Assembly: GCF_021284745.1 (NCBI RefSeq)
Contig: NZ_CP089925.1
Coordinates: 2,231,001-2,295,000 of the forward strand
Direction of reading: 5' to 3'
From: Lysobacter sp. KIS68-7
GTDB lineage: Bacteria > Pseudomonadota > Gammaproteobacteria > Xanthomonadales > Xanthomonadaceae
DNA: 64,000 nucleotides
This document shows, one piece after another, positions 1 to 64,000 of this stretch; the first letter of the stretch is position 1; the number at the start of each line of letters is the position of its first letter. Made by a program: the position numbers and the translations under genes. The notes beneath the pieces are model-generated. The model was not told the origin of the DNA, ran no database searches, and saw nothing but the letters and a program-made list of their open reading frames with translations.

Positions 1-2092
1 CGCTGCCGTCGCCACGGCCGAAGCGGTCGTCGCCGAGGAAACCACCAAGCCGAAGGCCGGCCACCATGGCCACCCGAAGCCTGCGCCGGCACGTCCGGCC
101 GTCGTCGACGACAAGAACGCGCACAAGGGCAAGGCGGGCGCTCCGAACCGCGGCTCGCACGCGATGGTCACGTCGATCGAAGACGACGACAACGCCGCGC
201 GTTTCGCCGGCCAGCTACACCTGAGCGCGCAGGAACGTGCGCGTCGCGGTGCTGCGCGCGGTCGTCCGAAGCAGCGTCGCCAGCTCGACCAGTCGCGCAC
301 CGGCACCGGCTTCATGCGTCCCACTGCGCCGATCGTGCGCGAGATCGCCATCGGCGATGCCATCACCGTCGGCGACCTGGCGCAGAAGCTCGCGCTCAAG
401 GGCGGCGAGGTGGTGAAGCAGCTGTTCAAGATGGGCGTCATGGCCACGATCACGCAGACGATCGACCACGACACCGCGGTGCTCGTCACCGAAGAACTCG
501 GCCACAAGGCCGTGCACGTGGACGCGGGCGACGTGGAAGACGTGCTGCTCGCGCATTCGGAAGACCAGCAGGGCGAGCGCAGGCCGCGTCCGCCGGTCGT
601 CACGATCATGGGCCACGTCGACCACGGCAAGACCTCGCTGCTCGACTACATCCGCCGCACCAAGGTGGCCGCGGGCGAAGCCGGCGGAATCACGCAGCAC
701 ATCGGTGCGTACCACGTCGAAACCGACCGCGGCACGATCAGCTTCCTCGACACCCCGGGCCATGCGGCGTTCACGCAGATGCGTGCGCGCGGCGCGAAGC
801 TCACGGACATCGTGGTGCTGGTGGTCGCGGCCGATGACGGCGTCATGCCGCAGACGGTGGAAGCCGTGCAGCACGCGAAGGCGGCGGGCGTCCCGCTGAT
901 CGTCGCGGTGAACAAGATCGACAAGTCCGACGCGGACCCGCTGCGCGTGAAGAACGACCTGCTCGCGCAGGGCGTGGTCGCCGAGGAATTCGGTGGCGAA
1001 ACGCAGATGGTGGACCTCTCGGCGAAGACCGGCGCGGGCGTGGATACGCTGCTCGACGCGATCTCGCTGCAGGCCGAAGTGCTCGAACTCCGGGCCGTGT
1101 ACGACGGCCGCGCCAGCGGCGTGGTCATCGAGTCGGCGCTCGACAAGGGCCGCGGCCCGGTCGCGACGGTGCTCGTGCAGCAGGGCACGCTCCGCAAGGG
1201 CGATTACCTGGTGTGCGGCATCCAGTACGGCCGCGTGCGCGCGCTGTTCGACGAAACGGGCAAGCAGGTGCCGGAAGCGGCGCCGTCGATCCCGGTGCAG
1301 GTGCTGGGCCTTTCGGGCGTGCCGGATGCCGGCGACGATTTCGTCGTCGTCGAAGACGAACGCCTCGCGAAGGACGTCGCGCAGCAGCGCGATGCCAAGC
1401 GCCGCGAATCGCGCCTCGTCAGCCAGGCGGGCAACCGCATGGAAGACATCATGGCGCAGATGGGCGAGGGCGCCGGCCAGCAGACGCTCAACCTGTTGGT
1501 GAAGGCCGACGTGCAGGGTTCGGTGCAGGCGTTGCGCGAAGCGCTCACCGGCCTGTCCAACGCGCAGATCCGCATCAACGTGATCGGTGGCGGCGTCGGT
1601 GGCATCACCGAGTCCGACGCCACGCTCGCCGCGACCTCGAAGGCCACGGTCATCGGCTTCAACGTCCGTGCCGATGCTTCGGCGCGCAAGGTGATCGAAT
1701 CCAACGGCGTCGACCTGCGTTACTTCTCGATCATCTACGACGTCATCGACCAGGTGAAGCAGATCGCCTCGGGCGTGCTCGGCAAGGAGATCCGCGAAGA
1801 GATCATCGGCATCGCCGAAGTGCGCGACGTGTTCCGTTCGTCGAAGTTCGGCGCGGTCGCCGGCTGCATGGTCGTCGAAGGCGTGGTCAAGCGCTCCAAG
1901 CCGATCCGCGTGCTGCGCGACAACACGGTCGTGTTCGAAGGCGAACTCGAATCGCTGCGCCGCTACAAGGAAAACGTGGACGAAGTGCGCAACGGCACGG
2001 AGTGCGGTATCGGCGTCAAGGCCTACAACGACGTCAAGCCGGGCGACCAGATCGAGTGCTTCGAGCGCATCGAAGTCCAGCGCACGCTGTAA
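1..2092 (+). CDS. infB: Translation initiation factor IF-2 (5' end outside window)
   Basis: IF-2 is the GTPase that brings fMet-tRNA to the 30S subunit and promotes subunit joining. The frame is open from base 2 and has no start in the window, so the N-terminal part is missing; what remains is about 696 residues. The G1 motif GHVDHGKT lies at about 611, the switch II motif DTPGH at 749, NKID at 911 and the SAK motif near 1021. Upstream is a Lys/Arg/Ala-rich linker and the IF-2N-like segment (about 330-500). The C-terminal half holds the beta-barrel and tRNA-binding domains. It stops 6 bases before rbfA, the usual infB-rbfA-truB order of proteobacteria. Confidence 0.98.
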
Positions 2093-2098
2093 GACCAC

Positions 2099-2449
2099 AT
2101 GGCGCAGAAGAGCTTCCACCGCACCGACCGCGTTTCCGCCCAGCTCCGTCGCGAGCTGGGCACGCTGGTGCACCAGGCCGTGCGTGAGCATGGCCTGGCG
2201 TCCACGAGCGTGTCGGACGTGGAGATCACCCGCGACATGGCGCACGCCAAGGTCTTCGTCACCGTGCTGCTGCCCGACAAGGCGAAGGAAACGGTGAAGG
2301 CGCTGAAGGGCCTCGCACCGGAAATCCGCTACCAGCTCGCGCGCGCGGTGAAGATGCGCCACGTGCCCGAGCTGCACTTCCATTACGACGATTCCGTGGA
2401 TCGCGGCGAACGCATCGAACAGCTGTTGCGCGACCCGGACGGCGCTTGA
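2099..2449 (+). CDS. rbfA: 30S ribosome-binding factor RbfA
   Basis: RbfA binds the immature 30S subunit and assists 16S rRNA 5'-end maturation, especially in the cold. The product is 116 residues, close to the family's usual 115-135, and starts with the typical basic stretch ([17 protein letters not shown]) followed by the KH-like fold core ([19 protein letters not shown]). It lies between infB (6-base gap) and truB, with whose TTG start its stop codon overlaps, so the three are almost surely co-transcribed and coupled. Confidence 0.97.
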
Positions 2450-3429
2450 AGCCGCGATTGCCCAAAACCCAGTTCCGCAAGCTCGACGGCCTCCTGCTGC
2501 TGGACAAGCCGCGCGGCCTGAGTTCGAACCAGGCCCTGCAACGCGTCCGCCATCTCTTCCGCGCCGACAAGGCCGGCCACACCGGCAGCCTCGATCCCCT
2601 CGCCACCGGCCTGCTGCCGGTGTGTTTCGGTGAAGCCACGAAGATCGCGGGCGGCCTGCTCGGCGCACGCAAGGCGTACGAGACCGTCGCGCGCCTGGGC
2701 ATCGTTACCGATACCGACGATGCCGAAGGCCAGCCGCTGCGCGAACGGCCGGTCCCGCGCCTCACCATTCCGGAGATCGACGCGGCCTTGCGCACCCTCA
2801 CGGGCGCGCAGATGCAGCGGCCACCGATCTTCTCCGCGCTCAAGCGCGGCGGCGAACCGCTCTATGCGCGTGCGCGCCGCGGCGAAGCGGTCGAAGTCGA
2901 TCCACGGCCGGTCGAGGTCCACGCCTTCGACCTCATCTCCGCCGCCGACCTGTTGCATGGCGACGAACCGCTGCTGCGCCTGAACGTGGAATGCGGATCG
3001 GGCACCTACGTGCGCAGCCTCGTGCGCGACCTGGGCGAACTGCTCGGTTGCGGAGCGCACGTGGCCGAGCTGCGTCGCCTCTGGGTCGATCCCTTCCGCG
3101 ATCCGCGCATGTGGACCCTGGAAGCGCTGCAGGAACTCGCCGACCGCGGCGAACGCATGCTCGATGCCTGCCTGCTCCCGATCGAAGCGGGCATGGCCTC
3201 ATGGCCGCACCTGCGGGTGTCGGAGGCGCAGGCGCAGCGCCTGGCGCGTGGACAGTCGGTCGCCGGGGCCTCTTCCACGCCCGGCAGCGTCGCCCTCTAC
3301 GACGAAGCCGGCCGCGCGCTGGGGCTGGGCGAAGTCGACGGGGAAGGGCGCCTGCGTCCGCAGCGGCTCTTCACATGGGCCGCGGCGCTCGGGCAGCCAC
3401 AGCCGCTCGAAGCTAAACCCTTGTCCTGA
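2446..3429 (+). CDS. truB: tRNA pseudouridine-55 synthase TruB
   Basis: TruB isomerises U55 to pseudouridine in the T-loop of tRNAs. The 327-residue product has the catalytic motif [15 protein letters not shown] (the Asp is the nucleophile) near residue 48 and a C-terminal PUA-type domain from about residue 250. The only start that keeps the full N-terminus is TTG at 2446, which overlaps the rbfA stop (TTGA); the Leu/Arg-rich start [18 protein letters not shown] matches the family. The rare start codon suggests translation depends on ribosomes finishing rbfA. No terminator follows; the rpsO promoter begins in its last codons. Confidence 0.96.
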
Positions 3430-3450
3430 AAGGCGCCCGCGGCTTACAAT
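3421..3450 (+). promoter_or_regulatory. Sigma-70-type promoter for rpsO
   Basis: TTGTCC (3421-3426) and TACAAT (3445-3450) are separated by 18 bases, a good housekeeping promoter match. The -35 box lies inside the last codons of truB. The -10 box sits between two copies of the 10-mer CCCGCGGCTT (3436-3445 and 3451-3460). Transcription would start about 115 bases before rpsO, leaving a leader long enough for the S15 feedback control known in other bacteria. Confidence 0.6.
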
Positions 3451-3574
3451 CCCGCGGCTTTTCGCAGCAAATCACGCAGGGTCCCCTGCATTCCGCAAAC
3501 GGCGGGCACGCGGTGCGCTCGGTCGAGACAGCCGAAGCGTTCCTGCAAACCTCGCATCCAGGAGTAAAGCAACA

Positions 3575-3835
3575 ATGTCCATCGATTCCGCAAAGGTCAT
3601 CAGCGAACACAAGCGTGGCGACAACGACACCGGTTCGCCGGAAGTCCAGGTCGCCCTGCTCACGGCCCGCATCGAGCAGCTCACGGGCCACTTCAAGACG
3701 CACAAGCAGGACCACCACAGCCGTCGTGGCCTGCTGATGATGGTCAACCGCCGCCGCAGCCTCCTCGATTACCTGAAGCGCAAGGACAACGAGCGCTACA
3801 AGGCCCTGATCGAGAAGTTGGGCCTGCGTCGCTAA
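3575..3835 (+). CDS. rpsO: 30S ribosomal protein S15
   Basis: S15 is a primary 16S rRNA-binding protein of the small-subunit platform and forms bridge B4. The 86-residue product begins [15 protein letters not shown], contains the family signature [16 protein letters not shown] and [20 protein letters not shown], and ends KLGLRR. The ATG at 3575 is preceded by AGGAG (3560-3564) at normal spacing; the open frame extends far upstream but that part is truB sequence in another frame. A strong intrinsic terminator follows 12 bases after the stop, then pnp, the conserved rpsO-pnp pair. Confidence 0.98.
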
Positions 3836-3847
3836 GCGACAAACCCG

Positions 3848-3882
3848 GACCGCGGCGCAGCGATGCGCCGCGGTCTTGTTTT
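3848..3882 (+). terminator. Rho-independent terminator after rpsO
   Basis: A perfect 12-bp stem (GACCGCGGCGCA / TGCGCCGCGGTC) closed by a GCGA tetraloop is followed by TTGTTTT. It ends the rpsO transcript and separates it from pnp, although in related bacteria partial read-through to pnp is usual. Confidence 0.93.
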
Positions 3883-3968
3883 AAGAGGTCGCCGCTCCCC
3901 CGGCGACAACCGCCTCCGGCATGGGTCGGAACGCGGTCCATCCGCAAGTCATCCAAGGAATTACACAC

Positions 3969-6077
3969 GTGGCAAAAATTACCAAGACCTTCCAGTACGG
4001 CAAGCACGAGGTCACCCTCGAAACCGGCGAAATCGCGCGCCAGGCCTCCGGCGCCGTGGTCGTCAAGATCGACGGCACCGTACTGCTGGTCACCGCCGTC
4101 GCCGCCAAGTCCGCGCGCGAAGGCCAGGACTTCTTCCCCCTGACGGTGGATTACCAGGAGAAGTTCTACGCCGGCGGCCGCATCCCGGGCGGCTTCTTCA
4201 AGCGCGAAGGGCGCCAGACCGAAAAGGAAACGCTGATCTCGCGCCTGATCGATCGCCCGATCCGCCCGCTGTTCCCCGAGGAATACAAGAACGAAGTCCA
4301 GATCATCGCGACCGTGATGTCGCTGAATCCGGAAGTCGATGGCGACATCGCCGCGCTCATCGGCGCCTCGGCCGCGCTCTCGCTGGCCGGCACGCCGTTC
4401 CAGGGCCCGATCGGCGCCGCGAAGGTCGGTTACAAGAACGGCCAGTACCTGCTCAACCCCTCGACCACCGAACTGGTGGATTCGGAACTCGAACTCGTCG
4501 TCGCCGGCACCTCCAACGCCGTGCTGATGGTCGAATCCGAAGCGAAGGAACTCTCCGAAGACGTGATGCTCGGCGCGGTGATGTTCGGCCATCGCGAAAT
4601 GCAGAAGGTCATCAACGCCATCAACGAGCTCACCGTCGAAGCGGGCACCAAGCCCACGACGTGGACCGCCCCGGCGAAGAACACCGCGCTCATCGGCGCC
4701 ATCACCGAAGCCGCCGGCGCGCAGCTCGCGCAGGCCTACCAGGTGCGCGACAAGGGCGAGCGCCGCGAAGCCATCGGTGCGATCCGCAAGGATGTCTGGT
4801 CCTCGCTGACCGGCCGCGCTGAATCGGAAGGTTGGGCCGCCGGCGAATACGCGAAGGAATTCGGCGACCTCGAATACAGCACGATGCGCAACGCGGTCCT
4901 CTCGACCAAGACCCGCATCGACGGCCGCGCGCTCGACACCGTGCGCCCGATCGCTTCGAAGGTCGGCATCCTGCCGCGCACGCACGGCTCCTCGCTGTTC
5001 ACCCGTGGCGAAACGCAGGCGATCGTGGTCGCCACGCTCGGCACCGCGCGCGATGGCCAGATCATCGACGCCGTCGCCGGCGAGTACAAGGAACACTTCC
5101 TGTTCCACTACAACTTCCCGCCCTACTCGGTCGGTGAAGCGGGCCGCATGATGGGTCCGAAGCGTCGCGAAATCGGCCACGGCCGCCTCGCCAAGCGCGG
5201 CGTGCTCGCCGTGATGCCGACGATGGAAGAATTCCCGTACACGATCCGCATCGTGTCGGAAATCACCGAGTCGAACGGCTCCTCGTCGATGGCCTCGGTC
5301 TGCGGTTCGTCGCTGGCGCTGATGGACGCGGGCGTGCCGATCAAGTCGCCGGTCGCGGGCATCGCGATGGGCCTGGTGAAGGAAGGCGACGCCTACGTCG
5401 TGCTCAGCGACATCCTCGGCGACGAAGACCACCTCGGCGACATGGACTTCAAGGTCGCGGGCACCGAGAAGGGCGTCTCCGCGCTGCAGATGGACATCAA
5501 GATCCAGGGCATCACCGAAGAGATCATGAAGGTGGCGCTGGCGCAGGCGAAGGCCGGCCGACTGCACATCCTCGGCGAGATGGCGAAGGCCATCACCACG
5601 CCGCGCGGCGAGCTCAGCGAGTTCGCGCCGCGCCTGCTCACGATGAAGATCCACCCGGACAAGATCCGCGAAGTGATCGGCAAGGGTGGTTCGACCATCC
5701 AGGCGATCACCAAGGAAACCGGGACGCAGATCGACATCCAGGACGACGGCACGATCGTCATCGCTTCGGTCAACGCCGCCGCCGCCCAGGCTGCGAAGGC
5801 GCGCATCGAGCAGATCACGTCGGACGTCGAGCCGGGCCGCATCTACGAGGGCAAGGTCGTCAAGCTGATGGACTTCGGTGCGTTCGTCACCATCCTTCCG
5901 GGCAAGGACGGTCTGGTCCACGTGTCGCAGATTTCCAACGAGCGCGTCGAGAAGGTCAGCGACAAGCTCAAGGAAGGCGATGTGGTGAAGGTCAAGGTGC
6001 TCGAGGTCGACAAGCAGGGTCGCATTCGTCTGTCGATGAAGGCCGTGGAAGAAGGCGAGGGGATTCCGGCGGCGTAA
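3969..6077 (+). CDS. pnp: Polyribonucleotide nucleotidyltransferase (PNPase)
   Basis: PNPase degrades RNA 3' to 5' by phosphorolysis and is a degradosome component. I place the start at GTG 3969 ([20 protein letters not shown]), preceded by AAGGAA at 3955-3960; this gives 702 residues, the normal length, whereas the upstream ATG at 3921 adds an unconserved tail. Two RNase PH domains flank an alpha-helical linker; the second carries the FTRGETQA segment. A KH domain (about residues 555-620, with the IGKGG-type motif [10 protein letters not shown]) and an S1 domain (about 622-690, [18 protein letters not shown]) close the protein. A terminator follows. Confidence 0.97.
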
Positions 6078-6102
6078 GCTTCCGCGAGTCAGCGTCTGAT
6101 CG

Positions 6103-6131
6103 AAAAAGCGGGCTTCGGCCCGCTTTTTCTT
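6103..6131 (+). terminator. Rho-independent terminator after pnp
   Basis: The stem AAAAAGCGGGC / GCCCGCTTTTT with a TTCG tetraloop lies 25 bases after the pnp stop, with the T-run in its 3' arm. The A-run on the 5' side would also let it act from the opposite strand. Confidence 0.92.
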
Positions 6132-6176
6132 TGCGGGTTGGAAAGCGGTCATCGGCTCCGGAAGGGACGGGCCGCC

Positions 6177-6288
6177 ACGCCCTCGGTTATCGCGCCTGTC
6201 GGAGCGCCTCCAAGCCGCATCCATGCAAACGGAGCTCCGCCCGGGTGGCCATCCATGGCCGCCCTGCAGTCGCGATAACCGAGTGCGT
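6177..6288. repeat. Imperfect 22-bp inverted repeat enclosing ~68 bp
   Basis: The left arm (6177-6198) and the right arm (6267-6288) are reverse complements over 22 bases with two mismatches; the core CTCGGTTATCGCG / CGCGATAACCGAG (6182-6194, 6271-6283) is perfect. Between them lie further short palindromes (GGAGCTCC near 6231, GGCCATCCATGGCC near 6247). There is no ORF inside. This could be a small mobile-type or extragenic palindromic element, or simply a large RNA hairpin after pnp; copies elsewhere in the genome would decide. Confidence 0.5.
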
Positions 6289-6341
6289 GTCGACCCTCCG
6301 CGCAGGTTTGTGGGCTGCACTGCGTTCGTTATAGTCGCGCC

Positions 6342-6629
6342 ATGATCGATTTTCGACGCTTGACTACGATTCCGACGGTCTGGTTGTTCGCGCCCTTGGT
6401 GGTGGCGGGGGTCGCGATTGCCGTGCTCAGTGCATTTCCTGTGCACGAAGTTGTTTGGGACGTCGGGTCCTGGTGTTTGGTGGGTGCGATGGCGATGTTG
6501 GTTGTCTTGCTTCCCGTTACGGCGGTGGCGTTGGCGGTCAATCCTGCTGCGCGCACGTGGGGGCGGTGGGTCGCGTTCGTGTTCGGGATGCTCTTCATGG
6601 GCGTCGTGGTGTACGCCGCGGTCACTTAG
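6342..6629 (+). CDS. Small hydrophobic membrane protein, unknown function
   Basis: The 95-residue product starts MIDFRRLTTIPT and has three strongly hydrophobic segments (about residues 12-32, 42-64 and 74-94), so it is probably an inner-membrane protein with three helices. I recognise no family. Its stop codon overlaps the stop of the convergent histidine kinase gene by four bases (6626-6629). Codon use is compatible with a real gene, although slightly richer in G than its neighbours, with many GTG and TTG codons. Confidence 0.6.
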   Translation: MIDFRRLTTIPTVWLFAPLVVAGVAIAVLSAFPVHEVVWDVGSWCLVGAMAMLVVLLPVTAVALAVNPAARTWGRWVAFVFGMLFMGVVVYAAVT

Positions 6630-9600
6630 TGCAAGGCATCCAGGCGCGCGAGGAGCATTTCCGGATCGACGGGTTTCACCAGGTGTGCGTCGAAGCCGCT
6701 TTGTTGCGAGCGCAGGCGATCGGCGTCGGTGCCCCAGCCGGTGGTGGCCAGCACGGCGATGCGGTCGCCGCCGGGCATGGCGCGGATCTGTTGGCAGGTT
6801 TCGTAGCCGTCCAGTAGCGGCATGCCGAGGTCGAGCAGGACGACGTCGGGTTTGCGTTCGGCCACGGCTTCCACGCATGCGCGTCCGTCGTAGACGGTGC
6901 GGACGTCGTGGCCCTGCATTTGCAGGAACAGGGCCATCGAATCGGCGCTTTCGTGGTTGTCGTCGGCGACCACGATCGACATGGCCTGCGGGTCGCGCAC
7001 GATCGGCCAGTCCATCGAATCCGCGCCGACTTGCCGCACGCCCACCAGGGGCAGGCGCACGACGAACTCGCTGCCGCGTCCGATGCCTGCGCTGCGCGCT
7101 TCCACGGTGCCGCCGTGCTGTTCGACCAGGCTGCGCACCAGGGTCAGGCCGATGCCGAGTCCGCCCTGCGAATGCGCGCGGCCGTGCTCGCTCTGCGTGA
7201 ACATGTCGAAGACCTGCGTGAGCATGTCCTGGGCGAGGCCGATGCCGTCGTCCTCCACGCGGATCTCCGCCCACGGGCCCGCGCGTCCGGCATGCAGCGT
7301 GATGTTGCCGCCCGACGGCGTGTACTTCGCGGCGTTGTTGAGCAGGTTGGTGAAGACCTGCGCCAGTCGCACGGGATCGGCGTCCAGCGGCAGCGGTTCG
7401 GTGGTGACGTCCAGGTGGAAGTGGTGGTTGGCCTGTTCCAGCAAGGGGCGGCTGGTTTCGATCGCGGCATCCAGCACGTCGCGCATCATCACGCGCTGCT
7501 TGCGCAGTTCGATCTCGCCGCGGGTGATGCGCGAGACCTCCATCAGGTCGTCCACCAGGCGCACCATGTGCGAGACCTGGCGCTCCATCATGCCGTGCAG
7601 CTTGTGCAGTTGCGCGTCGTCGCCTTCGCGCGCACGCAGGATGTGCAGGCAGTTGCGCAGCGGGGCGAGCGGGTTGCGCAGTTCGTGGGCGAGGGTGGCC
7701 AGGAATTCGTCCTTGCGGCGATCGGCGGCGCGCAGGTCTTCGAGTGTCTGGCGGCGTTCGATCAGGTCGGCGGCCTGGCGGGCGAGGATGTCGAGCAGGC
7801 GCAGGTCGCGCTCGGCGGGGACGTGCGGGCGCGTCCAGTGTGTCGACAGCATGCCGACGATCTGGCCGTCGCGCGCGTACAGGGGCGTGCTCTGCGCCGC
7901 GGAAATGCCCGTACGCCGATAGCGGTCGGCATCGGCCGATCCATCCATCGCGGGCGTCTGCTCGACGTCGGTCACGATGGTGCGTGCGCCGCTGCGCAGG
8001 GATTGCGCGCCACAGCTCTGCGAGGTCGGCCCGGCATCGATCCACGTCCACGCCGCCTGGTTCTGCGGGGTGAAGCCGCGTGCGGCGAGCAGTTCGAGTT
8101 CGCCGTTGCCGCGTTCCGGATGCAGGCGCTGCAGCACCGCGAACTGCGAATGCATGATCGCCATCGCGGCGGCGACGATCTTGTCGTACAGCGTTTCCTC
8201 GGTCTCTTCGTGCACGAGTTCGGCGCTGATGCTTTGCAGCAGGGTGGCGTCGCCCAGTTCGGCTTCCAGGCGCGCTTCGCTTTCGCGCACCGCGACTTCC
8301 GCGCGGGCGCGTTCGATGGCGGCCCAGGTACGTTCCGCGGTTTCCTCGATGAGCGCGATCTCGTCGCCCGCCCACAGGCGTGGCGTGGCCTGGTGCACGC
8401 TGAGCACGGCTTCCAGTCGGCCTGCCTTGACCAGGGGCACCGAGACATGCGCGCGCACGTGCTGGCGATCGTAGCTCTCGCGAAACGCCGCACCGAGGGT
8501 GCTGCTGGCATGCACGTCGTCCAGCACCACGGTGCGTCCGCTGCGCAATCGCGCGCCGAGGTCTTCCCCGAAGCTCGACAGACGGTGTTCGCCCACGAGC
8601 GACGGCATGTCGTTGCCGCAGTGCTCCGACAGCACGCGCACGGTCTCGTGGTCGTCCAGCACTTCGGCGTAGACCACGCGATCGGCGCGCAGGTACTCGC
8701 ATAGCGTGTCCGCCGCCGCGCGCTGGATCTCGTTGGGGTCGGCAAGTGGGCGCAACGCATCGCTGAGCGAGACGCGGAAGGCCGCGCGCGCGGCGGAACG
8801 GCGCATCAGGGCCTCGGCGCGCTTGCGCTCGGTGAGGTCCATCGCCATGGCCACGACGTAGCGTCGACCATCCTTCAAGGCGCCCGGCGAGGAGGCGTTG
8901 AGGCTCCACGCGCGCGGCTGGCCATCGCGCGTGACGATGTCGATGTCGGTCTGCAGCATCGCGTGGTCGACGCCGAACAGGCGATCCATCGCGTCGCGGA
9001 AGCTCCCTTCGCGAATGCCGTAGGCGCGCCGCAACCAGTCCTGCAGCACCGGGGCATCTTCCAATGAGTATCCGGTCTGCTCGGTCCAGCTTCGACTGAG
9101 CTGCAGCACCTCGCCGTCGTCGGCATGGATGATCAAGGCGAGCGGGGCATCCTCCACCGTGCGGCGCAACTGCAGTTCGTTCTCGCGCAGGCGTTCCATG
9201 GCCGCGCGGCGGCCGGTGTCGTCGAAGTTCACGCCGGTCAGTCCGATGGCGTGTCCGTCCGCGTCATAGATCGCGCGGCCGCGCGAAACGATCCAGTGCA
9301 CTTCGCCATTGGGCCAGACTACGCGATGCTCGGCGTCGTACTCGTCGTGCGAGGCCACGGTATGCACGATCGCGCGGCGCATGCGGTTGCGGTCGTCGGG
9401 ATGGATCAGTTCGTCGAAGGCGCGTTGCAGGTCCAGCGGCTCGTCGGGCGCGAGGCCGAAGTTCGCCTTGCACTGGTCGGACGCGGTAGGGGCCATCGTG
9501 CGCAGGTCCACGTACCAGGTGCCGAGCTTGCCGGTGTTGAGCACGAGCTGCAGGTGGTCGGCCTGTTCGCGCAGCGTGGATTCCAGAGCCTTGTGCTTGC

Positions 9601-10609
9601 CGATGTCGATGATCACCGCCACCGCGCCTTCGTAGACACCGTCGGGGCCACGCAATGCGCTGGTGCTCGCGCTGGCCCAGAGGGGATTGCCGTCGGCGCG
9701 CAGGTACTGCTTTTCGATCGTGAGGCTTGGCGTGCCGTCTTCGAGCTGGCGCAAGGCCTCCAACGATTCCTCGATGCACTGCGGATCGGTGATGTCGGTG
9801 ACGTGCTTGCCGAGCAGCTGGTCCTCGCGATAGCCGAGCATGCGGCACAGGCAAGGATTGACGTAGGTCATGCGTCCGTCGATGTCGGTGACCATCACGC
9901 CGGCGACGGTCTGGTGCATCACCGATCGCAGCTGGCGTTCGCTGTGTTCCAGGCGATCGGCGGCGCGCGAGCGTTCGATCCAGTCGGCGGCCTGGCGCGA
10001 GAGCAGGTCGAGCAGCAACAGGTCGCGTTCGCCCGGCAATCCTGCGCCGTGGTAGGTGGTGATCGCGCCGAGCACGTGGCCGTCGCGCGCCAGCAGCGGC
10101 GAGGCCTGTACCGCGCGGATGTCGCTGCGCAGGAGTGCCGCACGTGTGTCGCCATCGATCGGCGTGGCCTGCGACACGTCTTCCACCAGCACGCGACGCG
10201 CCGTGCGTGCAGCTTCGTTCGCGACGCTGGCGGTGCCGACGGTGCCGAGGAACGCATCGAAGTTGCCTTCGAAGCCGTGGCTGGCGATCAATCCGAGGGT
10301 CATCCCGTCGTCGCGCATCAGGCGCAGTTCGCCGCGGTCTGCGTTGGTGACCGCGACCGCGGCGGCGACGACATCCTGCAACAACGCGGCTTCGTCTTCG
10401 TCCGCGCGCACCAGCCGCGTGCTCAGCGCCTGCAAGCGACGCAGGTGGTCGATCTCGGTCTCGTGCACCTGCAGCGCGGTGCGCAGCGAATGCGGCCATG
10501 CGGCCAGCGGGCCCAGGGGCGTGGACGACCAATCGAAGGCGCGCACGCGACGCAGCCAGTCCCCTTCACCGGCGGTGAGGCGTTCCGGATCGTGCCCGGG
10601 CGCATCCAT
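6626..10609 (-). CDS. Multi-sensor hybrid histidine kinase (GAF/PAS/HisKA/REC)
   Basis: A 1327-residue sensor kinase that should autophosphorylate on His and pass phosphate to its own receiver domain. I see no membrane segment or signal peptide, so it is predicted cytoplasmic. In order: an N-terminal PAS-like fragment (STPLGPLAAWPHSLRTA, residues ~30-48), a GAF domain (~75-220), three PAS/PAC units (~222-600), two more GAF domains (~610-770 and ~795-955), HisKA with the H-box HELRNP (~975-1040), the HATPase domain (GGLGIGLTLVR near residue 1160) and a C-terminal receiver (VVADDN and LLDLGMP, ~1208-1327). It lies 36 bases after the YbhN-like gene and may share its transcript. The ligands are unknown. 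Confidence 0.93.
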   Translation of the reverse strand: MDAPGHDPERLTAGEGDWLRRVRAFDWSSTPLGPLAAWPHSLRTALQVHETEIDHLRRLQALSTRLVRADEDEAALLQDVVAAAVAVTNADRGELRLMRDDGMTLGLIASHGFEGNFDAFLGTVGTASVANEAARTARRVLVEDVSQATPIDGDTRAALLRSDIRAVQASPLLARDGHVLGAITTYHGAGLPGERDLLLLDLLSRQAADWIERSRAADRLEHSERQLRSVMHQTVAGVMVTDIDGRMTYVNPCLCRMLGYREDQLLGKHVTDITDPQCIEESLEALRQLEDGTPSLTIEKQYLRADGNPLWASASTSALRGPDGVYEGAVAVIIDIGKHKALESTLREQADHLQLVLNTGKLGTWYVDLRTMAPTASDQCKANFGLAPDEPLDLQRAFDELIHPDDRNRMRRAIVHTVASHDEYDAEHRVVWPNGEVHWIVSRGRAIYDADGHAIGLTGVNFDDTGRRAAMERLRENELQLRRTVEDAPLALIIHADDGEVLQLSRSWTEQTGYSLEDAPVLQDWLRRAYGIREGSFRDAMDRLFGVDHAMLQTDIDIVTRDGQPRAWSLNASSPGALKDGRRYVVAMAMDLTERKRAEALMRRSAARAAFRVSLSDALRPLADPNEIQRAAADTLCEYLRADRVVYAEVLDDHETVRVLSEHCGNDMPSLVGEHRLSSFGEDLGARLRSGRTVVLDDVHASSTLGAAFRESYDRQHVRAHVSVPLVKAGRLEAVLSVHQATPRLWAGDEIALIEETAERTWAAIERARAEVAVRESEARLEAELGDATLLQSISAELVHEETEETLYDKIVAAAMAIMHSQFAVLQRLHPERGNGELELLAARGFTPQNQAAWTWIDAGPTSQSCGAQSLRSGARTIVTDVEQTPAMDGSADADRYRRTGISAAQSTPLYARDGQIVGMLSTHWTRPHVPAERDLRLLDILARQAADLIERRQTLEDLRAADRRKDEFLATLAHELRNPLAPLRNCLHILRAREGDDAQLHKLHGMMERQVSHMVRLVDDLMEVSRITRGEIELRKQRVMMRDVLDAAIETSRPLLEQANHHFHLDVTTEPLPLDADPVRLAQVFTNLLNNAAKYTPSGGNITLHAGRAGPWAEIRVEDDGIGLAQDMLTQVFDMFTQSEHGRAHSQGGLGIGLTLVRSLVEQHGGTVEARSAGIGRGSEFVVRLPLVGVRQVGADSMDWPIVRDPQAMSIVVADDNHESADSMALFLQMQGHDVRTVYDGRACVEAVAERKPDVVLLDLGMPLLDGYETCQQIRAMPGGDRIAVLATTGWGTDADRLRSQQSGFDAHLVKPVDPEMLLARLDALH

Positions 10610-10645
10610 TGGCGTCGCACCGTCCTCCGTGACCCGGAACTTAAC

Positions 10646-11578
10646 TCAACGCAACGGAGTGCTACGTGCAGGACGGCCGCGGAACTCGAGGAGGGCGTAG
10701 GCGAGCAGGGCGAGGACCAGCGGCGCCAGGTAATAGCAGGCGCGATAGGCGAGCAACGCAGCGATGATCTCTGGCGCAGGAGTTGCATGGCCCAGCAATG
10801 CGATGAAGACCGCCTCCATCACGCCGAGGCCCGCGGGAACGTGGGCGATGGCGGTGGTGATGGCGGCAAGCAGCAGTGCGGCGAGCACCACGGCATCCCC
10901 CGTCCGGGGGAGGAAGCGCGCGACGATCATGCCCATCAGCGCCCAGTTTCCGGCGGCCATCGCGATCTGCAGCAAGGCGAGTTGCAGCGAAGGCAAGCGG
11001 AAATGGTGGCCGCGCACATGGAAGATCCGCCCGTGCGTCGCGCGACAGGCGATGAGGTAGGCCACGATGGCGCACAGCATCGCCACGCCGAGCACGCGCA
11101 GGCCCGTGCCGGTTCCCACGGGGAGCAGCGTGAACTCCGGCGGCGGCACGATCGCGCCGGACGCGAACAGGGCGCTTGCGAGCGCCACGTAGCCGATCCA
11201 GTTCGTCGCGATGCAGAAGAGCACCACGCGCGCGATGCGGCCGAGCGACACGCCTTCGCGCGCATACATCCGGAAGCGGAAGCCGGTGCCGCCCACGAGT
11301 GCGCCGATGTTGAGCGAGAACGCATAGGCGATGAGGGAGATCATCATCACGCGCGGGGTCGCGACATGGTGGTCGGCGTAGCGGCGTGCCGCCAGGTCGT
11401 AACACGAATAGAGCAGGTAGCTCGCGACAGTGAGCGCGAGGGCGCTCGCCACTGTCGTGGCGTCGAGTGCAAGCAGCGCTGCGGCGACGTCGTGCCATGC
11501 GATCGACTGCGCCGCACGAACGAGCAGCGCCCCCACGAGGACGAGGAACACGGCAAGGCCCACGCGCTTGGCGCGCAT
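10646..11578 (-). CDS. YbhN/UPF0104-type (LPG-synthase-like) membrane protein
   Basis: A 310-residue inner-membrane protein starting MRAKRVGLAVFLVLVGALLV at ATG 11578. It has around eight hydrophobic segments, including a central SLNIGALVGGTGFRFRMY motif and VPAGLGVMEAVF near residue 255, which are typical of the lysylphosphatidylglycerol synthase transmembrane family (UPF0104, E. coli YbhN). No aminoacyltransferase domain is attached, so it is not an MprF lysyl-PG synthase. It begins 20 bases after the YbhP-like gene; in E. coli ybhN and ybhP also sit together with a cardiolipin synthase gene, which is absent here. A role in lipid handling is inferred only. Confidence 0.82.
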   Translation of the reverse strand: MRAKRVGLAVFLVLVGALLVRAAQSIAWHDVAAALLALDATTVASALALTVASYLLYSCYDLAARRYADHHVATPRVMMISLIAYAFSLNIGALVGGTGFRFRMYAREGVSLGRIARVVLFCIATNWIGYVALASALFASGAIVPPPEFTLLPVGTGTGLRVLGVAMLCAIVAYLIACRATHGRIFHVRGHHFRLPSLQLALLQIAMAAGNWALMGMIVARFLPRTGDAVVLAALLLAAITTAIAHVPAGLGVMEAVFIALLGHATPAPEIIAALLAYRACYYLAPLVLALLAYALLEFRGRPARSTPLR

Positions 11579-11598
11579 GGCATGTCGCCAATGCCGCG

Positions 11599-12336
11599 TC
11601 ACCAGGCGATCTCCACGGACAACGGGGCATGGTCGGACAGGTGCGTCCACGGGCGCATCGAAAGCACCGTGGGCGCATGCGCCTGCGCGTTGCGTACGTA
11701 GATGCGGTCGACCGGCAGGAGCGGCCAGCGGGCCGGAAACGTGCGCGCAAGCCGGCCGTGCGCCTGCTGGAACACTTCGCGCAGACCGCAGGCCTCCACC
11801 AGTCGATGTCCACGTGCACGCCAGTCGTTGAAGTCGCCGGCCACGATCAGCGGCGCATCGGCCGGCACTTCGCTGGCCAGCACTTCGCCGAGCAAGCGCA
11901 GTTGCTCGCGGCGATGCGATTCGCGCAGGCCCAGGTGCACGCAGATCGCGTGCAGCACCGTGCCATCTACTTCGAGTTCGGCGTGCAGCAGCCCGCGTTC
12001 CTCGTGGCCCTGGATGGAGACGTCGCGATTGACGTGCGAGCGGATGGCGAACTTCGACAGCAACGCATTGCCATGGTGGCCGTGCGGATACACCGCGTTG
12101 CGACCATACGCCGCGTGCGGCCACAGCGACTCGGCGAGGAATTCGTACTGCGGCGCGTCGGGCCACAGCGCGTGGCGTTGCTGGTGCAAGGCGTTCTCGC
12201 CCATGACTTCCTGGAGGAACACGAGGTCCGCCGACACCGCGCGCACCGCCTCGCGCAGTTCATGCAGCACGAAGCGCCGATTGAGCAGGTCGAAGCCCAT
12301 GTGGCAGTTGAGGGTGAGGACGTGGAGGGCGGGCAC
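11599..12336 (-). CDS. YbhP-like endonuclease/exonuclease/phosphatase family protein
   Basis: A 245-residue protein of the EEP superfamily (DNase I/AP endonuclease/sphingomyelinase fold). Visible motifs are TLNCH near the start, the metal-binding Glu in VFLQEVMG (~residue 42), GDFNDWR (~168) and the catalytic SDHAPL near the C-terminus (~236). I use the GTG at 12336 (V-PALHVLTLNCHMG), 19 bases after the dinB stop, because it gives the complete first beta strand; no strong ribosome binding site is visible. The substrate could be a phospholipid headgroup or nucleic acid; pairing with the YbhN-like gene favours a lipid-related role. Confidence 0.8.
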   Translation of the reverse strand: MPALHVLTLNCHMGFDLLNRRFVLHELREAVRAVSADLVFLQEVMGENALHQQRHALWPDAPQYEFLAESLWPHAAYGRNAVYPHGHHGNALLSKFAIRSHVNRDVSIQGHEERGLLHAELEVDGTVLHAICVHLGLRESHRREQLRLLGEVLASEVPADAPLIVAGDFNDWRARGHRLVEACGLREVFQQAHGRLARTFPARWPLLPVDRIYVRNAQAHAPTVLSMRPWTHLSDHAPLSVEIAW

Positions 12337-12355
12337 GGCGGCAGTGTGTCCGCGC

Positions 12356-13444
12356 TCAGGCGAAGAGATCGTGCTGGCCGGGCAGGCGGTCGGGATCGAC
12401 GAAGCCGGACAAGCCCACGCCCACCAGGCGGTAGCGCGTGCGCGAAGGCAGTTCGACGCGCTCGCGCAGGGCGCAGGCGAGGTCGGCCAGGCGCGCGAGC
12501 GAGTCCGGCGGTTCCGGCGGCGTGAGGCTGCGCGTGAGGATGCGGAAGTCATGGGTCTTGAGCTTCAGCACCACGGTGCGGGCGATGCGCCCGTGCTCGG
12601 TCGCGCGTTCGCGTTCGTAACCGGCCCAGGCTTTCTCGGCGAGGCGGCGGATGTGCGGTTCGAGTTCGGCCAGGCGCAGGTCGTGTTCGAAGGTGTCTTC
12701 GGCGCTGATCTGCATGGTCGGGCGTTCGGACTGCACCGGGTGGTCGTCGATGCCGTGCGCGAGCTCGTGCAGGCGGCGGCCCCAACGCCCGAAGCGTTGT
12801 TCGAGATAGGCCGGCCCCAGCGCGCGCAGGTCCGCGACGGTCGACACGCCGAGTTCGGCGAGCTTGGCTTCCATGACCTTGCCCACGCCGGGCAGGCGAC
12901 CGACCGGCAGCGGCGCGAGGAAGGCGTCGACCTGGTGCGGTCGGATGACGAACAGGCCATCAGGCTTGTTCCAGTCGGACGCGATCTTCGCGAGGAACTT
13001 GTTGGGCGCCACGCCTGCGGACGCGGTGAGCTGCGTTTCCTCGCGGATCGCGGTGCGGATCGCCTCCGCGGTCGCGGTGGCCGAGGGCATGTGGGTGAGC
13101 GTGTGCGTGACGTCGAGGTAGGCCTCATCGAGCGAGAGCGGTTCGATCAGGTCGGTGTGGCGCGCGAAGATCTCGCGCACGTGCTTGGAGACCGCCTTGT
13201 AGCGGGTGAAGTCCGGCGGCACGAAGATCGCCTGCGGGCACAGGCGTTCGGCGCGCACCGCGGGCATCGCCGAACGCACGCCGAACTTGCGCGCCTCGTA
13301 ACTCGCTGCGCAGACCACTGAACGCGCACCGCGCCATGCGACGACGACGGGCTTGCCGCGCAGCGACGGATCGTCGCGCTGCTCCACCGACGCGTAGAAC
13401 GCGTCCATGTCGACGTGCAGGATCTTGCGCGGGGTGTCGCTCAC
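12356..13444 (-). CDS. dinB: DNA polymerase IV (Y family)
   Basis: DinB is an error-prone translesion polymerase. The 362-residue product has the palm motifs ILHVDMDAFYASVE at residues 9-22 and SLDEAYLDV near residue 103, the helix-hairpin-helix region PVGRLPGVGKVMEAKLAELG (~175-195) and the C-terminal little-finger domain. The final residues (PGQHDLFA) resemble a beta-clamp-binding tail (QxxLF). It begins 8 bases after the upstream membrane protein gene. No recognisable LexA box was found in front of it, so SOS control, if any, must act further upstream. Confidence 0.95.
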   Translation of the reverse strand: MSDTPRKILHVDMDAFYASVEQRDDPSLRGKPVVVAWRGARSVVCAASYEARKFGVRSAMPAVRAERLCPQAIFVPPDFTRYKAVSKHVREIFARHTDLIEPLSLDEAYLDVTHTLTHMPSATATAEAIRTAIREETQLTASAGVAPNKFLAKIASDWNKPDGLFVIRPHQVDAFLAPLPVGRLPGVGKVMEAKLAELGVSTVADLRALGPAYLEQRFGRWGRRLHELAHGIDDHPVQSERPTMQISAEDTFEHDLRLAELEPHIRRLAEKAWAGYERERATEHGRIARTVVLKLKTHDFRILTRSLTPPEPPDSLARLADLACALRERVELPSRTRYRLVGVGLSGFVDPDRLPGQHDLFA

Positions 13445-13451
13445 GCCGGGC

Positions 13452-14714
13452 TCAGCGCCAGAAGGGAATCCGGCTGTCGCCCGAGCCCTTGTGCGTCGGT
13501 GGTTCGGCGACTTTCACCTCGTGCCTTCCGCGCGCGAGGTCGCGCACGTCGATCATCGTGACCAGGGCGGGACGGTTCGTGCGCGCGTCCTGGCCGACGT
13601 CGAACTGCACGGGAAGCGGCTTGCCGTCGAGCGAGACGCGATGCGCACGCTGCAGGCAATCCAGGGTGGTGAGGTCGTCGGCGTTGGCGCAGGTCGCGTC
13701 CAGGATCTTGCTGTCGCGATCGGGCACGTAGGGCACCACCAGCTGCAGATACGGACCGACGATCACGGCCGACTGGATGTAGGGCACGGGCTCGTCGCGC
13801 ACGATGTCGCGGCGGTCGTCGTAGTTCGCCGGGTCCACGCTGCGCGTGCCGACTTCGTCGGAGTCCGGGAAGCGCGCATAGCTGCCGAACAGATCCGGAT
13901 CGCGCGCGTAGAACAGGCTCGACGATGCCGCGAGCACCGCCAGCATGAAGATCGTGAAGGTCATCAGGATCGTGCGGCGGCGGCCGTGGTGGCTGGAGAG
14001 CATCGCGAGGGCGGGGTTGTTCGCCATGCCCATGCCGACGCGCGCGTAACCGCGCAGGATCGCCCGCACCACGCGCTGCGGGAGGCCGCCGGGTGTCATC
14101 TTCTCGCCGAAGTTGCGGTCGACCATCATTGCGAACGCATAGGGCAGGATCAGCAGCGAGAAGCCCCACACGACCCAGCCGATGTCGATCGGGATGCCGT
14201 AGTGGGTGTCGATCCACAATGCACCGCCGAGCAGCACGGCCACGCCGATGGTGATCAGGAACAGGATCGAGGCCAGCACGACGCCGAGCGCGAACACCAT
14301 CGTCGCGCGATTGTCGGCGCGCTCGATGCTGTCCGACATCTGGCCCATGCGCTGGGATTCGATCTCGCGCGCGTTCGGACCGATGCCCAGGCGGTTCCAG
14401 TCCACGCCCTTCGGGTAGATCGAATGCATGCCCACCAGCGCGATCCAGCGTGCGCGCATCAGCAGGTGGATGACGAAGGTGACCGCCAGGATGAGCGCCG
14501 CGCTCTTCGCGTAGAGGTAGACCAGCCACAGCAGGCGCGCCCAGCGGTCGATGAAGCGCGGGGACCAGTCCAGCACCACGCTGTCGAGCCAGTTCGGCAA
14601 CTGCAGCATCGCGAACACCGCGACGCCGGAGATGAGTAGTTCGACCTCCCACGTCGGCGTGGTTTCGCGCGGCAGCTGGAAGGCTGACGGGTCGCGTTCG
14701 TCGTTGTCCTGCAT
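13452..14714 (-). CDS. Conserved inner-membrane protein, unknown function
   Basis: A 420-residue protein with about five transmembrane helices (near residues 27-45, 61-86, 139-168, 178-198 and 250-272) followed by a soluble domain of about 150 residues that ends VAEPPTHKGSGDSRIPFWR. The first 25 residues are polar and acidic. I recognise no named family. It is the first gene of the leftward run leading into dinB and starts just after the terminator that closes the SdrB-like gene, so it probably carries the promoter for the group. Confidence 0.78.
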   Translation of the reverse strand: MQDNDERDPSAFQLPRETTPTWEVELLISGVAVFAMLQLPNWLDSVVLDWSPRFIDRWARLLWLVYLYAKSAALILAVTFVIHLLMRARWIALVGMHSIYPKGVDWNRLGIGPNAREIESQRMGQMSDSIERADNRATMVFALGVVLASILFLITIGVAVLLGGALWIDTHYGIPIDIGWVVWGFSLLILPYAFAMMVDRNFGEKMTPGGLPQRVVRAILRGYARVGMGMANNPALAMLSSHHGRRRTILMTFTIFMLAVLAASSSLFYARDPDLFGSYARFPDSDEVGTRSVDPANYDDRRDIVRDEPVPYIQSAVIVGPYLQLVVPYVPDRDSKILDATCANADDLTTLDCLQRAHRVSLDGKPLPVQFDVGQDARTNRPALVTMIDVRDLARGRHEVKVAEPPTHKGSGDSRIPFWR

Positions 14715-14779
14715 GGAAGGTCCCTGCGATGGCTGCGCGCAGGCTGGCAGGAGGGCGTGGCAGGCGCAAGGTCCCTTCG

Positions 14780-14813
14780 AAAAAAAAGGCCCCGGGGCAT
14801 GCCCGGGGCCTTT
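14780..14813 (-). terminator. Rho-independent terminator of the SdrB-like gene
   Basis: A 12-bp stem (AAAGGCCCCGGG / CCCGGGGCCTTT, 14785-14813) with a 5-base loop is followed, reading leftward, by a run of nine T residues. It lies 25 bases after the stop of the secreted protein gene at 14838. Confidence 0.92.
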
Positions 14814-14837
14814 GCGTCCTTGCGGATCGTCGCCGAA

Positions 14838-16223
14838 TCAGGTCGGCGGAGGCAGGGCGAACAGGAACTTGCAGGGCTTCGCCTTGATGATCGTGGTGCC
14901 GTTGTTGAGCGTGGTGATCCAGGTGGTCAGCTGCAACTGCAGGGCGCGGTTCGGATCGCCGACCGGCGTGAGGCCATCGATGCCCAGGGCCGCGTTCGCA
15001 TCGTCGCGGAGCTGGTTGACGGTCCCGCCGAACGCCGGATAGAAATCCGCGCCGACGATGTAACCGGCATCGATGTTCAGGCGCAGGATCGCGAGCTGCC
15101 GCGAGAGTGCATAAGCCTGGTTGGTCGTGCTGGTGTTGCTGAGGTAGCTGACCAGCGTGGCCCAGTTGGTGGCCTGTGCGATGTGCACCGTATCGAGGTT
15201 GAAGTTGCCGCCACCGGAGGAACGCAGGTTCAACTGGTTGAGCGCATTGAACTCGGGGTTCATCGTGCCGCCGTCGTTGACCTTGTTCATGCCGGACGTG
15301 CTGATCCAGAAGCTCTTCGGATTGCCCGTCTTGCAATCGCAGTAGTTGCCGAAGATCACTTCGGTGGTTTCGCCTGCGACCAGGTCCAGGCCCGTCACTG
15401 GGTTGGTCGGCGTGGCGGTGGCCGCGCCGTTGATGAACGACGCGGACTGGTGCCACGTGCCGCCTGCGGTGCCTTCGGTGACCGAGTACGGGTTGTCGGC
15501 GGGATCCAGGCCGAACCACGTCGTCAGGCCGTCGGGCGACTCCGTGAGCTGCGTGGAATCGAAGCTGTTGCCGTTCTGCGTGCGCATCGCCCAGCCGAAC
15601 AGCGGTTGTTCGTCGGAGTCCCAGATGCCGTTGGCGTTGGCGTCGTAGAACTTGTAGACGTTGAGGTCGGCGGTTTCGGGAACAACCGCGGGTTCCTTGA
15701 CGTGGAAGTTGTCGGTCTTGGTGTCGCCGTTCTTGAAGGTGTTGCCGTTGGCGATGTAGTCCGACTTGCGGGTGATCCAGGCTTTATAGACGCCGCCGTT
15801 GTTGGGTGTGTCGTCGAAGGGCGCCATCTGCACGCGCACGCCGTCGCACGGCGGTCCCGCCGCGACGACGGAGTGGCTATTGGCAGACACGATCACGCCG
15901 TTGAGCACGGTGAACTCGCGCTGGCTGATGTCGTCGCTGCTCAGCACGACGGTGCCGGAGGGATTGGTGATCTGGAACACGTACACGCCATCGTCGACGG
16001 CGGCCGCGCTGCAGTTGGAATTGGTCGGTCCACCGTTAAGGTAGACGTCGGCTTTGGAATCGTACTGGTTGACGTTGACGTTGCCGGCGACATCGGAGGT
16101 GAAGATCGCACCGTGGATGGCGGCGGCGTTGGCGACGCTGGCAACACCGGCGATGCAAAGGGAGAGGAACAGCGCGTTCGCGACGATGCGCACGCGCGAT
16201 CGGTTGGGTCGATGCGGAGACAT
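14838..16223 (-). CDS. Secreted SdrB/prealbumin-like beta-rich protein
   Basis: A 461-residue protein with a long N-terminal signal peptide (basic MSPHRPNRSRVR, then a hydrophobic core, cleavage after VANAA around residue 34). The middle part contains DLNVYKFYDANANGIWDSDE, a clear SdrD B-like (CNA-B/prealbumin-like) motif with the Ca-binding DxNxxGxxD pattern at about residues 190-210. The C-terminal 150 residues are Asn-, Thr- and Ser-rich and contain a CDC motif and an LxLxxWITTLN region. No LPXTG anchor is expected in a Gram-negative, so it is probably released or outer-membrane associated. It is monocistronic, with its own terminator. Function is unknown. Confidence 0.8.
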   Translation of the reverse strand: MSPHRPNRSRVRIVANALFLSLCIAGVASVANAAAIHGAIFTSDVAGNVNVNQYDSKADVYLNGGPTNSNCSAAAVDDGVYVFQITNPSGTVVLSSDDISQREFTVLNGVIVSANSHSVVAAGPPCDGVRVQMAPFDDTPNNGGVYKAWITRKSDYIANGNTFKNGDTKTDNFHVKEPAVVPETADLNVYKFYDANANGIWDSDEQPLFGWAMRTQNGNSFDSTQLTESPDGLTTWFGLDPADNPYSVTEGTAGGTWHQSASFINGAATATPTNPVTGLDLVAGETTEVIFGNYCDCKTGNPKSFWISTSGMNKVNDGGTMNPEFNALNQLNLRSSGGGNFNLDTVHIAQATNWATLVSYLSNTSTTNQAYALSRQLAILRLNIDAGYIVGADFYPAFGGTVNQLRDDANAALGIDGLTPVGDPNRALQLQLTTWITTLNNGTTIIKAKPCKFLFALPPPT

Positions 16224-16367
16224 GGGCAGCCCCTAGCGGTTGTTGTTGGTTCTTCACGACTTCCGCCTCGCCCCCTGTCGGGCTACCGCATCCTTGAAGT
16301 CGCAGCGATTCCAACGCCGCAATGCGCACGCGAAGGACACGTGATGCGCAAGTTTTTTATGAATGCG

Positions 16368-17234
16368 TCAGGAAGCGACTGTGTGCGCCGAATGCGACTC
16401 ATCCGTTGCATGCGCGACGCTAAGGTGTCGCAACAAGCGCGAGAGTGAAATCACATCCTGGTGGTTGTGTTCGAGCACGCGGCGCAGCGTGTGTGCAGAA
16501 CCGCCGCGCAGGAACGTGCGCCATGCCGCCGGGGCTTCGGACCCCGGCAGGTCGTCCTCGCGCACGATGCGCAAGACCTGTCGCTCGATCGTCGCCAAGC
16601 GGCAGTTCTCGTAAACGCCGCGATAGCGACGCCGCGTGGGGTACAGCAGGTCGACGTGGTCGAGGCCCGCGAGTGGGTTTGCTTGCCGCGCCAAGCGATA
16701 GCGCGTGGCGAGCAGCGGCGCGTCGTAGCACTTGCCGTTGTAGCTGACGAGCAGCATGTCCGGGCGGACCCAGCTGCGGAACGCATCGAGCATCGCAGCT
16801 TCGGCGGACATCGCGCGCATCGTCAGCTGTCGGATGCGCAATGCACCCTCGTGCCAGTCGGCGGCACCGATCATGAAGGCGCGCGTGCCGGTGCCGCCGG
16901 CCAGGCCGGTGGTTTCGGTGTCGAAGAAGAGCATGCGCGCGGGGTCGAGCGCGTCCTTGCGATCGAAGGCGCCGCAGAAAGCCTCCGGCAACGGATCATC
17001 GCGGAGGAGCGTTTCCTGCAGCACGAGGTCGCGGGCGATCTCGATGCCAGGCAGCGTTCGGTCGTGCGAGACGGCATGCAGCGACGGTGACGGCGCGCGG
17101 ACGCGCAGCAGTTGGCGCAGTTGTTCGATCGACGTGCGTGCGCTCGGTGGAGACATTGGTGCCGGTTCGCGTGCAGCGATATCGCCCCCGGCCTGGCGCT
17201 TGAGTTGTTGCAGCTTGGCGAGCGTGAGGCTCAT
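16368..17234 (-). CDS. mrfB: MrfB/YprB-type DEDDh exonuclease
   Basis: A 288-residue protein of the ribonuclease H-like (YprB) family. The four acidic residues and His of a DEDDh exonuclease are visible: FFDTETTGL (residues ~107-115), VSYNGKCYDAPLL (~168-180) and HNHQDVISLSRLL (~257-269). The ATG at 17234 overlaps the stop of the helicase gene (ATGA), so the two are translationally coupled. In Bacillus subtilis the same pair (YprA/YprB, renamed MrfA/MrfB) excises mitomycin C adducts independently of UvrABC; I infer the same repair role here from family and context. Confidence 0.85.
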   Translation of the reverse strand: MSLTLAKLQQLKRQAGGDIAAREPAPMSPPSARTSIEQLRQLLRVRAPSPSLHAVSHDRTLPGIEIARDLVLQETLLRDDPLPEAFCGAFDRKDALDPARMLFFDTETTGLAGGTGTRAFMIGAADWHEGALRIRQLTMRAMSAEAAMLDAFRSWVRPDMLLVSYNGKCYDAPLLATRYRLARQANPLAGLDHVDLLYPTRRRYRGVYENCRLATIERQVLRIVREDDLPGSEAPAAWRTFLRGGSAHTLRRVLEHNHQDVISLSRLLRHLSVAHATDESHSAHTVAS

Positions 17235-19642
17235 GCGGCCTCCAGCGCCGCGAACACGCGCAGTGCGAGCGCACGCGGCGTGGCCTCGGCGCCTTCCTGC
17301 ACTTCGAGCACGGGCCCGACGCACGCGGGGCAGCCGGCCTTGCAGTCGCAGCGCTCGACGAGTTCGCGCGCCAGTACCACCAGCTCGCGCTGGCGACGCC
17401 ACAAGGGCTCGCTTTGCCCGACGCCGCCGGGATAGTTGTCGTAGAGGTACACCGTGGGCACGAAGCGGTCGTGGACATCGGGATCGCCGATGCCGCCGTC
17501 GGGGCTGCGCAGTTGCCCACGCCCGCGACTGTCCTGCGTGGCGAACCACGCACCGTCGCCACTGCCGACCGCCTTCTGCAGGTCGGCCGCATCGGCCATC
17601 ACCGCGACCTTCGCCACCACGTGCAAGGCATATGCTGCGCCGAGGAAGCCATCCAGTGCGTCCTGGCGCGAAGGGAACCGTGCATCCAGCGCCTCCTGCG
17701 ACAACTGCCACCACAGCGAGGTGGTATGCATTTCCTGGTCGGGCAGGGTGACGGGCCCGTAGCCGATGTTCTCGTGCGTGTAGTAGCGGATCTTCTTGTA
17801 GCCGGCGACGCGGCGCACCACGTGCACTTCACCGTGGTGGCAGGTGCCCTGGCCGGCGATGCAACCATCGAACCGATCCAGCACCTTGAGCTTGGTGTAG
17901 TCGATCGCGTCCGTGTAGTAGTCCACGTGCGTGCGCGTGACGTAGGCCTTGCGGCCTTCCCAGTCCAGGCGTTCCACCTGGTAGGGCGTGGACTGCACCA
18001 TGTGGATCGCGCCTTCGTAGAGCATCAGCGGCGCGGAGGAATAGTCGACCTCGGCGATGATCACCTGGCGCCCGTCGGTGCGATCCACGACGACGAAGTT
18101 GCCGTCCGCCACCGAGCGCAGGCTCACGGCGTTGGCCGGATAACTGTCCGCGATCCATTCCCAGCGGCCACCTTCCGGATGCACGACGCCATCCTGTGCG
18201 AGCAGTTCCAGGTAGACCGTCGGATCCACGGGGCCGAAATGTTCGCCTTCGAGGAAGGGCAGTTCGAACGCAGCGCAGCGGACATGATCGAGCAGGATCA
18301 CCGGCTGGTCGGGCGCGATGCGCGCCTGTTCGGGCGTCGCGTTCGAAAAGAACTCCGGATGGCGCACGACGTACTGGTCGAGCGGATCGGAGCTGGCGAC
18401 CATCACGCCCACCGACGCCTGTTGCCGCCGGCCTGCGCGCCCGAAGCGCTGCCACGTCGCCGCCACCGAGCCCGGATACCCGTTGAGCACCACGACATCC
18501 AGGCTGCCGATGTCGACGCCCAGCTCCAGCGCCGAGGTGGACACGATGCCGTCGATCCGACCTTCGCGCATCGCACGTTCCGCTTCCCGGCGTTCCGTCG
18601 GCAGATAACCGCCGCGATAGGCGCGGATGCGCGCGGGCTTGCGCGGATCGTGGTCGAACACGTCCTTCAGGTACTTCGTCAGCACCTCGACCATCGTGCG
18701 CGACTGTGCGAACACGAGCGTCTTGAGCCCCGCGCGGATCGCCGTGCGCGCGATCTTGTTGCTCTGCGAACGCGCGGAGGCGCGCAGGCCCAGGTCGGGA
18801 TTGACCACCGGCGGATTCCACAGCAGCACGTGCTTGTCGCCGGTGGGCGCGCCCGAATCGGTGATCGCGGTGACGTCGGCTTCGAGCAGTGCCTCGGCGT
18901 GGTCCTTCGGATTGCCGATGGTCGCCGAGCACAGGATGAACTGCGGCTTCGCGCCATAGAACGCGCAGACGCGACGCAGGCGACGCAACACGTTGGCCAG
19001 GTGCGAGCCGAACACGCCGCGATAGCTGTGGATCTCGTCGATCACCACGTACTGCAGGTTCTCGAAGAACTGCGCCCACTTGGTGTGGTGCGGCAGGATC
19101 CCCTGGTGGAGCATGTCCGGGTTGCTCACCACGATGTCGCCGTTGAGGCGGATGGCCTGGCGCTGGTCGCCGGGCGTGTCGCCGTCGAAGGTGGCGGCGC
19201 GCAGGCCCAGGTCGCCCGCGCGGTTGAGTTCGATCAGCTCGGCCACCTGGTCCTGCGCGAGCGCCTTGGTCGGGAACAGGTACAGCGCCTTCGCCTGGCG
19301 CGTCATCGCGGCGGCGACCACCGGAAGGGTGTAGCACAGCGATTTGCCGGAGGCGGTGGGCGTGGCGACCACGAGATGTTCGCCCCGCTGGGCGGCGTCC
19401 CACGCCTCGCGCTGGTGTGCATAGAGCTGCGAGACGCCGCGGCTGCGTAGTGCGGCGGCCAGCGCGAGGGGCAACGCGTCGGGCAGCTCGGCATAACGTC
19501 CCTCGCGGCCGGGCAGGACGAAATGGCCGGTGATCAGCGCAGCGTGCTTGCCGGCCAGGCGCGTGGCGAGCGCGCCACCGTCGCCGATGCGCGGGGCGGG
19601 GGGAACGGGGGGTTCGAACAGCGTCAGGGCCTGGGCCTGCAT
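17231..19642 (-). CDS. mrfA: MrfA/YprA-type DEAD/DEAH helicase with DUF1998
   Basis: An 803-residue superfamily 2 helicase. Motif I is ATPTASGKS (~residue 92), motif II VVIDEIHSYRG (~200), motif III CSATIGNP, and the helicase C motif VNLGYPGS-like run VVLNGYPGSVAATWQRFGR ends with the arginine finger GRAGR. The C-terminal 250 residues are the DUF1998-type region with a four-Cys cluster CDCKAGCPAC near residue 775, a likely zinc site. I use ATG 19642 (MQAQALTLFEPPVP); the upstream 66 codons are unconserved and reach into the divergent pssA promoter. The overlap with mrfB and the domain layout match the mitomycin repair helicase MrfA. Confidence 0.88.
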   Translation of the reverse strand: MQAQALTLFEPPVPPAPRIGDGGALATRLAGKHAALITGHFVLPGREGRYAELPDALPLALAAALRSRGVSQLYAHQREAWDAAQRGEHLVVATPTASGKSLCYTLPVVAAAMTRQAKALYLFPTKALAQDQVAELIELNRAGDLGLRAATFDGDTPGDQRQAIRLNGDIVVSNPDMLHQGILPHHTKWAQFFENLQYVVIDEIHSYRGVFGSHLANVLRRLRRVCAFYGAKPQFILCSATIGNPKDHAEALLEADVTAITDSGAPTGDKHVLLWNPPVVNPDLGLRASARSQSNKIARTAIRAGLKTLVFAQSRTMVEVLTKYLKDVFDHDPRKPARIRAYRGGYLPTERREAERAMREGRIDGIVSTSALELGVDIGSLDVVVLNGYPGSVAATWQRFGRAGRRQQASVGVMVASSDPLDQYVVRHPEFFSNATPEQARIAPDQPVILLDHVRCAAFELPFLEGEHFGPVDPTVYLELLAQDGVVHPEGGRWEWIADSYPANAVSLRSVADGNFVVVDRTDGRQVIIAEVDYSSAPLMLYEGAIHMVQSTPYQVERLDWEGRKAYVTRTHVDYYTDAIDYTKLKVLDRFDGCIAGQGTCHHGEVHVVRRVAGYKKIRYYTHENIGYGPVTLPDQEMHTTSLWWQLSQEALDARFPSRQDALDGFLGAAYALHVVAKVAVMADAADLQKAVGSGDGAWFATQDSRGRGQLRSPDGGIGDPDVHDRFVPTVYLYDNYPGGVGQSEPLWRRQRELVVLARELVERCDCKAGCPACVGPVLEVQEGAEATPRALALRVFAALEAA

Positions 19643-19798
19643 GGGCGTCGCGCTCTCTCTTGGCGATGCGCGCTGTTGTAGGCAGCTGATGTCGCAAGGG
19701 CTGAGATGCCGGCAGGGGCCCCGCCGACTGCATGCCGCGGTTGCGATGTTCACACTGCCTTTGGCACCCTGCGCGACTCCACAAGGAGTTGGACCGGC

Positions 19799-20419
19799 AT
19801 GCAGCGACCCCGCCACTTCTCGATGCTGCGCGACTTCCACCTGGCGGATTGGTTCACCCTCGCCAACGCGTTCTGCGGCACCGGGGCCATCTTCGCGGCC
19901 ATGCGCTTCCTGCAGGAGGGCGTGGTGCGCGACCTGCTGGTGGGCATGGCGCTGATCCCGCTCGCTTTCATCTTCGATGCGCTCGACGGGCGCGTCGCCC
20001 GCTGGCGCAAGTCGGCCTCCACGCTGGGCCGCGAGCTCGATTCGCTCGCCGACGTCATTTCCTTCGGCGTCGCGCCCGCCGCGCTCGGCTATGCCTGCGG
20101 CCTGCAGGGCGGCTGGGACTGGGTGGTGCTGTCATACTTCGTCGGTTGCGGCGTGAGCCGGTTGGCGCGCTACAACGTGACGGCCGAGCAACTCTCCGGC
20201 GACGACGACAAGGTGAAGTTCTTCGAAGGCACGCCGATCCCGTCGAGCCTGCTGATCGTGGTGATGCTCGCCATTGCCGCATTGCAGGACCGGATCGGCG
20301 CAGACCTGTGGTTCGGCGTGGTGCACCTCGGCCCCTGGCAGCTGCACCCGCTCGTCCTCGTCTTCGCGCTGAGCGGCTCGCTGATGATCAGCAAGACGCT
20401 GCGCATTCCGAAACTCTGA
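19799..20419 (+). CDS. pssA: CDP-diacylglycerol-serine O-phosphatidyltransferase
   Basis: This membrane enzyme makes phosphatidylserine, the precursor of phosphatidylethanolamine. The 206-residue product has the complete CDP-alcohol phosphotransferase signature D-x2-DG-x2-AR-x8-G-x3-D-x3-D at about residues 58-82 (DALDGRVAR ... GRELDSLAD) and several hydrophobic helices. I start at ATG 19799, with AAGGAG at 19782-19787. The gene is divergent from mrfA and followed 14 bases later by phaE. It belongs to the small integral-membrane PssA type, not the E. coli phospholipase-D type. Confidence 0.92.
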   Translation: MQRPRHFSMLRDFHLADWFTLANAFCGTGAIFAAMRFLQEGVVRDLLVGMALIPLAFIFDALDGRVARWRKSASTLGRELDSLADVISFGVAPAALGYACGLQGGWDWVVLSYFVGCGVSRLARYNVTAEQLSGDDDKVKFFEGTPIPSSLLIVVMLAIAALQDRIGADLWFGVVHLGPWQLHPLVLVFALSGSLMISKTLRIPKL

Positions 20420-20433
20420 AGCAAGGAACATCG

Positions 20434-21486
20434 ATGGATCCGTCCCGCGAATTCGAACAGCTCGCGCGCCAGTACTGGAGCGCGTGGGGCGACATGCTCC
20501 GTACCGGCGTCCCCGCCGGCGCGAAGGCCGATGCCCAATCCGGCGCGCAGGCCTGGCACGACGCCGTGGATTGGTGGATGCAGCTCGCACACGGGCAGCG
20601 TTCGGAGGTCAATGCCGCGGTGGATCGCTTCAACAGCCAGGCGCGCAGCTGGTACGGCGCGATGCAGGACGTCGCCGCGCGCTTCGCCGGCCAGGATGCC
20701 GCCGCGAGCGACATCGCCAAGGCCTGGAAGCAGGCGCTGGGCGCGGTGGGCGAAAACCCGTTCCCCGAACTCTTCCGTGCAATGCGCGGGCAGGGCCAGC
20801 AGGGCCTGGACCAGTGGATCGAGGATGCCTCGCCGTTCCTGGATGCATGGAAGCGCGAGGCGACCTCGTGGCTGGGCATGCCGGCCTTCGGCTTCGCGCG
20901 CGAACACCAGGAGCGTTTGCAGAAGCTCGCGCTCGCGCAGATCGACCTCCAGCAGCAGAACAGCGCCTACAACGCGCTGATGCTGAAGTCGGGACAGCGT
21001 GCGTACGAGTTGTTCGAAAAGAAGCTGGGCGAACGCAGCGCGCCGGGCAAGCAGCTCACGTCGGCCCGCGCCCTGTTCGACCTGTGGATCGATGCGGCGG
21101 AAGAAGCTTATGCGGAGATCGCGCTTTCGCCCGAGTTCCGCGCCGTCTACGGCCGCCTCGTCGACGCGCAGATGCGCGTGCGCGGCGGCGTGCAGGGCGA
21201 AGTGGAGCACATGACCGGCCAGCTCGGCATGCCCACGCGCAGCGAGGTCGACGCGGCGCACAAGAAGATCGCCCAGCTCGAACGCGAAGTGCGGAAGCTG
21301 CGCGATGCGCTGGCGACGCAGGGCGCCGCGAAGTCGGAACCCGCGCCGCATGCCACGAAGGCAAGCGCCGGCAAGCCATCCGCGAACGCGCGCCCGGACG
21401 AGCCCTCGCTGAAGGTGCAGGGCGACAAGATCCTCGGCAGCCGCAAGCCGGCCGCGAAAAAGACCACGAAGGGGAAGAAGGCATGA
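20434..21486 (+). CDS. phaE: Class III PHA synthase subunit PhaE
   Basis: PhaE is the accessory subunit of class III polyhydroxyalkanoate synthase. The product is 350 residues from ATG 20434 (preceded by AAGGAA at 20423-20428). It is largely helical with many Gln, Ala and Trp, has a predicted coiled coil at about residues 270-300 (IAQLEREVRKLRDAL) and a Lys/Ala-rich C-terminal tail ending KPAAKKTTKGKKA. It is longer than the Allochromatium PhaE because of that basic tail, which could touch DNA or granule proteins. The stop overlaps the phaC start (ATGA). Confidence 0.88.
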   Translation: MDPSREFEQLARQYWSAWGDMLRTGVPAGAKADAQSGAQAWHDAVDWWMQLAHGQRSEVNAAVDRFNSQARSWYGAMQDVAARFAGQDAAASDIAKAWKQALGAVGENPFPELFRAMRGQGQQGLDQWIEDASPFLDAWKREATSWLGMPAFGFAREHQERLQKLALAQIDLQQQNSAYNALMLKSGQRAYELFEKKLGERSAPGKQLTSARALFDLWIDAAEEAYAEIALSPEFRAVYGRLVDAQMRVRGGVQGEVEHMTGQLGMPTRSEVDAAHKKIAQLEREVRKLRDALATQGAAKSEPAPHATKASAGKPSANARPDEPSLKVQGDKILGSRKPAAKKTTKGKKA

Positions 21487-22559
21487 CGCTGCATCCGCAG
21501 GGCCCGCTCGACATCAGCCCCGAAGCGCTCGCCGACGAAGCGCTCAAGGTCCAGCAGAAACTCGGCGCGGGCTTGAACACGCTGCGCGAAGTCGATGACG
21601 TCGATTACGGCGCGACGACCAAGGAAGCCGTGTGGTCCGACGGCAAGGTGGTGCTCTACCGCTATCGCGGCGAACAGGCGCCGACCGCGAAGGTCCCGCT
21701 GCTGATCAGCTACGCGCTGGTCAATCGGCCCTACATGGTCGACCTGCAAAGCGATCGTTCCATCGTGCGCGGGCTGCTCGCGCGCGGTGAAGACGTCTAC
21801 ATCATGGACTGGGGCTATCCGGATCGCTCGGATCGCTACCTCACGCTCGAGGATTACGTCGAACGCTTCCTCGGCGGCGCGATCGATTACCTGCGGCGCA
21901 CGCACGGGCTGGATGCGATCAACCTGCTGGGCATCTGCCAGGGCGGCGCGTTCTCGCTGTGCTACGCCTCGCTGCACCCGGCCAAGATCCGCAACCTCAT
22001 CACCATGGTCACGCCGGTGGACTTCCACACCGACGACAACATGCTGTCGCACTGGACGCGGTCGATGGACGTCGACCTGTTCGTCGACACGCTCGGCAAC
22101 GTACCCGCCGACCTGATGAACTGGTGCTACCTCACGCTGAAGCCGGCACGCCTGTTCGTGCAGAAGTACGTCGGCCTCGTCGACATCCTCGACGACAAGA
22201 AGGCGGTCGAGGACTTCCTGCGCATGGAGAAGTGGATCTTCGATTCGCCGGACCAGGCGGGCGAGGCCTTCCGCCAGTTCGTCAAGCAGTTCTACCAAGC
22301 GAACGGATTCGTCAACGGCGGCGTGACCATCGGCGATCGCGAAGTGCACCTGGGCATGATCGAAATGCCGGTGCTCAACATCTTCGCCGAGCAGGACCAC
22401 CTGGTGCCGCCGGCGGCCTCGAAGGCACTGCGCGGGTTGGTCGGCACGACCGACTACACCGAGCTGTCGTTCAAGGGCGGCCACATCGGCATCTACGTCT
22501 CCGGCCGCGCGCAGAAGGAAGTGCCGCAGACGATCCGCGATTGGTTGGCGCAACGCTGA
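21483..22559 (+). CDS. phaC: Class III PHA synthase catalytic subunit PhaC
   Basis: PhaC polymerises (R)-3-hydroxyacyl-CoA into polyhydroxyalkanoate granules. The 358-residue length and the absence of a long N-terminal domain fit class III. The lipase-like box GICQGG carries the nucleophilic Cys (~residue 147); the general-base Asp is in FAEQDHLVPP (~304) and the His in SFKGGHIGIYVSG (~330). Translation is coupled to phaE by a 4-bp overlap, and both subunits are needed for activity in this class. Confidence 0.95.
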   Translation: MTLHPQGPLDISPEALADEALKVQQKLGAGLNTLREVDDVDYGATTKEAVWSDGKVVLYRYRGEQAPTAKVPLLISYALVNRPYMVDLQSDRSIVRGLLARGEDVYIMDWGYPDRSDRYLTLEDYVERFLGGAIDYLRRTHGLDAINLLGICQGGAFSLCYASLHPAKIRNLITMVTPVDFHTDDNMLSHWTRSMDVDLFVDTLGNVPADLMNWCYLTLKPARLFVQKYVGLVDILDDKKAVEDFLRMEKWIFDSPDQAGEAFRQFVKQFYQANGFVNGGVTIGDREVHLGMIEMPVLNIFAEQDHLVPPAASKALRGLVGTTDYTELSFKGGHIGIYVSGRAQKEVPQTIRDWLAQR

Positions 22560-22564
22560 CGCCC

Positions 22565-23026
22565 ATGTCGCCGGCGCTGCTGCGTGCACTGCGCGTCGTC
22601 GGCATGGCATGGACCTTGCCGAACACCTTGGTGGGATTGATCGCGGGCACGGTGGGAATCGCATTCGGCGCACACGCGCATGTGCGCCGGCGCGAATGCG
22701 CGATCGTGTTCCACCGCTGGCCGTGGGGGCCGGGCGGTGCGATCACCTTCGGCAACACCATCCTGCACACGGGCGACACGCTCGACTCGCCTTGCGTGAC
22801 CTATGCGCATCGCGCGGGGCAGGCGGACGAGCCGACGATCCTGATGTCGGACCACGAACGTGCGCATGTCTTCCAGTACATGGTGCTGGGCCCGCTGTTC
22901 CTGCCGCTGTATCTGTTGTTCGGTGGGATCAGCGTGCGCAATCGCTTCGAGCGCGCGGCGGATCGTTATGCGTTGACGGGGAAAGGTTGGTGGCCGTGGG
23001 GAGCGCGAACTCAGCAGCCGGTTTGA
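22565..23026 (+). CDS. Small membrane protein with HExxH motif, next to phaC
   Basis: A 153-residue protein starting 5 bases after phaC (MSPALLRALRVVGMAWTLPN). It has one or two N-terminal hydrophobic helices (residues ~10-40), a central soluble segment, the motif DHERAHVFQYMVLG (~97-110) that reads HERAH, i.e. HExxH, followed by a hydrophobic stretch (LFLPLYLLFGG) and a conserved-looking NRFERAADRYAL segment (~128-139) containing a possible third ligand Glu. This looks like a minimal integral-membrane metallopeptidase core, but I cannot name the family and the assignment is tentative. It is very likely in the pssA-phaEC transcript. Confidence 0.65.
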   Translation: MSPALLRALRVVGMAWTLPNTLVGLIAGTVGIAFGAHAHVRRRECAIVFHRWPWGPGGAITFGNTILHTGDTLDSPCVTYAHRAGQADEPTILMSDHERAHVFQYMVLGPLFLPLYLLFGGISVRNRFERAADRYALTGKGWWPWGARTQQPV

Positions 23027-23381
23027 CGGTCGCATCACGGTTGCTGGCGTAGCTTCGGCAACCGTCAAGGAAAGCCGCGAGACGTTCCGAGAAACAACAG
23101 GTTTCGACGAACAAGACAAACCGCCGGACGACCTTGGCAAAGCGGAAGGCTCGATCCCCTCCAGGCCCTTGAAAAAGGCTTGCGAGATCGGGCCTTCTTT
23201 TTTGCGTGGCAAAAAAGAAGGCCCGAACTTTGCGCAGCAAAGTTCGCCGGGTGGTTGCAGGCCTTAACCCCGGCGCTGTCGCGCCGCCCCCTTCAACAAG
23301 AAGGGGGCCGGTGCCACCCGATGGTTGCGCGGCGATTTGTGTGGGGGCATTGTCGGGGCCATTCAGCGGAGGGCGTCGCAG
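23027..23381. other. 355-bp gene-free region with repeated hairpins
   Basis: No gene is supported here. The stretch holds an 8-bp inverted repeat at 23037-23065 (ACGGTTGC / GCAACCGT), the tandem hairpins described in the next entry (23190-23245), and an 8-bp stem CCCCCTTC / GAAGGGGG with a 5-base loop at 23287-23307. Short open frames across it (for example FFFAWQKRRPELCAAKF) are the kind produced by extragenic palindromic repeats rather than genes. It separates the PHA operon from the VOC gene and probably ends transcription of the former. Confidence 0.6.
23190..23245. repeat. Two perfect tandem hairpins
   Basis: Hairpin 1 (23190-23224) is a perfect 14-bp stem, GGGCCTTCTTTTTT / AAAAAAGAAGGCCC, with a 7-base loop. 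Hairpin 2 (23225-23245) follows with no gap: GAACTTTGC / GCAAAGTTC with a 3-base loop. The long A/T blocks in hairpin 1 could terminate transcription in either direction, but the exact pairing of two adjacent stems suggests a repeated extragenic element. Confidence 0.65.
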
Positions 23382-23768
23382 ATGGGCGAGCAATTCTTCC
23401 AGGTCACCCCTTTCATGCTGGTGCCCGACCTCGCGAAGGCGCTGGCCTTCTTCGACGATATCCTCGGGTTCAAGGCGACGTATCGCCAGGACAACTACGC
23501 CTACGTGACGCGCGACGGCGTGGCGTTCCGGATCCTGGAGGAAGGCGAGGGGAATCCCTTCCAGCCGGGGACGCGGCGGTTCGCGTATTACGTCGACGTG
23601 CGGGATGTCGATGCGTTGTACGCCGAGCTGAAGCCGAAGCTCGACACGCTGCCGCCGCGCGACGTGCACGGACCCGCGGACAAGGAATACCACCAGCGCG
23701 AGTTGCTGGTGCTCGCGCCGGATGGAAACCTGATTGCGTTCGGGCAGGCGATCGAGCCGGCGGGCTAG
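23382..23768 (+). CDS. VOC-superfamily (glyoxalase/bleomycin resistance-like) protein
   Basis: A 128-residue protein with one vicinal oxygen chelate unit: FMLVPDLAKALAFFDDILGF at residues ~10-29, GVAFRILEEGEG in the middle and a C-terminal LVLAPDGNLIAFGQ. The Glu of RELLVLAPDGN and other polar residues could bind metal, but the full glyoxalase I ligand set is not evident. Members act as glyoxalases, dioxygenases or antibiotic-binding proteins, so the substrate is open. ATG 23382 follows GGAGG at 23368-23372. It is convergent with lolD, with only 8 bases between the stops. Confidence 0.85.
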   Translation: MGEQFFQVTPFMLVPDLAKALAFFDDILGFKATYRQDNYAYVTRDGVAFRILEEGEGNPFQPGTRRFAYYVDVRDVDALYAELKPKLDTLPPRDVHGPADKEYHQRELLVLAPDGNLIAFGQAIEPAG

Positions 23769-23776
23769 CCGCCGAA

Positions 23777-24469
23777 TCAGACGTCGCTGGGTGCGACTTC
23801 CCGCAACTTCCCTTCATGCAGTTCGAGCACGCGGTCCAGGCGGCGCGCCAGGCTGCGGTCGTGCGTCACCAGCACCAGGCTGGTGCGCTGTGCGTGGTTG
23901 AGCTCGAGCATCTGCGCGAACACGTTCGCTGCGGTCTTCTCGTCGAGGTTGCCGGTGGGTTCGTCGCCGAGCACGCAGGCCGGCTTGTTCACGAGCGCAC
24001 GCGCCACCGCGGTGCGCTGGCGCTCGCCGCCGGAGAGTTCGCCCGGCTTGTGCTGCAGGCGATGGCCGAGGCCGACCGACTCCAGCAATTCCTGCGCGCG
24101 CGTCTGCGCTGCGGGGATCGGCGTGCCGTTGAGCAGCACCGGGAGCATCACGTTCTCCAGCGCCGTGAATTCCGGCAGCAGGTGGTGGAACTGGTAGACG
24201 AATCCGAGTGCCTTGTTGCGCAGCCTGCCGCGCGCGGCGTCGGACAAGGTGCTCATCTGCTGGCCGGCCACCCAGACATCGCCCGCGGTGGGGATGTCGA
24301 GGCCGCCGAGCAGGTGCAGCAGGGTGCTCTTGCCGGCGCCCGAAGCGCCGAGCACCGCCACGGTTTCGCCTTCCGCCACCGACAGGTGCAGGTCGTGGAA
24401 GACGTGGGTGCGCAGCGATCCCTCGGAATAGGTCTTGGCCAGGCCGTCGGCGCGCAGGACGTCATTCAT
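23777..24469 (-). CDS. lolD: Lipoprotein-releasing ABC transporter ATPase LolD
   Basis: LolD powers extraction of outer-membrane lipoproteins from the inner membrane for transfer to LolA. The 230-residue product has Walker [10 protein letters not shown] (~residue 41), Q-loop [11 protein letters not shown], signature LSGGERQR (~144) and Walker [13 protein letters not shown] (~165-176), all as in the LolD/MacB subfamily. Its start overlaps the end of the permease gene by 8 bases, so the two are coupled. Confidence 0.95.
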
Positions 24470-25703
24470 AGCGCAGCGCCTCCGCCGGCGCCGTGCGCGC
24501 CGCGCGCCACGCCGGATACAGCGTGGCGATGAAGGCCATGCCGAGCGCCACGAGCGCGATGGTCGCCACGTCGTCCGGTTTCATTTCCGTGGGCAGGCCG
24601 GTGATGTAGTACACGTCCTCGGGCAGCAGCTGCACGCCGAGGACGCGTTCGATCAGCGACAGGATGCCATCCAGGTTGAGCGTGAGCAGCACGCCGCCGA
24701 TCACGCCGAGCACGGTGCCGATGATGCCGATGAGCGTGCCCTGGACCATGAACACCTGCATCACGCCGCGCGGCGTGAGGCCCAGCGTGCGCAGGATGGC
24801 GATGTCCGCCTGTTTGTCGGTCACCAGCATCACCTGCGAGGACACGAGGTTGAACGCGCCCATCGCGATCAGCAGCGAGAGCAGGATCGCCATCACCGTC
24901 TTTTCCATCTTCAGCGCGCGGAACATGTTGGCGTTCTCGCGCGTCCAGTCGCTGACGCTGTAGGGGCCGGGCAACTTCAGCGCCAGCTCGCGGGCGACGT
25001 CGAAGGCCTTGTCCATGTCGTACAGCTTCAGGCGCACGCCGGTGACGCCGTCGCCCATGCGCATCAGGCGCTGCGCGTCCTGCAGGTGCACGACGGCCAG
25101 GCCCTTGTCGAATTCGTTGTAGCCGGCCTCGAACAGGCCCGTCACCTTGAAGCGCTTGAACTGCGGCATCGCGCCCATCGGCGTGGCCTGCAGGTCGGTG
25201 GTCACCACGACGCTGTCCCCGACGTTCACGCCGAGCCACAAGGCCAGCTCTCGCCCGAGCACGATGTTGAATTCCCCGGGCTTCAGCGAGTCGATGGAGC
25301 CATCGACCATTTTCTTGCCGAGCACCGAGACCTTGGCTTCTTCCGCAGGCAGGATGCCGCGGATGATCGCCGGCTGGTTGCGCGTGCTGCGCAGCAGGCC
25401 CTGGGTTTCGACGTAAGGCGCGGCGCCGGCGACGCGCTTGTCCTGCGACGCGAGCGCGACCGCGTGCGGCCAGTCGGTGAGCGGCTCGCCGTAACCGCTG
25501 ACGGTCGCGTGGGCGGCCATCTGCAGCATGCGGTCGCGGATCTCGCGCTGGAACCCGCTCATGACCGCGAGCGTGGTGATGAGCGCGGTGACACCGAGCG
25601 CGATGCCCAGGATCGACGCGAGCGAGATGAAGGAGATGAAGCCATTGCGGCGCTTGGCGCGGAGGTAGCGCAGGCCGATGGCGACGGGGATGGGTTTGAA
25701 CAT
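24462..25703 (-). CDS. lolC: Lipoprotein-releasing permease LolC/LolE family
   Basis: A 413-residue inner-membrane permease with the typical four-helix layout: one helix near the N-terminus ([19 protein letters not shown], ~26-45), a periplasmic domain of about 220 residues and three C-terminal helices (~270-300, 315-345, 370-395). The start [19 protein letters not shown] is diagnostic for LolC/E. Only one permease gene is present beside lolD, so the transporter may be built from a single permease (LolF-type homodimer), or the LolE partner lies elsewhere. Confidence 0.93.
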
Positions 25704-25721
25704 GTGGCGCCTATCGTCGCA

Positions 25722-26156
25722 TCACGTGGGTGTCGGCCGCGAGTGGGTCGCGACGGCGAGCCGCAGGGCGCGGCGACCGGCGGCGTCGAGCGTGTCGGGC
25801 CACCAGGCCAGGCGATGGACGCGCCCGGCTTGGTCGCGCGCCCACAGGAAGGCGAGGGGGCCGCGCCAATGCAGTGTCACCTGCCGGAGCGGGCGCCCAT
25901 CGAGCGTCATGCCGCCTGAATCGATCGCCAACGCACGATGCGCGCGACGCGCTTCGCGACGCGCCTGCAGGACTCCGGCGGTCGCTGCGACCGTGCCGAC
26001 GCCCACGGCCCACGCGACCGGAAGGTCCGAGGCGAGTGCCCCGATCGACGCCAGCATCCCCATCGCCACGAGCACGACGATGGGCCACGCGGAAGGTCGC
26101 CAGGCGACACGGGCTGCGCGGGGTGCGTCCGCGAAACGGGTTCTTCGTTGCTTCAC
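25722..26156 (-). CDS. Small membrane protein, YgfX/CptA-like
   Basis: A 144-residue protein from GTG 26156 (V-KQRRTRFADAPRAARV), 18 bases upstream of the lolC-type gene. Two closely spaced hydrophobic helices (~residues 26-62) follow a basic N-terminus; the soluble C-terminus has LHWRGPLAFLWARD and RLAWWPDTLDAAGRRALRLA, which resemble the conserved end of the YgfX (CptA) family. YgfX works with the SdhE flavinylation factor or as a toxin in E. coli; no sdhE is adjacent here. I offer this as a weak family match; a longer upstream start is possible but adds only Arg-rich, unlikely sequence. Confidence 0.55.
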   Translation of the reverse strand: MKQRRTRFADAPRAARVAWRPSAWPIVVLVAMGMLASIGALASDLPVAWAVGVGTVAATAGVLQARREARRAHRALAIDSGGMTLDGRPLRQVTLHWRGPLAFLWARDQAGRVHRLAWWPDTLDAAGRRALRLAVATHSRPTPT

Positions 26157-26331
26157 TTCGGGCTCCCGGATCGGATGCAGGCCAGCGTAAGGGCGCGCGG
26201 CGTGACAGGTCTGTCGGGAAATGCCGCGACATCGCCTGCGTCGACACGCGAGAACAATCCGCGCGAAGTCGGGACGTTCTCCTCGGAGTGCGCGCTTACA
26301 GCACGCGCGCAAATCGTGGCGTCATCTCGCG

Positions 26332-28689
26332 ATGCACACTGCGTTCCTCCATTCCGGCAGACCCGGGCCAGTCGGCATCGCGACGGCGCTCGTCGGCGGC
26401 GCGTCCACGTGCCTGTTTGCGTCCGCGTTGCCACCGATGTGGCGCTGCATCCCTTTGCTGCTGGTCGCCATCGCCGTCCTCGCGCGACTGCCGCGCTGTC
26501 GCATTGCCTGGTACGTGGCCTGCGTGGTGGGCGGATTCACCTGGACGGCCTGGCACGCGACCTCCGCCTTGCAGGCACGCCTTCCGCCGGAGCTCGAAGG
26601 CAGCACGCAGACGATCACCGGTCGTGTCGCGGGCCTGCCCGTGGTCGAGCCCGGCCGCGTGCGCTTCCTGTTGCAAGTCGATGATGCCGCCGGCAATCCC
26701 GATGCATTGCGCGGCCATCCGGTCAGGCTCGCGTGGTACACCGCGCGCGCATCGCCACAGCCGATCCCGCAGGCAGGCAGCCGATGGCAATTCGACGTGC
26801 GCCTGCGCGCACCCCGCGGGCTGTGCAACCCCGGCGGCATCGACACGGAACGCCATGCGCTCGCGCAACGCATCGCGGCCACGGGCTACGTCCGTGGAAA
26901 CGCCGTCGAACGGGAGGCGCCCGGCGGCATCGATGCCTGGCGCGAACGCATGTCGACGCGCATCCATGCAGGCGTGGCAACGCCGACGTCGCGCTTCATC
27001 GCCGCCCTCGCGCTCGGCGACACGCGCAGCCTCGACGACGCGGACTGGGCCACGTTGCGCGCGACCGGCCTCACGCACCTCATCGCGATTTCCGGCTTCC
27101 ACGTGGGGTTGGTCGCCGGGTTCTTCGCGCTGTCGGCATCGCTGCTCTGGCGCCTCGTGCCCTGGCTCGGCCTGCGCATGCCGCGTCCGCTCGGCATGGC
27201 GATGGCCGCGGTCGTCGGCGCCGCCGGGTACACGGCCATCGCGGGCTTCGCGCTGCCGACCGTGCGCACCACCTGCATGATCGCCGTGGTGGCACTCGCA
27301 CGCTGCATGCGGCGCCCGATGTCCATTCCGGCTTCGCTGGCGCTCGCCGTCGTTGCGATCGTGGCGATGGATCCCTTGTCGCTGCTTGGCGCGGGGTTCT
27401 GGCTGAGCGTCGGCGGCGTCGCGTGGTTGCTGTGGTGCCTGCCGCACGGGAAGGCGCCGGTGCTGCGCACCTTCGCCTCGGCGCAGGCCGTGGCGACCGT
27501 CGGGTTGTTGCCGCTCACCGTTGCCCTGTTCGGGCAGGCTTCGCTCGCCGGGCCGCTCGCGAACCTGGTCGCCGTGCCCTCGTGGAGCCTCGTGGTCGTG
27601 CCGCTCGCATTGCTCGGCACCGGGCTGGAAGCCGTGCACGCGGGGTGGGGCGCATGGGCCTGGCACGCGGCAGCGTGGGCGTTCGACCTGACGTGGCCCG
27701 GTTTCGTGCGGCTCGGCGCGAGCGAGCTCGCATTCCGTTGGATCCCGGAAGCACGATGGTTCGCACTGCCCCTGGCGATGCTCGGGGCGGCGTGGTGCCT
27801 GCTGCCACGCGGCGTGCCGGGCAAGCCGATCGCCTTGCTGCTGTGGCTTCCGTTGTTGTGGCCTTCGCGTGCGCTGCCCGCGCATGGCGCGTTCCGCATC
27901 GACGTGCTCGACGTGGGGCAGGGGCTTTCGGTGCTCGTGCGCACGGCGTCGCATGCGGTGCTGTTCGATACCGGGCCTGCGATCCACACCGGTTACGACG
28001 CAGGGGATCGGGTCGTCGTGCCCGCGCTGCGCGCGCTCGGCGTGCGTGCACTCGACCTGGTCATCGTGAGCCATGCGGACAACGACCACGCAGGAGGTTG
28101 GGCCTCGATCCGGCGCGAGATCCCGGTGCGCCTGTCGCACGCGCCCCCGGACAGTCCGACGCAAACGCACGCGCGGTGCATCGCCGGCCGTGCGTGGCAC
28201 CGCGACGGCGTGACCTTCCGCTACCTGCATCCGACGCCGCACTTCCCGTACTTCGGCAACGAGTCCGGCTGCGTGCTGCGCATCGAAGGGACGCACGGTG
28301 CCGCGCTGCTGACCGGCGATATCGGCGAAGTCGTCGAGCGCACGCTCGCGCGCCGCGATCCGGCAGCGCTCCGCGCAGACGTCGTGCTCGTGCCGCACCA
28401 CGGCAGCGAGGGCTCGTCCGATCCGATGTTCGTCGCCGCGGCGGATGCGCGCTTCGCGGTCGTGTCGGCGGGGCATGGCAACCGCTTCGGCCACCCGCGC
28501 CCCGAGGTCGTCGCGCGCTGGTGTGCCGCCGGTACGCAGGTCCTGAACACGGCAGGGGACGGCGCCCTTCGGATCGACGTCGGCCGCGGCGGGGCGGTGG
28601 CCACCCCGCGCCGCAAGTCGCATGCGCGGGTTTGGGACGCCTTGCCCCGGTCCGCCCGGACCGCTGGGCTATGCTATCGGCAGGATTGA
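26332..28689 (+). CDS. comEC: DNA internalisation channel ComEC/Rec2
   Basis: ComEC forms the inner-membrane channel through which single-stranded DNA enters during natural transformation. The 785-residue product (ATG 26332) has N-terminal helices and a DUF4131 region (~1-200), the Competence domain with many helices (~210-490; ISGFHVGLVAGF near 255) and a C-terminal metallo-beta-lactamase-like domain with SHADNDHAGGW (~582) and VPHHGSEGSSD (~690). It is divergent from the YgfX-like gene and followed by exbB, a Xanthomonad arrangement linked to the msbA cluster. Confidence 0.94.
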   Translation: MHTAFLHSGRPGPVGIATALVGGASTCLFASALPPMWRCIPLLLVAIAVLARLPRCRIAWYVACVVGGFTWTAWHATSALQARLPPELEGSTQTITGRVAGLPVVEPGRVRFLLQVDDAAGNPDALRGHPVRLAWYTARASPQPIPQAGSRWQFDVRLRAPRGLCNPGGIDTERHALAQRIAATGYVRGNAVEREAPGGIDAWRERMSTRIHAGVATPTSRFIAALALGDTRSLDDADWATLRATGLTHLIAISGFHVGLVAGFFALSASLLWRLVPWLGLRMPRPLGMAMAAVVGAAGYTAIAGFALPTVRTTCMIAVVALARCMRRPMSIPASLALAVVAIVAMDPLSLLGAGFWLSVGGVAWLLWCLPHGKAPVLRTFASAQAVATVGLLPLTVALFGQASLAGPLANLVAVPSWSLVVVPLALLGTGLEAVHAGWGAWAWHAAAWAFDLTWPGFVRLGASELAFRWIPEARWFALPLAMLGAAWCLLPRGVPGKPIALLLWLPLLWPSRALPAHGAFRIDVLDVGQGLSVLVRTASHAVLFDTGPAIHTGYDAGDRVVVPALRALGVRALDLVIVSHADNDHAGGWASIRREIPVRLSHAPPDSPTQTHARCIAGRAWHRDGVTFRYLHPTPHFPYFGNESGCVLRIEGTHGAALLTGDIGEVVERTLARRDPAALRADVVLVPHHGSEGSSDPMFVAAADARFAVVSAGHGNRFGHPRPEVVARWCAAGTQVLNTAGDGALRIDVGRGGAVATPRRKSHARVWDALPRSARTAGLCYRQD

Positions 28690-28716
28690 ACACGGCCCCA
28701 GGCCGGAGGATCGAGC

Positions 28717-29388
28717 GTGCTGGAACTGGTTCGGGCGGGCGGTTGGCCCATGATCCCCCTGATTCTGCTGTCGGTGGTCGCCTTGGCGATCATCGTCGAA
28801 CGCTTCTGGAGCCTCCGCCGGAAGGTCGTGATGCCGCCCAACCTCGGTGCGGAAGTCCGCGCCTGGGCAGGCCGCGGGCGCCTCGACCCGGCCCACATCG
28901 ACTCGCTCCGCGCCAACTCGCCCCTGGGCGCGCTGCTCGCCTCGGTGCTCGACATCCGCCATCGCCCGCGCGAAGAGATCCGCGAGCGCACCGAGGACGT
29001 CGGCCGTCACCTCGTGCATCGCATGGAGCGTTTCCTCAACACCCTCGGCACCATCGCCGCCGCCGGCCCGTTGCTCGGGCTGTTCGGCACGGTGGTGGGC
29101 ATGATCCAGATGTTCCTCGGCATCCTCGACCACGGCATCGGCGACGTGAACCAGCTCGCCGGCGGCATCGGCAAGGCGCTGGTGTGCACCGCGGCCGGCA
29201 TGATCGTCGCGATCCCGGCGCTCGCGTTCCATCGTTATTTCCGCGGCCGCATCGCGGCGTACATCGTCGACATGGAACACGAAGCCATCCAGCTGATGGA
29301 TGCGCTCGACCCGCGCGCCGCCGCTGCCCAGCGCGCCGTCGCCTCCGCGCCGCACGCGCACGTCCCCGCGGACGCGACCGTCGACTGA
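28717..29388 (+). CDS. exbB: ExbB/TolQ/MotA-type proton channel subunit
   Basis: A 223-residue inner-membrane protein that with ExbD converts proton-motive force into mechanical work. It has an N-terminal helix (~residues 9-27), a cytoplasmic loop and two further helices (~115-140, TIAAAGPLLGLFGTVVGMI; ~160-185, GKALVCTAAGMIVAIPAL), the family signature. The GTG start at 28717 is preceded by GGAGG at 28705-28709. It heads exbB-exbD-msbA-lpxK-kdsB. The partner of this pair may be TonB, but in this cluster a specialised role near lipid A export is possible. Confidence 0.93.
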   Translation: MLELVRAGGWPMIPLILLSVVALAIIVERFWSLRRKVVMPPNLGAEVRAWAGRGRLDPAHIDSLRANSPLGALLASVLDIRHRPREEIRERTEDVGRHLVHRMERFLNTLGTIAAAGPLLGLFGTVVGMIQMFLGILDHGIGDVNQLAGGIGKALVCTAAGMIVAIPALAFHRYFRGRIAAYIVDMEHEAIQLMDALDPRAAAAQRAVASAPHAHVPADATVD

Positions 29389-29392
29389 CCGC

Positions 29393-29833
29393 ATGCGCAT
29401 CCGCGACTTCCGCGAAGACGACACGCCGGAGATCAACCTGATCCCGCTGATCGACGTCGTCCTCTGCCTGATCATCTTCTTCGTCGTCACCACCACGTTC
29501 GACGCGCGCTCGGTCCTCAAGCTGCAACTGCCGCAGGCCGACGGCCAGCCGGCGGAAGCGCAGTCCAAGGCGCTGAGCGTGCTGATCAACGCCGAAGGCC
29601 GTTACTTCATCGACGACCGCGAAGCGCTGCGCACCGACGTGGAATCGCTCAAGCAGACCCTGGTGGATGTCGCCGGCAACGACCGCAACCGCCCCGTGCT
29701 CCTGCGCGCCGACGGCCGCACGCAGCACCAGGCCGTGGTCACGGCGCTCGATGCGCTGGCGCAGCTCGGCTTCTCCAAGGTGTCCATCGCGACCGCGCCG
29801 CCCGCGACGCCGTCGCAGGCCAGCGCGAAATGA
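29393..29833 (+). CDS. exbD: ExbD/TolR biopolymer transport protein
   Basis: A 146-residue protein: short cytoplasmic N-terminus with TPEINLIPLIDVVLCLIIFF (residues ~11-30), in which Asp in LIDVV is the conserved proton-relay residue, then a periplasmic domain. ATG 29393 lies 4 bases after the exbB stop; the longer frame upstream is exbB sequence in another phase. The stop overlaps the msbA start by 4 bases. Confidence 0.94.
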   Translation: MRIRDFREDDTPEINLIPLIDVVLCLIIFFVVTTTFDARSVLKLQLPQADGQPAEAQSKALSVLINAEGRYFIDDREALRTDVESLKQTLVDVAGNDRNRPVLLRADGRTQHQAVVTALDALAQLGFSKVSIATAPPATPSQASAK

Positions 29834-31584
29834 CCGACGCGACGGCGCCGACGCCCGCGCAGACGTATCGCCGCCTGCTCGGGTACGCCAAGCCCTATCG
29901 CGCGTGGCTCGGCATCGCCGCGCTCGCGATGGGCCTGGAGGCGCTCACCAGCTACGGCATCACGCGGCTGCTGAAGCCCATCGTCGACGGGCTGGCCAAT
30001 CCGGCGCATTTCGAATTCTGGTTGCCGGTCGCGATGGTGGCGTTGTTCATCGCGCGCGGCCTGTTCGGCCTCGCGGGCGATTACACGATGGCGCGTTCGG
30101 GCCGCGGCGTCGCGCGCGACCTGCGCCTGATGCTGATGCGCAAGTACTTCCGCCTGCCGGGCGCGCGCTTCGACGCCGAACCGGTCGCCTCCATGCTCAC
30201 CCGCCTGGGCGGCGACACCGAGCAGGTGGCGCAGGCCGCGGTCGATGCGTTGAAAGTGATGGTCAGCTCCACGCTGATGGCCATCGCGATGATGGCCGCG
30301 ATGCTCTACACGAGCTGGCGCGTCACGATCGCGCTGCTGTTGCTCGCACCGTTCCTCGTGTGGGTGATGAACAGCGTCGGTGCGCGTTATCGCCGCATCA
30401 ACCATCGCATCCTGGAGAACGCGGCGGAGATGCTGCAGTCCGCCGACCAGGCACTGCACGGCCACCAGGAAGTGAAGATCTACGGCGCGCAGGACGCGGA
30501 GATCGGCCGCTATGCCGCGCAGACGCGGCAGAACCTGCGCCTGGCGCTGAAAGTGGAAGTCACGCGCGGGTCGATCTCGCTGTTCGTGCAAGTGCTCGGC
30601 GCGATCGGCATGGCCGTGCTGCTGGTGCTCGCCGCGCACGAGGCCGTGGCGGGCCGCCTGACCGCGGGCGATTTCACCGTGCTGATGACCTCGCTGGTCG
30701 GCATCATTCCGCCGCTGCGGCAGCTCACCAACGTGCAGGCGATGCTCCAGCGCGGCGTGTCCTCGGCCGATCGCCTGTTCTCGGTGCTCGATGCGCCCGA
30801 CGAGCGCGACAGCGGCACGCAGCCGCTGCAACGCGCGAAGGGTTTGCTTGAGTTCCGCCATGTGTCCGCGCGTTATCCCGGCCAGGCGCGTCCGGCGATC
30901 CGCGACATCAGCTTCACCGCGAAGCCGGGCACGGTCACGGCGATCGTCGGCCGTTCGGGCAGCGGCAAGAGCACGCTGATCAAGCTGATCCCGCGCTTCT
31001 ACGAACCCGAATCGGGCCAGGTGCTGCTCGATGGCCATCCGATCGAGGAATACAAACTCGAAGACCTGCGCCGCCAGGTCGCGATGGTGTCGCAGCGCGT
31101 GATCCTGTTCGACGCGAGCATCGCCGACAACGTGGCCTACGGCGAGATGCAGGGCGCATCGTCCGATCGCCTCGACGCCGCCGTGCGCAGTGCCAACGCC
31201 ATGGAATTCGTCGCATCCCTGCCCGAAGGCCTGGACACGCGCATCGGCGAACACGGCGGACGCTTGTCCGGCGGCCAGCGCCAGCGCCTGGCCATCGCGC
31301 GCGCGATGCTCAAGGATGCGCCGGTCCTCATCCTCGACGAAGCCACCGCTGCGCTCGACAACGAATCCGAGCGCCTGGTGCAGGACGCACTCGAACACCT
31401 GATGCCCGACCGCACGACGCTGGTCATCGCCCATCGCCTGTCGACCATCGAACACGCCGACCAGGTGCTGGTGCTCGACGAAGGCCAGTTGGTGGAGCAG
31501 GGCACGCACGCCGAGCTGATCGCGCGCGGTGGCATCTACGCGCACCTGCATCGCATGCAGTTCCGCGAACCGGCCGAGGCATGA
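29830..31584 (+). CDS. msbA: Lipid A export ABC transporter MsbA
   Basis: MsbA flips lipid A-core across the inner membrane. The 584-residue half-transporter has six transmembrane helices (~residues 20-310) and a nucleotide-binding domain with Walker [10 protein letters not shown] (~375), signature LSGGQRQR (~481), Walker [13 protein letters not shown] (~498-509) and the H-loop IAHRLST. It overlaps exbD and lpxK by 4 bases at each end, so lipid A maturation and export are tightly co-expressed. Confidence 0.97.
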
Positions 31585-32594
31585 AAGAGGACCGTGCGCC
31601 GGTCTACTGGTTCGACAACGCGCCGGTGCCGCTCGGCGCGCGCGCGCTGAGCACGGTGTACGGCGGGCTCGCCGGGCTGCGCCGCAACCTGTATCGCAAG
31701 GGATGGTTGCGCGCCCAGCGCGCGCCGGTGCCGGTCATCGTCGTCGGCAACATCGCCGTGGGCGGAACGGGCAAGACGCCGTTGACGATCGCGCTGGTCG
31801 ATCGCCTGCGCGCCGCAGGTTGGACGCCGGGCGTGGCGAGCCGCGGCTACGGCCGTCGCGACGTCACCACGCCGCTGTGGATCGAGCGCGAGACCACGCC
31901 GGACGAAGGCGGCGACGAACCCGTCCTGATCGCAATGCGCACCGGTGCGAAGGTGCGCGTCGACCGCGACCGCGCCGCGGCAGCACGCGCCCTCGCGCAG
32001 GCCGGCTGCGACATCGTGGTATGCGACGACGGCCTGCAGCATTACCGCTTGGCGCGCGATGTCGAGATCGATGTGAGCGACGGCCGCCGTCGCCATGGCA
32101 ACGGCCGACTGCTGCCTGCCGGTCCCTTGCGCGAGCCGCCCGAACGCGCCGCGGCCTGCGACTTCCGCGTCGTGAATGTCTCCGCCGAGGACACCGTGCA
32201 GTTCGGCGAATGGCCGATGCGCCTGGTGCCCGGCGATGCGCACCTGTTGCAGGGCGGCCGCGAGCGCCCGTTGTCGTCCTTCGCCGGCCAGCGCGTGCAT
32301 GCGGTCGCCGGCATCGGCAATCCCGAACGCTTCTTCGACATGCTGCGCGCGCACGGCATCGCCGTCGTGCCGCATGCCTTCGCCGACCATCACGCCTACA
32401 CGGCCGCCGATTTCGAATTCGGCAGCCGCCTGCCGGTGCTGATGACCGAGAAGGACGCGGTGAAATGCCGCACCCTCGTTGCACCCGAGCACATGGAAGC
32501 CGAATTCCACAGCGTGCCCGTGCGCGCGGAATTGCCGGAAGCCTTCTGGATCGCCCTGATGGATCGACTGCCGCCCCGCGGAGGCCACGCATGA
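31581..32594 (+). CDS. lpxK: Tetraacyldisaccharide 4'-kinase LpxK
   Basis: LpxK phosphorylates the 4' position of the lipid A disaccharide to give lipid IVA. The 337-residue product has the family P-loop [12 protein letters not shown] at residues ~57-68, the membrane-facing basic N-terminus ([14 protein letters not shown]) and the DDGLQHYRL motif (~150) typical of LpxK. It overlaps msbA and kdsB. Confidence 0.97.
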
Positions 32595-33361
32595 CCCGTT
32601 TCGTCGTCGCCATTCCCGCGCGATATGCGGCTTCGCGCCTGCCCGGCAAGCCCTTGCGCCTGATCGGCGGCGAACCGCTCGTGCTGCACGTCGCGCGCCG
32701 CGCACTGGCGGCGGGTGCGGAACAGGTGTGGGTCGCGGCCGACGACGAACGCATCGTGCGTGCGCTCGAGGGCAGCGGCGTGCGCATCGCGATGACCTCG
32801 CAGGACCACGCTTCCGGCACCGATCGCCTGGCCGAATGCGCGCGCATCGCCGGCTGGCCGGACGACACCATCGTCGTGAACCTGCAGGGCGACGAGCCCT
32901 TCGCGCCCGCCGCCGGCATTCGTGCCGCGGCCGAGATCCTCGCGTCCTCGGGTGCGGAGATGGCCACGCTCGCAACACAGATCGAAGACGCCGCGACGCT
33001 GTTCGACCCGAACGCCGTGAAGCTCGTGCGCGCCGCCGACGGCACCGCGTTGTATTTCTCGCGCGCTCCGATCCCCTGGCCCCGCGACGCGTTCATGCAC
33101 GATCGCCACACGCTGCCCGAAGGCGGCCATTGGCTGCGCCACATCGGCCTGTATGCGTATCGCGCGGGGTTCCTGCAACGCTTCGCCGCGTTGCCGCCGG
33201 GACGCCTGGAGCGCCTGGAATCGCTGGAGCAACTGCGCGTGCTCGAAGCGGGGTTCCGCATCGCGGTCGCCCTGTCGCCGGAGCCGTTCCCGCCGGGCGT
33301 CGACACGCCGGAAGACCTCGCCCGCGCCGAAGCGCGATGGGCGGAACAGTCGGCGTCCTGA
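32591..33361 (+). CDS. kdsB: CMP-KDO synthetase KdsB
   Basis: KdsB activates 3-deoxy-D-manno-octulosonate with CTP for attachment to lipid A. The 256-residue product has the nucleotide-binding motif [15 protein letters not shown] at residues 8-22, the NLQGDEPF motif (~97) and [12 protein letters not shown] (~150). Start ATG 32591 overlaps the lpxK stop by 4 bases. It is the last gene of the coupled lipid A group; 64 bases follow before the NHL-repeat gene. Confidence 0.97.
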
Positions 33362-33425
33362 CCGACGTCACGCATGTTGCATCGCACCGGCCCCTAGAAT
33401 CGGCCGCAGGGACAGAGGATTCGTG

Positions 33426-34841
33426 ATGGGGCAGGCGTTGGTACCGGGGTTTCCTTCGACGTTGGAATGGTTGAACGCCGCGACGCCCTCGTCGGTGGCG
33501 CAGCCAGGTTGGCTGACCGTCGTCGCCTTCGTCAACATCGGCTCCACGTGGTCCATCCACGCGATGTACGAGTTGCAGGCCCTGCGCGCGCGTTTCCCGA
33601 GCCGCCTGCGTGCCTTCGCCATCCACGTGCCGCGCTTCGACTGGGAGCGCGACGCAAAGCGCGTGATGAAACGCGCGCACCGCCACGGCGTGAAGCTGCC
33701 GCTCGCGCTCGACGCCGACTGGGTCGCCTGGCAGCACTTCGGCGTCTCCGCTTGGCCGACACTGTTGGTGATCGACGAAACAGGCCAGGTGCAGGCGCGG
33801 TTGCAAGGCGACGGCCGCATCGCCGCCGAACTCGAAAAGCGCCTGCAGGACATGCACGACGCGCCCGAGGACGAGGCCGACGCGCTGCTGCCGCGTCGCG
33901 TGCGCGAACCCGACCTGCCGCTGTGTTTCCCCGTCGGCCTGGCGGTCACGCCGCAATACCTTTACGTGGCCGACAGCGGCCATCATCGCGTGCTCGAGTG
34001 CAACCACGCCGGACGCATCCTGCGCACGTTCGGCAGTGGCGATTCGGAATTGTTCGACGGCGATGCCAGCCACGCGGCCTTCCACAGCCCGCACGGCCTG
34101 AGCCTCGTGCGCGATGCGCTGTACGTCGCCGATACCGGCAACCACGCGGTGCGGCGCATCAACCTGCGCTCGGGTGACGTCGTCACGCTGGTCGGCAACG
34201 GCAAGCGCGGCACGCCGAAGGAAGGCCCGGTCGCAGATCCGCGCAACACCTCGCTCGATGCGCCGCGCGCCGTCGCGGCGCTCAACGATCAACTGCACAT
34301 CGCCGTGACCGGCGACAACACCATCTGGAGCTACGACCTCGGGCGTCCGGGCTTGACGCTGCGCGCTGGTTCGGGCCGCCTGGACATGAAGGACGGCGCG
34401 GGCACCATGTGCGCCTTCGCGCAACCGGTGGCGCTCGCGGCCGTGCAACAGACGGTGTACGTGTGCGATGCCGCGGCCTCGGCGATCCGCTCCCTGGCCG
34501 CGCGCGACAACGTGGTGCAGACCTTGCTGGGGCAGGGGCCCTTCGCCTTCGGCCATGTCGATGGACCGCGCAACATCGCGCAGTTGCAGGATCCGCAGGC
34601 GATCGCGCTCGACCCCGATGCGCCGATGCTGTGGATCGTGGATGCCGGCAACGACCGCCTGCGCAGCCTGCGCCTGGGCGGCGGCGACCTCACCACCCAC
34701 ATGCTGCCGCAACCCTTGCACGGCCCCGCGGGCCTGGCGGTGGGCGCGGGCGCGGTGTGGATCGCCGATACCGACGCGCATGCGGTGCTGCGCGTGGATC
34801 CCAGGACCGGCGCGGTCCAGCACGTCCCGATCGGGGAATGA
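33426..34841 (+). CDS. NHL-repeat beta-propeller with thioredoxin-like domain lacking CxxC
   Basis: A 471-residue protein resembling NHLRC2: an N-terminal thioredoxin-like domain (~residues 1-145, with WLTVVAFVNIGSTW and the cis-Pro segment VSAWPTLLVIDE) followed by a six-bladed NHL propeller (~170-471; blades contain YVADSGHHRVLE, YVADTGNHAVRRI, WIVDAGNDRLR and WIADTDAHAVLR). In NHLRC2-type proteins the redox motif is Cys-rich, but here the equivalent positions read IGSTWSIHAM with no Cys, so a redox role is unlikely. No signal peptide is seen. GTG 33423 is an alternative start. Function unknown; it sits between kdsB and uvrC. Confidence 0.85.
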   Translation: MGQALVPGFPSTLEWLNAATPSSVAQPGWLTVVAFVNIGSTWSIHAMYELQALRARFPSRLRAFAIHVPRFDWERDAKRVMKRAHRHGVKLPLALDADWVAWQHFGVSAWPTLLVIDETGQVQARLQGDGRIAAELEKRLQDMHDAPEDEADALLPRRVREPDLPLCFPVGLAVTPQYLYVADSGHHRVLECNHAGRILRTFGSGDSELFDGDASHAAFHSPHGLSLVRDALYVADTGNHAVRRINLRSGDVVTLVGNGKRGTPKEGPVADPRNTSLDAPRAVAALNDQLHIAVTGDNTIWSYDLGRPGLTLRAGSGRLDMKDGAGTMCAFAQPVALAAVQQTVYVCDAAASAIRSLAARDNVVQTLLGQGPFAFGHVDGPRNIAQLQDPQAIALDPDAPMLWIVDAGNDRLRSLRLGGGDLTTHMLPQPLHGPAGLAVGAGAVWIADTDAHAVLRVDPRTGAVQHVPIGE

Positions 34842-34886
34842 CCCGCCAGTCATCCGGCCAGCGCGCGGGCCCGCGATAATGACGGC

Positions 34887-36782
34887 ATGACCGACGGCGC
34901 GCCCATCGACAGCCCCATCGACGGCCAGCCCATCGAAAGCCCGCCTTTCGACGGCAAGGCCTTCGCGCGCGGCCTCGGCTCGCAGCCGGGCGTGTACCGC
35001 ATGTACGGCAAGGACGACGCGATCCTGTACGTCGGCAAGGCGCGCGTGCTGCGCAACCGCGTGGGCAGCTACTTCAACGCGACGCCGAAGACCGCGCGCA
35101 CGATGGCGATGTTGTCGCAGGTCGTGCGGATGGAAGTCACCGTCACGCGCACCGACGCCGAAGCGCTGTTGCTGGAAAACCAGCTGATCAAGTCGCTGCA
35201 CCCGCGTTACAACGTGTTGCTGCGCGACGACAAGAGTTACCCCTACGTGCTGCTGACGCAGGAAGCCTGGCCGCGCCTGGCCTTCCATCGTGGCCCGCGC
35301 GCGGTGGCGGGGCGTTACTTCGGCCCGTATCCGAGCGCCGTGGCCGTGCGCGAAACGCTCAACTCCATGCACAAGCTGTTCAAGCTGCGCAGTTGCGAGG
35401 ACAGCGTGTTCCGCAATCGTTCGCGGCCGTGCCTGCAGTTCCAGATCGGCCGCTGCAGCGCGCCCTGCGTCGGCCTGGTGCAGGCGCGCGATTACGCCGA
35501 TGCGGTGCGGCGCGCTTCGCTGTTCCTCGACGGCCGCAGCGAAGAACTCGGCAACGAATTGACCACCGCGATGGAAGCGGCGAGCACGCGCCTGGATTTC
35601 GAGGAAGCCGCGCGCATGCGCGACCTCATCACCACGATCCGCAAACTGCAGGCGCGCCAATACGTCGATGGCCAGGCCGCGGACCTGGACGTGCTCGCGG
35701 TGGCGATGCAGGGCGCGTCGGCGTGCGTGCTCCTGCTTGCCTTCCGCGACGGGCGCAACCTCGGCACGCGCGCGTTCTTCCCGAAGACGAATGGTGCCGC
35801 GCCGGAAGAAGTGCTGGCCGCCTTCGTCTCGCAGTATTACGGCGAACAACCGCCGCCGCGCGAAATCGTGCTCGACCGCGACGTGCCCGATCGCGACCTC
35901 ATCGAGGTCGCACTGACGGAAACCGCCGGTCGCAAGGTGCAGTTGAAGCACAGCGTGCGCGGCGAACGCGCCGGCTACGTGGACCTCGTCAAGCGCAACG
36001 CCGAACTCTCCCTCGCCACCGAGCTGTCCAGCCACGCCGCGCAGAGCGCCCGCGCGGAAGCCTTGCGCGACATGCTCGGCCTGTCGGACGTGCCCAAGCG
36101 CATCGAATGCTTCGACATCAGCCACACGATGGGCGAGGCGACGGTGGCCTCGTGCGTGGTGTTCGATGCGAACGGACCCGTGAGCAGCCAGTACCGCCGC
36201 TACAACATCACGGGCATCGAACCGGGCGACGATTACGCGGCCATGCACCAGGCGCTCGAGCGCCGCTTCCGGCGCGCGATCGAAGAGGGCGGCGTGCTGC
36301 CCGACCTGCTGCTGATCGACGGCGGCAAGGGGCAGCTGGCGCAGGCCAACGCGGTCCTGGGCGAATTGGGGGTCAACGGTGTGTACGTGGTGGGCGTGGC
36401 CAAGGGCGAGGAACGCCGCGCGGGCCACGAACAACTGCTGCTGCCCGACGGCCGCGAACTGCGCCCGGGCGCCGAATCGCCGGCGCTGCAGCTGGTCCAG
36501 CAGGTCCGCGACGAGGCGCACCGCTTCGCCATCACCGGCCACCGCGGCCGCCGCCAGAAGGCGCGCACCACCAGCCGGCTGGAAGATATTCCCGGGATCG
36601 GTCCGCGCCGCCGCGCGAACCTGCTGCGGCATTTCGGTGGCCTGGCAGGCCTGAAACAGGCCGGATCCGAAGAAATCGCGCGCGTGGAAGGCATCAATGC
36701 CGCGCTCGCCGAGCGAATCTATGCGACGCTGCACGGGCTGCCGATGCCGGCGACAGGAATGGATGCGGGACGCGACGGATGA
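34887..36782 (+). CDS. uvrC: UvrABC excinuclease subunit C
   Basis: UvrC makes both incisions in nucleotide excision repair. The 631-residue product has the GIY-YIG domain (PGVYRMYGKDDAILYVGKAR, residues ~32-51), a UvrB-binding UVR region (~215-250), the RNase H-like endonuclease domain (ECFDISHTMGEATVASCVVF near 410 and LLIDGGKGQL near 476) and a tandem helix-hairpin-helix end (IPGIGPRRRANLLRHFGG, ~570). The first 25 residues (Ile/Asp/Pro-rich, PIDSPIDGQPIESP) are an unusual extension and could mean a downstream start. Overlaps pgsA by 4 bases. Confidence 0.97.
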   Translation: MTDGAPIDSPIDGQPIESPPFDGKAFARGLGSQPGVYRMYGKDDAILYVGKARVLRNRVGSYFNATPKTARTMAMLSQVVRMEVTVTRTDAEALLLENQLIKSLHPRYNVLLRDDKSYPYVLLTQEAWPRLAFHRGPRAVAGRYFGPYPSAVAVRETLNSMHKLFKLRSCEDSVFRNRSRPCLQFQIGRCSAPCVGLVQARDYADAVRRASLFLDGRSEELGNELTTAMEAASTRLDFEEAARMRDLITTIRKLQARQYVDGQAADLDVLAVAMQGASACVLLLAFRDGRNLGTRAFFPKTNGAAPEEVLAAFVSQYYGEQPPPREIVLDRDVPDRDLIEVALTETAGRKVQLKHSVRGERAGYVDLVKRNAELSLATELSSHAAQSARAEALRDMLGLSDVPKRIECFDISHTMGEATVASCVVFDANGPVSSQYRRYNITGIEPGDDYAAMHQALERRFRRAIEEGGVLPDLLLIDGGKGQLAQANAVLGELGVNGVYVVGVAKGEERRAGHEQLLLPDGRELRPGAESPALQLVQQVRDEAHRFAITGHRGRRQKARTTSRLEDIPGIGPRRRANLLRHFGGLAGLKQAGSEEIARVEGINAALAERIYATLHGLPMPATGMDAGRDG

Positions 36783-37375
36783 AGATGACGGTACCGACCA
36801 TGTTGACCCTCGCGCGGATCGTGATGATCCCGGTCCTGGTCCTCGTGTTCTATCTCCCTTACAAATGGACGAATTTCGCGGCGGCCTTCGTGTTCGCCTT
36901 CGCGTCGGCGACCGACTGGCTGGACGGCTGGATCGCGCGCCGCTGGAACCAGTACTCGGCCTTCGGCGCGTTCCTCGACCCGGTGGCCGACAAGCTGATG
37001 GTCGCCACCGCCTTGTTCCTGATCGTGCAGAGCCACCCGACCAAATGGATGGCCCTGTGGGCGGCCGTGATCGTGGGTCGCGAGATCGCGGTGTCCGCGC
37101 TTCGCGAATGGATGGCCGAGCTCGGCCAGCGCGCGAAGGTGGCCGTGGCCACGGTCGGCAAGATCAAGACGATCGTGCAGATGGTTGCGGTGACGCTGCT
37201 GCTGTACCAGGCGCCGCTCCTCGGTATTCCCGTGTTCACGATCGGCGAATGGATGCTCGCCGCGGCCGCGCTGCTGACCCTGTGGTCGGGCTACGAATAC
37301 CTGCGCGCGGCCTGGCCGGCGATGCGTGCGCAAGCCACATCGACGGGGACGTCATCGGGTGTTGACACTCCGTAA
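36779..37375 (+). CDS. pgsA: CDP-diacylglycerol-glycerol-3-phosphate 3-phosphatidyltransferase
   Basis: PgsA makes phosphatidylglycerol phosphate, the committed step to phosphatidylglycerol and cardiolipin. The 198-residue product has the CDP-alcohol phosphotransferase signature (DWLDGWIARRWNQYSAFGAF then DPVADKL, residues ~44-70) and five or six hydrophobic helices. ATG 36779 overlaps the uvrC stop; uvrC-pgsA-tRNA is a conserved proteobacterial order. The tRNA-Gly promoter lies inside its last five codons. Confidence 0.96.
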   Translation: MKMTVPTMLTLARIVMIPVLVLVFYLPYKWTNFAAAFVFAFASATDWLDGWIARRWNQYSAFGAFLDPVADKLMVATALFLIVQSHPTKWMALWAAVIVGREIAVSALREWMAELGQRAKVAVATVGKIKTIVQMVAVTLLLYQAPLLGIPVFTIGEWMLAAAALLTLWSGYEYLRAAWPAMRAQATSTGTSSGVDTP

Positions 37376-37389
37376 TTCGCCCGTAGAAT
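37362..37389 (+). promoter_or_regulatory. Sigma-70 promoter for tRNA-Gly
   Basis: A consensus TTGACA (37362-37367) and TAGAAT (37384-37389) with a 16-base spacer stand 12 bases before the tRNA-Gly 5' end. The -35 box overlaps the end of the pgsA coding region. This is the best promoter match in the window. Confidence 0.85.
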
Positions 37390-37401
37390 GACGGGCTCTC
37401 C

Positions 37402-37477
<76 letters not shown>

Positions 37478-37501
37478 GTTTGTGAACCTCAGTGTTCATC
37501 C

Positions 37502-37531
37502 CGAAGCCCCGTTCGCGGGGCTTCGTTGTTT
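37502..37531 (+). terminator. Hairpin with short T-rich tail after tRNA-Gly
   Basis: Perfect 10-bp stem CGAAGCCCCG / CGGGGCTTCG with a TTCG tetraloop, followed by TTGTTT. It could end the tRNA-Gly transcript or serve as a processing signal before tRNA-Cys. Confidence 0.75.
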
Positions 37532-37564
37532 CAGTCGGATGTGGTGAAATCCGATACGTCATCC

Positions 37565-37638
37565 GGCCGGGTGGCAGAGTGGTTATGCAGCGGACTGCAA
37601 ATCCGCGTACGCCGGTTCAATTCCGACCTCGGCCTCCA
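37565..37638 (+). tRNA. tRNA-Cys (anticodon GCA)
   Basis: A 74-base cloverleaf: acceptor GGCCGGG pairs with CTCGGCC (one G-T pair), anticodon loop GACTGCAAATC carries GCA, the T-arm has GGTTCAATTCC, and CCA is encoded. It lies 87 bases after tRNA-Gly. Confidence 0.95.
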
Positions 37639-37642
37639 AACA

Positions 37643-37675
37643 AAAGGGTTGCGCGAAAGCGCGGCCCTTTTTTTG
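37643..37675 (+). terminator. Rho-independent terminator after tRNA-Cys
   Basis: A 12-bp stem AAAGGGTTGCGC / GCGCGGCCCTTT (two G-T pairs) with a GAAA tetraloop runs into seven T residues, starting within 10 bases of the tRNA-Cys end. Confidence 0.92.
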
Positions 37676-37696
37676 TTCAGGCATGCGAGCAACGCC

Positions 37697-38014
37697 ATGC
37701 AATGGATCGAGTGGTACCGCATCGTCGCGTACAGGGACTTCCACGACGTCCCGCGCTATCTGCTCGCGACGAATGATGCCGAAGACGCTTTCTGGATCCT
37801 GGATGCCGGCTTCGACGATGTCGTCGATGACTACTCGACGATCTACACGATCCACGGGGCGGGAAGCACGCTGGACGAGGCGATGGCGTGTTTCGAGCGG
37901 CACGCGGGCGATACGTCTTCGCTGCCTGCGTTCGGATGCATCCCCGTGGAGCACGTGCAGTTCGACGAGACGCGACACGGCGCGTTGAAGCTGACGAGCC
38001 CGCCGATCACTTGA
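37697..38014 (+). CDS. Hypothetical protein of 105 residues
   Basis: Begins MQWIEWYRIVAYRDFHDVPR and is acidic and aromatic-rich (VVDDYSTIYTIHG, MACFERHAGD), without signal peptide or membrane helix. I do not recognise the family. Only 20 bases separate the terminator tail from this ATG and no convincing ribosome binding site is visible, so expression signals are unclear. A following gene for an M14-type peptidase starts 41 bases downstream. The composition (balanced, few Arg runs) argues that it is a true gene and not a shadow. Confidence 0.6.
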   Translation: MQWIEWYRIVAYRDFHDVPRYLLATNDAEDAFWILDAGFDDVVDDYSTIYTIHGAGSTLDEAMACFERHAGDTSSLPAFGCIPVEHVQFDETRHGALKLTSPPIT

Positions 38015-38055
38015 GGTGCTAGATTTCCGGCTCCCCACGATGCCGTGACCGCCCG

Positions 38056-38979
38056 ATGACCACCGCGACCCCATACCCGATCGGCACCCCCAACCAACCT
38101 TGGGGCGACGTCGAAAAGCAGCTCTGGCTTTCCCGCCAGGTGCGCCATCGCCGCTACGCCGACGACGTGCTCGCGCGCGTCGACCGCCTGCGCGCGCGCT
38201 ACGACGTCTCGGAGTTCGGCCGCCTCGAATACGCCACGGATGCCTACCCGTTGCTCGTCCTGCGCTCGCGCGACTGGAACGACGCGCTGCCTTCCATCCT
38301 GGTCACCGGCGGCGTGCACGGTTACGAAACCAGCGGCGTGCACGGCGCGCTGCAGTTCCTCGAACATCACGGCGCGGCCTACGCGGGCAAGGTCAACCTG
38401 ATGGTCGTGCCCTGCGTGAGCCCCTGGGCCTACGAGCACATCCATCGCTGGAATCCGAATGCGATCGATCCCAATCGTTCGTTCCGCGAGAACAGCCCGT
38501 CGGAAGAGTCCGCTGCCCTGATGCGTTTGCTCGCGCCGCTGCGCGATCGCTTCACCGTGCACATCGACCTGCACGAGACCACGGACTCCGACGAATCCGA
38601 ATTCCGCCCCGCGCTCGCGGCGCGCGACGGCAAGCCGTTCGAAGCCGAAGGCATCCCCGATGGCTTCTACCTGGTCGGCGACAGCGAGGATCCGCAGCCC
38701 GCATTCCAGCAGGCGGTCATCGCGGCGGTGGAGCAGGTGACGCACATCGCGCCGCCGGACGCGCACAACCAGATCATCGGCTCGGACGTGGTCGCGCACG
38801 GCGTCATCAACTACCCGGTGCGCAAGCTCGGCCTGTGCACGTGCCTGACGAACGCGCGCTATCGCACGATCACCGAGGTGTATCCCGACAGCCCGCGTGC
38901 GACGCCCGAGCAGTGCAACGATGCGCAGGTGGCGGCGGTGCGGGCGGCGATCGATTACGCGCTGCGCAATCGCGACTGA
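38056..38979 (+). CDS. M14-family (carboxypeptidase/deacylase-like) metallohydrolase
   Basis: A 307-residue protein with the M14 zinc signature H-x2-E in LVTGGVHGYETSGV (~residues 79-92), RSFREN-type substrate-binding Arg (NAIDPNRSFREN, ~135) and the third ligand His in VHIDLHETTD (~176). No signal peptide is seen, so it is cytoplasmic. This type covers succinylglutamate desuccinylase-like and gamma-D-Glu-meso-DAP peptidase-like enzymes, so the substrate may be a peptide, a cell wall fragment or an acylated amino acid. Convergent with the next gene with 2 bases between stops. Confidence 0.85.
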   Translation: MTTATPYPIGTPNQPWGDVEKQLWLSRQVRHRRYADDVLARVDRLRARYDVSEFGRLEYATDAYPLLVLRSRDWNDALPSILVTGGVHGYETSGVHGALQFLEHHGAAYAGKVNLMVVPCVSPWAYEHIHRWNPNAIDPNRSFRENSPSEESAALMRLLAPLRDRFTVHIDLHETTDSDESEFRPALAARDGKPFEAEGIPDGFYLVGDSEDPQPAFQQAVIAAVEQVTHIAPPDAHNQIIGSDVVAHGVINYPVRKLGLCTCLTNARYRTITEVYPDSPRATPEQCNDAQVAAVRAAIDYALRNRD

Positions 38980-38981
38980 AC

Positions 38982-39323
38982 TCAGCTCCGCCGGAACAAC
39001 ACCGTCTCGTTGCGCGCCCGCACGGGGAACTGCACGTTCGCGCGCCAGCAGGCGGTGTCCGGGAACGCGGCCACCATCGCTGCTTCGAGCTCATCGAAGC
39101 CGGCGCGCCCCTCGCTGATCGCGATGCCCTTGTTGCCCATCCAGAACTCGACGAAGGCCTCGTCCGTCGTGCGCCGGTCGACCTTGTAGGCGCGGATTTC
39201 CCCGACCGATTGCCAGGCCACGCAGTCGCGCGCGACGGCAAAGCCGAACGGCGTCACCGTCAGGGGCGAGTCGTCATCGGCGCCGATGCAGGAGCGGCGG
39301 GTGGGGAACCGCAGGATGCTCAT
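38982..39323 (-). CDS. Small cytoplasmic protein of 113 residues, unknown
   Basis: Begins MSILRFPTRRSCIGADDDSP and continues with beta-strand-like LTVTPFGFAVARDCVAWQ, then AYKVDRRTTDEAFVEFWMG and a closing RNETVLFRRS. It resembles small PH-like or DUF-type proteins of Xanthomonads in layout, but I cannot assign a family. No signal or membrane segment. It follows the retropepsin-like gene by 51 bases and may be on the same leftward transcript. Confidence 0.65.
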   Translation of the reverse strand: MSILRFPTRRSCIGADDDSPLTVTPFGFAVARDCVAWQSVGEIRAYKVDRRTTDEAFVEFWMGNKGIAISEGRAGFDELEAAMVAAFPDTACWRANVQFPVRARNETVLFRRS

Positions 39324-39374
39324 GCGCGGTTTGACGCAGTCGGGCCCGGAGGGCGGCCACGGGTCGCGATTTCG

Positions 39375-40283
39375 CTATTTCTTCACGCTCGGCGGCACGC
39401 CCATGTTCGGCGGGGGTGTCGCGCGCGTGGGCTGCAGCCACATCCGCCCTGCGGCGAGGTCGAGGGTGACGACCCAGTCCTTGAGGAAGGGCATGCCCAG
39501 GTTGCCGTCGATGTTCATCTCGGGGGTCCCGAACAGGCCTTGGGCGACGATGCCAGGCGCGACTTCCAGCTTGCCTGCCTGGAAGTCCTTGGCATCGGGG
39601 TCGAGCCCGAACAGGGCGGCATAGCCCTTCGACACGAGCAAGGTGCCGCCATTCCCGCTGTCGAGTTCGAATCGCGCGACGCCCTTGGACGTCGGCACTT
39701 CGAGGTTGACCGCGAGCGCCAGGCCCTGCACTTCGCGCGACAACCGGATGGGCAGTTCACGTGCGCCCGCGATGCGTTGCGCGGCACTCGCGGGCGATTC
39801 GACATAGAGCTTGCCGCCCGCGAAATCCATGGTGATGGTCTTGCCGGCGAAAACGTCGAGCGCGAGCAGGCCTTCGATGGGCGCGGCGTCCTTCGAAATC
39901 AAAGGCGCGACTTGCATGACACCGGCGACGGGCGCGACGACGGGATAGCCACCAATCTCGAAATGCAACGCATCGCAACGCGGCATGGCCAGGCGCGTAC
40001 CCGTCATGTTGAAGCCGCCGATCTCGCCCCACGGCGTGCAACCCGCGGTGGCGGCGAATTCCGGCGACACGACGGTGTGCCCGCCGGCGGTATCGAAGGC
40101 GAACAGCCCTGGCTTGCCATGGGCGGTGACGCGGACGGCGACGCTGCGTCGATACGGTTCGAGGGCAAGCGTGGCGAGCGGGGCGGCCTGCGCTTCGGGG
40201 GCTTGCGCGGGCGTTGCGGCACGCACGCCGGGAACCGCGCAGCAGGCGAGGGCGGACAACAACAAGGCAGGCAACATGCGCAT
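39375..40283 (-). CDS. Periplasmic retropepsin-like (aspartic protease-fold) protein
   Basis: A 302-residue protein with signal peptide (MRMLPALLLSALACCAVPGVRA, cleavage near 23). Two aspartic protease-like motifs are visible: FAFDTAGGHTVVS (~residues 62-74) and FELDSGNGGTLLVS (~203-216). Each is followed by a hydrophobic strand and the protein ends with an IDGNLGMPFLKDWVVTLDL segment, as in the gag-polyprotein-like (PF13650/PF13975) proteases. A two-lobed layout with DTA in place of DT/SG in the first lobe is unusual; see findings. Monocistronic or with the gene at 38982. Confidence 0.8.
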   Translation of the reverse strand: MRMLPALLLSALACCAVPGVRAATPAQAPEAQAAPLATLALEPYRRSVAVRVTAHGKPGLFAFDTAGGHTVVSPEFAATAGCTPWGEIGGFNMTGTRLAMPRCDALHFEIGGYPVVAPVAGVMQVAPLISKDAAPIEGLLALDVFAGKTITMDFAGGKLYVESPASAAQRIAGARELPIRLSREVQGLALAVNLEVPTSKGVARFELDSGNGGTLLVSKGYAALFGLDPDAKDFQAGKLEVAPGIVAQGLFGTPEMNIDGNLGMPFLKDWVVTLDLAAGRMWLQPTRATPPPNMGVPPSVKK

Positions 40284-40347
40284 GGCGCGACGGCTCCGAA
40301 AGGCAATCGCGGACTCGGATGCGCCGAACGAGCGAGGGGTTTAGACC

Positions 40348-41223
40348 TCAGTACCGCTCCTCGATGTACTTGTACGGGTACCTCGGCTCCACGTACCCGT
40401 GCGGCTTCTGCCGTTTCGGGAACTTGACCTTCTCCTTCGGCAGGTCTTCGTAATGCACGTGGTCGAGCAGGTGCTGGATGATGTTCAGGCGCGCGCGGCG
40501 CTTGTCGTCGGTGCGGGCCACGTACCAGGGCGCCTGGCCGATGTCGGTGGCGGCGAACATCTCGTCGCGCGCCCGCGAGTAGTCGTACCAGCGGCTGTAG
40601 GACTTCATGTCCATCGGCGAGAGCTTCCACAGCTTGCGCCCGTCTTCCGCACGATCCTTCAGGCGCTTGGTCTGTTCTTCTTCGCTCACCTCGAGCCAGT
40701 ACTTGATCAGCAGCACGCCCGATTTGACGATCGCGGTTTCCACCATCGGCACCATCGCCAGGAACTCGCGCACATGGTCTTCGTCGGTGAAGCCCATCAC
40801 GCGCTCCACGCCGGCGCGGTTGTACCAGCTGCGATCGAAGATCACGATTTCGCCCGCGGCCGGCAAATGCTTGATGTAGCGCTGCAGGTACATCTGGCTC
40901 TTCTCGCGTTCGGTCGGGGCGGGCAGGGCGACGACGCGGAACACGCGCGGGCTCACGCGGTCGGTGATCGCCTTGATCGTGCCCCCCTTACCGGCGCCGT
41001 CGCGGCCTTCGAACAGGATGCAGATCTTCAATCCCTTCGCCACCACCCAGCGCTGCAGCTTCACGAGTTCGACGTGCAGCTTGTCGAGCTCGACTTCGTA
41101 TTCCTTGAACTTCATCTTGCCGGAGGGCGGCGCATCGGCAGCGGCGATCTGCGCGACGACCTTTTTCGTTGCGGCTTTCTTTGTCGCTTTCTTCGCCGCG
41201 CGCTTTTTCGTGGTCCGTGTCAT
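40348..41223 (-). CDS. ppk2: Polyphosphate kinase 2
   Basis: PPK2 enzymes use polyphosphate to phosphorylate nucleoside mono- or diphosphates. The 291-residue product has Walker A FEGRDGAGKGGT (~residue 75), the lid-module Arg residues and Walker B-like VIFDRSWYNRAGVERVMG (~131-148). The first 40 residues are Lys/Ala-rich (KKRAAKKATKKAATKK), a histone H1-like extension not found in all family members. It starts 5 bases after the SulP gene ends, so it is co-transcribed with the permease. The single-domain size fits class I or III; the substrate nucleotide cannot be told. Confidence 0.93.
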   Translation of the reverse strand: MTRTTKKRAAKKATKKAATKKVVAQIAAADAPPSGKMKFKEYEVELDKLHVELVKLQRWVVAKGLKICILFEGRDGAGKGGTIKAITDRVSPRVFRVVALPAPTEREKSQMYLQRYIKHLPAAGEIVIFDRSWYNRAGVERVMGFTDEDHVREFLAMVPMVETAIVKSGVLLIKYWLEVSEEEQTKRLKDRAEDGRKLWKLSPMDMKSYSRWYDYSRARDEMFAATDIGQAPWYVARTDDKRRARLNIIQHLLDHVHYEDLPKEKVKFPKRQKPHGYVEPRYPYKYIEERY

Positions 41224-41228
41224 GTTGA

Positions 41229-42869
41229 TCACTCCATGGGTGTGGCCGCGGGCGCTTCCAGATGGCGCACCGCCATTTCGAGATTGAAGAACATGCGTCC
41301 TTCGCCGAGGGTTTCGTCGAGGGGCGAGCGACGCACCATTTCGAGCGCCTCGGGCGCCAGGCCGACCAACACCACCTGGATGCCCGCTTCGCGCAGGCGG
41401 CGCTCGCCCGCGATCAACGCCTGCAACGCGGAGTACTCGATGTCGAACACACCCGCCATGTCGATGACGATGACCTTCGGGTGGAACTCCGCGACGAGGG
41501 CCTGGAAGCGTTCGGCCAGGCGATCGGTGTTGAGGAAGAACAGTCGGCCTTCGGGGCGCACGAGCAACAGGCCGGGGAAGGTTTCGTCGTCGGGATTCTC
41601 GTCCGACACGGGGCGGAACACGTTGGTCCCGCGCTTGCGCCGCAGCACGTAGAGCCGCGGGTGCGTCGCCTGCTGGCTCAGCGCGACGAGCGAGACGATG
41701 ATCGCGACGATGATGCCCTTCAGCGTGCCGAGCAGGATGACGCCCGCGAACGCGACCACGGCCCAGATGAATTCCACGCGTCGGATGCGCAGGATGTCGC
41801 GGAAGTCCTTCAGTTTGAACAGGCCCACCGAGTAGACGATGACCAGGCCCGCGAGCGTGGCCTGCGGCATCAGGCCGAGCAGCGGCGCGAGCCACAACAT
41901 GGTGACCAGTGCGGTGACGGCAGTCGTCAGCCCGGACGCCTGCGACTTCGCCCCCGCGCTGCGGTTCACCGCCGTCTGCGACATGCCACCGCCTGCCGGC
42001 ATCGCGCCCAGCAACGCACCGATCGCGGTGCCTGCGCCGGTGGCGATCAACTCGCGATTGGGGCTGGGCGGCGGTTCGTCCTGGGCCTGGAAGGTGCGCG
42101 CAACGGCGATCGTTTCGGTGAAGCTCATCAACGCGATGCCGAGCGCGGCGGGCCAGAGCGCTTGCACGAGGGAGAACTGCGGCAAGGTGATGTGCGGGAG
42201 GCCACTCGGGATCGCGCCCACGAGATCGATGCCGAAGCGATTCCACGCGAACAGCCCCGCGCACGCGATGGCCGCGCCCACCGCGATCAAGGGTGCGGGC
42301 CAGCGCGGTCGGAAATGCTCGAGCGACGTCAGCAACAGGATCGTGCCCAAGCCGACTGCAAACGTGGGCCACGACAGGTGTCCGAGCCCCTGCAAGATCT
42401 GCCCGATGTTGTGCAGGAAGCCGCCTTTCTCGAAGTGCAGTCCGAGCAGCTTCGGCACCTGGTCGACGATGATCACCACCGCGATGCCTGCCTTGAATCC
42501 GACGAGCACGGGCGTGGAGATGAAACTCGCGACGAAGCCCAGGCGCAGCACCGCAGCGAGGATCAATGCGAGGCCGACGAGCAGGGTCAGTGTCGCCGTC
42601 GCCGTCAGCAATTGCGTCGGGTCGCCGTTGGGCACCACCTGGGAGAGTTCGGCGCCGGTCAGGATCGCGATCGTGGTGGTCGTGCTCACCGACAAGGGGC
42701 GCGACGAACCGAGGAACGCATACACGGCCATCGGCACGAGCACCGTGTACAGGCCCACTTCGACGGGCAAGCCCGCGATGGTCGCGTAGGCCATCGCTTT
42801 CGGAATGACGACGGCGGCCGTCACCAATCCGGCGACGATGTCCTCGCGCAACTTGAAGCCGGCGAACAT
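41229..42869 (-). CDS. SulP-family anion permease with STAS domain
   Basis: A 546-residue membrane protein with about 12 helices (residues ~5-395) and a cytoplasmic STAS domain (~430-535). The first helix region has LREDIVAGLVTAAVVIPKAMAY, the family signature; PAGGGMSQTAVN (~305) is the conserved substrate-binding region. The STAS domain contains VIVIDMAGVFDIEYSALQAL. SulP proteins carry sulfate, bicarbonate or C4-dicarboxylates, and the sequence alone does not say which. It follows the 93-residue gene after 7 bases and precedes ppk2 by 5 bases. Confidence 0.93.
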   Translation of the reverse strand: MFAGFKLREDIVAGLVTAAVVIPKAMAYATIAGLPVEVGLYTVLVPMAVYAFLGSSRPLSVSTTTTIAILTGAELSQVVPNGDPTQLLTATATLTLLVGLALILAAVLRLGFVASFISTPVLVGFKAGIAVVIIVDQVPKLLGLHFEKGGFLHNIGQILQGLGHLSWPTFAVGLGTILLLTSLEHFRPRWPAPLIAVGAAIACAGLFAWNRFGIDLVGAIPSGLPHITLPQFSLVQALWPAALGIALMSFTETIAVARTFQAQDEPPPSPNRELIATGAGTAIGALLGAMPAGGGMSQTAVNRSAGAKSQASGLTTAVTALVTMLWLAPLLGLMPQATLAGLVIVYSVGLFKLKDFRDILRIRRVEFIWAVVAFAGVILLGTLKGIIVAIIVSLVALSQQATHPRLYVLRRKRGTNVFRPVSDENPDDETFPGLLLVRPEGRLFFLNTDRLAERFQALVAEFHPKVIVIDMAGVFDIEYSALQALIAGERRLREAGIQVVLVGLAPEALEMVRRSPLDETLGEGRMFFNLEMAVRHLEAPAATPME

Positions 42870-42876
42870 GCAGGCC

Positions 42877-43158
42877 TCACGTGCCCTTCTGCTCGTTCTC
42901 GAGGGCCTTCTTCATGATCTGGTCGTACAGGTCGACCACTTGCCCCGCGAGCTTGTGCGACTCGGGGTGCTGCACGAAGTAGCCCTTGTTGCGGTTGGCT
43001 TCCTCGAGCACAGACTTGAGGTAGTCGATGTCCTCGTCGCTCATGCGCTCGCCGGCGTCCACGCGCTTCTGCATGTCCAGCAGGCGCGGCAGGCGCTGGT
43101 GCATCAGGCGATCGATCATCGCCTGGCCGGTCGCAGCCTCCATCTTCTCGTCGGACAT
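42877..43158 (-). CDS. Small soluble protein of 93 residues, unknown
   Basis: Begins MSDEKMEAATGQAMIDRLMH at ATG 43158, preceded by GGAGG at 43167-43171, an optimal site at 8-base spacing. It is fully helical, with charged repeats (DAGERMSDEDIDYLKSVLEEA, split here as DAGERMSDEDIDYLK and SVLEEA) and a C-terminus of Lys/Glu residues. No signal peptide. It resembles small helical proteins seen in Xanthomonads but no function is assigned. It is the first gene of the SulP-ppk2 transcript. Confidence 0.75.
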   Translation of the reverse strand: MSDEKMEAATGQAMIDRLMHQRLPRLLDMQKRVDAGERMSDEDIDYLKSVLEEANRNKGYFVQHPESHKLAGQVVDLYDQIMKKALENEQKGT

Positions 43159-43264
43159 GACGCGCCCTCCGCGGCTCGGTCCCGTGGTGCATGGCAACAC
43201 CGGCCGGCGGGGATATCCATTGGACTTCGGGCCAACGCGCGGCGCTGGCTCGGCAGTACGGCCT

Positions 43265-43825
43265 TCAGCGCGTGAATTCGGCCGCGATGGGGGGCGAGAG
43301 CAGGCGCTTGATGATCCAGCCGAACACAAGCGCGAAGGCCAGGGTCAGCACGATGCTGGCGGTGCGCAGCACGTGGATGAACATTGCGATGGGCGGTGCG
43401 CCTTCGTCCTGCGGGATGGCCGGCAACATCGAGAAGATCTTCTGCTGCACCGCCAGGCCCGCGATCTGCGAAACGATCGTCAGCAGCAGCATCGCGATGA
43501 ACAACAGGCGGCCCCAGTTCCGGCGATGCAGCAGGCCGATGGAGGCCACGAGCGAGACGATCGACGACAGGAACATCACGCCGGTGATCCACGGGAACCA
43601 GTGGAACAGGGAGGTCGCGAACTGGATCTGCGGGTCGCTCGACGTCGACGCCTCCGCCATCGCGTGTTCGAAGTTCTGGCCCGGCAACAGCACGCCCGCG
43701 AAGATGGTCTGGACGAACGCGACGAACGCCGACAGGCCCGACATCGCGATCCAGATCCATGCCACCGCGGTGACGAAGCTCGACTTGGCCGGCGCGTTGG
43801 CCGCCCTTGGCACGGGCGTGTTCAT
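43265..43825 (-). CDS. Membrane protein with four helices, unknown
   Basis: A 186-residue protein with four hydrophobic helices (~residues 16-45, 75-98, 106-126, 147-170). The loop after helix 1 is periplasmic-type with Ser, Thr and Glu (HAMAEASTSSDPQIQ). The N-terminus is Pro- and Ala-rich. No family recognised. Neither neighbour is close enough to force an operon: 37 bases separate it from the DUF2950 gene upstream (in reading direction) and 106 from the 93-residue gene. Confidence 0.7.
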   Translation of the reverse strand: MNTPVPRAANAPAKSSFVTAVAWIWIAMSGLSAFVAFVQTIFAGVLLPGQNFEHAMAEASTSSDPQIQFATSLFHWFPWITGVMFLSSIVSLVASIGLLHRRNWGRLLFIAMLLLTIVSQIAGLAVQQKIFSMLPAIPQDEGAPPIAMFIHVLRTASIVLTLAFALVFGWIIKRLLSPPIAAEFTR

Positions 43826-43862
43826 CAGAGCCTCCCCGTTGGGCAGGCTCGCACCTTAGCGG

Positions 43863-44753
43863 TCAGGGCGTCTTGGCGTCGACTTCCTGCCAGCCGCTAT
43901 CCGGGTCGAAGGACTTCATGCCCTTGGCGACGCCTTCGCTGTCCTTGCCCAGGTCGCGCTCGAAGACGGTGCCGTCGTGGCTGATCATGAAAGTCATCAC
44001 GCCGGTGTCGCCGTACTTCGCGGGCCAAGCCACCAAGGCAAAGCCGCGGCTCATGTTGTCCTTGCCGATGAGGTAGCTGTACGCACCGCCCGGTGCGGAC
44101 GGGCCCTGCGATTCCAGGATCTTGTAGCGATAGCCGAGCCAATCCGCATGCGGCCCTGCATCGCCGAACAGCGGGCCCAGCGGGCTGATTTCGCCGCTGT
44201 CGTCGTCGGCCCAGTACAAGCCGTCGTGCAGGCCGTCGGTGCTCACGATCTTGCGCGCGTATTCCAACACGCCGTCGCCGTCGCGGTCTTCCTCGGCGTA
44301 ATCGTTCTGCGCATCGTGGTAGGTGCGCAGGGCTTCGACCACGTCGAGTTCGTTGCGACCGATGCGGCGCGCGCGGATTTCATCCGCGCCTGCGTGCAGG
44401 TCGTAGTGCCAGCCCTTCGCGTCCTTCGCGATGGGGACGGGCAGGGTCCAGGCATCGTTGCCCACGGCCAGTTGCATGCGGCCTTCCGTGCCGGGTTGCC
44501 AGGCGTGTTTCTCGCGATAACGCGCGAGGAAGGCATCCACGTCGTCGCGGTCGACGCTGCCGACGGGGATGAAGTCGCGCCAGTCCTTCCCGAGCAGCGC
44601 GGCGAGGCGGTCGGCGTCGGCCTTCGTCGTACCGAGGGCCTGCACGAGGGCCTCGCCTGCTGCGTCGGGAGTGGGGAAAGCTTCCTGCGCGAAGACGGGC
44701 GCGGCGAATAACGCGAGCGCAAGCAACGCGATCGAGCAACGTTTCGTGTTCAT
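43863..44753 (-). CDS. DUF2950 exported protein
   Basis: A 296-residue protein with a clear signal peptide (MNTKRCSIALLALALFAAPVFA, cleavage after residue 22). The rest matches DUF2950 in length and layout: PTPDAAGEALVQAL near the mature N-terminus, ARRIGRNELDVVEALRTYHD-type helix in the middle, then EYARKIVSTDGLHDGLYW and a C-terminal PGGAYSYLIG and VMTFMISHDGTVFERDLG. Function of the family is unknown; its partner DUF3300 is encoded directly upstream with a 4-bp overlap, a known pairing. Confidence 0.88.
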   Translation of the reverse strand: MNTKRCSIALLALALFAAPVFAQEAFPTPDAAGEALVQALGTTKADADRLAALLGKDWRDFIPVGSVDRDDVDAFLARYREKHAWQPGTEGRMQLAVGNDAWTLPVPIAKDAKGWHYDLHAGADEIRARRIGRNELDVVEALRTYHDAQNDYAEEDRDGDGVLEYARKIVSTDGLHDGLYWADDDSGEISPLGPLFGDAGPHADWLGYRYKILESQGPSAPGGAYSYLIGKDNMSRGFALVAWPAKYGDTGVMTFMISHDGTVFERDLGKDSEGVAKGMKSFDPDSGWQEVDAKTP

Positions 44754-46495
44754 CGACGATGTCCTCCGCCTCCACGATTGCCGCCCGAGCGCTGCGCGCC
44801 TCCCGAGGAGCGCTGGGCGCCTCCCGAAGAGCGCTGCGCGCCGCCGGACCGTTGTCCACCACCACTGTGCGGTTGCCGGTTCACCTGGTGGCTCGCTTGT
44901 TGTCGACCGCCGCCGCCTTGCTGGCGTGACCGTTGCTGGCTGGCTTGTCCGCGCTGCGCGGCCTGCCGCGATTGCTGCGGTTGGCGTGCGCCGGAGAAGG
45001 CGTCGTTGCGCGGGGACTGGCGTTGTTGCTGCTGACGACGGGCCGCGTCGCGCGAGGCGTTGTTGTTGGCGCCCTGCTGGCGATGGCGCTCGGGCGTCGC
45101 CTGGCGATTGCCCGCACCGGCCTGGCGATTGCCTGCGCCCGCTGCGCCGGGGCGGTTCTGCGCGCCACCGGCGCGATTCTGTGCACCGCGATTTTCGGCA
45201 CCTCGATTCTGCGCGGCACGTTGCGCCTGCGCGCGCTGGGCGTCGCGGTTTCCTGCGCCTGCATTGGCGCGGCCCGCGCCTTCGCGTCCGCCAGGCTCGC
45301 GCCCACCGAGCTCGCGCCCTGCATTCTGCGCACGCTGCTGGGCTTCGCGATTGGTGCGCGCCGGGCCTTCCATGCCGCGACGGTCCATCGATTGACGTGC
45401 CTGTTCGCGCGAACGCGCACGCGCCGGATCATCGCCACGCATGCGATCGCGCGATGCGGAATCGCCCAATCGGTTGCCGTAATTCTCGCGGCTGTTGCGG
45501 TCGCGATACGGCACGCCATCGCGGTTGGCGGCGTTGTGCTGCCACGTCCCGGAATTGATCTGGCGATTGGAGTTGAAGCTGTTGTAGCTGGACGTGTTGA
45601 TGTTGATGTCGTTGCCGCCCCAGTCCATGTCGCCCCACAGGGAACCTGCGATCGCCATGCCCGTGCCCCACGCCAGGCCGCGCACGAGCGCGCTGCCCGC
45701 GTAATAGCCCGCCGGTGGCGGGTAATAGGCCGGCGGATACGACGGGTAGGCCCATGTGCCGTAAGCGGTGGTCGGGTTGTACGACGGCACGTACACCACC
45801 TGCGGGTCGGCGGATTGAATGACGATCGTGTCGGTCGATCCGGCTGCGGTCGAGGTTTCATACGCGCCCGTCGACGGCTGTTCCATCGGCGCGGATTCCG
45901 CGGGCGCCGCACCGGCGGCCGGCGCCGCGGCGGGCTGCACGCTCACCTTCTGGTACTGGTTGGAATCCAGGTTGCCCGCGTCCTTCGCCTTGTGGCGCAA
46001 ACGCTGCACCGCATCCATGACGTCGTCGGGCTGCGCGAGGAATGCATCGCCCAGCTTCTGCACCCAGCCCGGATCCTGGCCGAGCGTGGCCAGCACCTGC
46101 GGGAACGCGGCGAGCGATTGCACGCTGGGGTCCCAGGGTTGGTCGGCGACCTGGCGCACGGCGGCGTCGCCGTTGGCCTTGGGGTTGGCGGCCGCCCACT
46201 TCGCGGCGTCGGCCACATCGCCCGGATAGGTCGCAGCCATCAACACCTGCGCGAGCAGCGGATCGGGATACAGCGCGATGGGCGCGACCATCTGGTCGAG
46301 CTCCTCGACGCCGAACACGCGATCCTCCGCGGCCGGGGCGGGCGCGGCAGCCTTCGCAGTCGTGGCGGCTGCGGCAGGCGCGGCGGCAGGCGTCGCGCTC
46401 GCGGCGGGTGCAGCCGGGGTGGCGGGCGCCTGGGGCGCGTTCTTCGAACACGCGCAACAGGCGAGCAGGCACAGCAACAGCACGCGCTTGGTCAT
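44750..46495 (-). CDS. DUF3300 lipoprotein with long Arg/Gln/Gly-rich tail
   Basis: A 581-residue predicted lipoprotein: MTKRVLLLCLLACCACSK has a lipobox (LLAC) so the mature N-terminus would be Cys14 or the next Cys. An Ala/Pro-rich linker (~20-60) precedes the DUF3300 domain (ELDQMVAPIALYPDPLLAQV at ~72-91, ending near 280 with the SYPPAYYPPPAGYY segment). The C-terminal 300 residues are low complexity: Arg, Gln, Asn, Gly and Ser, ending in repeats of GGAQRSS. I chose ATG 46495 instead of 46528 because of its lipoprotein signal; the extra 11 codons lie over a palindrome. It is co-translated with DUF2950. Confidence 0.87.
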   Translation of the reverse strand: MTKRVLLLCLLACCACSKNAPQAPATPAAPAASATPAAAPAAAATTAKAAAPAPAAEDRVFGVEELDQMVAPIALYPDPLLAQVLMAATYPGDVADAAKWAAANPKANGDAAVRQVADQPWDPSVQSLAAFPQVLATLGQDPGWVQKLGDAFLAQPDDVMDAVQRLRHKAKDAGNLDSNQYQKVSVQPAAAPAAGAAPAESAPMEQPSTGAYETSTAAGSTDTIVIQSADPQVVYVPSYNPTTAYGTWAYPSYPPAYYPPPAGYYAGSALVRGLAWGTGMAIAGSLWGDMDWGGNDININTSSYNSFNSNRQINSGTWQHNAANRDGVPYRDRNSRENYGNRLGDSASRDRMRGDDPARARSREQARQSMDRRGMEGPARTNREAQQRAQNAGRELGGREPGGREGAGRANAGAGNRDAQRAQAQRAAQNRGAENRGAQNRAGGAQNRPGAAGAGNRQAGAGNRQATPERHRQQGANNNASRDAARRQQQQRQSPRNDAFSGARQPQQSRQAAQRGQASQQRSRQQGGGGRQQASHQVNRQPHSGGGQRSGGAQRSSGGAQRSSGGAQRSGGNRGGGGHRR

Positions 46496-46502
46496 GGCAC
46501 GG

Positions 46503-46518
46503 CCCTCGTCGACGAGGG
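46503..46518 (-). promoter_or_regulatory. Palindrome covering the DUF3300 ribosome binding site
   Basis: CCCTCGTCGACGAGGG is a perfect 16-bp palindrome whose downstream half (reading leftward) contains GAGGG (46507-46503), the Shine-Dalgarno sequence 7 bases from ATG 46495. If it folds in RNA, a 5-bp stem CCCTC/GAGGG with loop GTCGAC would hide that site. As DNA it could equally be an operator. Confidence 0.55.
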
Positions 46519-46634
46519 AAGTGTCCACGCGGCGAGGCGAATGCGCCTCCGCAAAAACCCTCCAGCCGCCTAGGGAAAACTACTGGTGCCGGATCGGGCT
46601 AAGCTCATCCGCATCCAATGGCCGGGAGCCCGCA

Positions 46635-48620
46635 ATGCACCGCAAGCACGCCTTGTTCCTGTCGATCCTCGTGACGGTCTGCGCCGCGGCCTCCGCCGCC
46701 GACGCGCCGCCTGCAGGGGTCCAGCGCGACGTGGTCGGTACGCGCACCAGCGAGAACATCCCCGAGATCCCGGCCGCGCTGCTCGAACAACTCAACCGTT
46801 ACCAGAACACGCGCGGCGCGGGCGTCGCCGGCTGGACGAAGGACGGGTGCCTGCTGATCTCCACGCGCTTCGCCGAAACCGCGCAGGCGCATCGCGTGTG
46901 CCAGCCGATGGGCATGCGCGAGCAGCTCACGTTCTATCCCGAGCCCGTGAACGGCCTGGCGCCGGTGCCGATGGCGTCGAAGCAGGACGGCTTCGTGTTC
47001 GCCAAGGACGTGGGTGGCAACGAGTTCTCGCAGCTTTATTGGTTCGACTTCGGCACGCGCGACATCACCCTGCTCACCGACGGCAAACGCAGCCAGAACA
47101 ACGGCGCGCTGTTCTCCGACGACGGCGCGCAGCTGGCGTACAGCAGCACGGCGCGCAACGGCAAGGACACCGACGTGTGGGTGCGCGACATCAAATCCGG
47201 GGCGGTCAGGCCCGTCGTCACCGAAGGCGGCAGCTGGAGCGCGATGGACTTCTCGCCCGACGGCAAGCAGTTGCTCGTGATGAAGTACGTGTCGGCGAGC
47301 GAGATGTACCCGGGGCTGGTCGACCTGGCGAGCGGGAAGCTCGAGTTGTTCCCGGTCGATGGCGGCAAGGCGGCGTTCGGTGGATTCAAGTTCGCGCCGG
47401 ATGGCAAGTCCGTGTACTACATCTCCGACGAACCGTTCGAAGGGAAGCCGCGCGAGTTCCAGACGCTGCGTTGGCACGATCCTGCCACGCATGCGTTCCG
47501 CGAACTGAGCGCCGACATTCCGTGGGACGTGGAATCGCTCGACATTTCCGACGACGGCCGCTATCTCGCGTACACCACCAACGAAGGCGGCATCCAGCGC
47601 CTGCACGTGCTCACGCTGCCGGACCACAGGCCGGTGCGCTTGCCGGAGTTGCCGGTGGGCCTGATCGGCGGTGTGTCGTTCTCGCCCGATGGCAAGCGCC
47701 TGGCGCTGACGCTCAACACCGCGACCTCGCCCAGCGATGCGTACGTGATCGACCTTGCGGGTGCGAAGCTCGCGCGCTGGACGCGCAGTGAAGTGGGCGG
47801 GCTGGATGCATCGAAGTTCGTCGCGCCCACGCTGGTGCGCTTCCCGACCTTCGATAGGGTGGACGGCAAGCCGCGCACGATCCCGGCGTTCTACTACAAG
47901 CCGTCGAAGCCTGCGAAGAACGGCAAGTACCCCGTCGTCATCAACATCCACGGCGGCCCCGAATCGCAGGCGCTGCCGAACTTCAGCCCGAATGCGCAGT
48001 TCCTCGCCAACGAACTTGGCGTGGCGGTGCTCGTGCCGAACGTCCGCGGCTCCAGCGGCTACGGCAAGACCTACCTGACGCTCGACAACGCCGAGAAGCG
48101 CGAGGACTCGGTGAAGGACATCGGCGCGCTCCTCGACTGGATCGCGAAACAGCCGGAACTCGACGCCTCGCGCGTCGGCGTGCAGGGCGGCAGCTACGGC
48201 GGCTACATGGTGCTCGCCTCGCTGATGCATTACCCGCAGCGCATCAAGGCGGGCGTGGACATCGTGGGCATCTCGCACTTCGGCACCTTCCTCAACAACA
48301 CCGAAAGCTATCGACGCGACCTGCGCCGCGCCGAGTACGGCGACGAACGCGATCCGAAGATGAAGGACGTGTTCGACCGCATCTCGCCCCTCAACAATGC
48401 GTCGAAGATCACCTCGCCGCTGTTCGTCGCCCAGGGCAGGAACGACCCGCGCGTGCCGTACACCGAAGCCGAGCAGATCGTGAAGGCCGTGCGCGGCAAC
48501 GGGCAGCCGGTGTGGTACCTGCTGTACGCCGACGAGGGCCACGGATTCCAGAAGAAGGCGAACGCGGATTACTACGGCGCCGCGGCGATCCTGTTCTGGC
48601 AGAAGAACCTGCTGGATTGA
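46635..48620 (+). CDS. S9-family prolyl oligopeptidase-type peptidase, exported
   Basis: A 661-residue protein with a signal peptide (MHRKHALFLSILVTVCAAASAADA, cleavage near 22). Residues ~60-390 form a WD40-like/PD40 propeller (several FSPDG motifs); residues ~410-661 are an alpha/beta-hydrolase domain with the nucleophile in GGSYGGYM (~521), the Asp in QGRNDPRVP (~602) and the His in DEGHGF (~637), as in acylaminoacyl and dipeptidyl peptidases. It would cleave peptides in the periplasm. Divergent from the DUF3300 gene; the following gene starts within its stop codon. Confidence 0.9.
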   Translation: MHRKHALFLSILVTVCAAASAADAPPAGVQRDVVGTRTSENIPEIPAALLEQLNRYQNTRGAGVAGWTKDGCLLISTRFAETAQAHRVCQPMGMREQLTFYPEPVNGLAPVPMASKQDGFVFAKDVGGNEFSQLYWFDFGTRDITLLTDGKRSQNNGALFSDDGAQLAYSSTARNGKDTDVWVRDIKSGAVRPVVTEGGSWSAMDFSPDGKQLLVMKYVSASEMYPGLVDLASGKLELFPVDGGKAAFGGFKFAPDGKSVYYISDEPFEGKPREFQTLRWHDPATHAFRELSADIPWDVESLDISDDGRYLAYTTNEGGIQRLHVLTLPDHRPVRLPELPVGLIGGVSFSPDGKRLALTLNTATSPSDAYVIDLAGAKLARWTRSEVGGLDASKFVAPTLVRFPTFDRVDGKPRTIPAFYYKPSKPAKNGKYPVVINIHGGPESQALPNFSPNAQFLANELGVAVLVPNVRGSSGYGKTYLTLDNAEKREDSVKDIGALLDWIAKQPELDASRVGVQGGSYGGYMVLASLMHYPQRIKAGVDIVGISHFGTFLNNTESYRRDLRRAEYGDERDPKMKDVFDRISPLNNASKITSPLFVAQGRNDPRVPYTEAEQIVKAVRGNGQPVWYLLYADEGHGFQKKANADYYGAAAILFWQKNLLD

Positions 48621-49390
48621 GCGAGCCGACGCCCGTGGCCGACGTGCCTTCGCTGGATGCCATCGGCCCGGGCGACTTCGTGTGCATCGCGCATCGCGGT
48701 GCAGCGGCGCTGGCGCCGGAGAACACGATGGTCGCGTATCGCGCGGCGTATGCGTCGGGGCTGCGCTTGCTGGAGCAGGACGCGCGGTTGTTGGCCGATG
48801 GGGCGTTGGCGGTGATGCACGATGCGTCGGTGGATCGCTTGACCGATGGGCGAGGGGACGTGCGCGGCTTTGACACCGCGGCATACCGTGCGCTGCGTGT
48901 CGATGCGCGGCGGTTTCCGCAGTTTGCGCAGCAGACGATTGCGCCGGCCTTGTTCGACGAAGTGTTGGCGGAGTTTCGAGGGCGCGCGGTGTTGGTGCCG
49001 GAGGCGAAGGACGTGGGCAGTGGCGCGCCGATGGTCGCGGCGCTGCAACGTGCGGGCATCGCGCGGGAGCATGCGTTGGTGCAGTCGTTCCTGTTGGAGG
49101 AACTAAGGCCTGCCGTCGATGCCGGTTATCCGGCGATCTACCTCTCGCGCACCGACGAGGGCATCGATGCAGTGAAGGCCGCGGGCGTCGGCTGGGCCGG
49201 GATATGGAAGGGCGCCTCGGACACGGTCTTTCGTGCCTGGATCGAGGCGGGCTTCCGCGTCATCGCCTACACCGTGGACGACCACGCCGAGCGCGACCGC
49301 CTGCGCGGGCTTGGCGTCCAGGGCATGTTTTCCGACGACCCCTTCGCGCTGATGGCGGGCCTACCATCGGACCTGCGCTGCGTGTATTGA
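48617..49390 (+). CDS. Glycerophosphodiester phosphodiesterase-family protein
   Basis: GDPD enzymes release glycerol-3-phosphate from deacylated phospholipids. The 257-residue product has IAHRGAAALAPENTMVAYR (~residues 26-44), LLEQDARLL with the metal-binding E/D and HDASVDRLTDG (~75-85), and ends in FSDDPFALM as in the family. No signal peptide is visible, so it is likely cytoplasmic. There is no ATG start: TTG 48617 overlaps the preceding stop (TTGA) and is my choice; GTG 48635 would give 251 residues and lose nothing conserved. The gene is followed by tRNA-Leu. Confidence 0.85.
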   Translation: MSEPTPVADVPSLDAIGPGDFVCIAHRGAAALAPENTMVAYRAAYASGLRLLEQDARLLADGALAVMHDASVDRLTDGRGDVRGFDTAAYRALRVDARRFPQFAQQTIAPALFDEVLAEFRGRAVLVPEAKDVGSGAPMVAALQRAGIAREHALVQSFLLEELRPAVDAGYPAIYLSRTDEGIDAVKAAGVGWAGIWKGASDTVFRAWIEAGFRVIAYTVDDHAERDRLRGLGVQGMFSDDPFALMAGLPSDLRCVY

Positions 49391-49416
49391 ATGGCGCGGC
49401 TAGAATCCCCGAGCCG

Positions 49417-49503
49417 GCCCGGATGGCGAAACTGGTAGACGCAAGGGACTTAAAATCCCTCGACCGCAAGGTCATGTGGGTTCGATCCCCACTCCGGGCA
49501 CCA
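49417..49503 (+). tRNA. tRNA-Leu (anticodon TAA)
   Basis: An 87-base class II tRNA: acceptor GCCCGGA pairs with TCCGGGC, anticodon loop ACTTAAAATC carries TAA, a long variable arm (CGACCGCAAGGTCATG) is present, the T-arm has GGTTCGATCCC and CCA is encoded. TAGAAT at 49401-49406, upstream, is a possible -10 box but no -35 was found at the proper distance. Confidence 0.96.
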
Positions 49504-49530
49504 TGCCGATCCGGCTTGCGGAAGTAGCCG

Positions 49531-49953
49531 CTACTCGCCAACCGGGCACGCGCCCGACGACAACCGCCATCCTTCCTTCGAACCAAACTCCGACAGGAAC
49601 GCCGACTGGATCGCGCTGGCCTGCGGTCCCGCGTCGGTTGCCTTCGCATCCACCGACACGGTGAAGTTGAAGCAGTAGCGACTCGCGTCGTTGTTCAACC
49701 CGACCAGCACATGCGGCGCGCTGCTGCTCTGGTAGTAGCGATGCACGGCGCCACCGGCGTCGTCGCCGCCCCGTCGCGGATAGCCCTGGCCGTCGAGGAA
49801 CTGCTCGACCTGGTGCGCCGCTTCGGCTTGCGTGAGCTGCTCGACGACACCGCTGGACGTGGAGACTTCCTTCCACTGCGTGTCCTCGCCACCGATCGAA
49901 CACGCAGCCAACGCGAGGAGGGCCACCGACGCGAGCGCGATGCGCGCGCTCAC
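49531..49953 (-). CDS. Small lipoprotein, unknown function
   Basis: A 140-residue predicted lipoprotein: V-SARIALASVALLALAACSIGG has a lipobox LAAC, mature Cys at residue 18. The mature part contains EQFLDGQGYPRRGGDD and the C-terminal SGACPVGE. Asp, Gly and Ser are frequent. The GTG at 49953 overlaps the stop of the preceding gene (GTGA), so translation is coupled. Stop lies close to the tRNA-Leu 3' end on the other strand. Family unknown. Confidence 0.7.
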   Translation of the reverse strand: MSARIALASVALLALAACSIGGEDTQWKEVSTSSGVVEQLTQAEAAHQVEQFLDGQGYPRRGGDDAGGAVHRYYQSSSAPHVLVGLNNDASRYCFNFTVSVDAKATDAGPQASAIQSAFLSEFGSKEGWRLSSGACPVGE

Positions 49954-50285
49954 AGCGCTTCGATCCGATGGGCTTCCTCGGACAGCTTCTGGCGCTTCCA
50001 CGGCAAGGCTTCGTAACGGCGCGCGTAGACGGTGCTCTGCAGGCCATCGAGCACCAGGTAACTCACTTCGACGCGGAAGGGGCCGACGACGCGCGCTTCC
50101 AGGTCCGACTTGGCGAGGGGCCGATCGGTGCCGCCGAGGGCGTGGCCGCGGATGCCGCGCGGTGCGAGGTCGCCCCATGCGTCGTCGATGCATGCACTGC
50201 GTGAAAAGAACGCCGTCGCATATCCGCCCGCGATGGCGAGGACGATCAGGAAGAGGAACAGGCGGATGATCGAACGGACGCCCAT
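49950..50285 (-). CDS. Single-pass membrane protein of 111 residues, unknown
   Basis: Begins MGVRSIIRLFLFLIVLAIAGGYATAFF, one transmembrane helix or uncleaved signal, then a polar domain with ACIDDAWGDLAPRGIRGHALGG and ends QKLSEEAHRIEAL. No family recognised. It is coupled by 4-bp overlap to the lipoprotein gene and is divergent from the propeller gene, with 246 bases between them. Confidence 0.7.
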   Translation of the reverse strand: MGVRSIIRLFLFLIVLAIAGGYATAFFSRSACIDDAWGDLAPRGIRGHALGGTDRPLAKSDLEARVVGPFRVEVSYLVLDGLQSTVYARRYEALPWKRQKLSEEAHRIEAL

Positions 50286-50531
50286 GGGCCTTCCGTGGGT
50301 CGAGGCGGACCAGAATGCTACACCCGGCCATGAACGCGCTGTCCACCGTGCAGCACCCCGGGATGCGACGTTCGTCGCAACGCGAGCGCCCGACAAGCCT
50401 TCGCTGACTTCTTCAGGTGAGAACCATTCCACCTCGTGCGGTGTTTGCCTGAACGCGCGCGGCTTCACATGGACTTGAGTTTTCGACAAGCAACCTGAGC
50501 TCGTCATTCGCAGTGCAGCAGGGGACCCCCG
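50286..50531. other. 246-bp divergent intergenic region
   Basis: It holds a short inverted repeat TGCGACG / CGTCGCA (50364-50379), which could be an operator for one of the two divergent genes. No convincing -35/-10 pair was found for either direction, and no ORF. Confidence 0.4.
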
Positions 50532-51647
50532 ATGAATACGAAATCGTTCCGCCACGCCGCCGTGGCGGCCGCCGTCGTCGCCGCTTCCGCCGGCGCCTCC
50601 GTTTCCGCCCAGGCCGCCACGCCGCAGGGTCGCATCGTGTTTTCGCGATCGCAGCAGAGCGCGGCCGACGCATTCCCGCGAGCGAGCAGCCTGTGGATGC
50701 TGGACCTGGGCACCAGGCAGGTGCGTCCGCTGACGACGTCGACCGACCGCGTGTTCGATGCGGTGGCCACCTGGGCACCGAACGGTTCGGGCATCGTGTT
50801 CGACCGCGGCGCCAGCCGCCCGCGCGCGGCCGAGACGCACTCTCTGCATTACCTGCGCGCCGACGGCACGCACCTGCGCTCGGTGGTGCACGGCCTGGGC
50901 GATTTCTCGAAGCCGGCGTGGGGCCCGGGTGACCGCATCGCCTACATCGCGGCGCAGGGCGCGGGGAACTGCGTGTCCATCACCGATGCCACCGGCACTT
51001 CGCACCGCGCGCTGTTCTGCGTGCCCTCGACCACCGAGCTGGCGCGTCCGCTGTGGTCGAAGGATGGCCGTCAGTTGTTCGTCGCGGGCAACGCACCGGA
51101 AGGCAAGCTCGAACCCGTCTTCCACGCACTGGCTTACCGCATCGACGTCGCCACCGGCCGCGCGACGCTCCTCAGCGACATCGTGATGTACGAACCGCTC
51201 GAACTGACCTTCTCGCCCGACGGCACGCGCGGCGTGTACGCGGACGTCGTCGCCAACGACATGACGCTGGTGGACTTCCGCAACGGCGCAGCGACGGCCC
51301 TGCCGCGCGGCCACGCCCCGTCCTGGTCGCCGGATGGCAAGCGCATCGCCTACGCCGGCGAGGTGTACGAGACCGGCGCGCAGTTCCGTTACTACGAACC
51401 GCTGTACGTGATGAATGCGAACGGCACCAACGTCCGCCGCCTGACCGACTCGCGCGTGGACAACCACGCCTACACGCCGGCGCAGTGGTCGAAAGACAAC
51501 ATCCATGTGCTGGTGAACCGCCGCGTCTACTCCGACGTCGGGCTCACGCACGCGACCTATGCACTGCGCATCGTGGATGCGAATACGAAGGCGCTGGTGC
51601 AGTTGCCGGCGGGGTTTGCGGATCAGGGGGGGTGGTTCGAGCCCTGA
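50532..51647 (+). CDS. Exported PD40/TolB-like beta-propeller protein
   Basis: A 371-residue protein with a long signal peptide (MNTKSFRHAAVAAAVVAASA, cleavage after SAQAA near 29). The mature part is a propeller of PD40/TolB type: the repeated blades contain WAPNGSGIVFDRG, WSKDGRQLFVAG, FSPDGTRGVYAD and WSPDGKRIAYAG. No hydrolase domain follows, so it is probably a binding or scaffolding protein. It ends where the convergent pilus gene at 51648 ends, without any gap. Confidence 0.85.
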   Translation: MNTKSFRHAAVAAAVVAASAGASVSAQAATPQGRIVFSRSQQSAADAFPRASSLWMLDLGTRQVRPLTTSTDRVFDAVATWAPNGSGIVFDRGASRPRAAETHSLHYLRADGTHLRSVVHGLGDFSKPAWGPGDRIAYIAAQGAGNCVSITDATGTSHRALFCVPSTTELARPLWSKDGRQLFVAGNAPEGKLEPVFHALAYRIDVATGRATLLSDIVMYEPLELTFSPDGTRGVYADVVANDMTLVDFRNGAATALPRGHAPSWSPDGKRIAYAGEVYETGAQFRYYEPLYVMNANGTNVRRLTDSRVDNHAYTPAQWSKDNIHVLVNRRVYSDVGLTHATYALRIVDANTKALVQLPAGFADQGGWFEP

Positions 51648-52139
51648 TCAGAAGGTGACGGTGACGTTGATCGTGTCGCTGTAAGTCCCCGCACCGACGT
51701 TCTGGCTGCCGCCGATCTGCCCGTAGATGGGGCGGACCGCGCGGCGGCTGCCGCCGGAGGGATTGCTGCCGGTGCAGCCGTTGCCGGTCTGGCCGGTGGT
51801 GCAGGTCGACGTCGAAGAGCCTCCGGTGCCGTCACCGAAGATGGTGGCGTGCGCCGCTTCGAGATAGAGGTTGTAGAACAGGTTCTCCGCCCCGTTCACC
51901 ATGCGGCGGTTCGCGAAGGAGCCCGAGTTGCCCGCGTCGATCGAGACGGTGAAGGTGAGTGGATTGCCCGTGCAGTCGATCGTCAGTGAGCCCGTACCGT
52001 CCAGGGGCGCGGCAGACGAAGGATCGTAGACGCCGAACGCGACGCCCGCGGTGTTGATCGTGCAGCTGTCGGCCGCGTGCGCACGGGTGGCGAACGCGCA
52101 GCCGGCGAGGGCGAGCAGGAGGGCGCAGACGGATTTCAT
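51648..52139 (-). CDS. Spore coat U-domain pilus protein (likely tip-side subunit 2)
   Basis: A 163-residue exported protein (ATG 52139, signal peptide MKSVCALLLALAGCAFATRA) with the spore coat U (SCPU) fold: CTINTAGVAFGVYDPSS near the mature start and GSQNVGAGTYSDTINVTVTF at the end. A Gly/Ser/Thr/Cys-rich insertion (STSTCTTGQTGNGCTGSNPSGG) is present. It is the last gene of the pilus operon; in Csu systems the last gene encodes the tip adhesin, but here it is a single-domain subunit. An upstream ATG (52154) is possible. Confidence 0.82.
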   Translation of the reverse strand: MKSVCALLLALAGCAFATRAHAADSCTINTAGVAFGVYDPSSAAPLDGTGSLTIDCTGNPLTFTVSIDAGNSGSFANRRMVNGAENLFYNLYLEAAHATIFGDGTGGSSTSTCTTGQTGNGCTGSNPSGGSRRAVRPIYGQIGGSQNVGAGTYSDTINVTVTF

Positions 52140-52163
52140 TTCGCATGCTCGCATGCGCGCGGG

Positions 52164-52649
52164 TCAGAATGTGATCGCGACGCGGATGGTGTCGCTGTAA
52201 CTGCCCACGGCGACGTTCTGGCCCGCGGGGACGAGGCCATACATGCGCTGCGTCGCAGTGAGCGAAAAGATGCCGCTGCAGCCACCGCTGGTCCAACCGG
52301 TCAGGCACGTCACGTCGGAGGTGCCGTTCGTGCCGTCGCCGAAGATCGTGGTGTAACCGGAATCGGTGTAGAGCTGGTAGAACAGTTTTTCGATGCCGCT
52401 ATTCATGTACCGATTGGCGAAGCCACCCGCGCCACCATCGTCGAGCTGGACCTGGACGCTGACCAGATAGTTGTCGCACGTGACCGACACCGTGCCGGTG
52501 CCTTGCAACGCGGTGGCGGAGGCCGGGCTGTAGACGCCGAAGGCCACGCCCGTGGAAGCCACGGTGCACGCGGCCTGCGCCAGCGGCACGGCGCCGAACC
52601 ATCCGAAGGCGATGGCCAGCACGAGCACCGCCCGCGCATGGCGGCTCAT
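52164..52649 (-). CDS. Spore coat U-domain pilus protein (likely minor subunit)
   Basis: A 161-residue exported SCPU protein (signal MSRHARAVLVLAIAFGWFGA then cleavage near PLAQAA). ACTVASTGVAFGVYSPASA near the mature start, and the ending GQNVAVGSYSDTIRVAITF, are diagnostic. Cys pairs (CTVA, CDNY, DVTCL, GGCSG) suggest two disulfides. ATG 52649 overlaps the usher stop (ATGA). Similar to the following gene and to the major subunit at 55829. Confidence 0.85.
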   Translation of the reverse strand: MSRHARAVLVLAIAFGWFGAVPLAQAACTVASTGVAFGVYSPASATALQGTGTVSVTCDNYLVSVQVQLDDGGAGGFANRYMNSGIEKLFYQLYTDSGYTTIFGDGTNGTSDVTCLTGWTSGGCSGIFSLTATQRMYGLVPAGQNVAVGSYSDTIRVAITF

Positions 52650-55027
52650 TGCAGCTTCTCGCAGGCGATGGTGCCGAGGTCCACGGTGCCGGCGGCGTCC
52701 TGGGCCGGCACGTCCACCTTGCACGCGAAGTTGCCGTCGTCGCTTTCCACGCGCACGTCGTTCTGGCCGACCTGCAAGGTCTCGAAGTAGAACAGGCCGT
52801 CGGTGCCGATCGGCATGCCCGCGTCACCGTCCTTCACGTGCGCAAGATCGCCCGCCGCCTGTCCCGCGTAGCGGAAGTGGCCCTTCACCGCGCGCACCGC
52901 GTGCGCATCGAGCACGAGGATCGAACCGGTGTTGCGCGCCACGCGCAGCTGGTGGACCGGCTTCTCGCCCAGGTCGACCCCGGCCGGGATGGCGGCGTCA
53001 TCGAGGCTGAGGCGGTTCGGGTAGTAGGGCAGCATGTCGCGCACGAGCAGGTCGCCGTGCTTGTCGGTGCGGCCGATGCGCTGGTTTTCGCGCAGCACCG
53101 GAACGTCCGCCATGCCGGGCACGCGCACGAGCGCGAAGCTGCTGTCGATCGGCGGCGTGGCGAACACCCGGCCGCCGACGGCGACGATCGCGCCGGTCGC
53201 CGTGGCGCGGAGGTTGGTGTCGTCGCCGTTGCGCTCGGCTTCGAGCAGGTAGCGGCCGTGCGTGCCTTCGTATTCGCCCAGGCCGAAGCCGATCGTGCGG
53301 CCGCCTTCGCGCTGCACGTTGACGGCGTAACCAAAGCCTTGCTCCAGCGGACGCGAGCGCTGCGCGTTGAAGCCGTAGCCATCGTGCGACACGCCATCGC
53401 GCTCCTGGTGGCGCGCGGTGAAGCCGACGTTGTCGCGCGAGAACGCCATGTTGAGCGTCAGCTGGATGCTGGTGTCGCGGAAGAAATCCGATTCGGTGCG
53501 CTGGCCGAGCAGGTACAGCGAGGTCAGCTCGCCGATGCGCCACGCGGTGGAGAAACCCGCACTGCGCTCGAGCGGCAGGCCATCGCGCTTCTGCCGGCCC
53601 GCGTTGAGCTGCACGCTCAGGCGGCTCGTCGGGGAGAAGGAGAAGGCGGCGTAGTCGTTCTCGCGCACGGTGCCGAGCGAGCGGACGAGCGGGTCGGACA
53701 GCGCGCGGTAGTCGCTGGTCGCGCGCAGCGCACCCAGGCCGAAAGACCAGGAACGCGCGCTCCAGCTGTAGTTGGCCGAATACGCGTGGCCGTGGTCGAG
53801 CAGGTCGGCATCGCTCACCGCGTAGGCGAAGGCGAACTCTCCGAAGCCCGTGCGCAGCGCGGTGTCCACGCCCGCGTTGCGGACGTTGTCGTCGCCTTCG
53901 ATGCGGCCGCCGAGGGTGACCGCGTCGCTCAGGCCGCGGCGATACCAGCCTTGCGCGGCGGTGTCGTCGGCGTAGTCGCCGTTGCCGAAACCGCCATCCG
54001 TGCGCGGCTTGCCCACGCGGAACGAATACTCGCTCAGTCCCTTCGCCAGCAGGCGCGGGCTGCCGCCGTAGTACGACTGCGTGGCGAGCTCGGTGCGATT
54101 GCCGAGCGGATCGCGCACGATGACGCGCACGTCGCTACGGCCCGGCGGAATGCCGAGCTGTTCGAGCGTGAAGGGACCGGCGCCGAATTCGCGGCGGCCG
54201 ATCAGTGCGCCGTTCGCATACACCTCGACCGTGCCGGGCGTCTGCAGCACACCGGAGAAATACGGGCGCGGCACCGTGACGAGATAGGGATCCTGATCGA
54301 ACGCGCGCTCCACGCCCACGCCGCCGAGCAACTGCCCGCCGCCGAGCGGATCGCGCGCGATCGCGTACTGGTCGCCCACGGTCCAGCGCTGCATGGCGGA
54401 GACGCGGTCGTATTCGAAGCGCGTCATGCCGCGCAGCCAACCGTCGATGTTGTTCCATCCGCCGGTGGAGCGCAGCGCGGCGTTGCCGCGGCCGATGGCG
54501 GCGTCGAAGAAGAGATTGCGTTCGTCGCGCGTGCCGACGGTGGCGGCATAGTTGGCGAACGCGGTCCACGAAGGCGTGCCCTGTTCGCCCGTGTTGCCGC
54601 GCGGGGACATCGTGGCGGTCTGGCGCGGCAGGCGCTCGGGACGCAGCGTCAGGTCCAGGCGCAGTTGGTCGCGGTCGATCGCGAACGTGCTGCCGTGGTT
54701 GAGGGCGCGCAGCGAAATGAAGTGGCCCTGGCCGAGCGGTTCGGCCACGACGCCGGAAGTGTCGATGCCGGCGGTGATGAGCGCCTGTTGTTCGACAAGG
54801 ACATCGTCGCCGCGTGCGATCACCGGCGCGACACCGACGCAACGCGCGTTGATGCACAGGTCGAGCAGAAGCGTTTCATCGCCCGGAAGGGCGTAGACGG
54901 GCAGGGCGAGCGCAAGGCCGAGGCACAGGCCGAGCATGCGTCGCACGGGGAGCCGTGCAACGGAAAGCGTTCGTCCTTGAAGCTTGGAATCCTTCGGGAG
55001 TTTGCGTCCCTGCGTCAGCGGGCGCAT
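52646..55027 (-). CDS. Outer-membrane usher of archaic chaperone-usher pilus
   Basis: A 793-residue FimD/CsuD-type usher that assembles and secretes pilus subunits through the outer membrane. The N-terminal signal region is MLGLCLGLALALPVYA within a longer basic leader (the true start may be later than 55027). An N-terminal chaperone-binding domain (~45-160), a large beta-barrel with plug (VEVYANGALIGRREFGAGPF at ~265-284 and DVRVIVRDPLGNRTE) and a C-terminal domain with ILVLDAHAVRAVKGHFRYA (~704) are visible. Its first codons overlap the chaperone gene by 13 bases. Confidence 0.93.
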   Translation of the reverse strand: MRPLTQGRKLPKDSKLQGRTLSVARLPVRRMLGLCLGLALALPVYALPGDETLLLDLCINARCVGVAPVIARGDDVLVEQQALITAGIDTSGVVAEPLGQGHFISLRALNHGSTFAIDRDQLRLDLTLRPERLPRQTATMSPRGNTGEQGTPSWTAFANYAATVGTRDERNLFFDAAIGRGNAALRSTGGWNNIDGWLRGMTRFEYDRVSAMQRWTVGDQYAIARDPLGGGQLLGGVGVERAFDQDPYLVTVPRPYFSGVLQTPGTVEVYANGALIGRREFGAGPFTLEQLGIPPGRSDVRVIVRDPLGNRTELATQSYYGGSPRLLAKGLSEYSFRVGKPRTDGGFGNGDYADDTAAQGWYRRGLSDAVTLGGRIEGDDNVRNAGVDTALRTGFGEFAFAYAVSDADLLDHGHAYSANYSWSARSWSFGLGALRATSDYRALSDPLVRSLGTVRENDYAAFSFSPTSRLSVQLNAGRQKRDGLPLERSAGFSTAWRIGELTSLYLLGQRTESDFFRDTSIQLTLNMAFSRDNVGFTARHQERDGVSHDGYGFNAQRSRPLEQGFGYAVNVQREGGRTIGFGLGEYEGTHGRYLLEAERNGDDTNLRATATGAIVAVGGRVFATPPIDSSFALVRVPGMADVPVLRENQRIGRTDKHGDLLVRDMLPYYPNRLSLDDAAIPAGVDLGEKPVHQLRVARNTGSILVLDAHAVRAVKGHFRYAGQAAGDLAHVKDGDAGMPIGTDGLFYFETLQVGQNDVRVESDDGNFACKVDVPAQDAAGTVDLGTIACEKLQ

Positions 55028-55779
55028 GCGGCAAGACCCGCCGGGACGTCAGCCGTGAGGACCTGGTTTTCCAGGAGCTGCAATTCCACCTTCGCCGCAT
55101 GCGCGCACGCACCGGCGGGAAGATTGACCTGCACCGGGGCCTGCGCACCGGCCAACAGGTACGGCACTTCGATATTGGCTTCCTTCAGCACCTTGCCGCC
55201 TGCGTCGCGGACGATGGCCTTGCCGCCGTTCGGCGCTGCATAGCCGGTGCCGGTGTTGCGGAAGAGCAGCGTCGCGCCGTGGGCGTCGACCTTGTTCACC
55301 GAGACGCCGACCGCGGGCTTCGCGTTCGCCGGCTGCACGAACACGGGCACGCTGATCTTCGCGAGCATGCGGATGTGGCCCGCCACGGCTTCGGCGTGAC
55401 CGGGGAGTTCCTGGAGTTCGACGCGATACGCCACTTCGGACTTGGTGTCCGGCGACAGCGAGCCGATGCGCACGCGGCCTTCGGCCCCCGGCGCGATCTG
55501 CAGGATCAGCGGATGCACCACCAGGCCGTCGTCGGGCGTGAGCTGCCACTGGCCGTCGGCGTCCATGCGCCAACGCTTCACGTGGACCTCGAAGGCCAAC
55601 GGAAGGTCTTCGTTGTTCGTCATCACCACGGTTTCCACCGGGTGCGAAGCACCGAGATGGATTCGGGTGATGTTGAGGTTGAACTGCGCCGCGGACGCAA
55701 TGCCCGCAACGGTCAACGCGATGGCGATGGCCACGAAGGCGGAGAAGGCCGCGCGCGGGGCCCTGCTGATCGAACGCAT
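55015..55779 (-). CDS. Periplasmic pilus chaperone (PapD/CsuC type)
   Basis: A 254-residue protein with signal peptide MRSISRAPRAAFSAFVAIAI ... GIASAA (~residue 31), a PapD-like domain 1 (FNLNITRIHLGASH at the mature start; EVHVKRW and QIAPGAEGRVRIGS strands) and domain 2. It donates a strand to SCPU subunits in the periplasm. It is separated from the major pilin by 49 bases that contain a strong hairpin. Confidence 0.9.
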   Translation of the reverse strand: MRSISRAPRAAFSAFVAIAIALTVAGIASAAQFNLNITRIHLGASHPVETVVMTNNEDLPLAFEVHVKRWRMDADGQWQLTPDDGLVVHPLILQIAPGAEGRVRIGSLSPDTKSEVAYRVELQELPGHAEAVAGHIRMLAKISVPVFVQPANAKPAVGVSVNKVDAHGATLLFRNTGTGYAAPNGGKAIVRDAGGKVLKEANIEVPYLLAGAQAPVQVNLPAGACAHAAKVELQLLENQVLTADVPAGLAACAR

Positions 55780-55795
55780 GGGTGTGTTACCGAAG

Positions 55796-55821
55796 GGTGC
55801 CCGGCCTCGCGGCCGGGCACC
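55796..55821 (-). other. Intercistronic hairpin between pilin and chaperone genes
   Basis: A perfect 11-bp GC-rich stem, GGTGCCCGGCC / GGCCGGGCACC, closed by a 4-base loop (TCGC on the plus strand), lies in the 49-base gap. There is no T-run after it in the reading direction (CTTCGG follows), so it is more likely an RNA stabiliser or attenuator that keeps the pilin message high relative to the downstream genes. Confidence 0.8.
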
Positions 55822-55828
55822 GGGTGGA

Positions 55829-56365
55829 TCAGAAGTTCACGGTGTAGCCGACGGTGTCGGCGTAGCTGCCGTTCGCCACGTCCTGGCCGCCCGGGATCGA
55901 GCCGTAGGTCGTGAAGGTCTGTTCGGCGTTGTTCGGCGAGGAAGCGACGGTCACGTCGTTCGCGCCGGCGGCCGGGGACAGCGTGCAACCCCAGACGACC
56001 GAGCGGCCGGAGTCGCTATAGATCTGGTAGCCGAGGCGGTTGGTGCCGCTCGCCATCTGGCGGACGGGCGCGCCGCACGTCGAACCGGCGCCCTTGTTCG
56101 CCGGCAGGCCTTCGTCGAGCGTGATCTTGATGGCCGTGCCCTTGGTGCAGCGGATCTTGATCGAGCCCGAACCCGTGGCGGCGGTGGACGCGTTCGCGCC
56201 GACCGAGTCATAGGTGCCGAACGCGATGCCGGTGGCCGGCGTGGAGATCACGCAGCTCGGCGAAACGGTGGCGGTGACCTGGAAGGTGTTGCCCACGGTG
56301 GCGGCGGAAGCATTGGCGGCGACGAGCGCCGTCGCGAGAGCGAGGAGGATCGGAGCAGAACGCAT
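55829..56365 (-). CDS. Major spore coat U-domain pilin (Csu-like)
   Basis: A 178-residue exported subunit: signal peptide MRSAPILLALATALVAANASA (~21) and mature start ATVGNTFQVTATVSPSCVIS, with the SCPU pattern GIAFGTYDSV and the ending GGQDVANGSYADTVGYTVNF. First gene of the operon and thus likely the main shaft subunit; a CAGGGGAA ribosome binding site lies before the start (56372-56379, reading leftward). Order pilin-chaperone-usher-SCPU-SCPU matches archaic chaperone-usher systems such as Csu of Acinetobacter, with fewer minor subunits. Confidence 0.9.
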   Translation of the reverse strand: MRSAPILLALATALVAANASAATVGNTFQVTATVSPSCVISTPATGIAFGTYDSVGANASTAATGSGSIKIRCTKGTAIKITLDEGLPANKGAGSTCGAPVRQMASGTNRLGYQIYSDSGRSVVWGCTLSPAAGANDVTVASSPNNAEQTFTTYGSIPGGQDVANGSYADTVGYTVNF

Positions 56366-56486
56366 TTTGTGTTTCCCCTGGAGCTTGGTCGTGCGGAGCC
56401 GGACGACTCCGTGGCGTTAAAAACTAGTGACGACCCCTCGGGGGAGCAACGAAAAACTGGTGTGGTTCACAGATACGTATCGAAAG

Positions 56487-56502
56487 TGTGACGTACGTCA
56501 CA
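56487..56502. promoter_or_regulatory. Perfect CRP/Clp-type binding palindrome
   Basis: TGTGA-CGTACG-TCACA is an exact match to the CRP/Clp consensus TGTGA-N6-TCACA. It lies 121 bases upstream of the pilin start. In Xanthomonads Clp is controlled by cyclic di-GMP, so it could connect pilus expression to that signal. The position relative to a +1 is unknown because no clear promoter was found downstream. Confidence 0.75.
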
Positions 56503-56518
56503 GAAAACGGTTCAGACT

Positions 56519-56532
56519 GAGACCGAGGTCTC
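56519..56532. promoter_or_regulatory. Operator-like inverted repeat GAGACC-GA-GGTCTC
   Basis: A perfect 6-bp inverted repeat with 2-bp centre, 17 bases from the Clp-type site and partly overlapping the region downstream of a possible -10 box. A dimeric regulator could bind it; no candidate is known. Confidence 0.4.
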
Positions 56533-56533
56533 C

Positions 56534-56560
56534 TATTTAGCGAAGTGAATTGGCTGTCAA
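56534..56560 (-). promoter_or_regulatory. Possible promoter upstream of the pilin gene
   Basis: Reading leftward, TTGACA (56560-56555) and TAAATA (56539-56534) have a 15-base spacer, shorter than ideal. If it is real, transcription would start near 56527 and the Clp-type site would lie just downstream, which would favour repression over activation. Confidence 0.35.
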
Positions 56561-56595
56561 TGCGCGTCAGTACGGGTGACGCGCCGCGTCCTATG

Positions 56596-56620
56596 GGTGA
56601 CCCTGCTACCGCAGGTCACC
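56596..56620. promoter_or_regulatory. Inverted repeat GGTGACC-N11-GGTCACC
   Basis: A perfect 7-bp inverted repeat (56596-56602 and 56614-56620), upstream of the possible promoter. The half-site GGTCACC is followed by further GTGAC copies (TTGTGACGTGACG), so this stretch is rich in TGAC words. Purpose unknown. Confidence 0.35.
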
Positions 56621-56652
56621 TTGTGACGTGACGTGGAGGCGCAACGCTACCA

Positions 56653-58149
56653 TTACTCACCCCCGGTTTTCACCGGCAGTTTCATGCGGGGAGGAGGGAG
56701 GGGGTTGACCTGCGCGGAAGCACTCGCCAGGCCCACGGGCGAGGGCTTCTGGCCCCCGCCTGTGCGCAGGTCGTCGTTGACGATCGTGCCGATCGCCTGG
56801 CCATCGCCGAGCGTGGCGTTGACCGGGTTGGTGAGCGTGACGCGGAAGGTTTCGCTCGCTTCGCGCGTCGCGTCGCCGTTGATCGTGACCGCGAAGCTGC
56901 GCGCCGTCTGGCCAGGCGAGAACGTGAGCGAGCCCGACGCGGCGACGTAATCGCTGCCTGCGGTGGCCGTGTCGTTCGACGTCGCGACGGACACAGACAC
57001 CGCGGACGTCGCCGGTGCGGACAGGCGCACGGTGAACGACAAGGTCTTGGTGCCCGACGCGCCTTCCTTGGCGGAGGCATCGTCGATGAACATCTTCGGC
57101 GGCACCGCCGCGGGCTTCCACCCGAGTTGGACCACTTCGAAGTCGCTGGCGCTGAGCGCGCTGAAGGCGGGGTTCAAGGTGCCGTTGTTCCAGCGCACGT
57201 TGAAGGTGCCCGAGATGTACATGTCCGAGCCGTTGTCGGCGACGATCAACCCGTACTTCTGCATCGCGCGGAAGATCTTGCGGGCCACGGGGTCGGTGGT
57301 GCGCGTCACGGGGTCGACGCCGTTGACGCTCTTCTTCAGTCGCAGGCGCGCGCCCATCGGCAATGCGCCGGCGGTCGAGCCCGCGGTGTGCGAGGCGGGA
57401 TAGACGTGGCCGTTGCTGGTGCGCACGGTGACGCGGAAGGCGTGGTTGATGTCGGCGACGGCCGTGTTGGCGGCTTCGTCGTAGCGCACCAGGCCCGGGA
57501 AGATCGCCAGGCCCGCCGCGTCGGCGGAGGTCCAGCCTTCGGGGCGGCGGTCGTTGCGCGTCATGTCGTAGAACGCGCCGGAGCCGGCGTGCCAGCGCTT
57601 CTCGGTGTTCGAATACCACACGTTATAGAGCTCGTAGAGCGTGCGGTTGGTGCAATCGATCATGAGCAAGTGGCGATCGCCCATGTCGCGCTCGTCCACG
57701 CTGCCGGGCGAACCGCCTTCGACCCAGTGCGCCTGCGAAATCGCCTGCGTGGGAATCGGATAGAAGGGAATGCCCGCGCCGGAATTCATGTCGACACCGT
57801 CGCTCTCGTCCCAATAGAGGAACGAAACGGCCTGCTTGGCTTGCGAACCGCTGACGACGGCGTAGGGGAAACCGTAGATGGCGGTGCTGCCGGGCGACGC
57901 CTCGCCGCCGAAATCCGGGTGCAGCTTCCGCGTGGTGCCGATGAAGCCGATGAAGCTGGCCGACTTCGCATCGACCGGCGCCGCGCTGATGTCGGTGTTC
58001 CACCAGTTGTCGGCGGGGAACACGGGCAAGGGCGCGGCGATGGGCGCGCCCTGGGCGGGGACGGTGGCGGGGCACTGTTGCGCGTGGGCCAGGCCGTTGC
58101 ATCCGAGCACGGCGATGGCGAGCGCGAAGGCGATGTTGCGCTTGCACAT
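56653..58149 (-). CDS. Exported protein with C-terminal Calx-beta domain
   Basis: A 498-residue protein with a signal peptide (MCKRNIAFALAIAVLGCNGLAHA, cleavage ~23). The Calx-beta domain is clear at about residues 372-468: SVSVATSNDTATAGSDYVA, SGSLTFSPGQTARSFAVTI and ASETFRVTLTNPVNATLGDG. The N-terminal 330 residues, beginning with LPVFPADNWWNTDISAAPVD, belong to no family that I recognise; they contain HLLMIDCTNRTLYELYNV and PASHTAGSTAGALPMGARL. Calx-beta domains bind calcium and occur in surface proteins. The gene lies between ligD and the pilus promoter region. Function unknown. Confidence 0.82.
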   Translation of the reverse strand: MCKRNIAFALAIAVLGCNGLAHAQQCPATVPAQGAPIAAPLPVFPADNWWNTDISAAPVDAKSASFIGFIGTTRKLHPDFGGEASPGSTAIYGFPYAVVSGSQAKQAVSFLYWDESDGVDMNSGAGIPFYPIPTQAISQAHWVEGGSPGSVDERDMGDRHLLMIDCTNRTLYELYNVWYSNTEKRWHAGSGAFYDMTRNDRRPEGWTSADAAGLAIFPGLVRYDEAANTAVADINHAFRVTVRTSNGHVYPASHTAGSTAGALPMGARLRLKKSVNGVDPVTRTTDPVARKIFRAMQKYGLIVADNGSDMYISGTFNVRWNNGTLNPAFSALSASDFEVVQLGWKPAAVPPKMFIDDASAKEGASGTKTLSFTVRLSAPATSAVSVSVATSNDTATAGSDYVAASGSLTFSPGQTARSFAVTINGDATREASETFRVTLTNPVNATLGDGQAIGTIVNDDLRTGGGQKPSPVGLASASAQVNPLPPPRMKLPVKTGGE

Positions 58150-58268
58150 GGGAAAGCGTTCCTTGCACTTCCGGGACCGGGCCCGAGCGTCTGCCCGGAC
58201 CCGCGCGAGCGTCAACGCCCGGATGCAGGCAATGGAGGAACGGTCACGTTTCGCCGGGCGAATCCACA

Positions 58269-60752
58269 TCACTCCCAGGCCGACAGGTCTTGTTCGACGG
58301 TGTCGATCCCCGCCCACGGGTCCTTCCGTTGACGTTTTATGCGCGCGAGGGTGCTTCCAATGTCGAAGGCATCGGGCCGTTTGAGTGCCGACAGTTCCGA
58401 CCATGCGAGTGGAACCGCCACGGGTGCGCCGGCGCGTGCGCGCAGCGAGTACGACGCAACGGCGGTCGCGCCGCGGCCGTTGCGCAGGTAATCGATGAAG
58501 ATTTTCCCGGGGCGCAGTTTCAACGTCGCCGTCGCTAGGAAACGGTCGGGGTCGGAACCCGCAAGCGCTTCCGCGAAGCCCTTCGAGAAGTTCTTCACCA
58601 GCGACCACTTGTTTCCCGGCTTCAGCGGGACGACGACGTGCAGTCCCTTGCCGCCCGTCGTCCGCAGGAAGGAGCGCAATCCGAGTTGTTGCAGGAGATC
58701 GCGCACCTGCGATGCGGCGCGCTTCACTTCGGGAAAGGAAACGCCGGGGCCCGGATCGAGATCGAACACGATGCGATCGGCGTGGTCGGGGTCGTCGGCG
58801 TGCGCGCCCCAGGGATGGAATTCGAGCGCATTGAACTGCACGAGTTCGAGCACGCCGGCGGCGTCGTCGGCGACGAGATAGTTGGCGTTGATGCCACCTT
58901 CTTCCTTCAGGCGCACGAAACGCACGATGTCGAGGCCGGGGGTGTGGTGCTTCTGGAAGAAGCAGGCTTTGCCGGCGCCTTGCGGGCAGCGAATGATCGA
59001 CAACGGGCGTCCCGCGATTTCCGGCAGCAGGCGCGGCATCACCGCTTTGTAGTAATCGAAGACCTGCTGCTTGGTGATGTTGCGGTCGGGGAAGATGATC
59101 TTGGTCGGGCTGCTGAGGCGGACTTCGGTGGCGGGGGCGTGTTTCGACGTACCGCGATCGGAGTCGCGCAGGTCGCCGACATCCTTGTCGAGGCGAATCG
59201 TTTTCAGCGACGGCTGCCGCAGGATTCCCGAGCTGCCGGTGCCACGCAGGAAGACCTCGACGACGAACAAGGGCGGAAACCACGTCGCACGCTTCAGTTC
59301 CGCGGTGAGCGCGATGGGCACGTGCACGCTGGGTGTCGAGGATCCGCGCTTGCCGATGTGCGCCACGATGTCACGCAGGTCCTTCTCCGAAAAGCCGGAA
59401 CCGACGCGCCCCACGTACACCCAACCGCGTTCCTTGTCTGGCCGCGCGAGCAGCAACGAACCAAAGCCGTCGCCGCGCGCGCCCTGCCCAGGCGTCGTTC
59501 CCACCACCGCGAATTCATCCGACTCCTGGCGTTTGGTCTTGCGCCAGTCATCGCTGCGTCCCGCGTGGTAGGGCCGATCACCGCGCTTGGAAATGATGCC
59601 TTCGAACTTCTCATCGGACGCGAGCGCGAACGCGGCATCGCCTTCGTCGCCCGGCACGTGTGAGCTGTATGCGAGGTGGGACGTCGGCGTCGCAAGCAAT
59701 TCCTGCAACAACGCCTTGCGCTCGACGAGCGGCACGTTGCGCAGATCGATGCCGTCCACGTGCAGCAGATCGAACACTACATAAGTGAGCGCGCCATGCG
59801 TCTCGCCCGACAAGGTCGCTTGCAGCAGGTTGAAATCCTCCTGCGTGCCGCGGCCCGCGATCAGCTCGCCATCGAAGGCCGCGCGTTGCACACCGAGTTG
59901 TTCGAGTGCCGCGCGCAGCTCCGGCACCTTGCCGGTCCACTCCAGCGCATTGCGCGACCACAGACGCGCCTTTCCGTCGACCAGCGTGGCGACGAGCCGA
60001 TACCCGTCCCACTTCACTTCATGGATCCATTGCGGACCCTTCGGCGCGCTGTCGCCCAGTTTCGCGAGTTGCGGTTCGAAGGCTTCGTTGCGCAGCGCAG
60101 CCTTTTTCGCACCCGCAAGCCCGGCCGCCTTCGCCGCCCAATCCACCTTGCGCCGACGCTTCGGTGCCACGTCAGTTGCCTTCCTGGCCACCTTGCGCGG
60201 CTTCTCGCCCGGCGGCGGTGTCACGTCGCCGAGCAGGTCGTCCGCTTCCAGCTTGCCCGCATACGCATCGGGTTCCTTGAACAACAGCCATTGCGGCTGC
60301 TTCGCCTGCTTGCCCGATCGCACGAGATGCCACTCGCCCTTCAACTTCTCGCCGAACAATTCGAAACGCAGATGGCCCTTGGCAAGTTGCGCCTCCGCGT
60401 CGTAGGGCGTCGTCCACACACCCTGGTCGAAGGTGGCCACGTGCCCGCCGCCGTATTCGCCTTCCGGAATGTTGCCTTCGAAGGAGGCATAGGACAGCGG
60501 ATGGTCTTCCACCTCCACCGCCATGCGTTTCACGCTCGGGTCGTAACTCGGCCCCTTGGGCACCGCCCAACTTTTCAATGCATCGCCGACCTGCAGGCGG
60601 AAGTCGTAATGCCGGCGCGAGGCATGGTGCAACTGCACAACGAACATCGGCCGCTCGCCTTTCGGCGGGCGCTTGCCGGCCGCGTGCGTGCCCGGCGCAG
60701 GCTCGCGCGTCTTGTCGAACCGTCGTTTGCGTCGGTATTCGGTAAGGCTCAT
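58269..60752 (-). CDS. ligD: Bacterial NHEJ ligase LigD (PE-LIG-POL)
   Basis: LigD repairs double-strand breaks by non-homologous end joining with Ku. The 827-residue product has all three modules in the order PE (phosphoesterase, ~residues 1-190; FVVQLHHASRRHYDFRLQ), LIG (~210-520; the adenylated Lys in HEVKWDGYR near 246) and POL (archaeo-eukaryotic primase-like, ~545-827; VFDLDPG near 675 and GGKGLHVVVPL). A Lys/Arg-rich linker joins PE and LIG. No Ku gene is in the window. Divergent from the 59-residue gene, with 74 bases between. Confidence 0.96.
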   Translation of the reverse strand: MSLTEYRRKRRFDKTREPAPGTHAAGKRPPKGERPMFVVQLHHASRRHYDFRLQVGDALKSWAVPKGPSYDPSVKRMAVEVEDHPLSYASFEGNIPEGEYGGGHVATFDQGVWTTPYDAEAQLAKGHLRFELFGEKLKGEWHLVRSGKQAKQPQWLLFKEPDAYAGKLEADDLLGDVTPPPGEKPRKVARKATDVAPKRRRKVDWAAKAAGLAGAKKAALRNEAFEPQLAKLGDSAPKGPQWIHEVKWDGYRLVATLVDGKARLWSRNALEWTGKVPELRAALEQLGVQRAAFDGELIAGRGTQEDFNLLQATLSGETHGALTYVVFDLLHVDGIDLRNVPLVERKALLQELLATPTSHLAYSSHVPGDEGDAAFALASDEKFEGIISKRGDRPYHAGRSDDWRKTKRQESDEFAVVGTTPGQGARGDGFGSLLLARPDKERGWVYVGRVGSGFSEKDLRDIVAHIGKRGSSTPSVHVPIALTAELKRATWFPPLFVVEVFLRGTGSSGILRQPSLKTIRLDKDVGDLRDSDRGTSKHAPATEVRLSSPTKIIFPDRNITKQQVFDYYKAVMPRLLPEIAGRPLSIIRCPQGAGKACFFQKHHTPGLDIVRFVRLKEEGGINANYLVADDAAGVLELVQFNALEFHPWGAHADDPDHADRIVFDLDPGPGVSFPEVKRAASQVRDLLQQLGLRSFLRTTGGKGLHVVVPLKPGNKWSLVKNFSKGFAEALAGSDPDRFLATATLKLRPGKIFIDYLRNGRGATAVASYSLRARAGAPVAVPLAWSELSALKRPDAFDIGSTLARIKRQRKDPWAGIDTVEQDLSAWE

Positions 60753-60826
60753 CGATCCGTCACGGACCCTCCACGGAGGCCCGTCGAATCATTGGACGCT
60801 AGCCCAGCGACGTGAGGAGGTCGTGA

Positions 60827-61006
60827 ATGCGCAAGCGGGAAGGGGGAGGGCAGGAGCCCAATGACAAGCGCACGCAGCGGCGCGATTCCAAGGGGCGTTT
60901 CAGCTACGGCGACAAGCATGCGAGCGCCTCCGAGGAGTCGCATGAGCAAGAGCCCGAAGGGCAACCGCCCGGCGCAGAAAGGGAAGACGGCGAGATGAAG
61001 CACTGA
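60827..61006 (+). CDS. Small basic/acidic protein of 59 residues
   Basis: Translated from ATG 60827 with an excellent ribosome binding site GAGGAGG (60814-60820) at 6-base spacing. The product starts MRKREGGGQEPNDKRTQRRD, then FSYGDKHASASEESHEQE, and ends REDGEMKH. It is entirely hydrophilic and probably disordered, with basic residues first and acidic ones later. No family recognised. It is divergent from ligD and 28 bases before the SRAP gene, so it could be co-expressed with it. Confidence 0.65.
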   Translation: MRKREGGGQEPNDKRTQRRDSKGRFSYGDKHASASEESHEQEPEGQPPGAEREDGEMKH

Positions 61007-61034
61007 ATCCGGCCGGTCGCGCTAGGATTCGTGC

Positions 61035-61739
61035 ATGTGCGGCCGCTTCACCCGCGATTTCACCTGGCAGCAAGTTCGCGAGTTTTCGCGGATGCTGGAT
61101 CTGATCGTGCCGGAAGAAGAGCCGACGGCCGTGTGGAATATCGCGCCGACGGATCCGGGCCCGGTCATCGTCGCGAGCGACCACGTCGCCGGCGGTGGCG
61201 GCAAGGTGCACATGATGCGTTGGGGCCTGCTGCCGTCCTTCGCAAAGGACACCAAGCTCGCCTACAGCACGATCAACGCACGTCTTGAATCGGTCGACAC
61301 GAAGCCTGCGTTCCGCAATGCGTGGCTGACGCGTCGTGCACTCGTGCCCGCGACGGGGTACTACGAGTGGCCGGTGATCGATGGCGTCAAACGCCCGCAC
61401 TACATCGCGCTCGCCGATTCGCCCGTGATGATGTTCGGTGGCCTGTGGGAAACACGGCCCGACGGGGCGGGCGGATGGTTGTCCACGTATTCGATCGTGA
61501 CGCGCGAAGCCGATCCGGTGATCGCGCCCGTCCACGATCGGATGCCGCTGATCCTGCCGCCGGACATGCATCGCGATTGGCTGCACGGCAGTGCGGACGA
61601 TGCAATGGCGATGGCGCATGCGGCGCCGGAACCTGCACTCGTGTTCCATGAAGTCGACAAGGCCGTCGGCAATGTCAGGAACCAGGGGAAGCAATTGATT
61701 GCACCGATGCCGTCGGCATCGGACGCGTTGTTCCGATAG
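61035..61739 (+). CDS. SRAP-domain protein (SOS response-associated, YedK/HMCES type)
   Basis: SRAP proteins form a covalent thiazolidine bond with abasic sites in single-stranded DNA. The 234-residue product begins MCGRF, so Cys2 is the crosslinking residue after Met removal, and has WNIAPTDPGPV (~34), RWGLLPSF (~62), INARLESV with the conserved Asn (~80), PATGYYEW with the catalytic Glu (~105) and PVHDRMPLIL with the active His (~165). Its place beside ligD suggests a repair island. Length is typical. Confidence 0.94.
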   Translation: MCGRFTRDFTWQQVREFSRMLDLIVPEEEPTAVWNIAPTDPGPVIVASDHVAGGGGKVHMMRWGLLPSFAKDTKLAYSTINARLESVDTKPAFRNAWLTRRALVPATGYYEWPVIDGVKRPHYIALADSPVMMFGGLWETRPDGAGGWLSTYSIVTREADPVIAPVHDRMPLILPPDMHRDWLHGSADDAMAMAHAAPEPALVFHEVDKAVGNVRNQGKQLIAPMPSASDALFR

Positions 61740-61974
61740 ACGCGAACTGACAGCACGCGCTTGCCCCAAGGGGCGATAGCGCAATCCAACTCGCGATGTT
61801 CTGCTGACGCCGTCGCTCACGGCGTTCTCGCGAGACGAGACCCATGAACGGAATCGCTGGCGAAATTTCTCTCACCCCGGAGGGAAGTCTCCTGCTTATC
61901 CATGCGCGAGACGAACGGAACACTACGCCACCCGCTCCCACGCCCCGCTGATTTGCACGGGCTCCCGAAACGAC
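61740..61974. other. 235-bp intergenic region with several hairpins
   Basis: Contains a GCCCC-AA-GGGGC stem inside an outer CGCT/AGCG pair (61758-61781), a 7-bp stem ACGCCGT / ACGGCGT with a 5-base loop (61807-61825) and an adjoining palindrome TCTCGCGAGA (61826-61835). A 35-codon frame (61844-61951, MNGIAGEISLTPEG) has no good ribosome binding site. The region is the 5' side of the autotransporter gene. I saw no known riboswitch pattern. Confidence 0.45.
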
Positions 61975-64000
61975 ATGTCCGATTCGAACTCCAATATGTT
62001 TCCCTCGAGACTGGCGAAAGCGATCGCCATGTCGCTGGCCGTTTCCGTCATGGCGCCGGTTGCAGGCGCGACGGAATCGTCCGCAACCAAAACGACCGAA
62101 GTCCTGACCGAAGAAGAGCGCAAGCGCAAGAAGGAGAAGGAGCGCCATCCGCTCCTCGATCCGAAGCGGGAACAGACGCAGAAGGTCCAGGCAAGTCTTC
62201 CGGATATCGGCGGTGGCGCGGCCGCGGACGCCGCGGCGAAGAAGGCGCGCGTGGACGCCGCCAAGCAGCAGGTGACCGCCGCCGCAATCGCGACGGCGCA
62301 ACAGGCCGCCAACCCGAACAACACAACGGCCCCGCTCAAGGATCTGGGCGAAAAGGTCGTCAACTCCGGCTTGTCCGCAGGTGTGCGCGCCGCGGGCGAC
62401 AGCACGTTGCCGTTCCTCGGAAACCTCACCGGCAACGTGTCCTACGGCGACAACGGCGTCGACTTCAACCTGCAGACCGTCGGCGTGCTGTCGGGCAAGG
62501 GCGTGGGCCACACCCTTCTTGCGCAAGTCGGCGCGCACAACGAAGCCGATCGCCCGACCGCGAACGTCGGCCTGCTGTGGCGTTACATCGCCAACACGGA
62601 GAATTGGTTCGTCGGTGCAAATGCCTTCTACGACCACGACTTCCACGCGGGCGCGCATCGCGTCGGCGTCGGCGTCGAAGCTGCGTCTAGGCAAGTGCGG
62701 GGCTTCGCGAACTACTACACGCCGAAGTCCGACACGTGGGTGGACGTGAAGGGCAATGAAGACCTGATCGAACGCGCCGCGACCGGTTACGACCTCGGCC
62801 TCACCTGGATGCCCGCCGCAGCGCCGGGCCTGGACCTCTCCCTGAAGGGCACGTGGTGGCACGGCGAACGCGTCGATGTCTTCGGCACCGGCCAGACGCT
62901 CGAGAACCCGAACCTGTTCACCGCGCGCATCGGCTATTCGCCGGTGCCGCTGTTCGGCATCAGCCTGGAGCACGAGAAAGCGATCGGCGGTCCGAGCGAC
63001 ACGCGCGTGATGCTCAACTTCCGGTACCAGCTTGGCCAGTCCTTCAAGGAGCAACTCGACCGCCGGAACCTCGCGCAGCGCAACGACATCCGATCGCTCG
63101 CAACGTCGCCGGTCGAACGCGAGCACCGCATCGTCACCGAGCAACGCGACAAGTGGGCACCGCTCGAACTCCTCGGCCCGCAGACCGTCCACGCGACGAT
63201 CAAGGACACCGAGATCTATCGTTACCTCGTGCAACTGCAGGGCGGCAAGCCGCCGTTCCAGTTCTCGCTCAATGGCGTGGACGCCGCGCTGTTCACGCTG
63301 GTCGGCCAGGAGCTGCGCTTCGACCCTTCGGGCCTTCCGAAGCCGGCCGCCGGCGAGGACAGCATCTATGAGGTCACCGTCGCCGTGCGCGGCGCGAATG
63401 GCCACGTCGCCGAGAAGCACTTCGTGATCGAAGTGATCTGGACCGACCGGGACGAAGACGGGTTGAGCGACGAACGCGAAGCCGAACTCGGCACCGACCC
63501 GACCAAGCCCGACACCGATGGTGACGGCATCAACGACGGCACCGAAGTTGAAAACGGCACCAACCCGCTGGATCCAAACGACCCGGGCAAGGACACCGAC
63601 AACGACGGTCTCAACGACGACAAGGAACCCGACCACGGCACGGATCCGACCAAGCCGGACACCGACGGCGACGGCATCAAGGATGGTGACGAAATCGAAC
63701 TGGGCACAGATCCGACGAAGCCGGACACCGACGGCGACGGCATCAACGACGGCAAGGAAGTCACCGACGGCACCGACCCGCTCGATCCCAACGATCCCGG
63801 CGTGGCGGCCAACCAGCCCACCGCCGTGACGGTGCTGATGAACGGCGTTGCGCTCACCGACTTCCCGATCGTCGGCGCCACGCTTTCGGCGAACGTCACC
63901 TGCGACGGCGACGGCACTTGCCCGCCCACGCTGCAGTACCAGTGGCAGATCGAATCGGAAATCGGTTCGCACATTTACGTCGACATCCCCGGCGCCACGG
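61975..64000 (+). CDS. Inverse autotransporter (intimin/invasin family) with TSP3 repeats, 3' end missing
   Basis: The frame is open from ATG 61975 to the window end (675 codons, no stop). An N-terminal signal region (MFPSRLAKAIAMSLAVSVMA, with a possible start at 61996) is followed by a charged linker, then the inverse autotransporter beta-barrel (~residues 125-380; WFVGANAFYDHDFHAGAHR is the family hallmark). Residues ~491-609 contain five DxDxDGxxD calcium-binding thrombospondin type 3 repeats (DTDGDGIND, DTDNDGLND). From ~620 an Ig-like module starts (LSANVTCDGDGTCPPTLQYQ). It should be an outer-membrane adhesin with its passenger at the C-terminus. No strong promoter was identified. Confidence 0.88.
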   Translation, partial: MSDSNSNMFPSRLAKAIAMSLAVSVMAPVAGATESSATKTTEVLTEEERKRKKEKERHPLLDPKREQTQKVQASLPDIGGGAAADAAAKKARVDAAKQQVTAAAIATAQQAANPNNTTAPLKDLGEKVVNSGLSAGVRAAGDSTLPFLGNLTGNVSYGDNGVDFNLQTVGVLSGKGVGHTLLAQVGAHNEADRPTANVGLLWRYIANTENWFVGANAFYDHDFHAGAHRVGVGVEAASRQVRGFANYYTPKSDTWVDVKGNEDLIERAATGYDLGLTWMPAAAPGLDLSLKGTWWHGERVDVFGTGQTLENPNLFTARIGYSPVPLFGISLEHEKAIGGPSDTRVMLNFRYQLGQSFKEQLDRRNLAQRNDIRSLATSPVEREHRIVTEQRDKWAPLELLGPQTVHATIKDTEIYRYLVQLQGGKPPFQFSLNGVDAALFTLVGQELRFDPSGLPKPAAGEDSIYEVTVAVRGANGHVAEKHFVIEVIWTDRDEDGLSDEREAELGTDPTKPDTDGDGINDGTEVENGTNPLDPNDPGKDTDNDGLNDDKEPDHGTDPTKPDTDGDGIKDGDEIELGTDPTKPDTDGDGINDGKEVTDGTDPLDPNDPGVAANQPTAVTVLMNGVALTDFPIVGATLSANVTCDGDGTCPPTLQYQWQIESEIGSHIYVDIPGAT

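Follow-up and report, generated by a model that had tools for sequence, protein, structure and literature searches.

In Xanthomonas campestris, the Clp promoters of engXCA, manA and xagA carry TGTGA-type operators, and c-di-GMP releases the regulator from them. Clp activates engXCA and occupies −80 to −59 and −53 to −32 of its promoter (PMC6430473). It is the site overlapping the −35 element of engXCA, and not the upstream one, that is relevant to activation. The locus examined here has the same regulator family, the same type of operator and, as predicted, the same release by c-di-GMP, but it differs from the X. campestris targets in that a chaperone-usher pilus is the target and the palindrome is perfect throughout the genus. 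In E. coli, class I CRP promoters are those in which the site lies upstream of the −35 element, without overlapping it and at a fixed spacing, and CRP-type activation of this class operates from a centre near −61.5 or whole turns further upstream, with −82.5 as an ideal phase. Our locus is alike in having a perfect TGTGA-N6-TCACA upstream of its candidate −35 element, without overlap and at fixed spacing, whereas Clp is expected to need no cAMP and the centre here is predicted to be at about −80.5.

Another SCPU-type chaperone-usher pilus under the control of a nucleotide second messenger is Csu of Acinetobacter baumannii. There, cAMP lowers Csu pili, with the CRP-family protein Vfr in the pathway (PMC11410210), and c-di-GMP is reported to raise them (PMC10721868). 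The six-gene Csu order differs from the order seen in our operon, and the passages of PMC11410210 consulted name no direct Vfr site. The literature searched contained no report of Clp control over this type of pilus, an absence that is weak evidence in itself, and the pilus operon is a new predicted target of a known regulator, Clp. Such control would link a regulator released by c-di-GMP directly to an attachment pilus in the Lysobacteraceae.

The pilus operon and the palindrome upstream of it

The window, by which we mean the whole 64-kb stretch of DNA that was analysed, contains an operon encoding, in order, an SCPU pilin, a PapD-type chaperone, an usher and two more SCPU subunits (Table 1). 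A sequence-only reading of the window had proposed an archaic chaperone-usher pilus, and the presence of SCPU subunits, chaperone and usher in one operon agrees with this; by gene content, the operon is of the archaic type. A PDB sequence search with the pilin and the chaperone at E 0.01 returned no match, a result at the level of sequence. The same reading had placed an exact TGTGA-N6-TCACA match in a 287-bp region before the major pilin, and both the size of the region and the position and symmetry of the match were confirmed. The gap extends from the stop of the upstream gene at 56653 to the pilin ATG at 56365 on the minus strand, and TGTGACGTACGTCACA at 56487-56502 matches all 10 half-site bases as a full palindrome, about 120 bp from the ATG. 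The gene upstream of the pilus (56653-58152) encodes a Calx-beta domain protein, which is found in the same place in 4/4 congeners at about 72–75% identity.

Table 1. Features of the pilus locus, with positions given in the window
Feature	Position	Strand	Remarks
Inverted repeat GCGCGTCA-N7-TGACGCGC	56562..56584	.	upstream of the Clp site
Candidate Clp operator TGTGACGTACGTCACA	56487..56502	-	perfect palindrome; centred about 80.5 bp upstream of the predicted transcription start
Second TGTGA half-site	56467..56471	-	31 bp downstream of the start of the main operator
Candidate −35 element TTGCTC	56444..56449	-	TTGC kept in all five species; 37 bp to the operator
Candidate −10 element TAGTTT	56421..56426	-	CTAG kept in all five species; spacer of 17 bp
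GGGGA, invariant Shine-Dalgarno-like run	56374..56378	-	9–13 bases before the pilin ATG
Major pilin, spore coat U (SCPU) domain	55829..56365	-	operon gene 1
Periplasmic chaperone, PapD N-terminal domain	55015..55779	-	
Outer membrane usher	52646..55027	-	
SCPU subunit	52164..52724	-	mechanical ORF; true start may lie further in
SCPU subunit	51648..52154	-	

Taken by count, the lone perfect match is weak evidence. The perfect motif occurs twice in the entire 3.25-Mb genome, so about 0.04 sites are expected per 64 kb, and sites with at most one mismatch are not in excess in the window (1 found, against a shuffle mean of 1.01). The site rises above chance because every one of the five species in the genus has a perfect site at this location. 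The other perfect copy in the genome, at L003:2105-2120 (G000:C1:17604-17619), runs into the ATG of a type IV pilin-like gene and is not matched by a perfect site in any congener, and for these reasons it probably arose by chance. One congener, G004, has a second perfect site at L066:1501-1516 (G004:C1:1196891), about 127 bp before the gene for a small protein whose N-terminus looks signal-like. A regulon built from one-mismatch sites elsewhere in the genome was considered and dropped, as most of these sites lie within reading frames; TGTAAACGTTTTCACA at L063:1501-1516 (G000:C1:2776587), which precedes a LacI-type regulator gene, resembles a LacI-family operator and not a Clp site.

Conservation and promoter geometry in the genus

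Pilin orthologs were present in 4/4 other genomes of the genus examined, and in all five genomes a perfect TGTGA-N6-TCACA is found at −137 to −140 from the pilin ATG, even though the congener pilins are only about 44–52% identical to the window pilin. The spacers differ among the five (CGTACG, TGTGCG, CTTAGA, CCTACG and TCTACG). Seven perfect sites occur in these genomes in total, five of which are the pilus operator, and three of the genomes have no perfect site other than this one. When the 200 bp upstream were aligned across the five species, invariant columns accounted for 10/10 of the half-site positions, 1/6 of the spacer and 58/179 of the ungapped columns overall, with a Fisher p of 7e-6 if shared ancestry is ignored. 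The only invariant runs of at least 4 were TGTGA, TCACA, TTGC, CTAG and GGGGA, which we read as the two half-sites, probable −35 and −10 elements and the Shine-Dalgarno sequence. The additional half-site listed in Table 1 takes the form TG[TCG]GA in 5/5 species, which is weak, and is without a partner half. We regard it as a well-supported prediction that the palindrome is a conserved Clp operator, and the earlier proposal that it serves the pilus operon now has strong comparative evidence behind it.

TTGC follows the operator at 37 bp and TAG follows TTGCNN at 17 bp in 5/5 species, with no indels between, and the alignment has indels on both flanks of this operator-promoter stretch. From this conservation we infer the candidate −35 and −10 elements; a scan for consensus promoters found none and did not pick up TTGCTC or TAGTTT. 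TTGCTC-17-TAGTTT would be the pilus promoter, starting transcription near 56414 and placing the operator centre near −80.5, which misses the ideal phase of −82.5 by about 2 bp. The alignment of a second genus (L040, L042 and L043) shows 18 bp between a weaker site, TGTGAC..CGCACG, and a conserved TCGACA-17-TAGCGT downstream of it, and arithmetic from this alignment puts the centre of the site at −61.5 relative to the predicted promoter, where class I sites canonically lie. For a third genus, g5, no promoter position could be assigned.

Since the operator is upstream of the candidate promoter with a locked spacing in five diverged species, class I activation is favoured. The sequence-only reading had held that the position of the site would allow repression, and here it found no support: the operator is outside the candidate promoter, which lies 37 bp downstream at rigid spacing, the geometry fits class I, and the expected sign is reversed. 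Repression through promoter overlap was likewise rejected, as the operator overlaps neither candidate element. Conservation of the operator was sufficient in this case to predict both a regulator and a promoter.

Regulator, signal and direction of control

Three proteins in the genome match the Crp HTH model. One of them, L005:868-1638, is classed by NCBIfam as a CRP equivalog and is closely related to X. campestris CLP (3iwz, E 1e-113), and its HTH, SRQELARLVGCSREMAGR, has a CRP-type recognition helix. The two remaining CRP/FNR family proteins are FNR-type; their presence notwithstanding, an FNR-type regulator was rejected as the reader of this palindrome, which we take not to be an FNR box. 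The residue of Clp aligned to E99 of 3iwz is glutamate, as in most family members compared, and the congeners keep E99 in Clp proteins that are 95–96% identical. E99 is described as required for c-di-GMP binding (PMC10333796, a review), and c-di-GMP as blocking the binding of Clp to DNA (PMC10333796, PMC3749722). The genome has 19 GGDEF matches and no match to adenylate cyclases of class I/III (PF00211, PF01295), so cAMP was set aside as the signal on the basis of these two classes. With a Clp ortholog that carries E99 and no class I/III adenylate cyclase found, the tie to c-di-GMP put forward from the sequence gains support, and pilus production is probably linked to this messenger.

We consider it rather probable that the palindrome is a class I activator site through which Clp drives the chaperone-usher pilus operon and from which c-di-GMP releases it. 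A nucleotide-free Clp dimer would occupy the TGTGA-N6-TCACA site, some 80 bp before the transcription start, and aid RNA polymerase at the TTGCTC-17-TAGTTT promoter; rising c-di-GMP would then bind Clp and take it off the DNA, and the operon would be expressed less. Binding, promoter, direction of the effect and response to c-di-GMP are all predicted parts of this model. Because the geometry fits class I, the predicted sign is the reverse of the one proposed before, with the pilus on when Clp is bound and off at high c-di-GMP, and Clp most likely turns the pilus on rather than off. If activation is correct, the adhesive pilus would serve cells with low c-di-GMP, contrary to the usual logic of biofilm and sessile life. 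A fuller version is offered more tentatively, in which the pilus promoter would be the genus's best-kept Clp target, activated by Clp so that low c-di-GMP allows pilus production and high c-di-GMP shuts it off, with a second conserved operator adding input.

The direction of control is where the evidence divides, as the promoter geometry leads to activation and the Acinetobacter and xagA precedents lead to repression. Clp could bind and repress, for example by acting as a roadblock for transcription from another promoter further upstream, and high c-di-GMP would then free the pilus, in line with the usual pattern of attachment at high c-di-GMP. A TTGACA is indeed found about 50–55 bp upstream of the operator in 4/5 species (TGTCA in G004), but no good −10 element lies 16–18 bp from it. 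In X. campestris, xagA is repressed by Clp via TGTGA-N6-TCGAT (PMC3528676), and Acinetobacter csu is lowered by cAMP (PMC11410210) and reportedly raised by high c-di-GMP (PMC10721868), a sign opposite to that expected under activation. Activation also has to accommodate a candidate promoter far from the sigma-70 consensus and missed by the consensus scan, as well as relatives in which the site is imperfect (mostly 8/10 in genera g5 and g3) or, in G148, missing. However, the locked spacing between operator, TTGC and CTAG, together with the −61.5 position elsewhere, is something an activator would need and a roadblock would not, and we judge repression to be unlikely.

Clp could also bind and act constitutively in this genus, largely unaffected by c-di-GMP, given that E99 is described as necessary and that this does not imply sufficiency. 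The identity of 95–96% within the genus, the retained E99 and the close match to c-di-GMP-responsive CLP proteins all argue against it, making such behaviour improbable. We give far less weight still to the idea that the palindrome is a product of chance or the site of another regulator. There are two perfect matches genome-wide and the window has no excess of sites at one mismatch or fewer, but both half-sites are kept in five species while the spacer varies, and the other CRP/FNR proteins available to read the site are FNR-type. Chance was rejected on the strength of this five-species conservation.

Distribution of the site and neighbouring elements

In a sample of 34 pilins, sites of at least 8/10 preceded 15/16 members of one pilin clade (support 100/99) compared with 3/18 outside it, and 0/500 label shuffles were as clustered on the clade. 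The clade member G148 is without a site, and in genera g5 and g3 most sites score 8/10. The 8/10 level is reached by roughly 8–10% of shuffled 300-bp upstream regions and such sites are weak when taken singly, but they are supported by their shared position and their common left half, TGTGA. No site of at least 9/10 was found in the loci examined outside the Lysobacterales, and we discarded the view that the site is a general trait of such operons, as good sites are rare beyond the one pilin clade and beyond the order. No relative of the Calx-beta gene turned up within 1.5 kb upstream of the pilin in the other genera tested, most of which keep the site; since the site persists without this neighbour, it goes with the pilin.

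A further member of the Lysobacteraceae, genome G018, has a Clp paralog that is 58% identical to Clp with the REV motif kept, located about 0.65 kb upstream of a chaperone-usher pilus operon on the same strand (L016:122-820 and L016:1477-1974). The inverted repeat listed first in Table 1 is found in full in one congener and in part in two, and the fourth has the TGACGCGC half alone. A form of this repeat with 6-bp arms occurs 3 times across the five genomes, 2 of them at the pilus locus, and it is possible that the repeat is the operator of another regulator.
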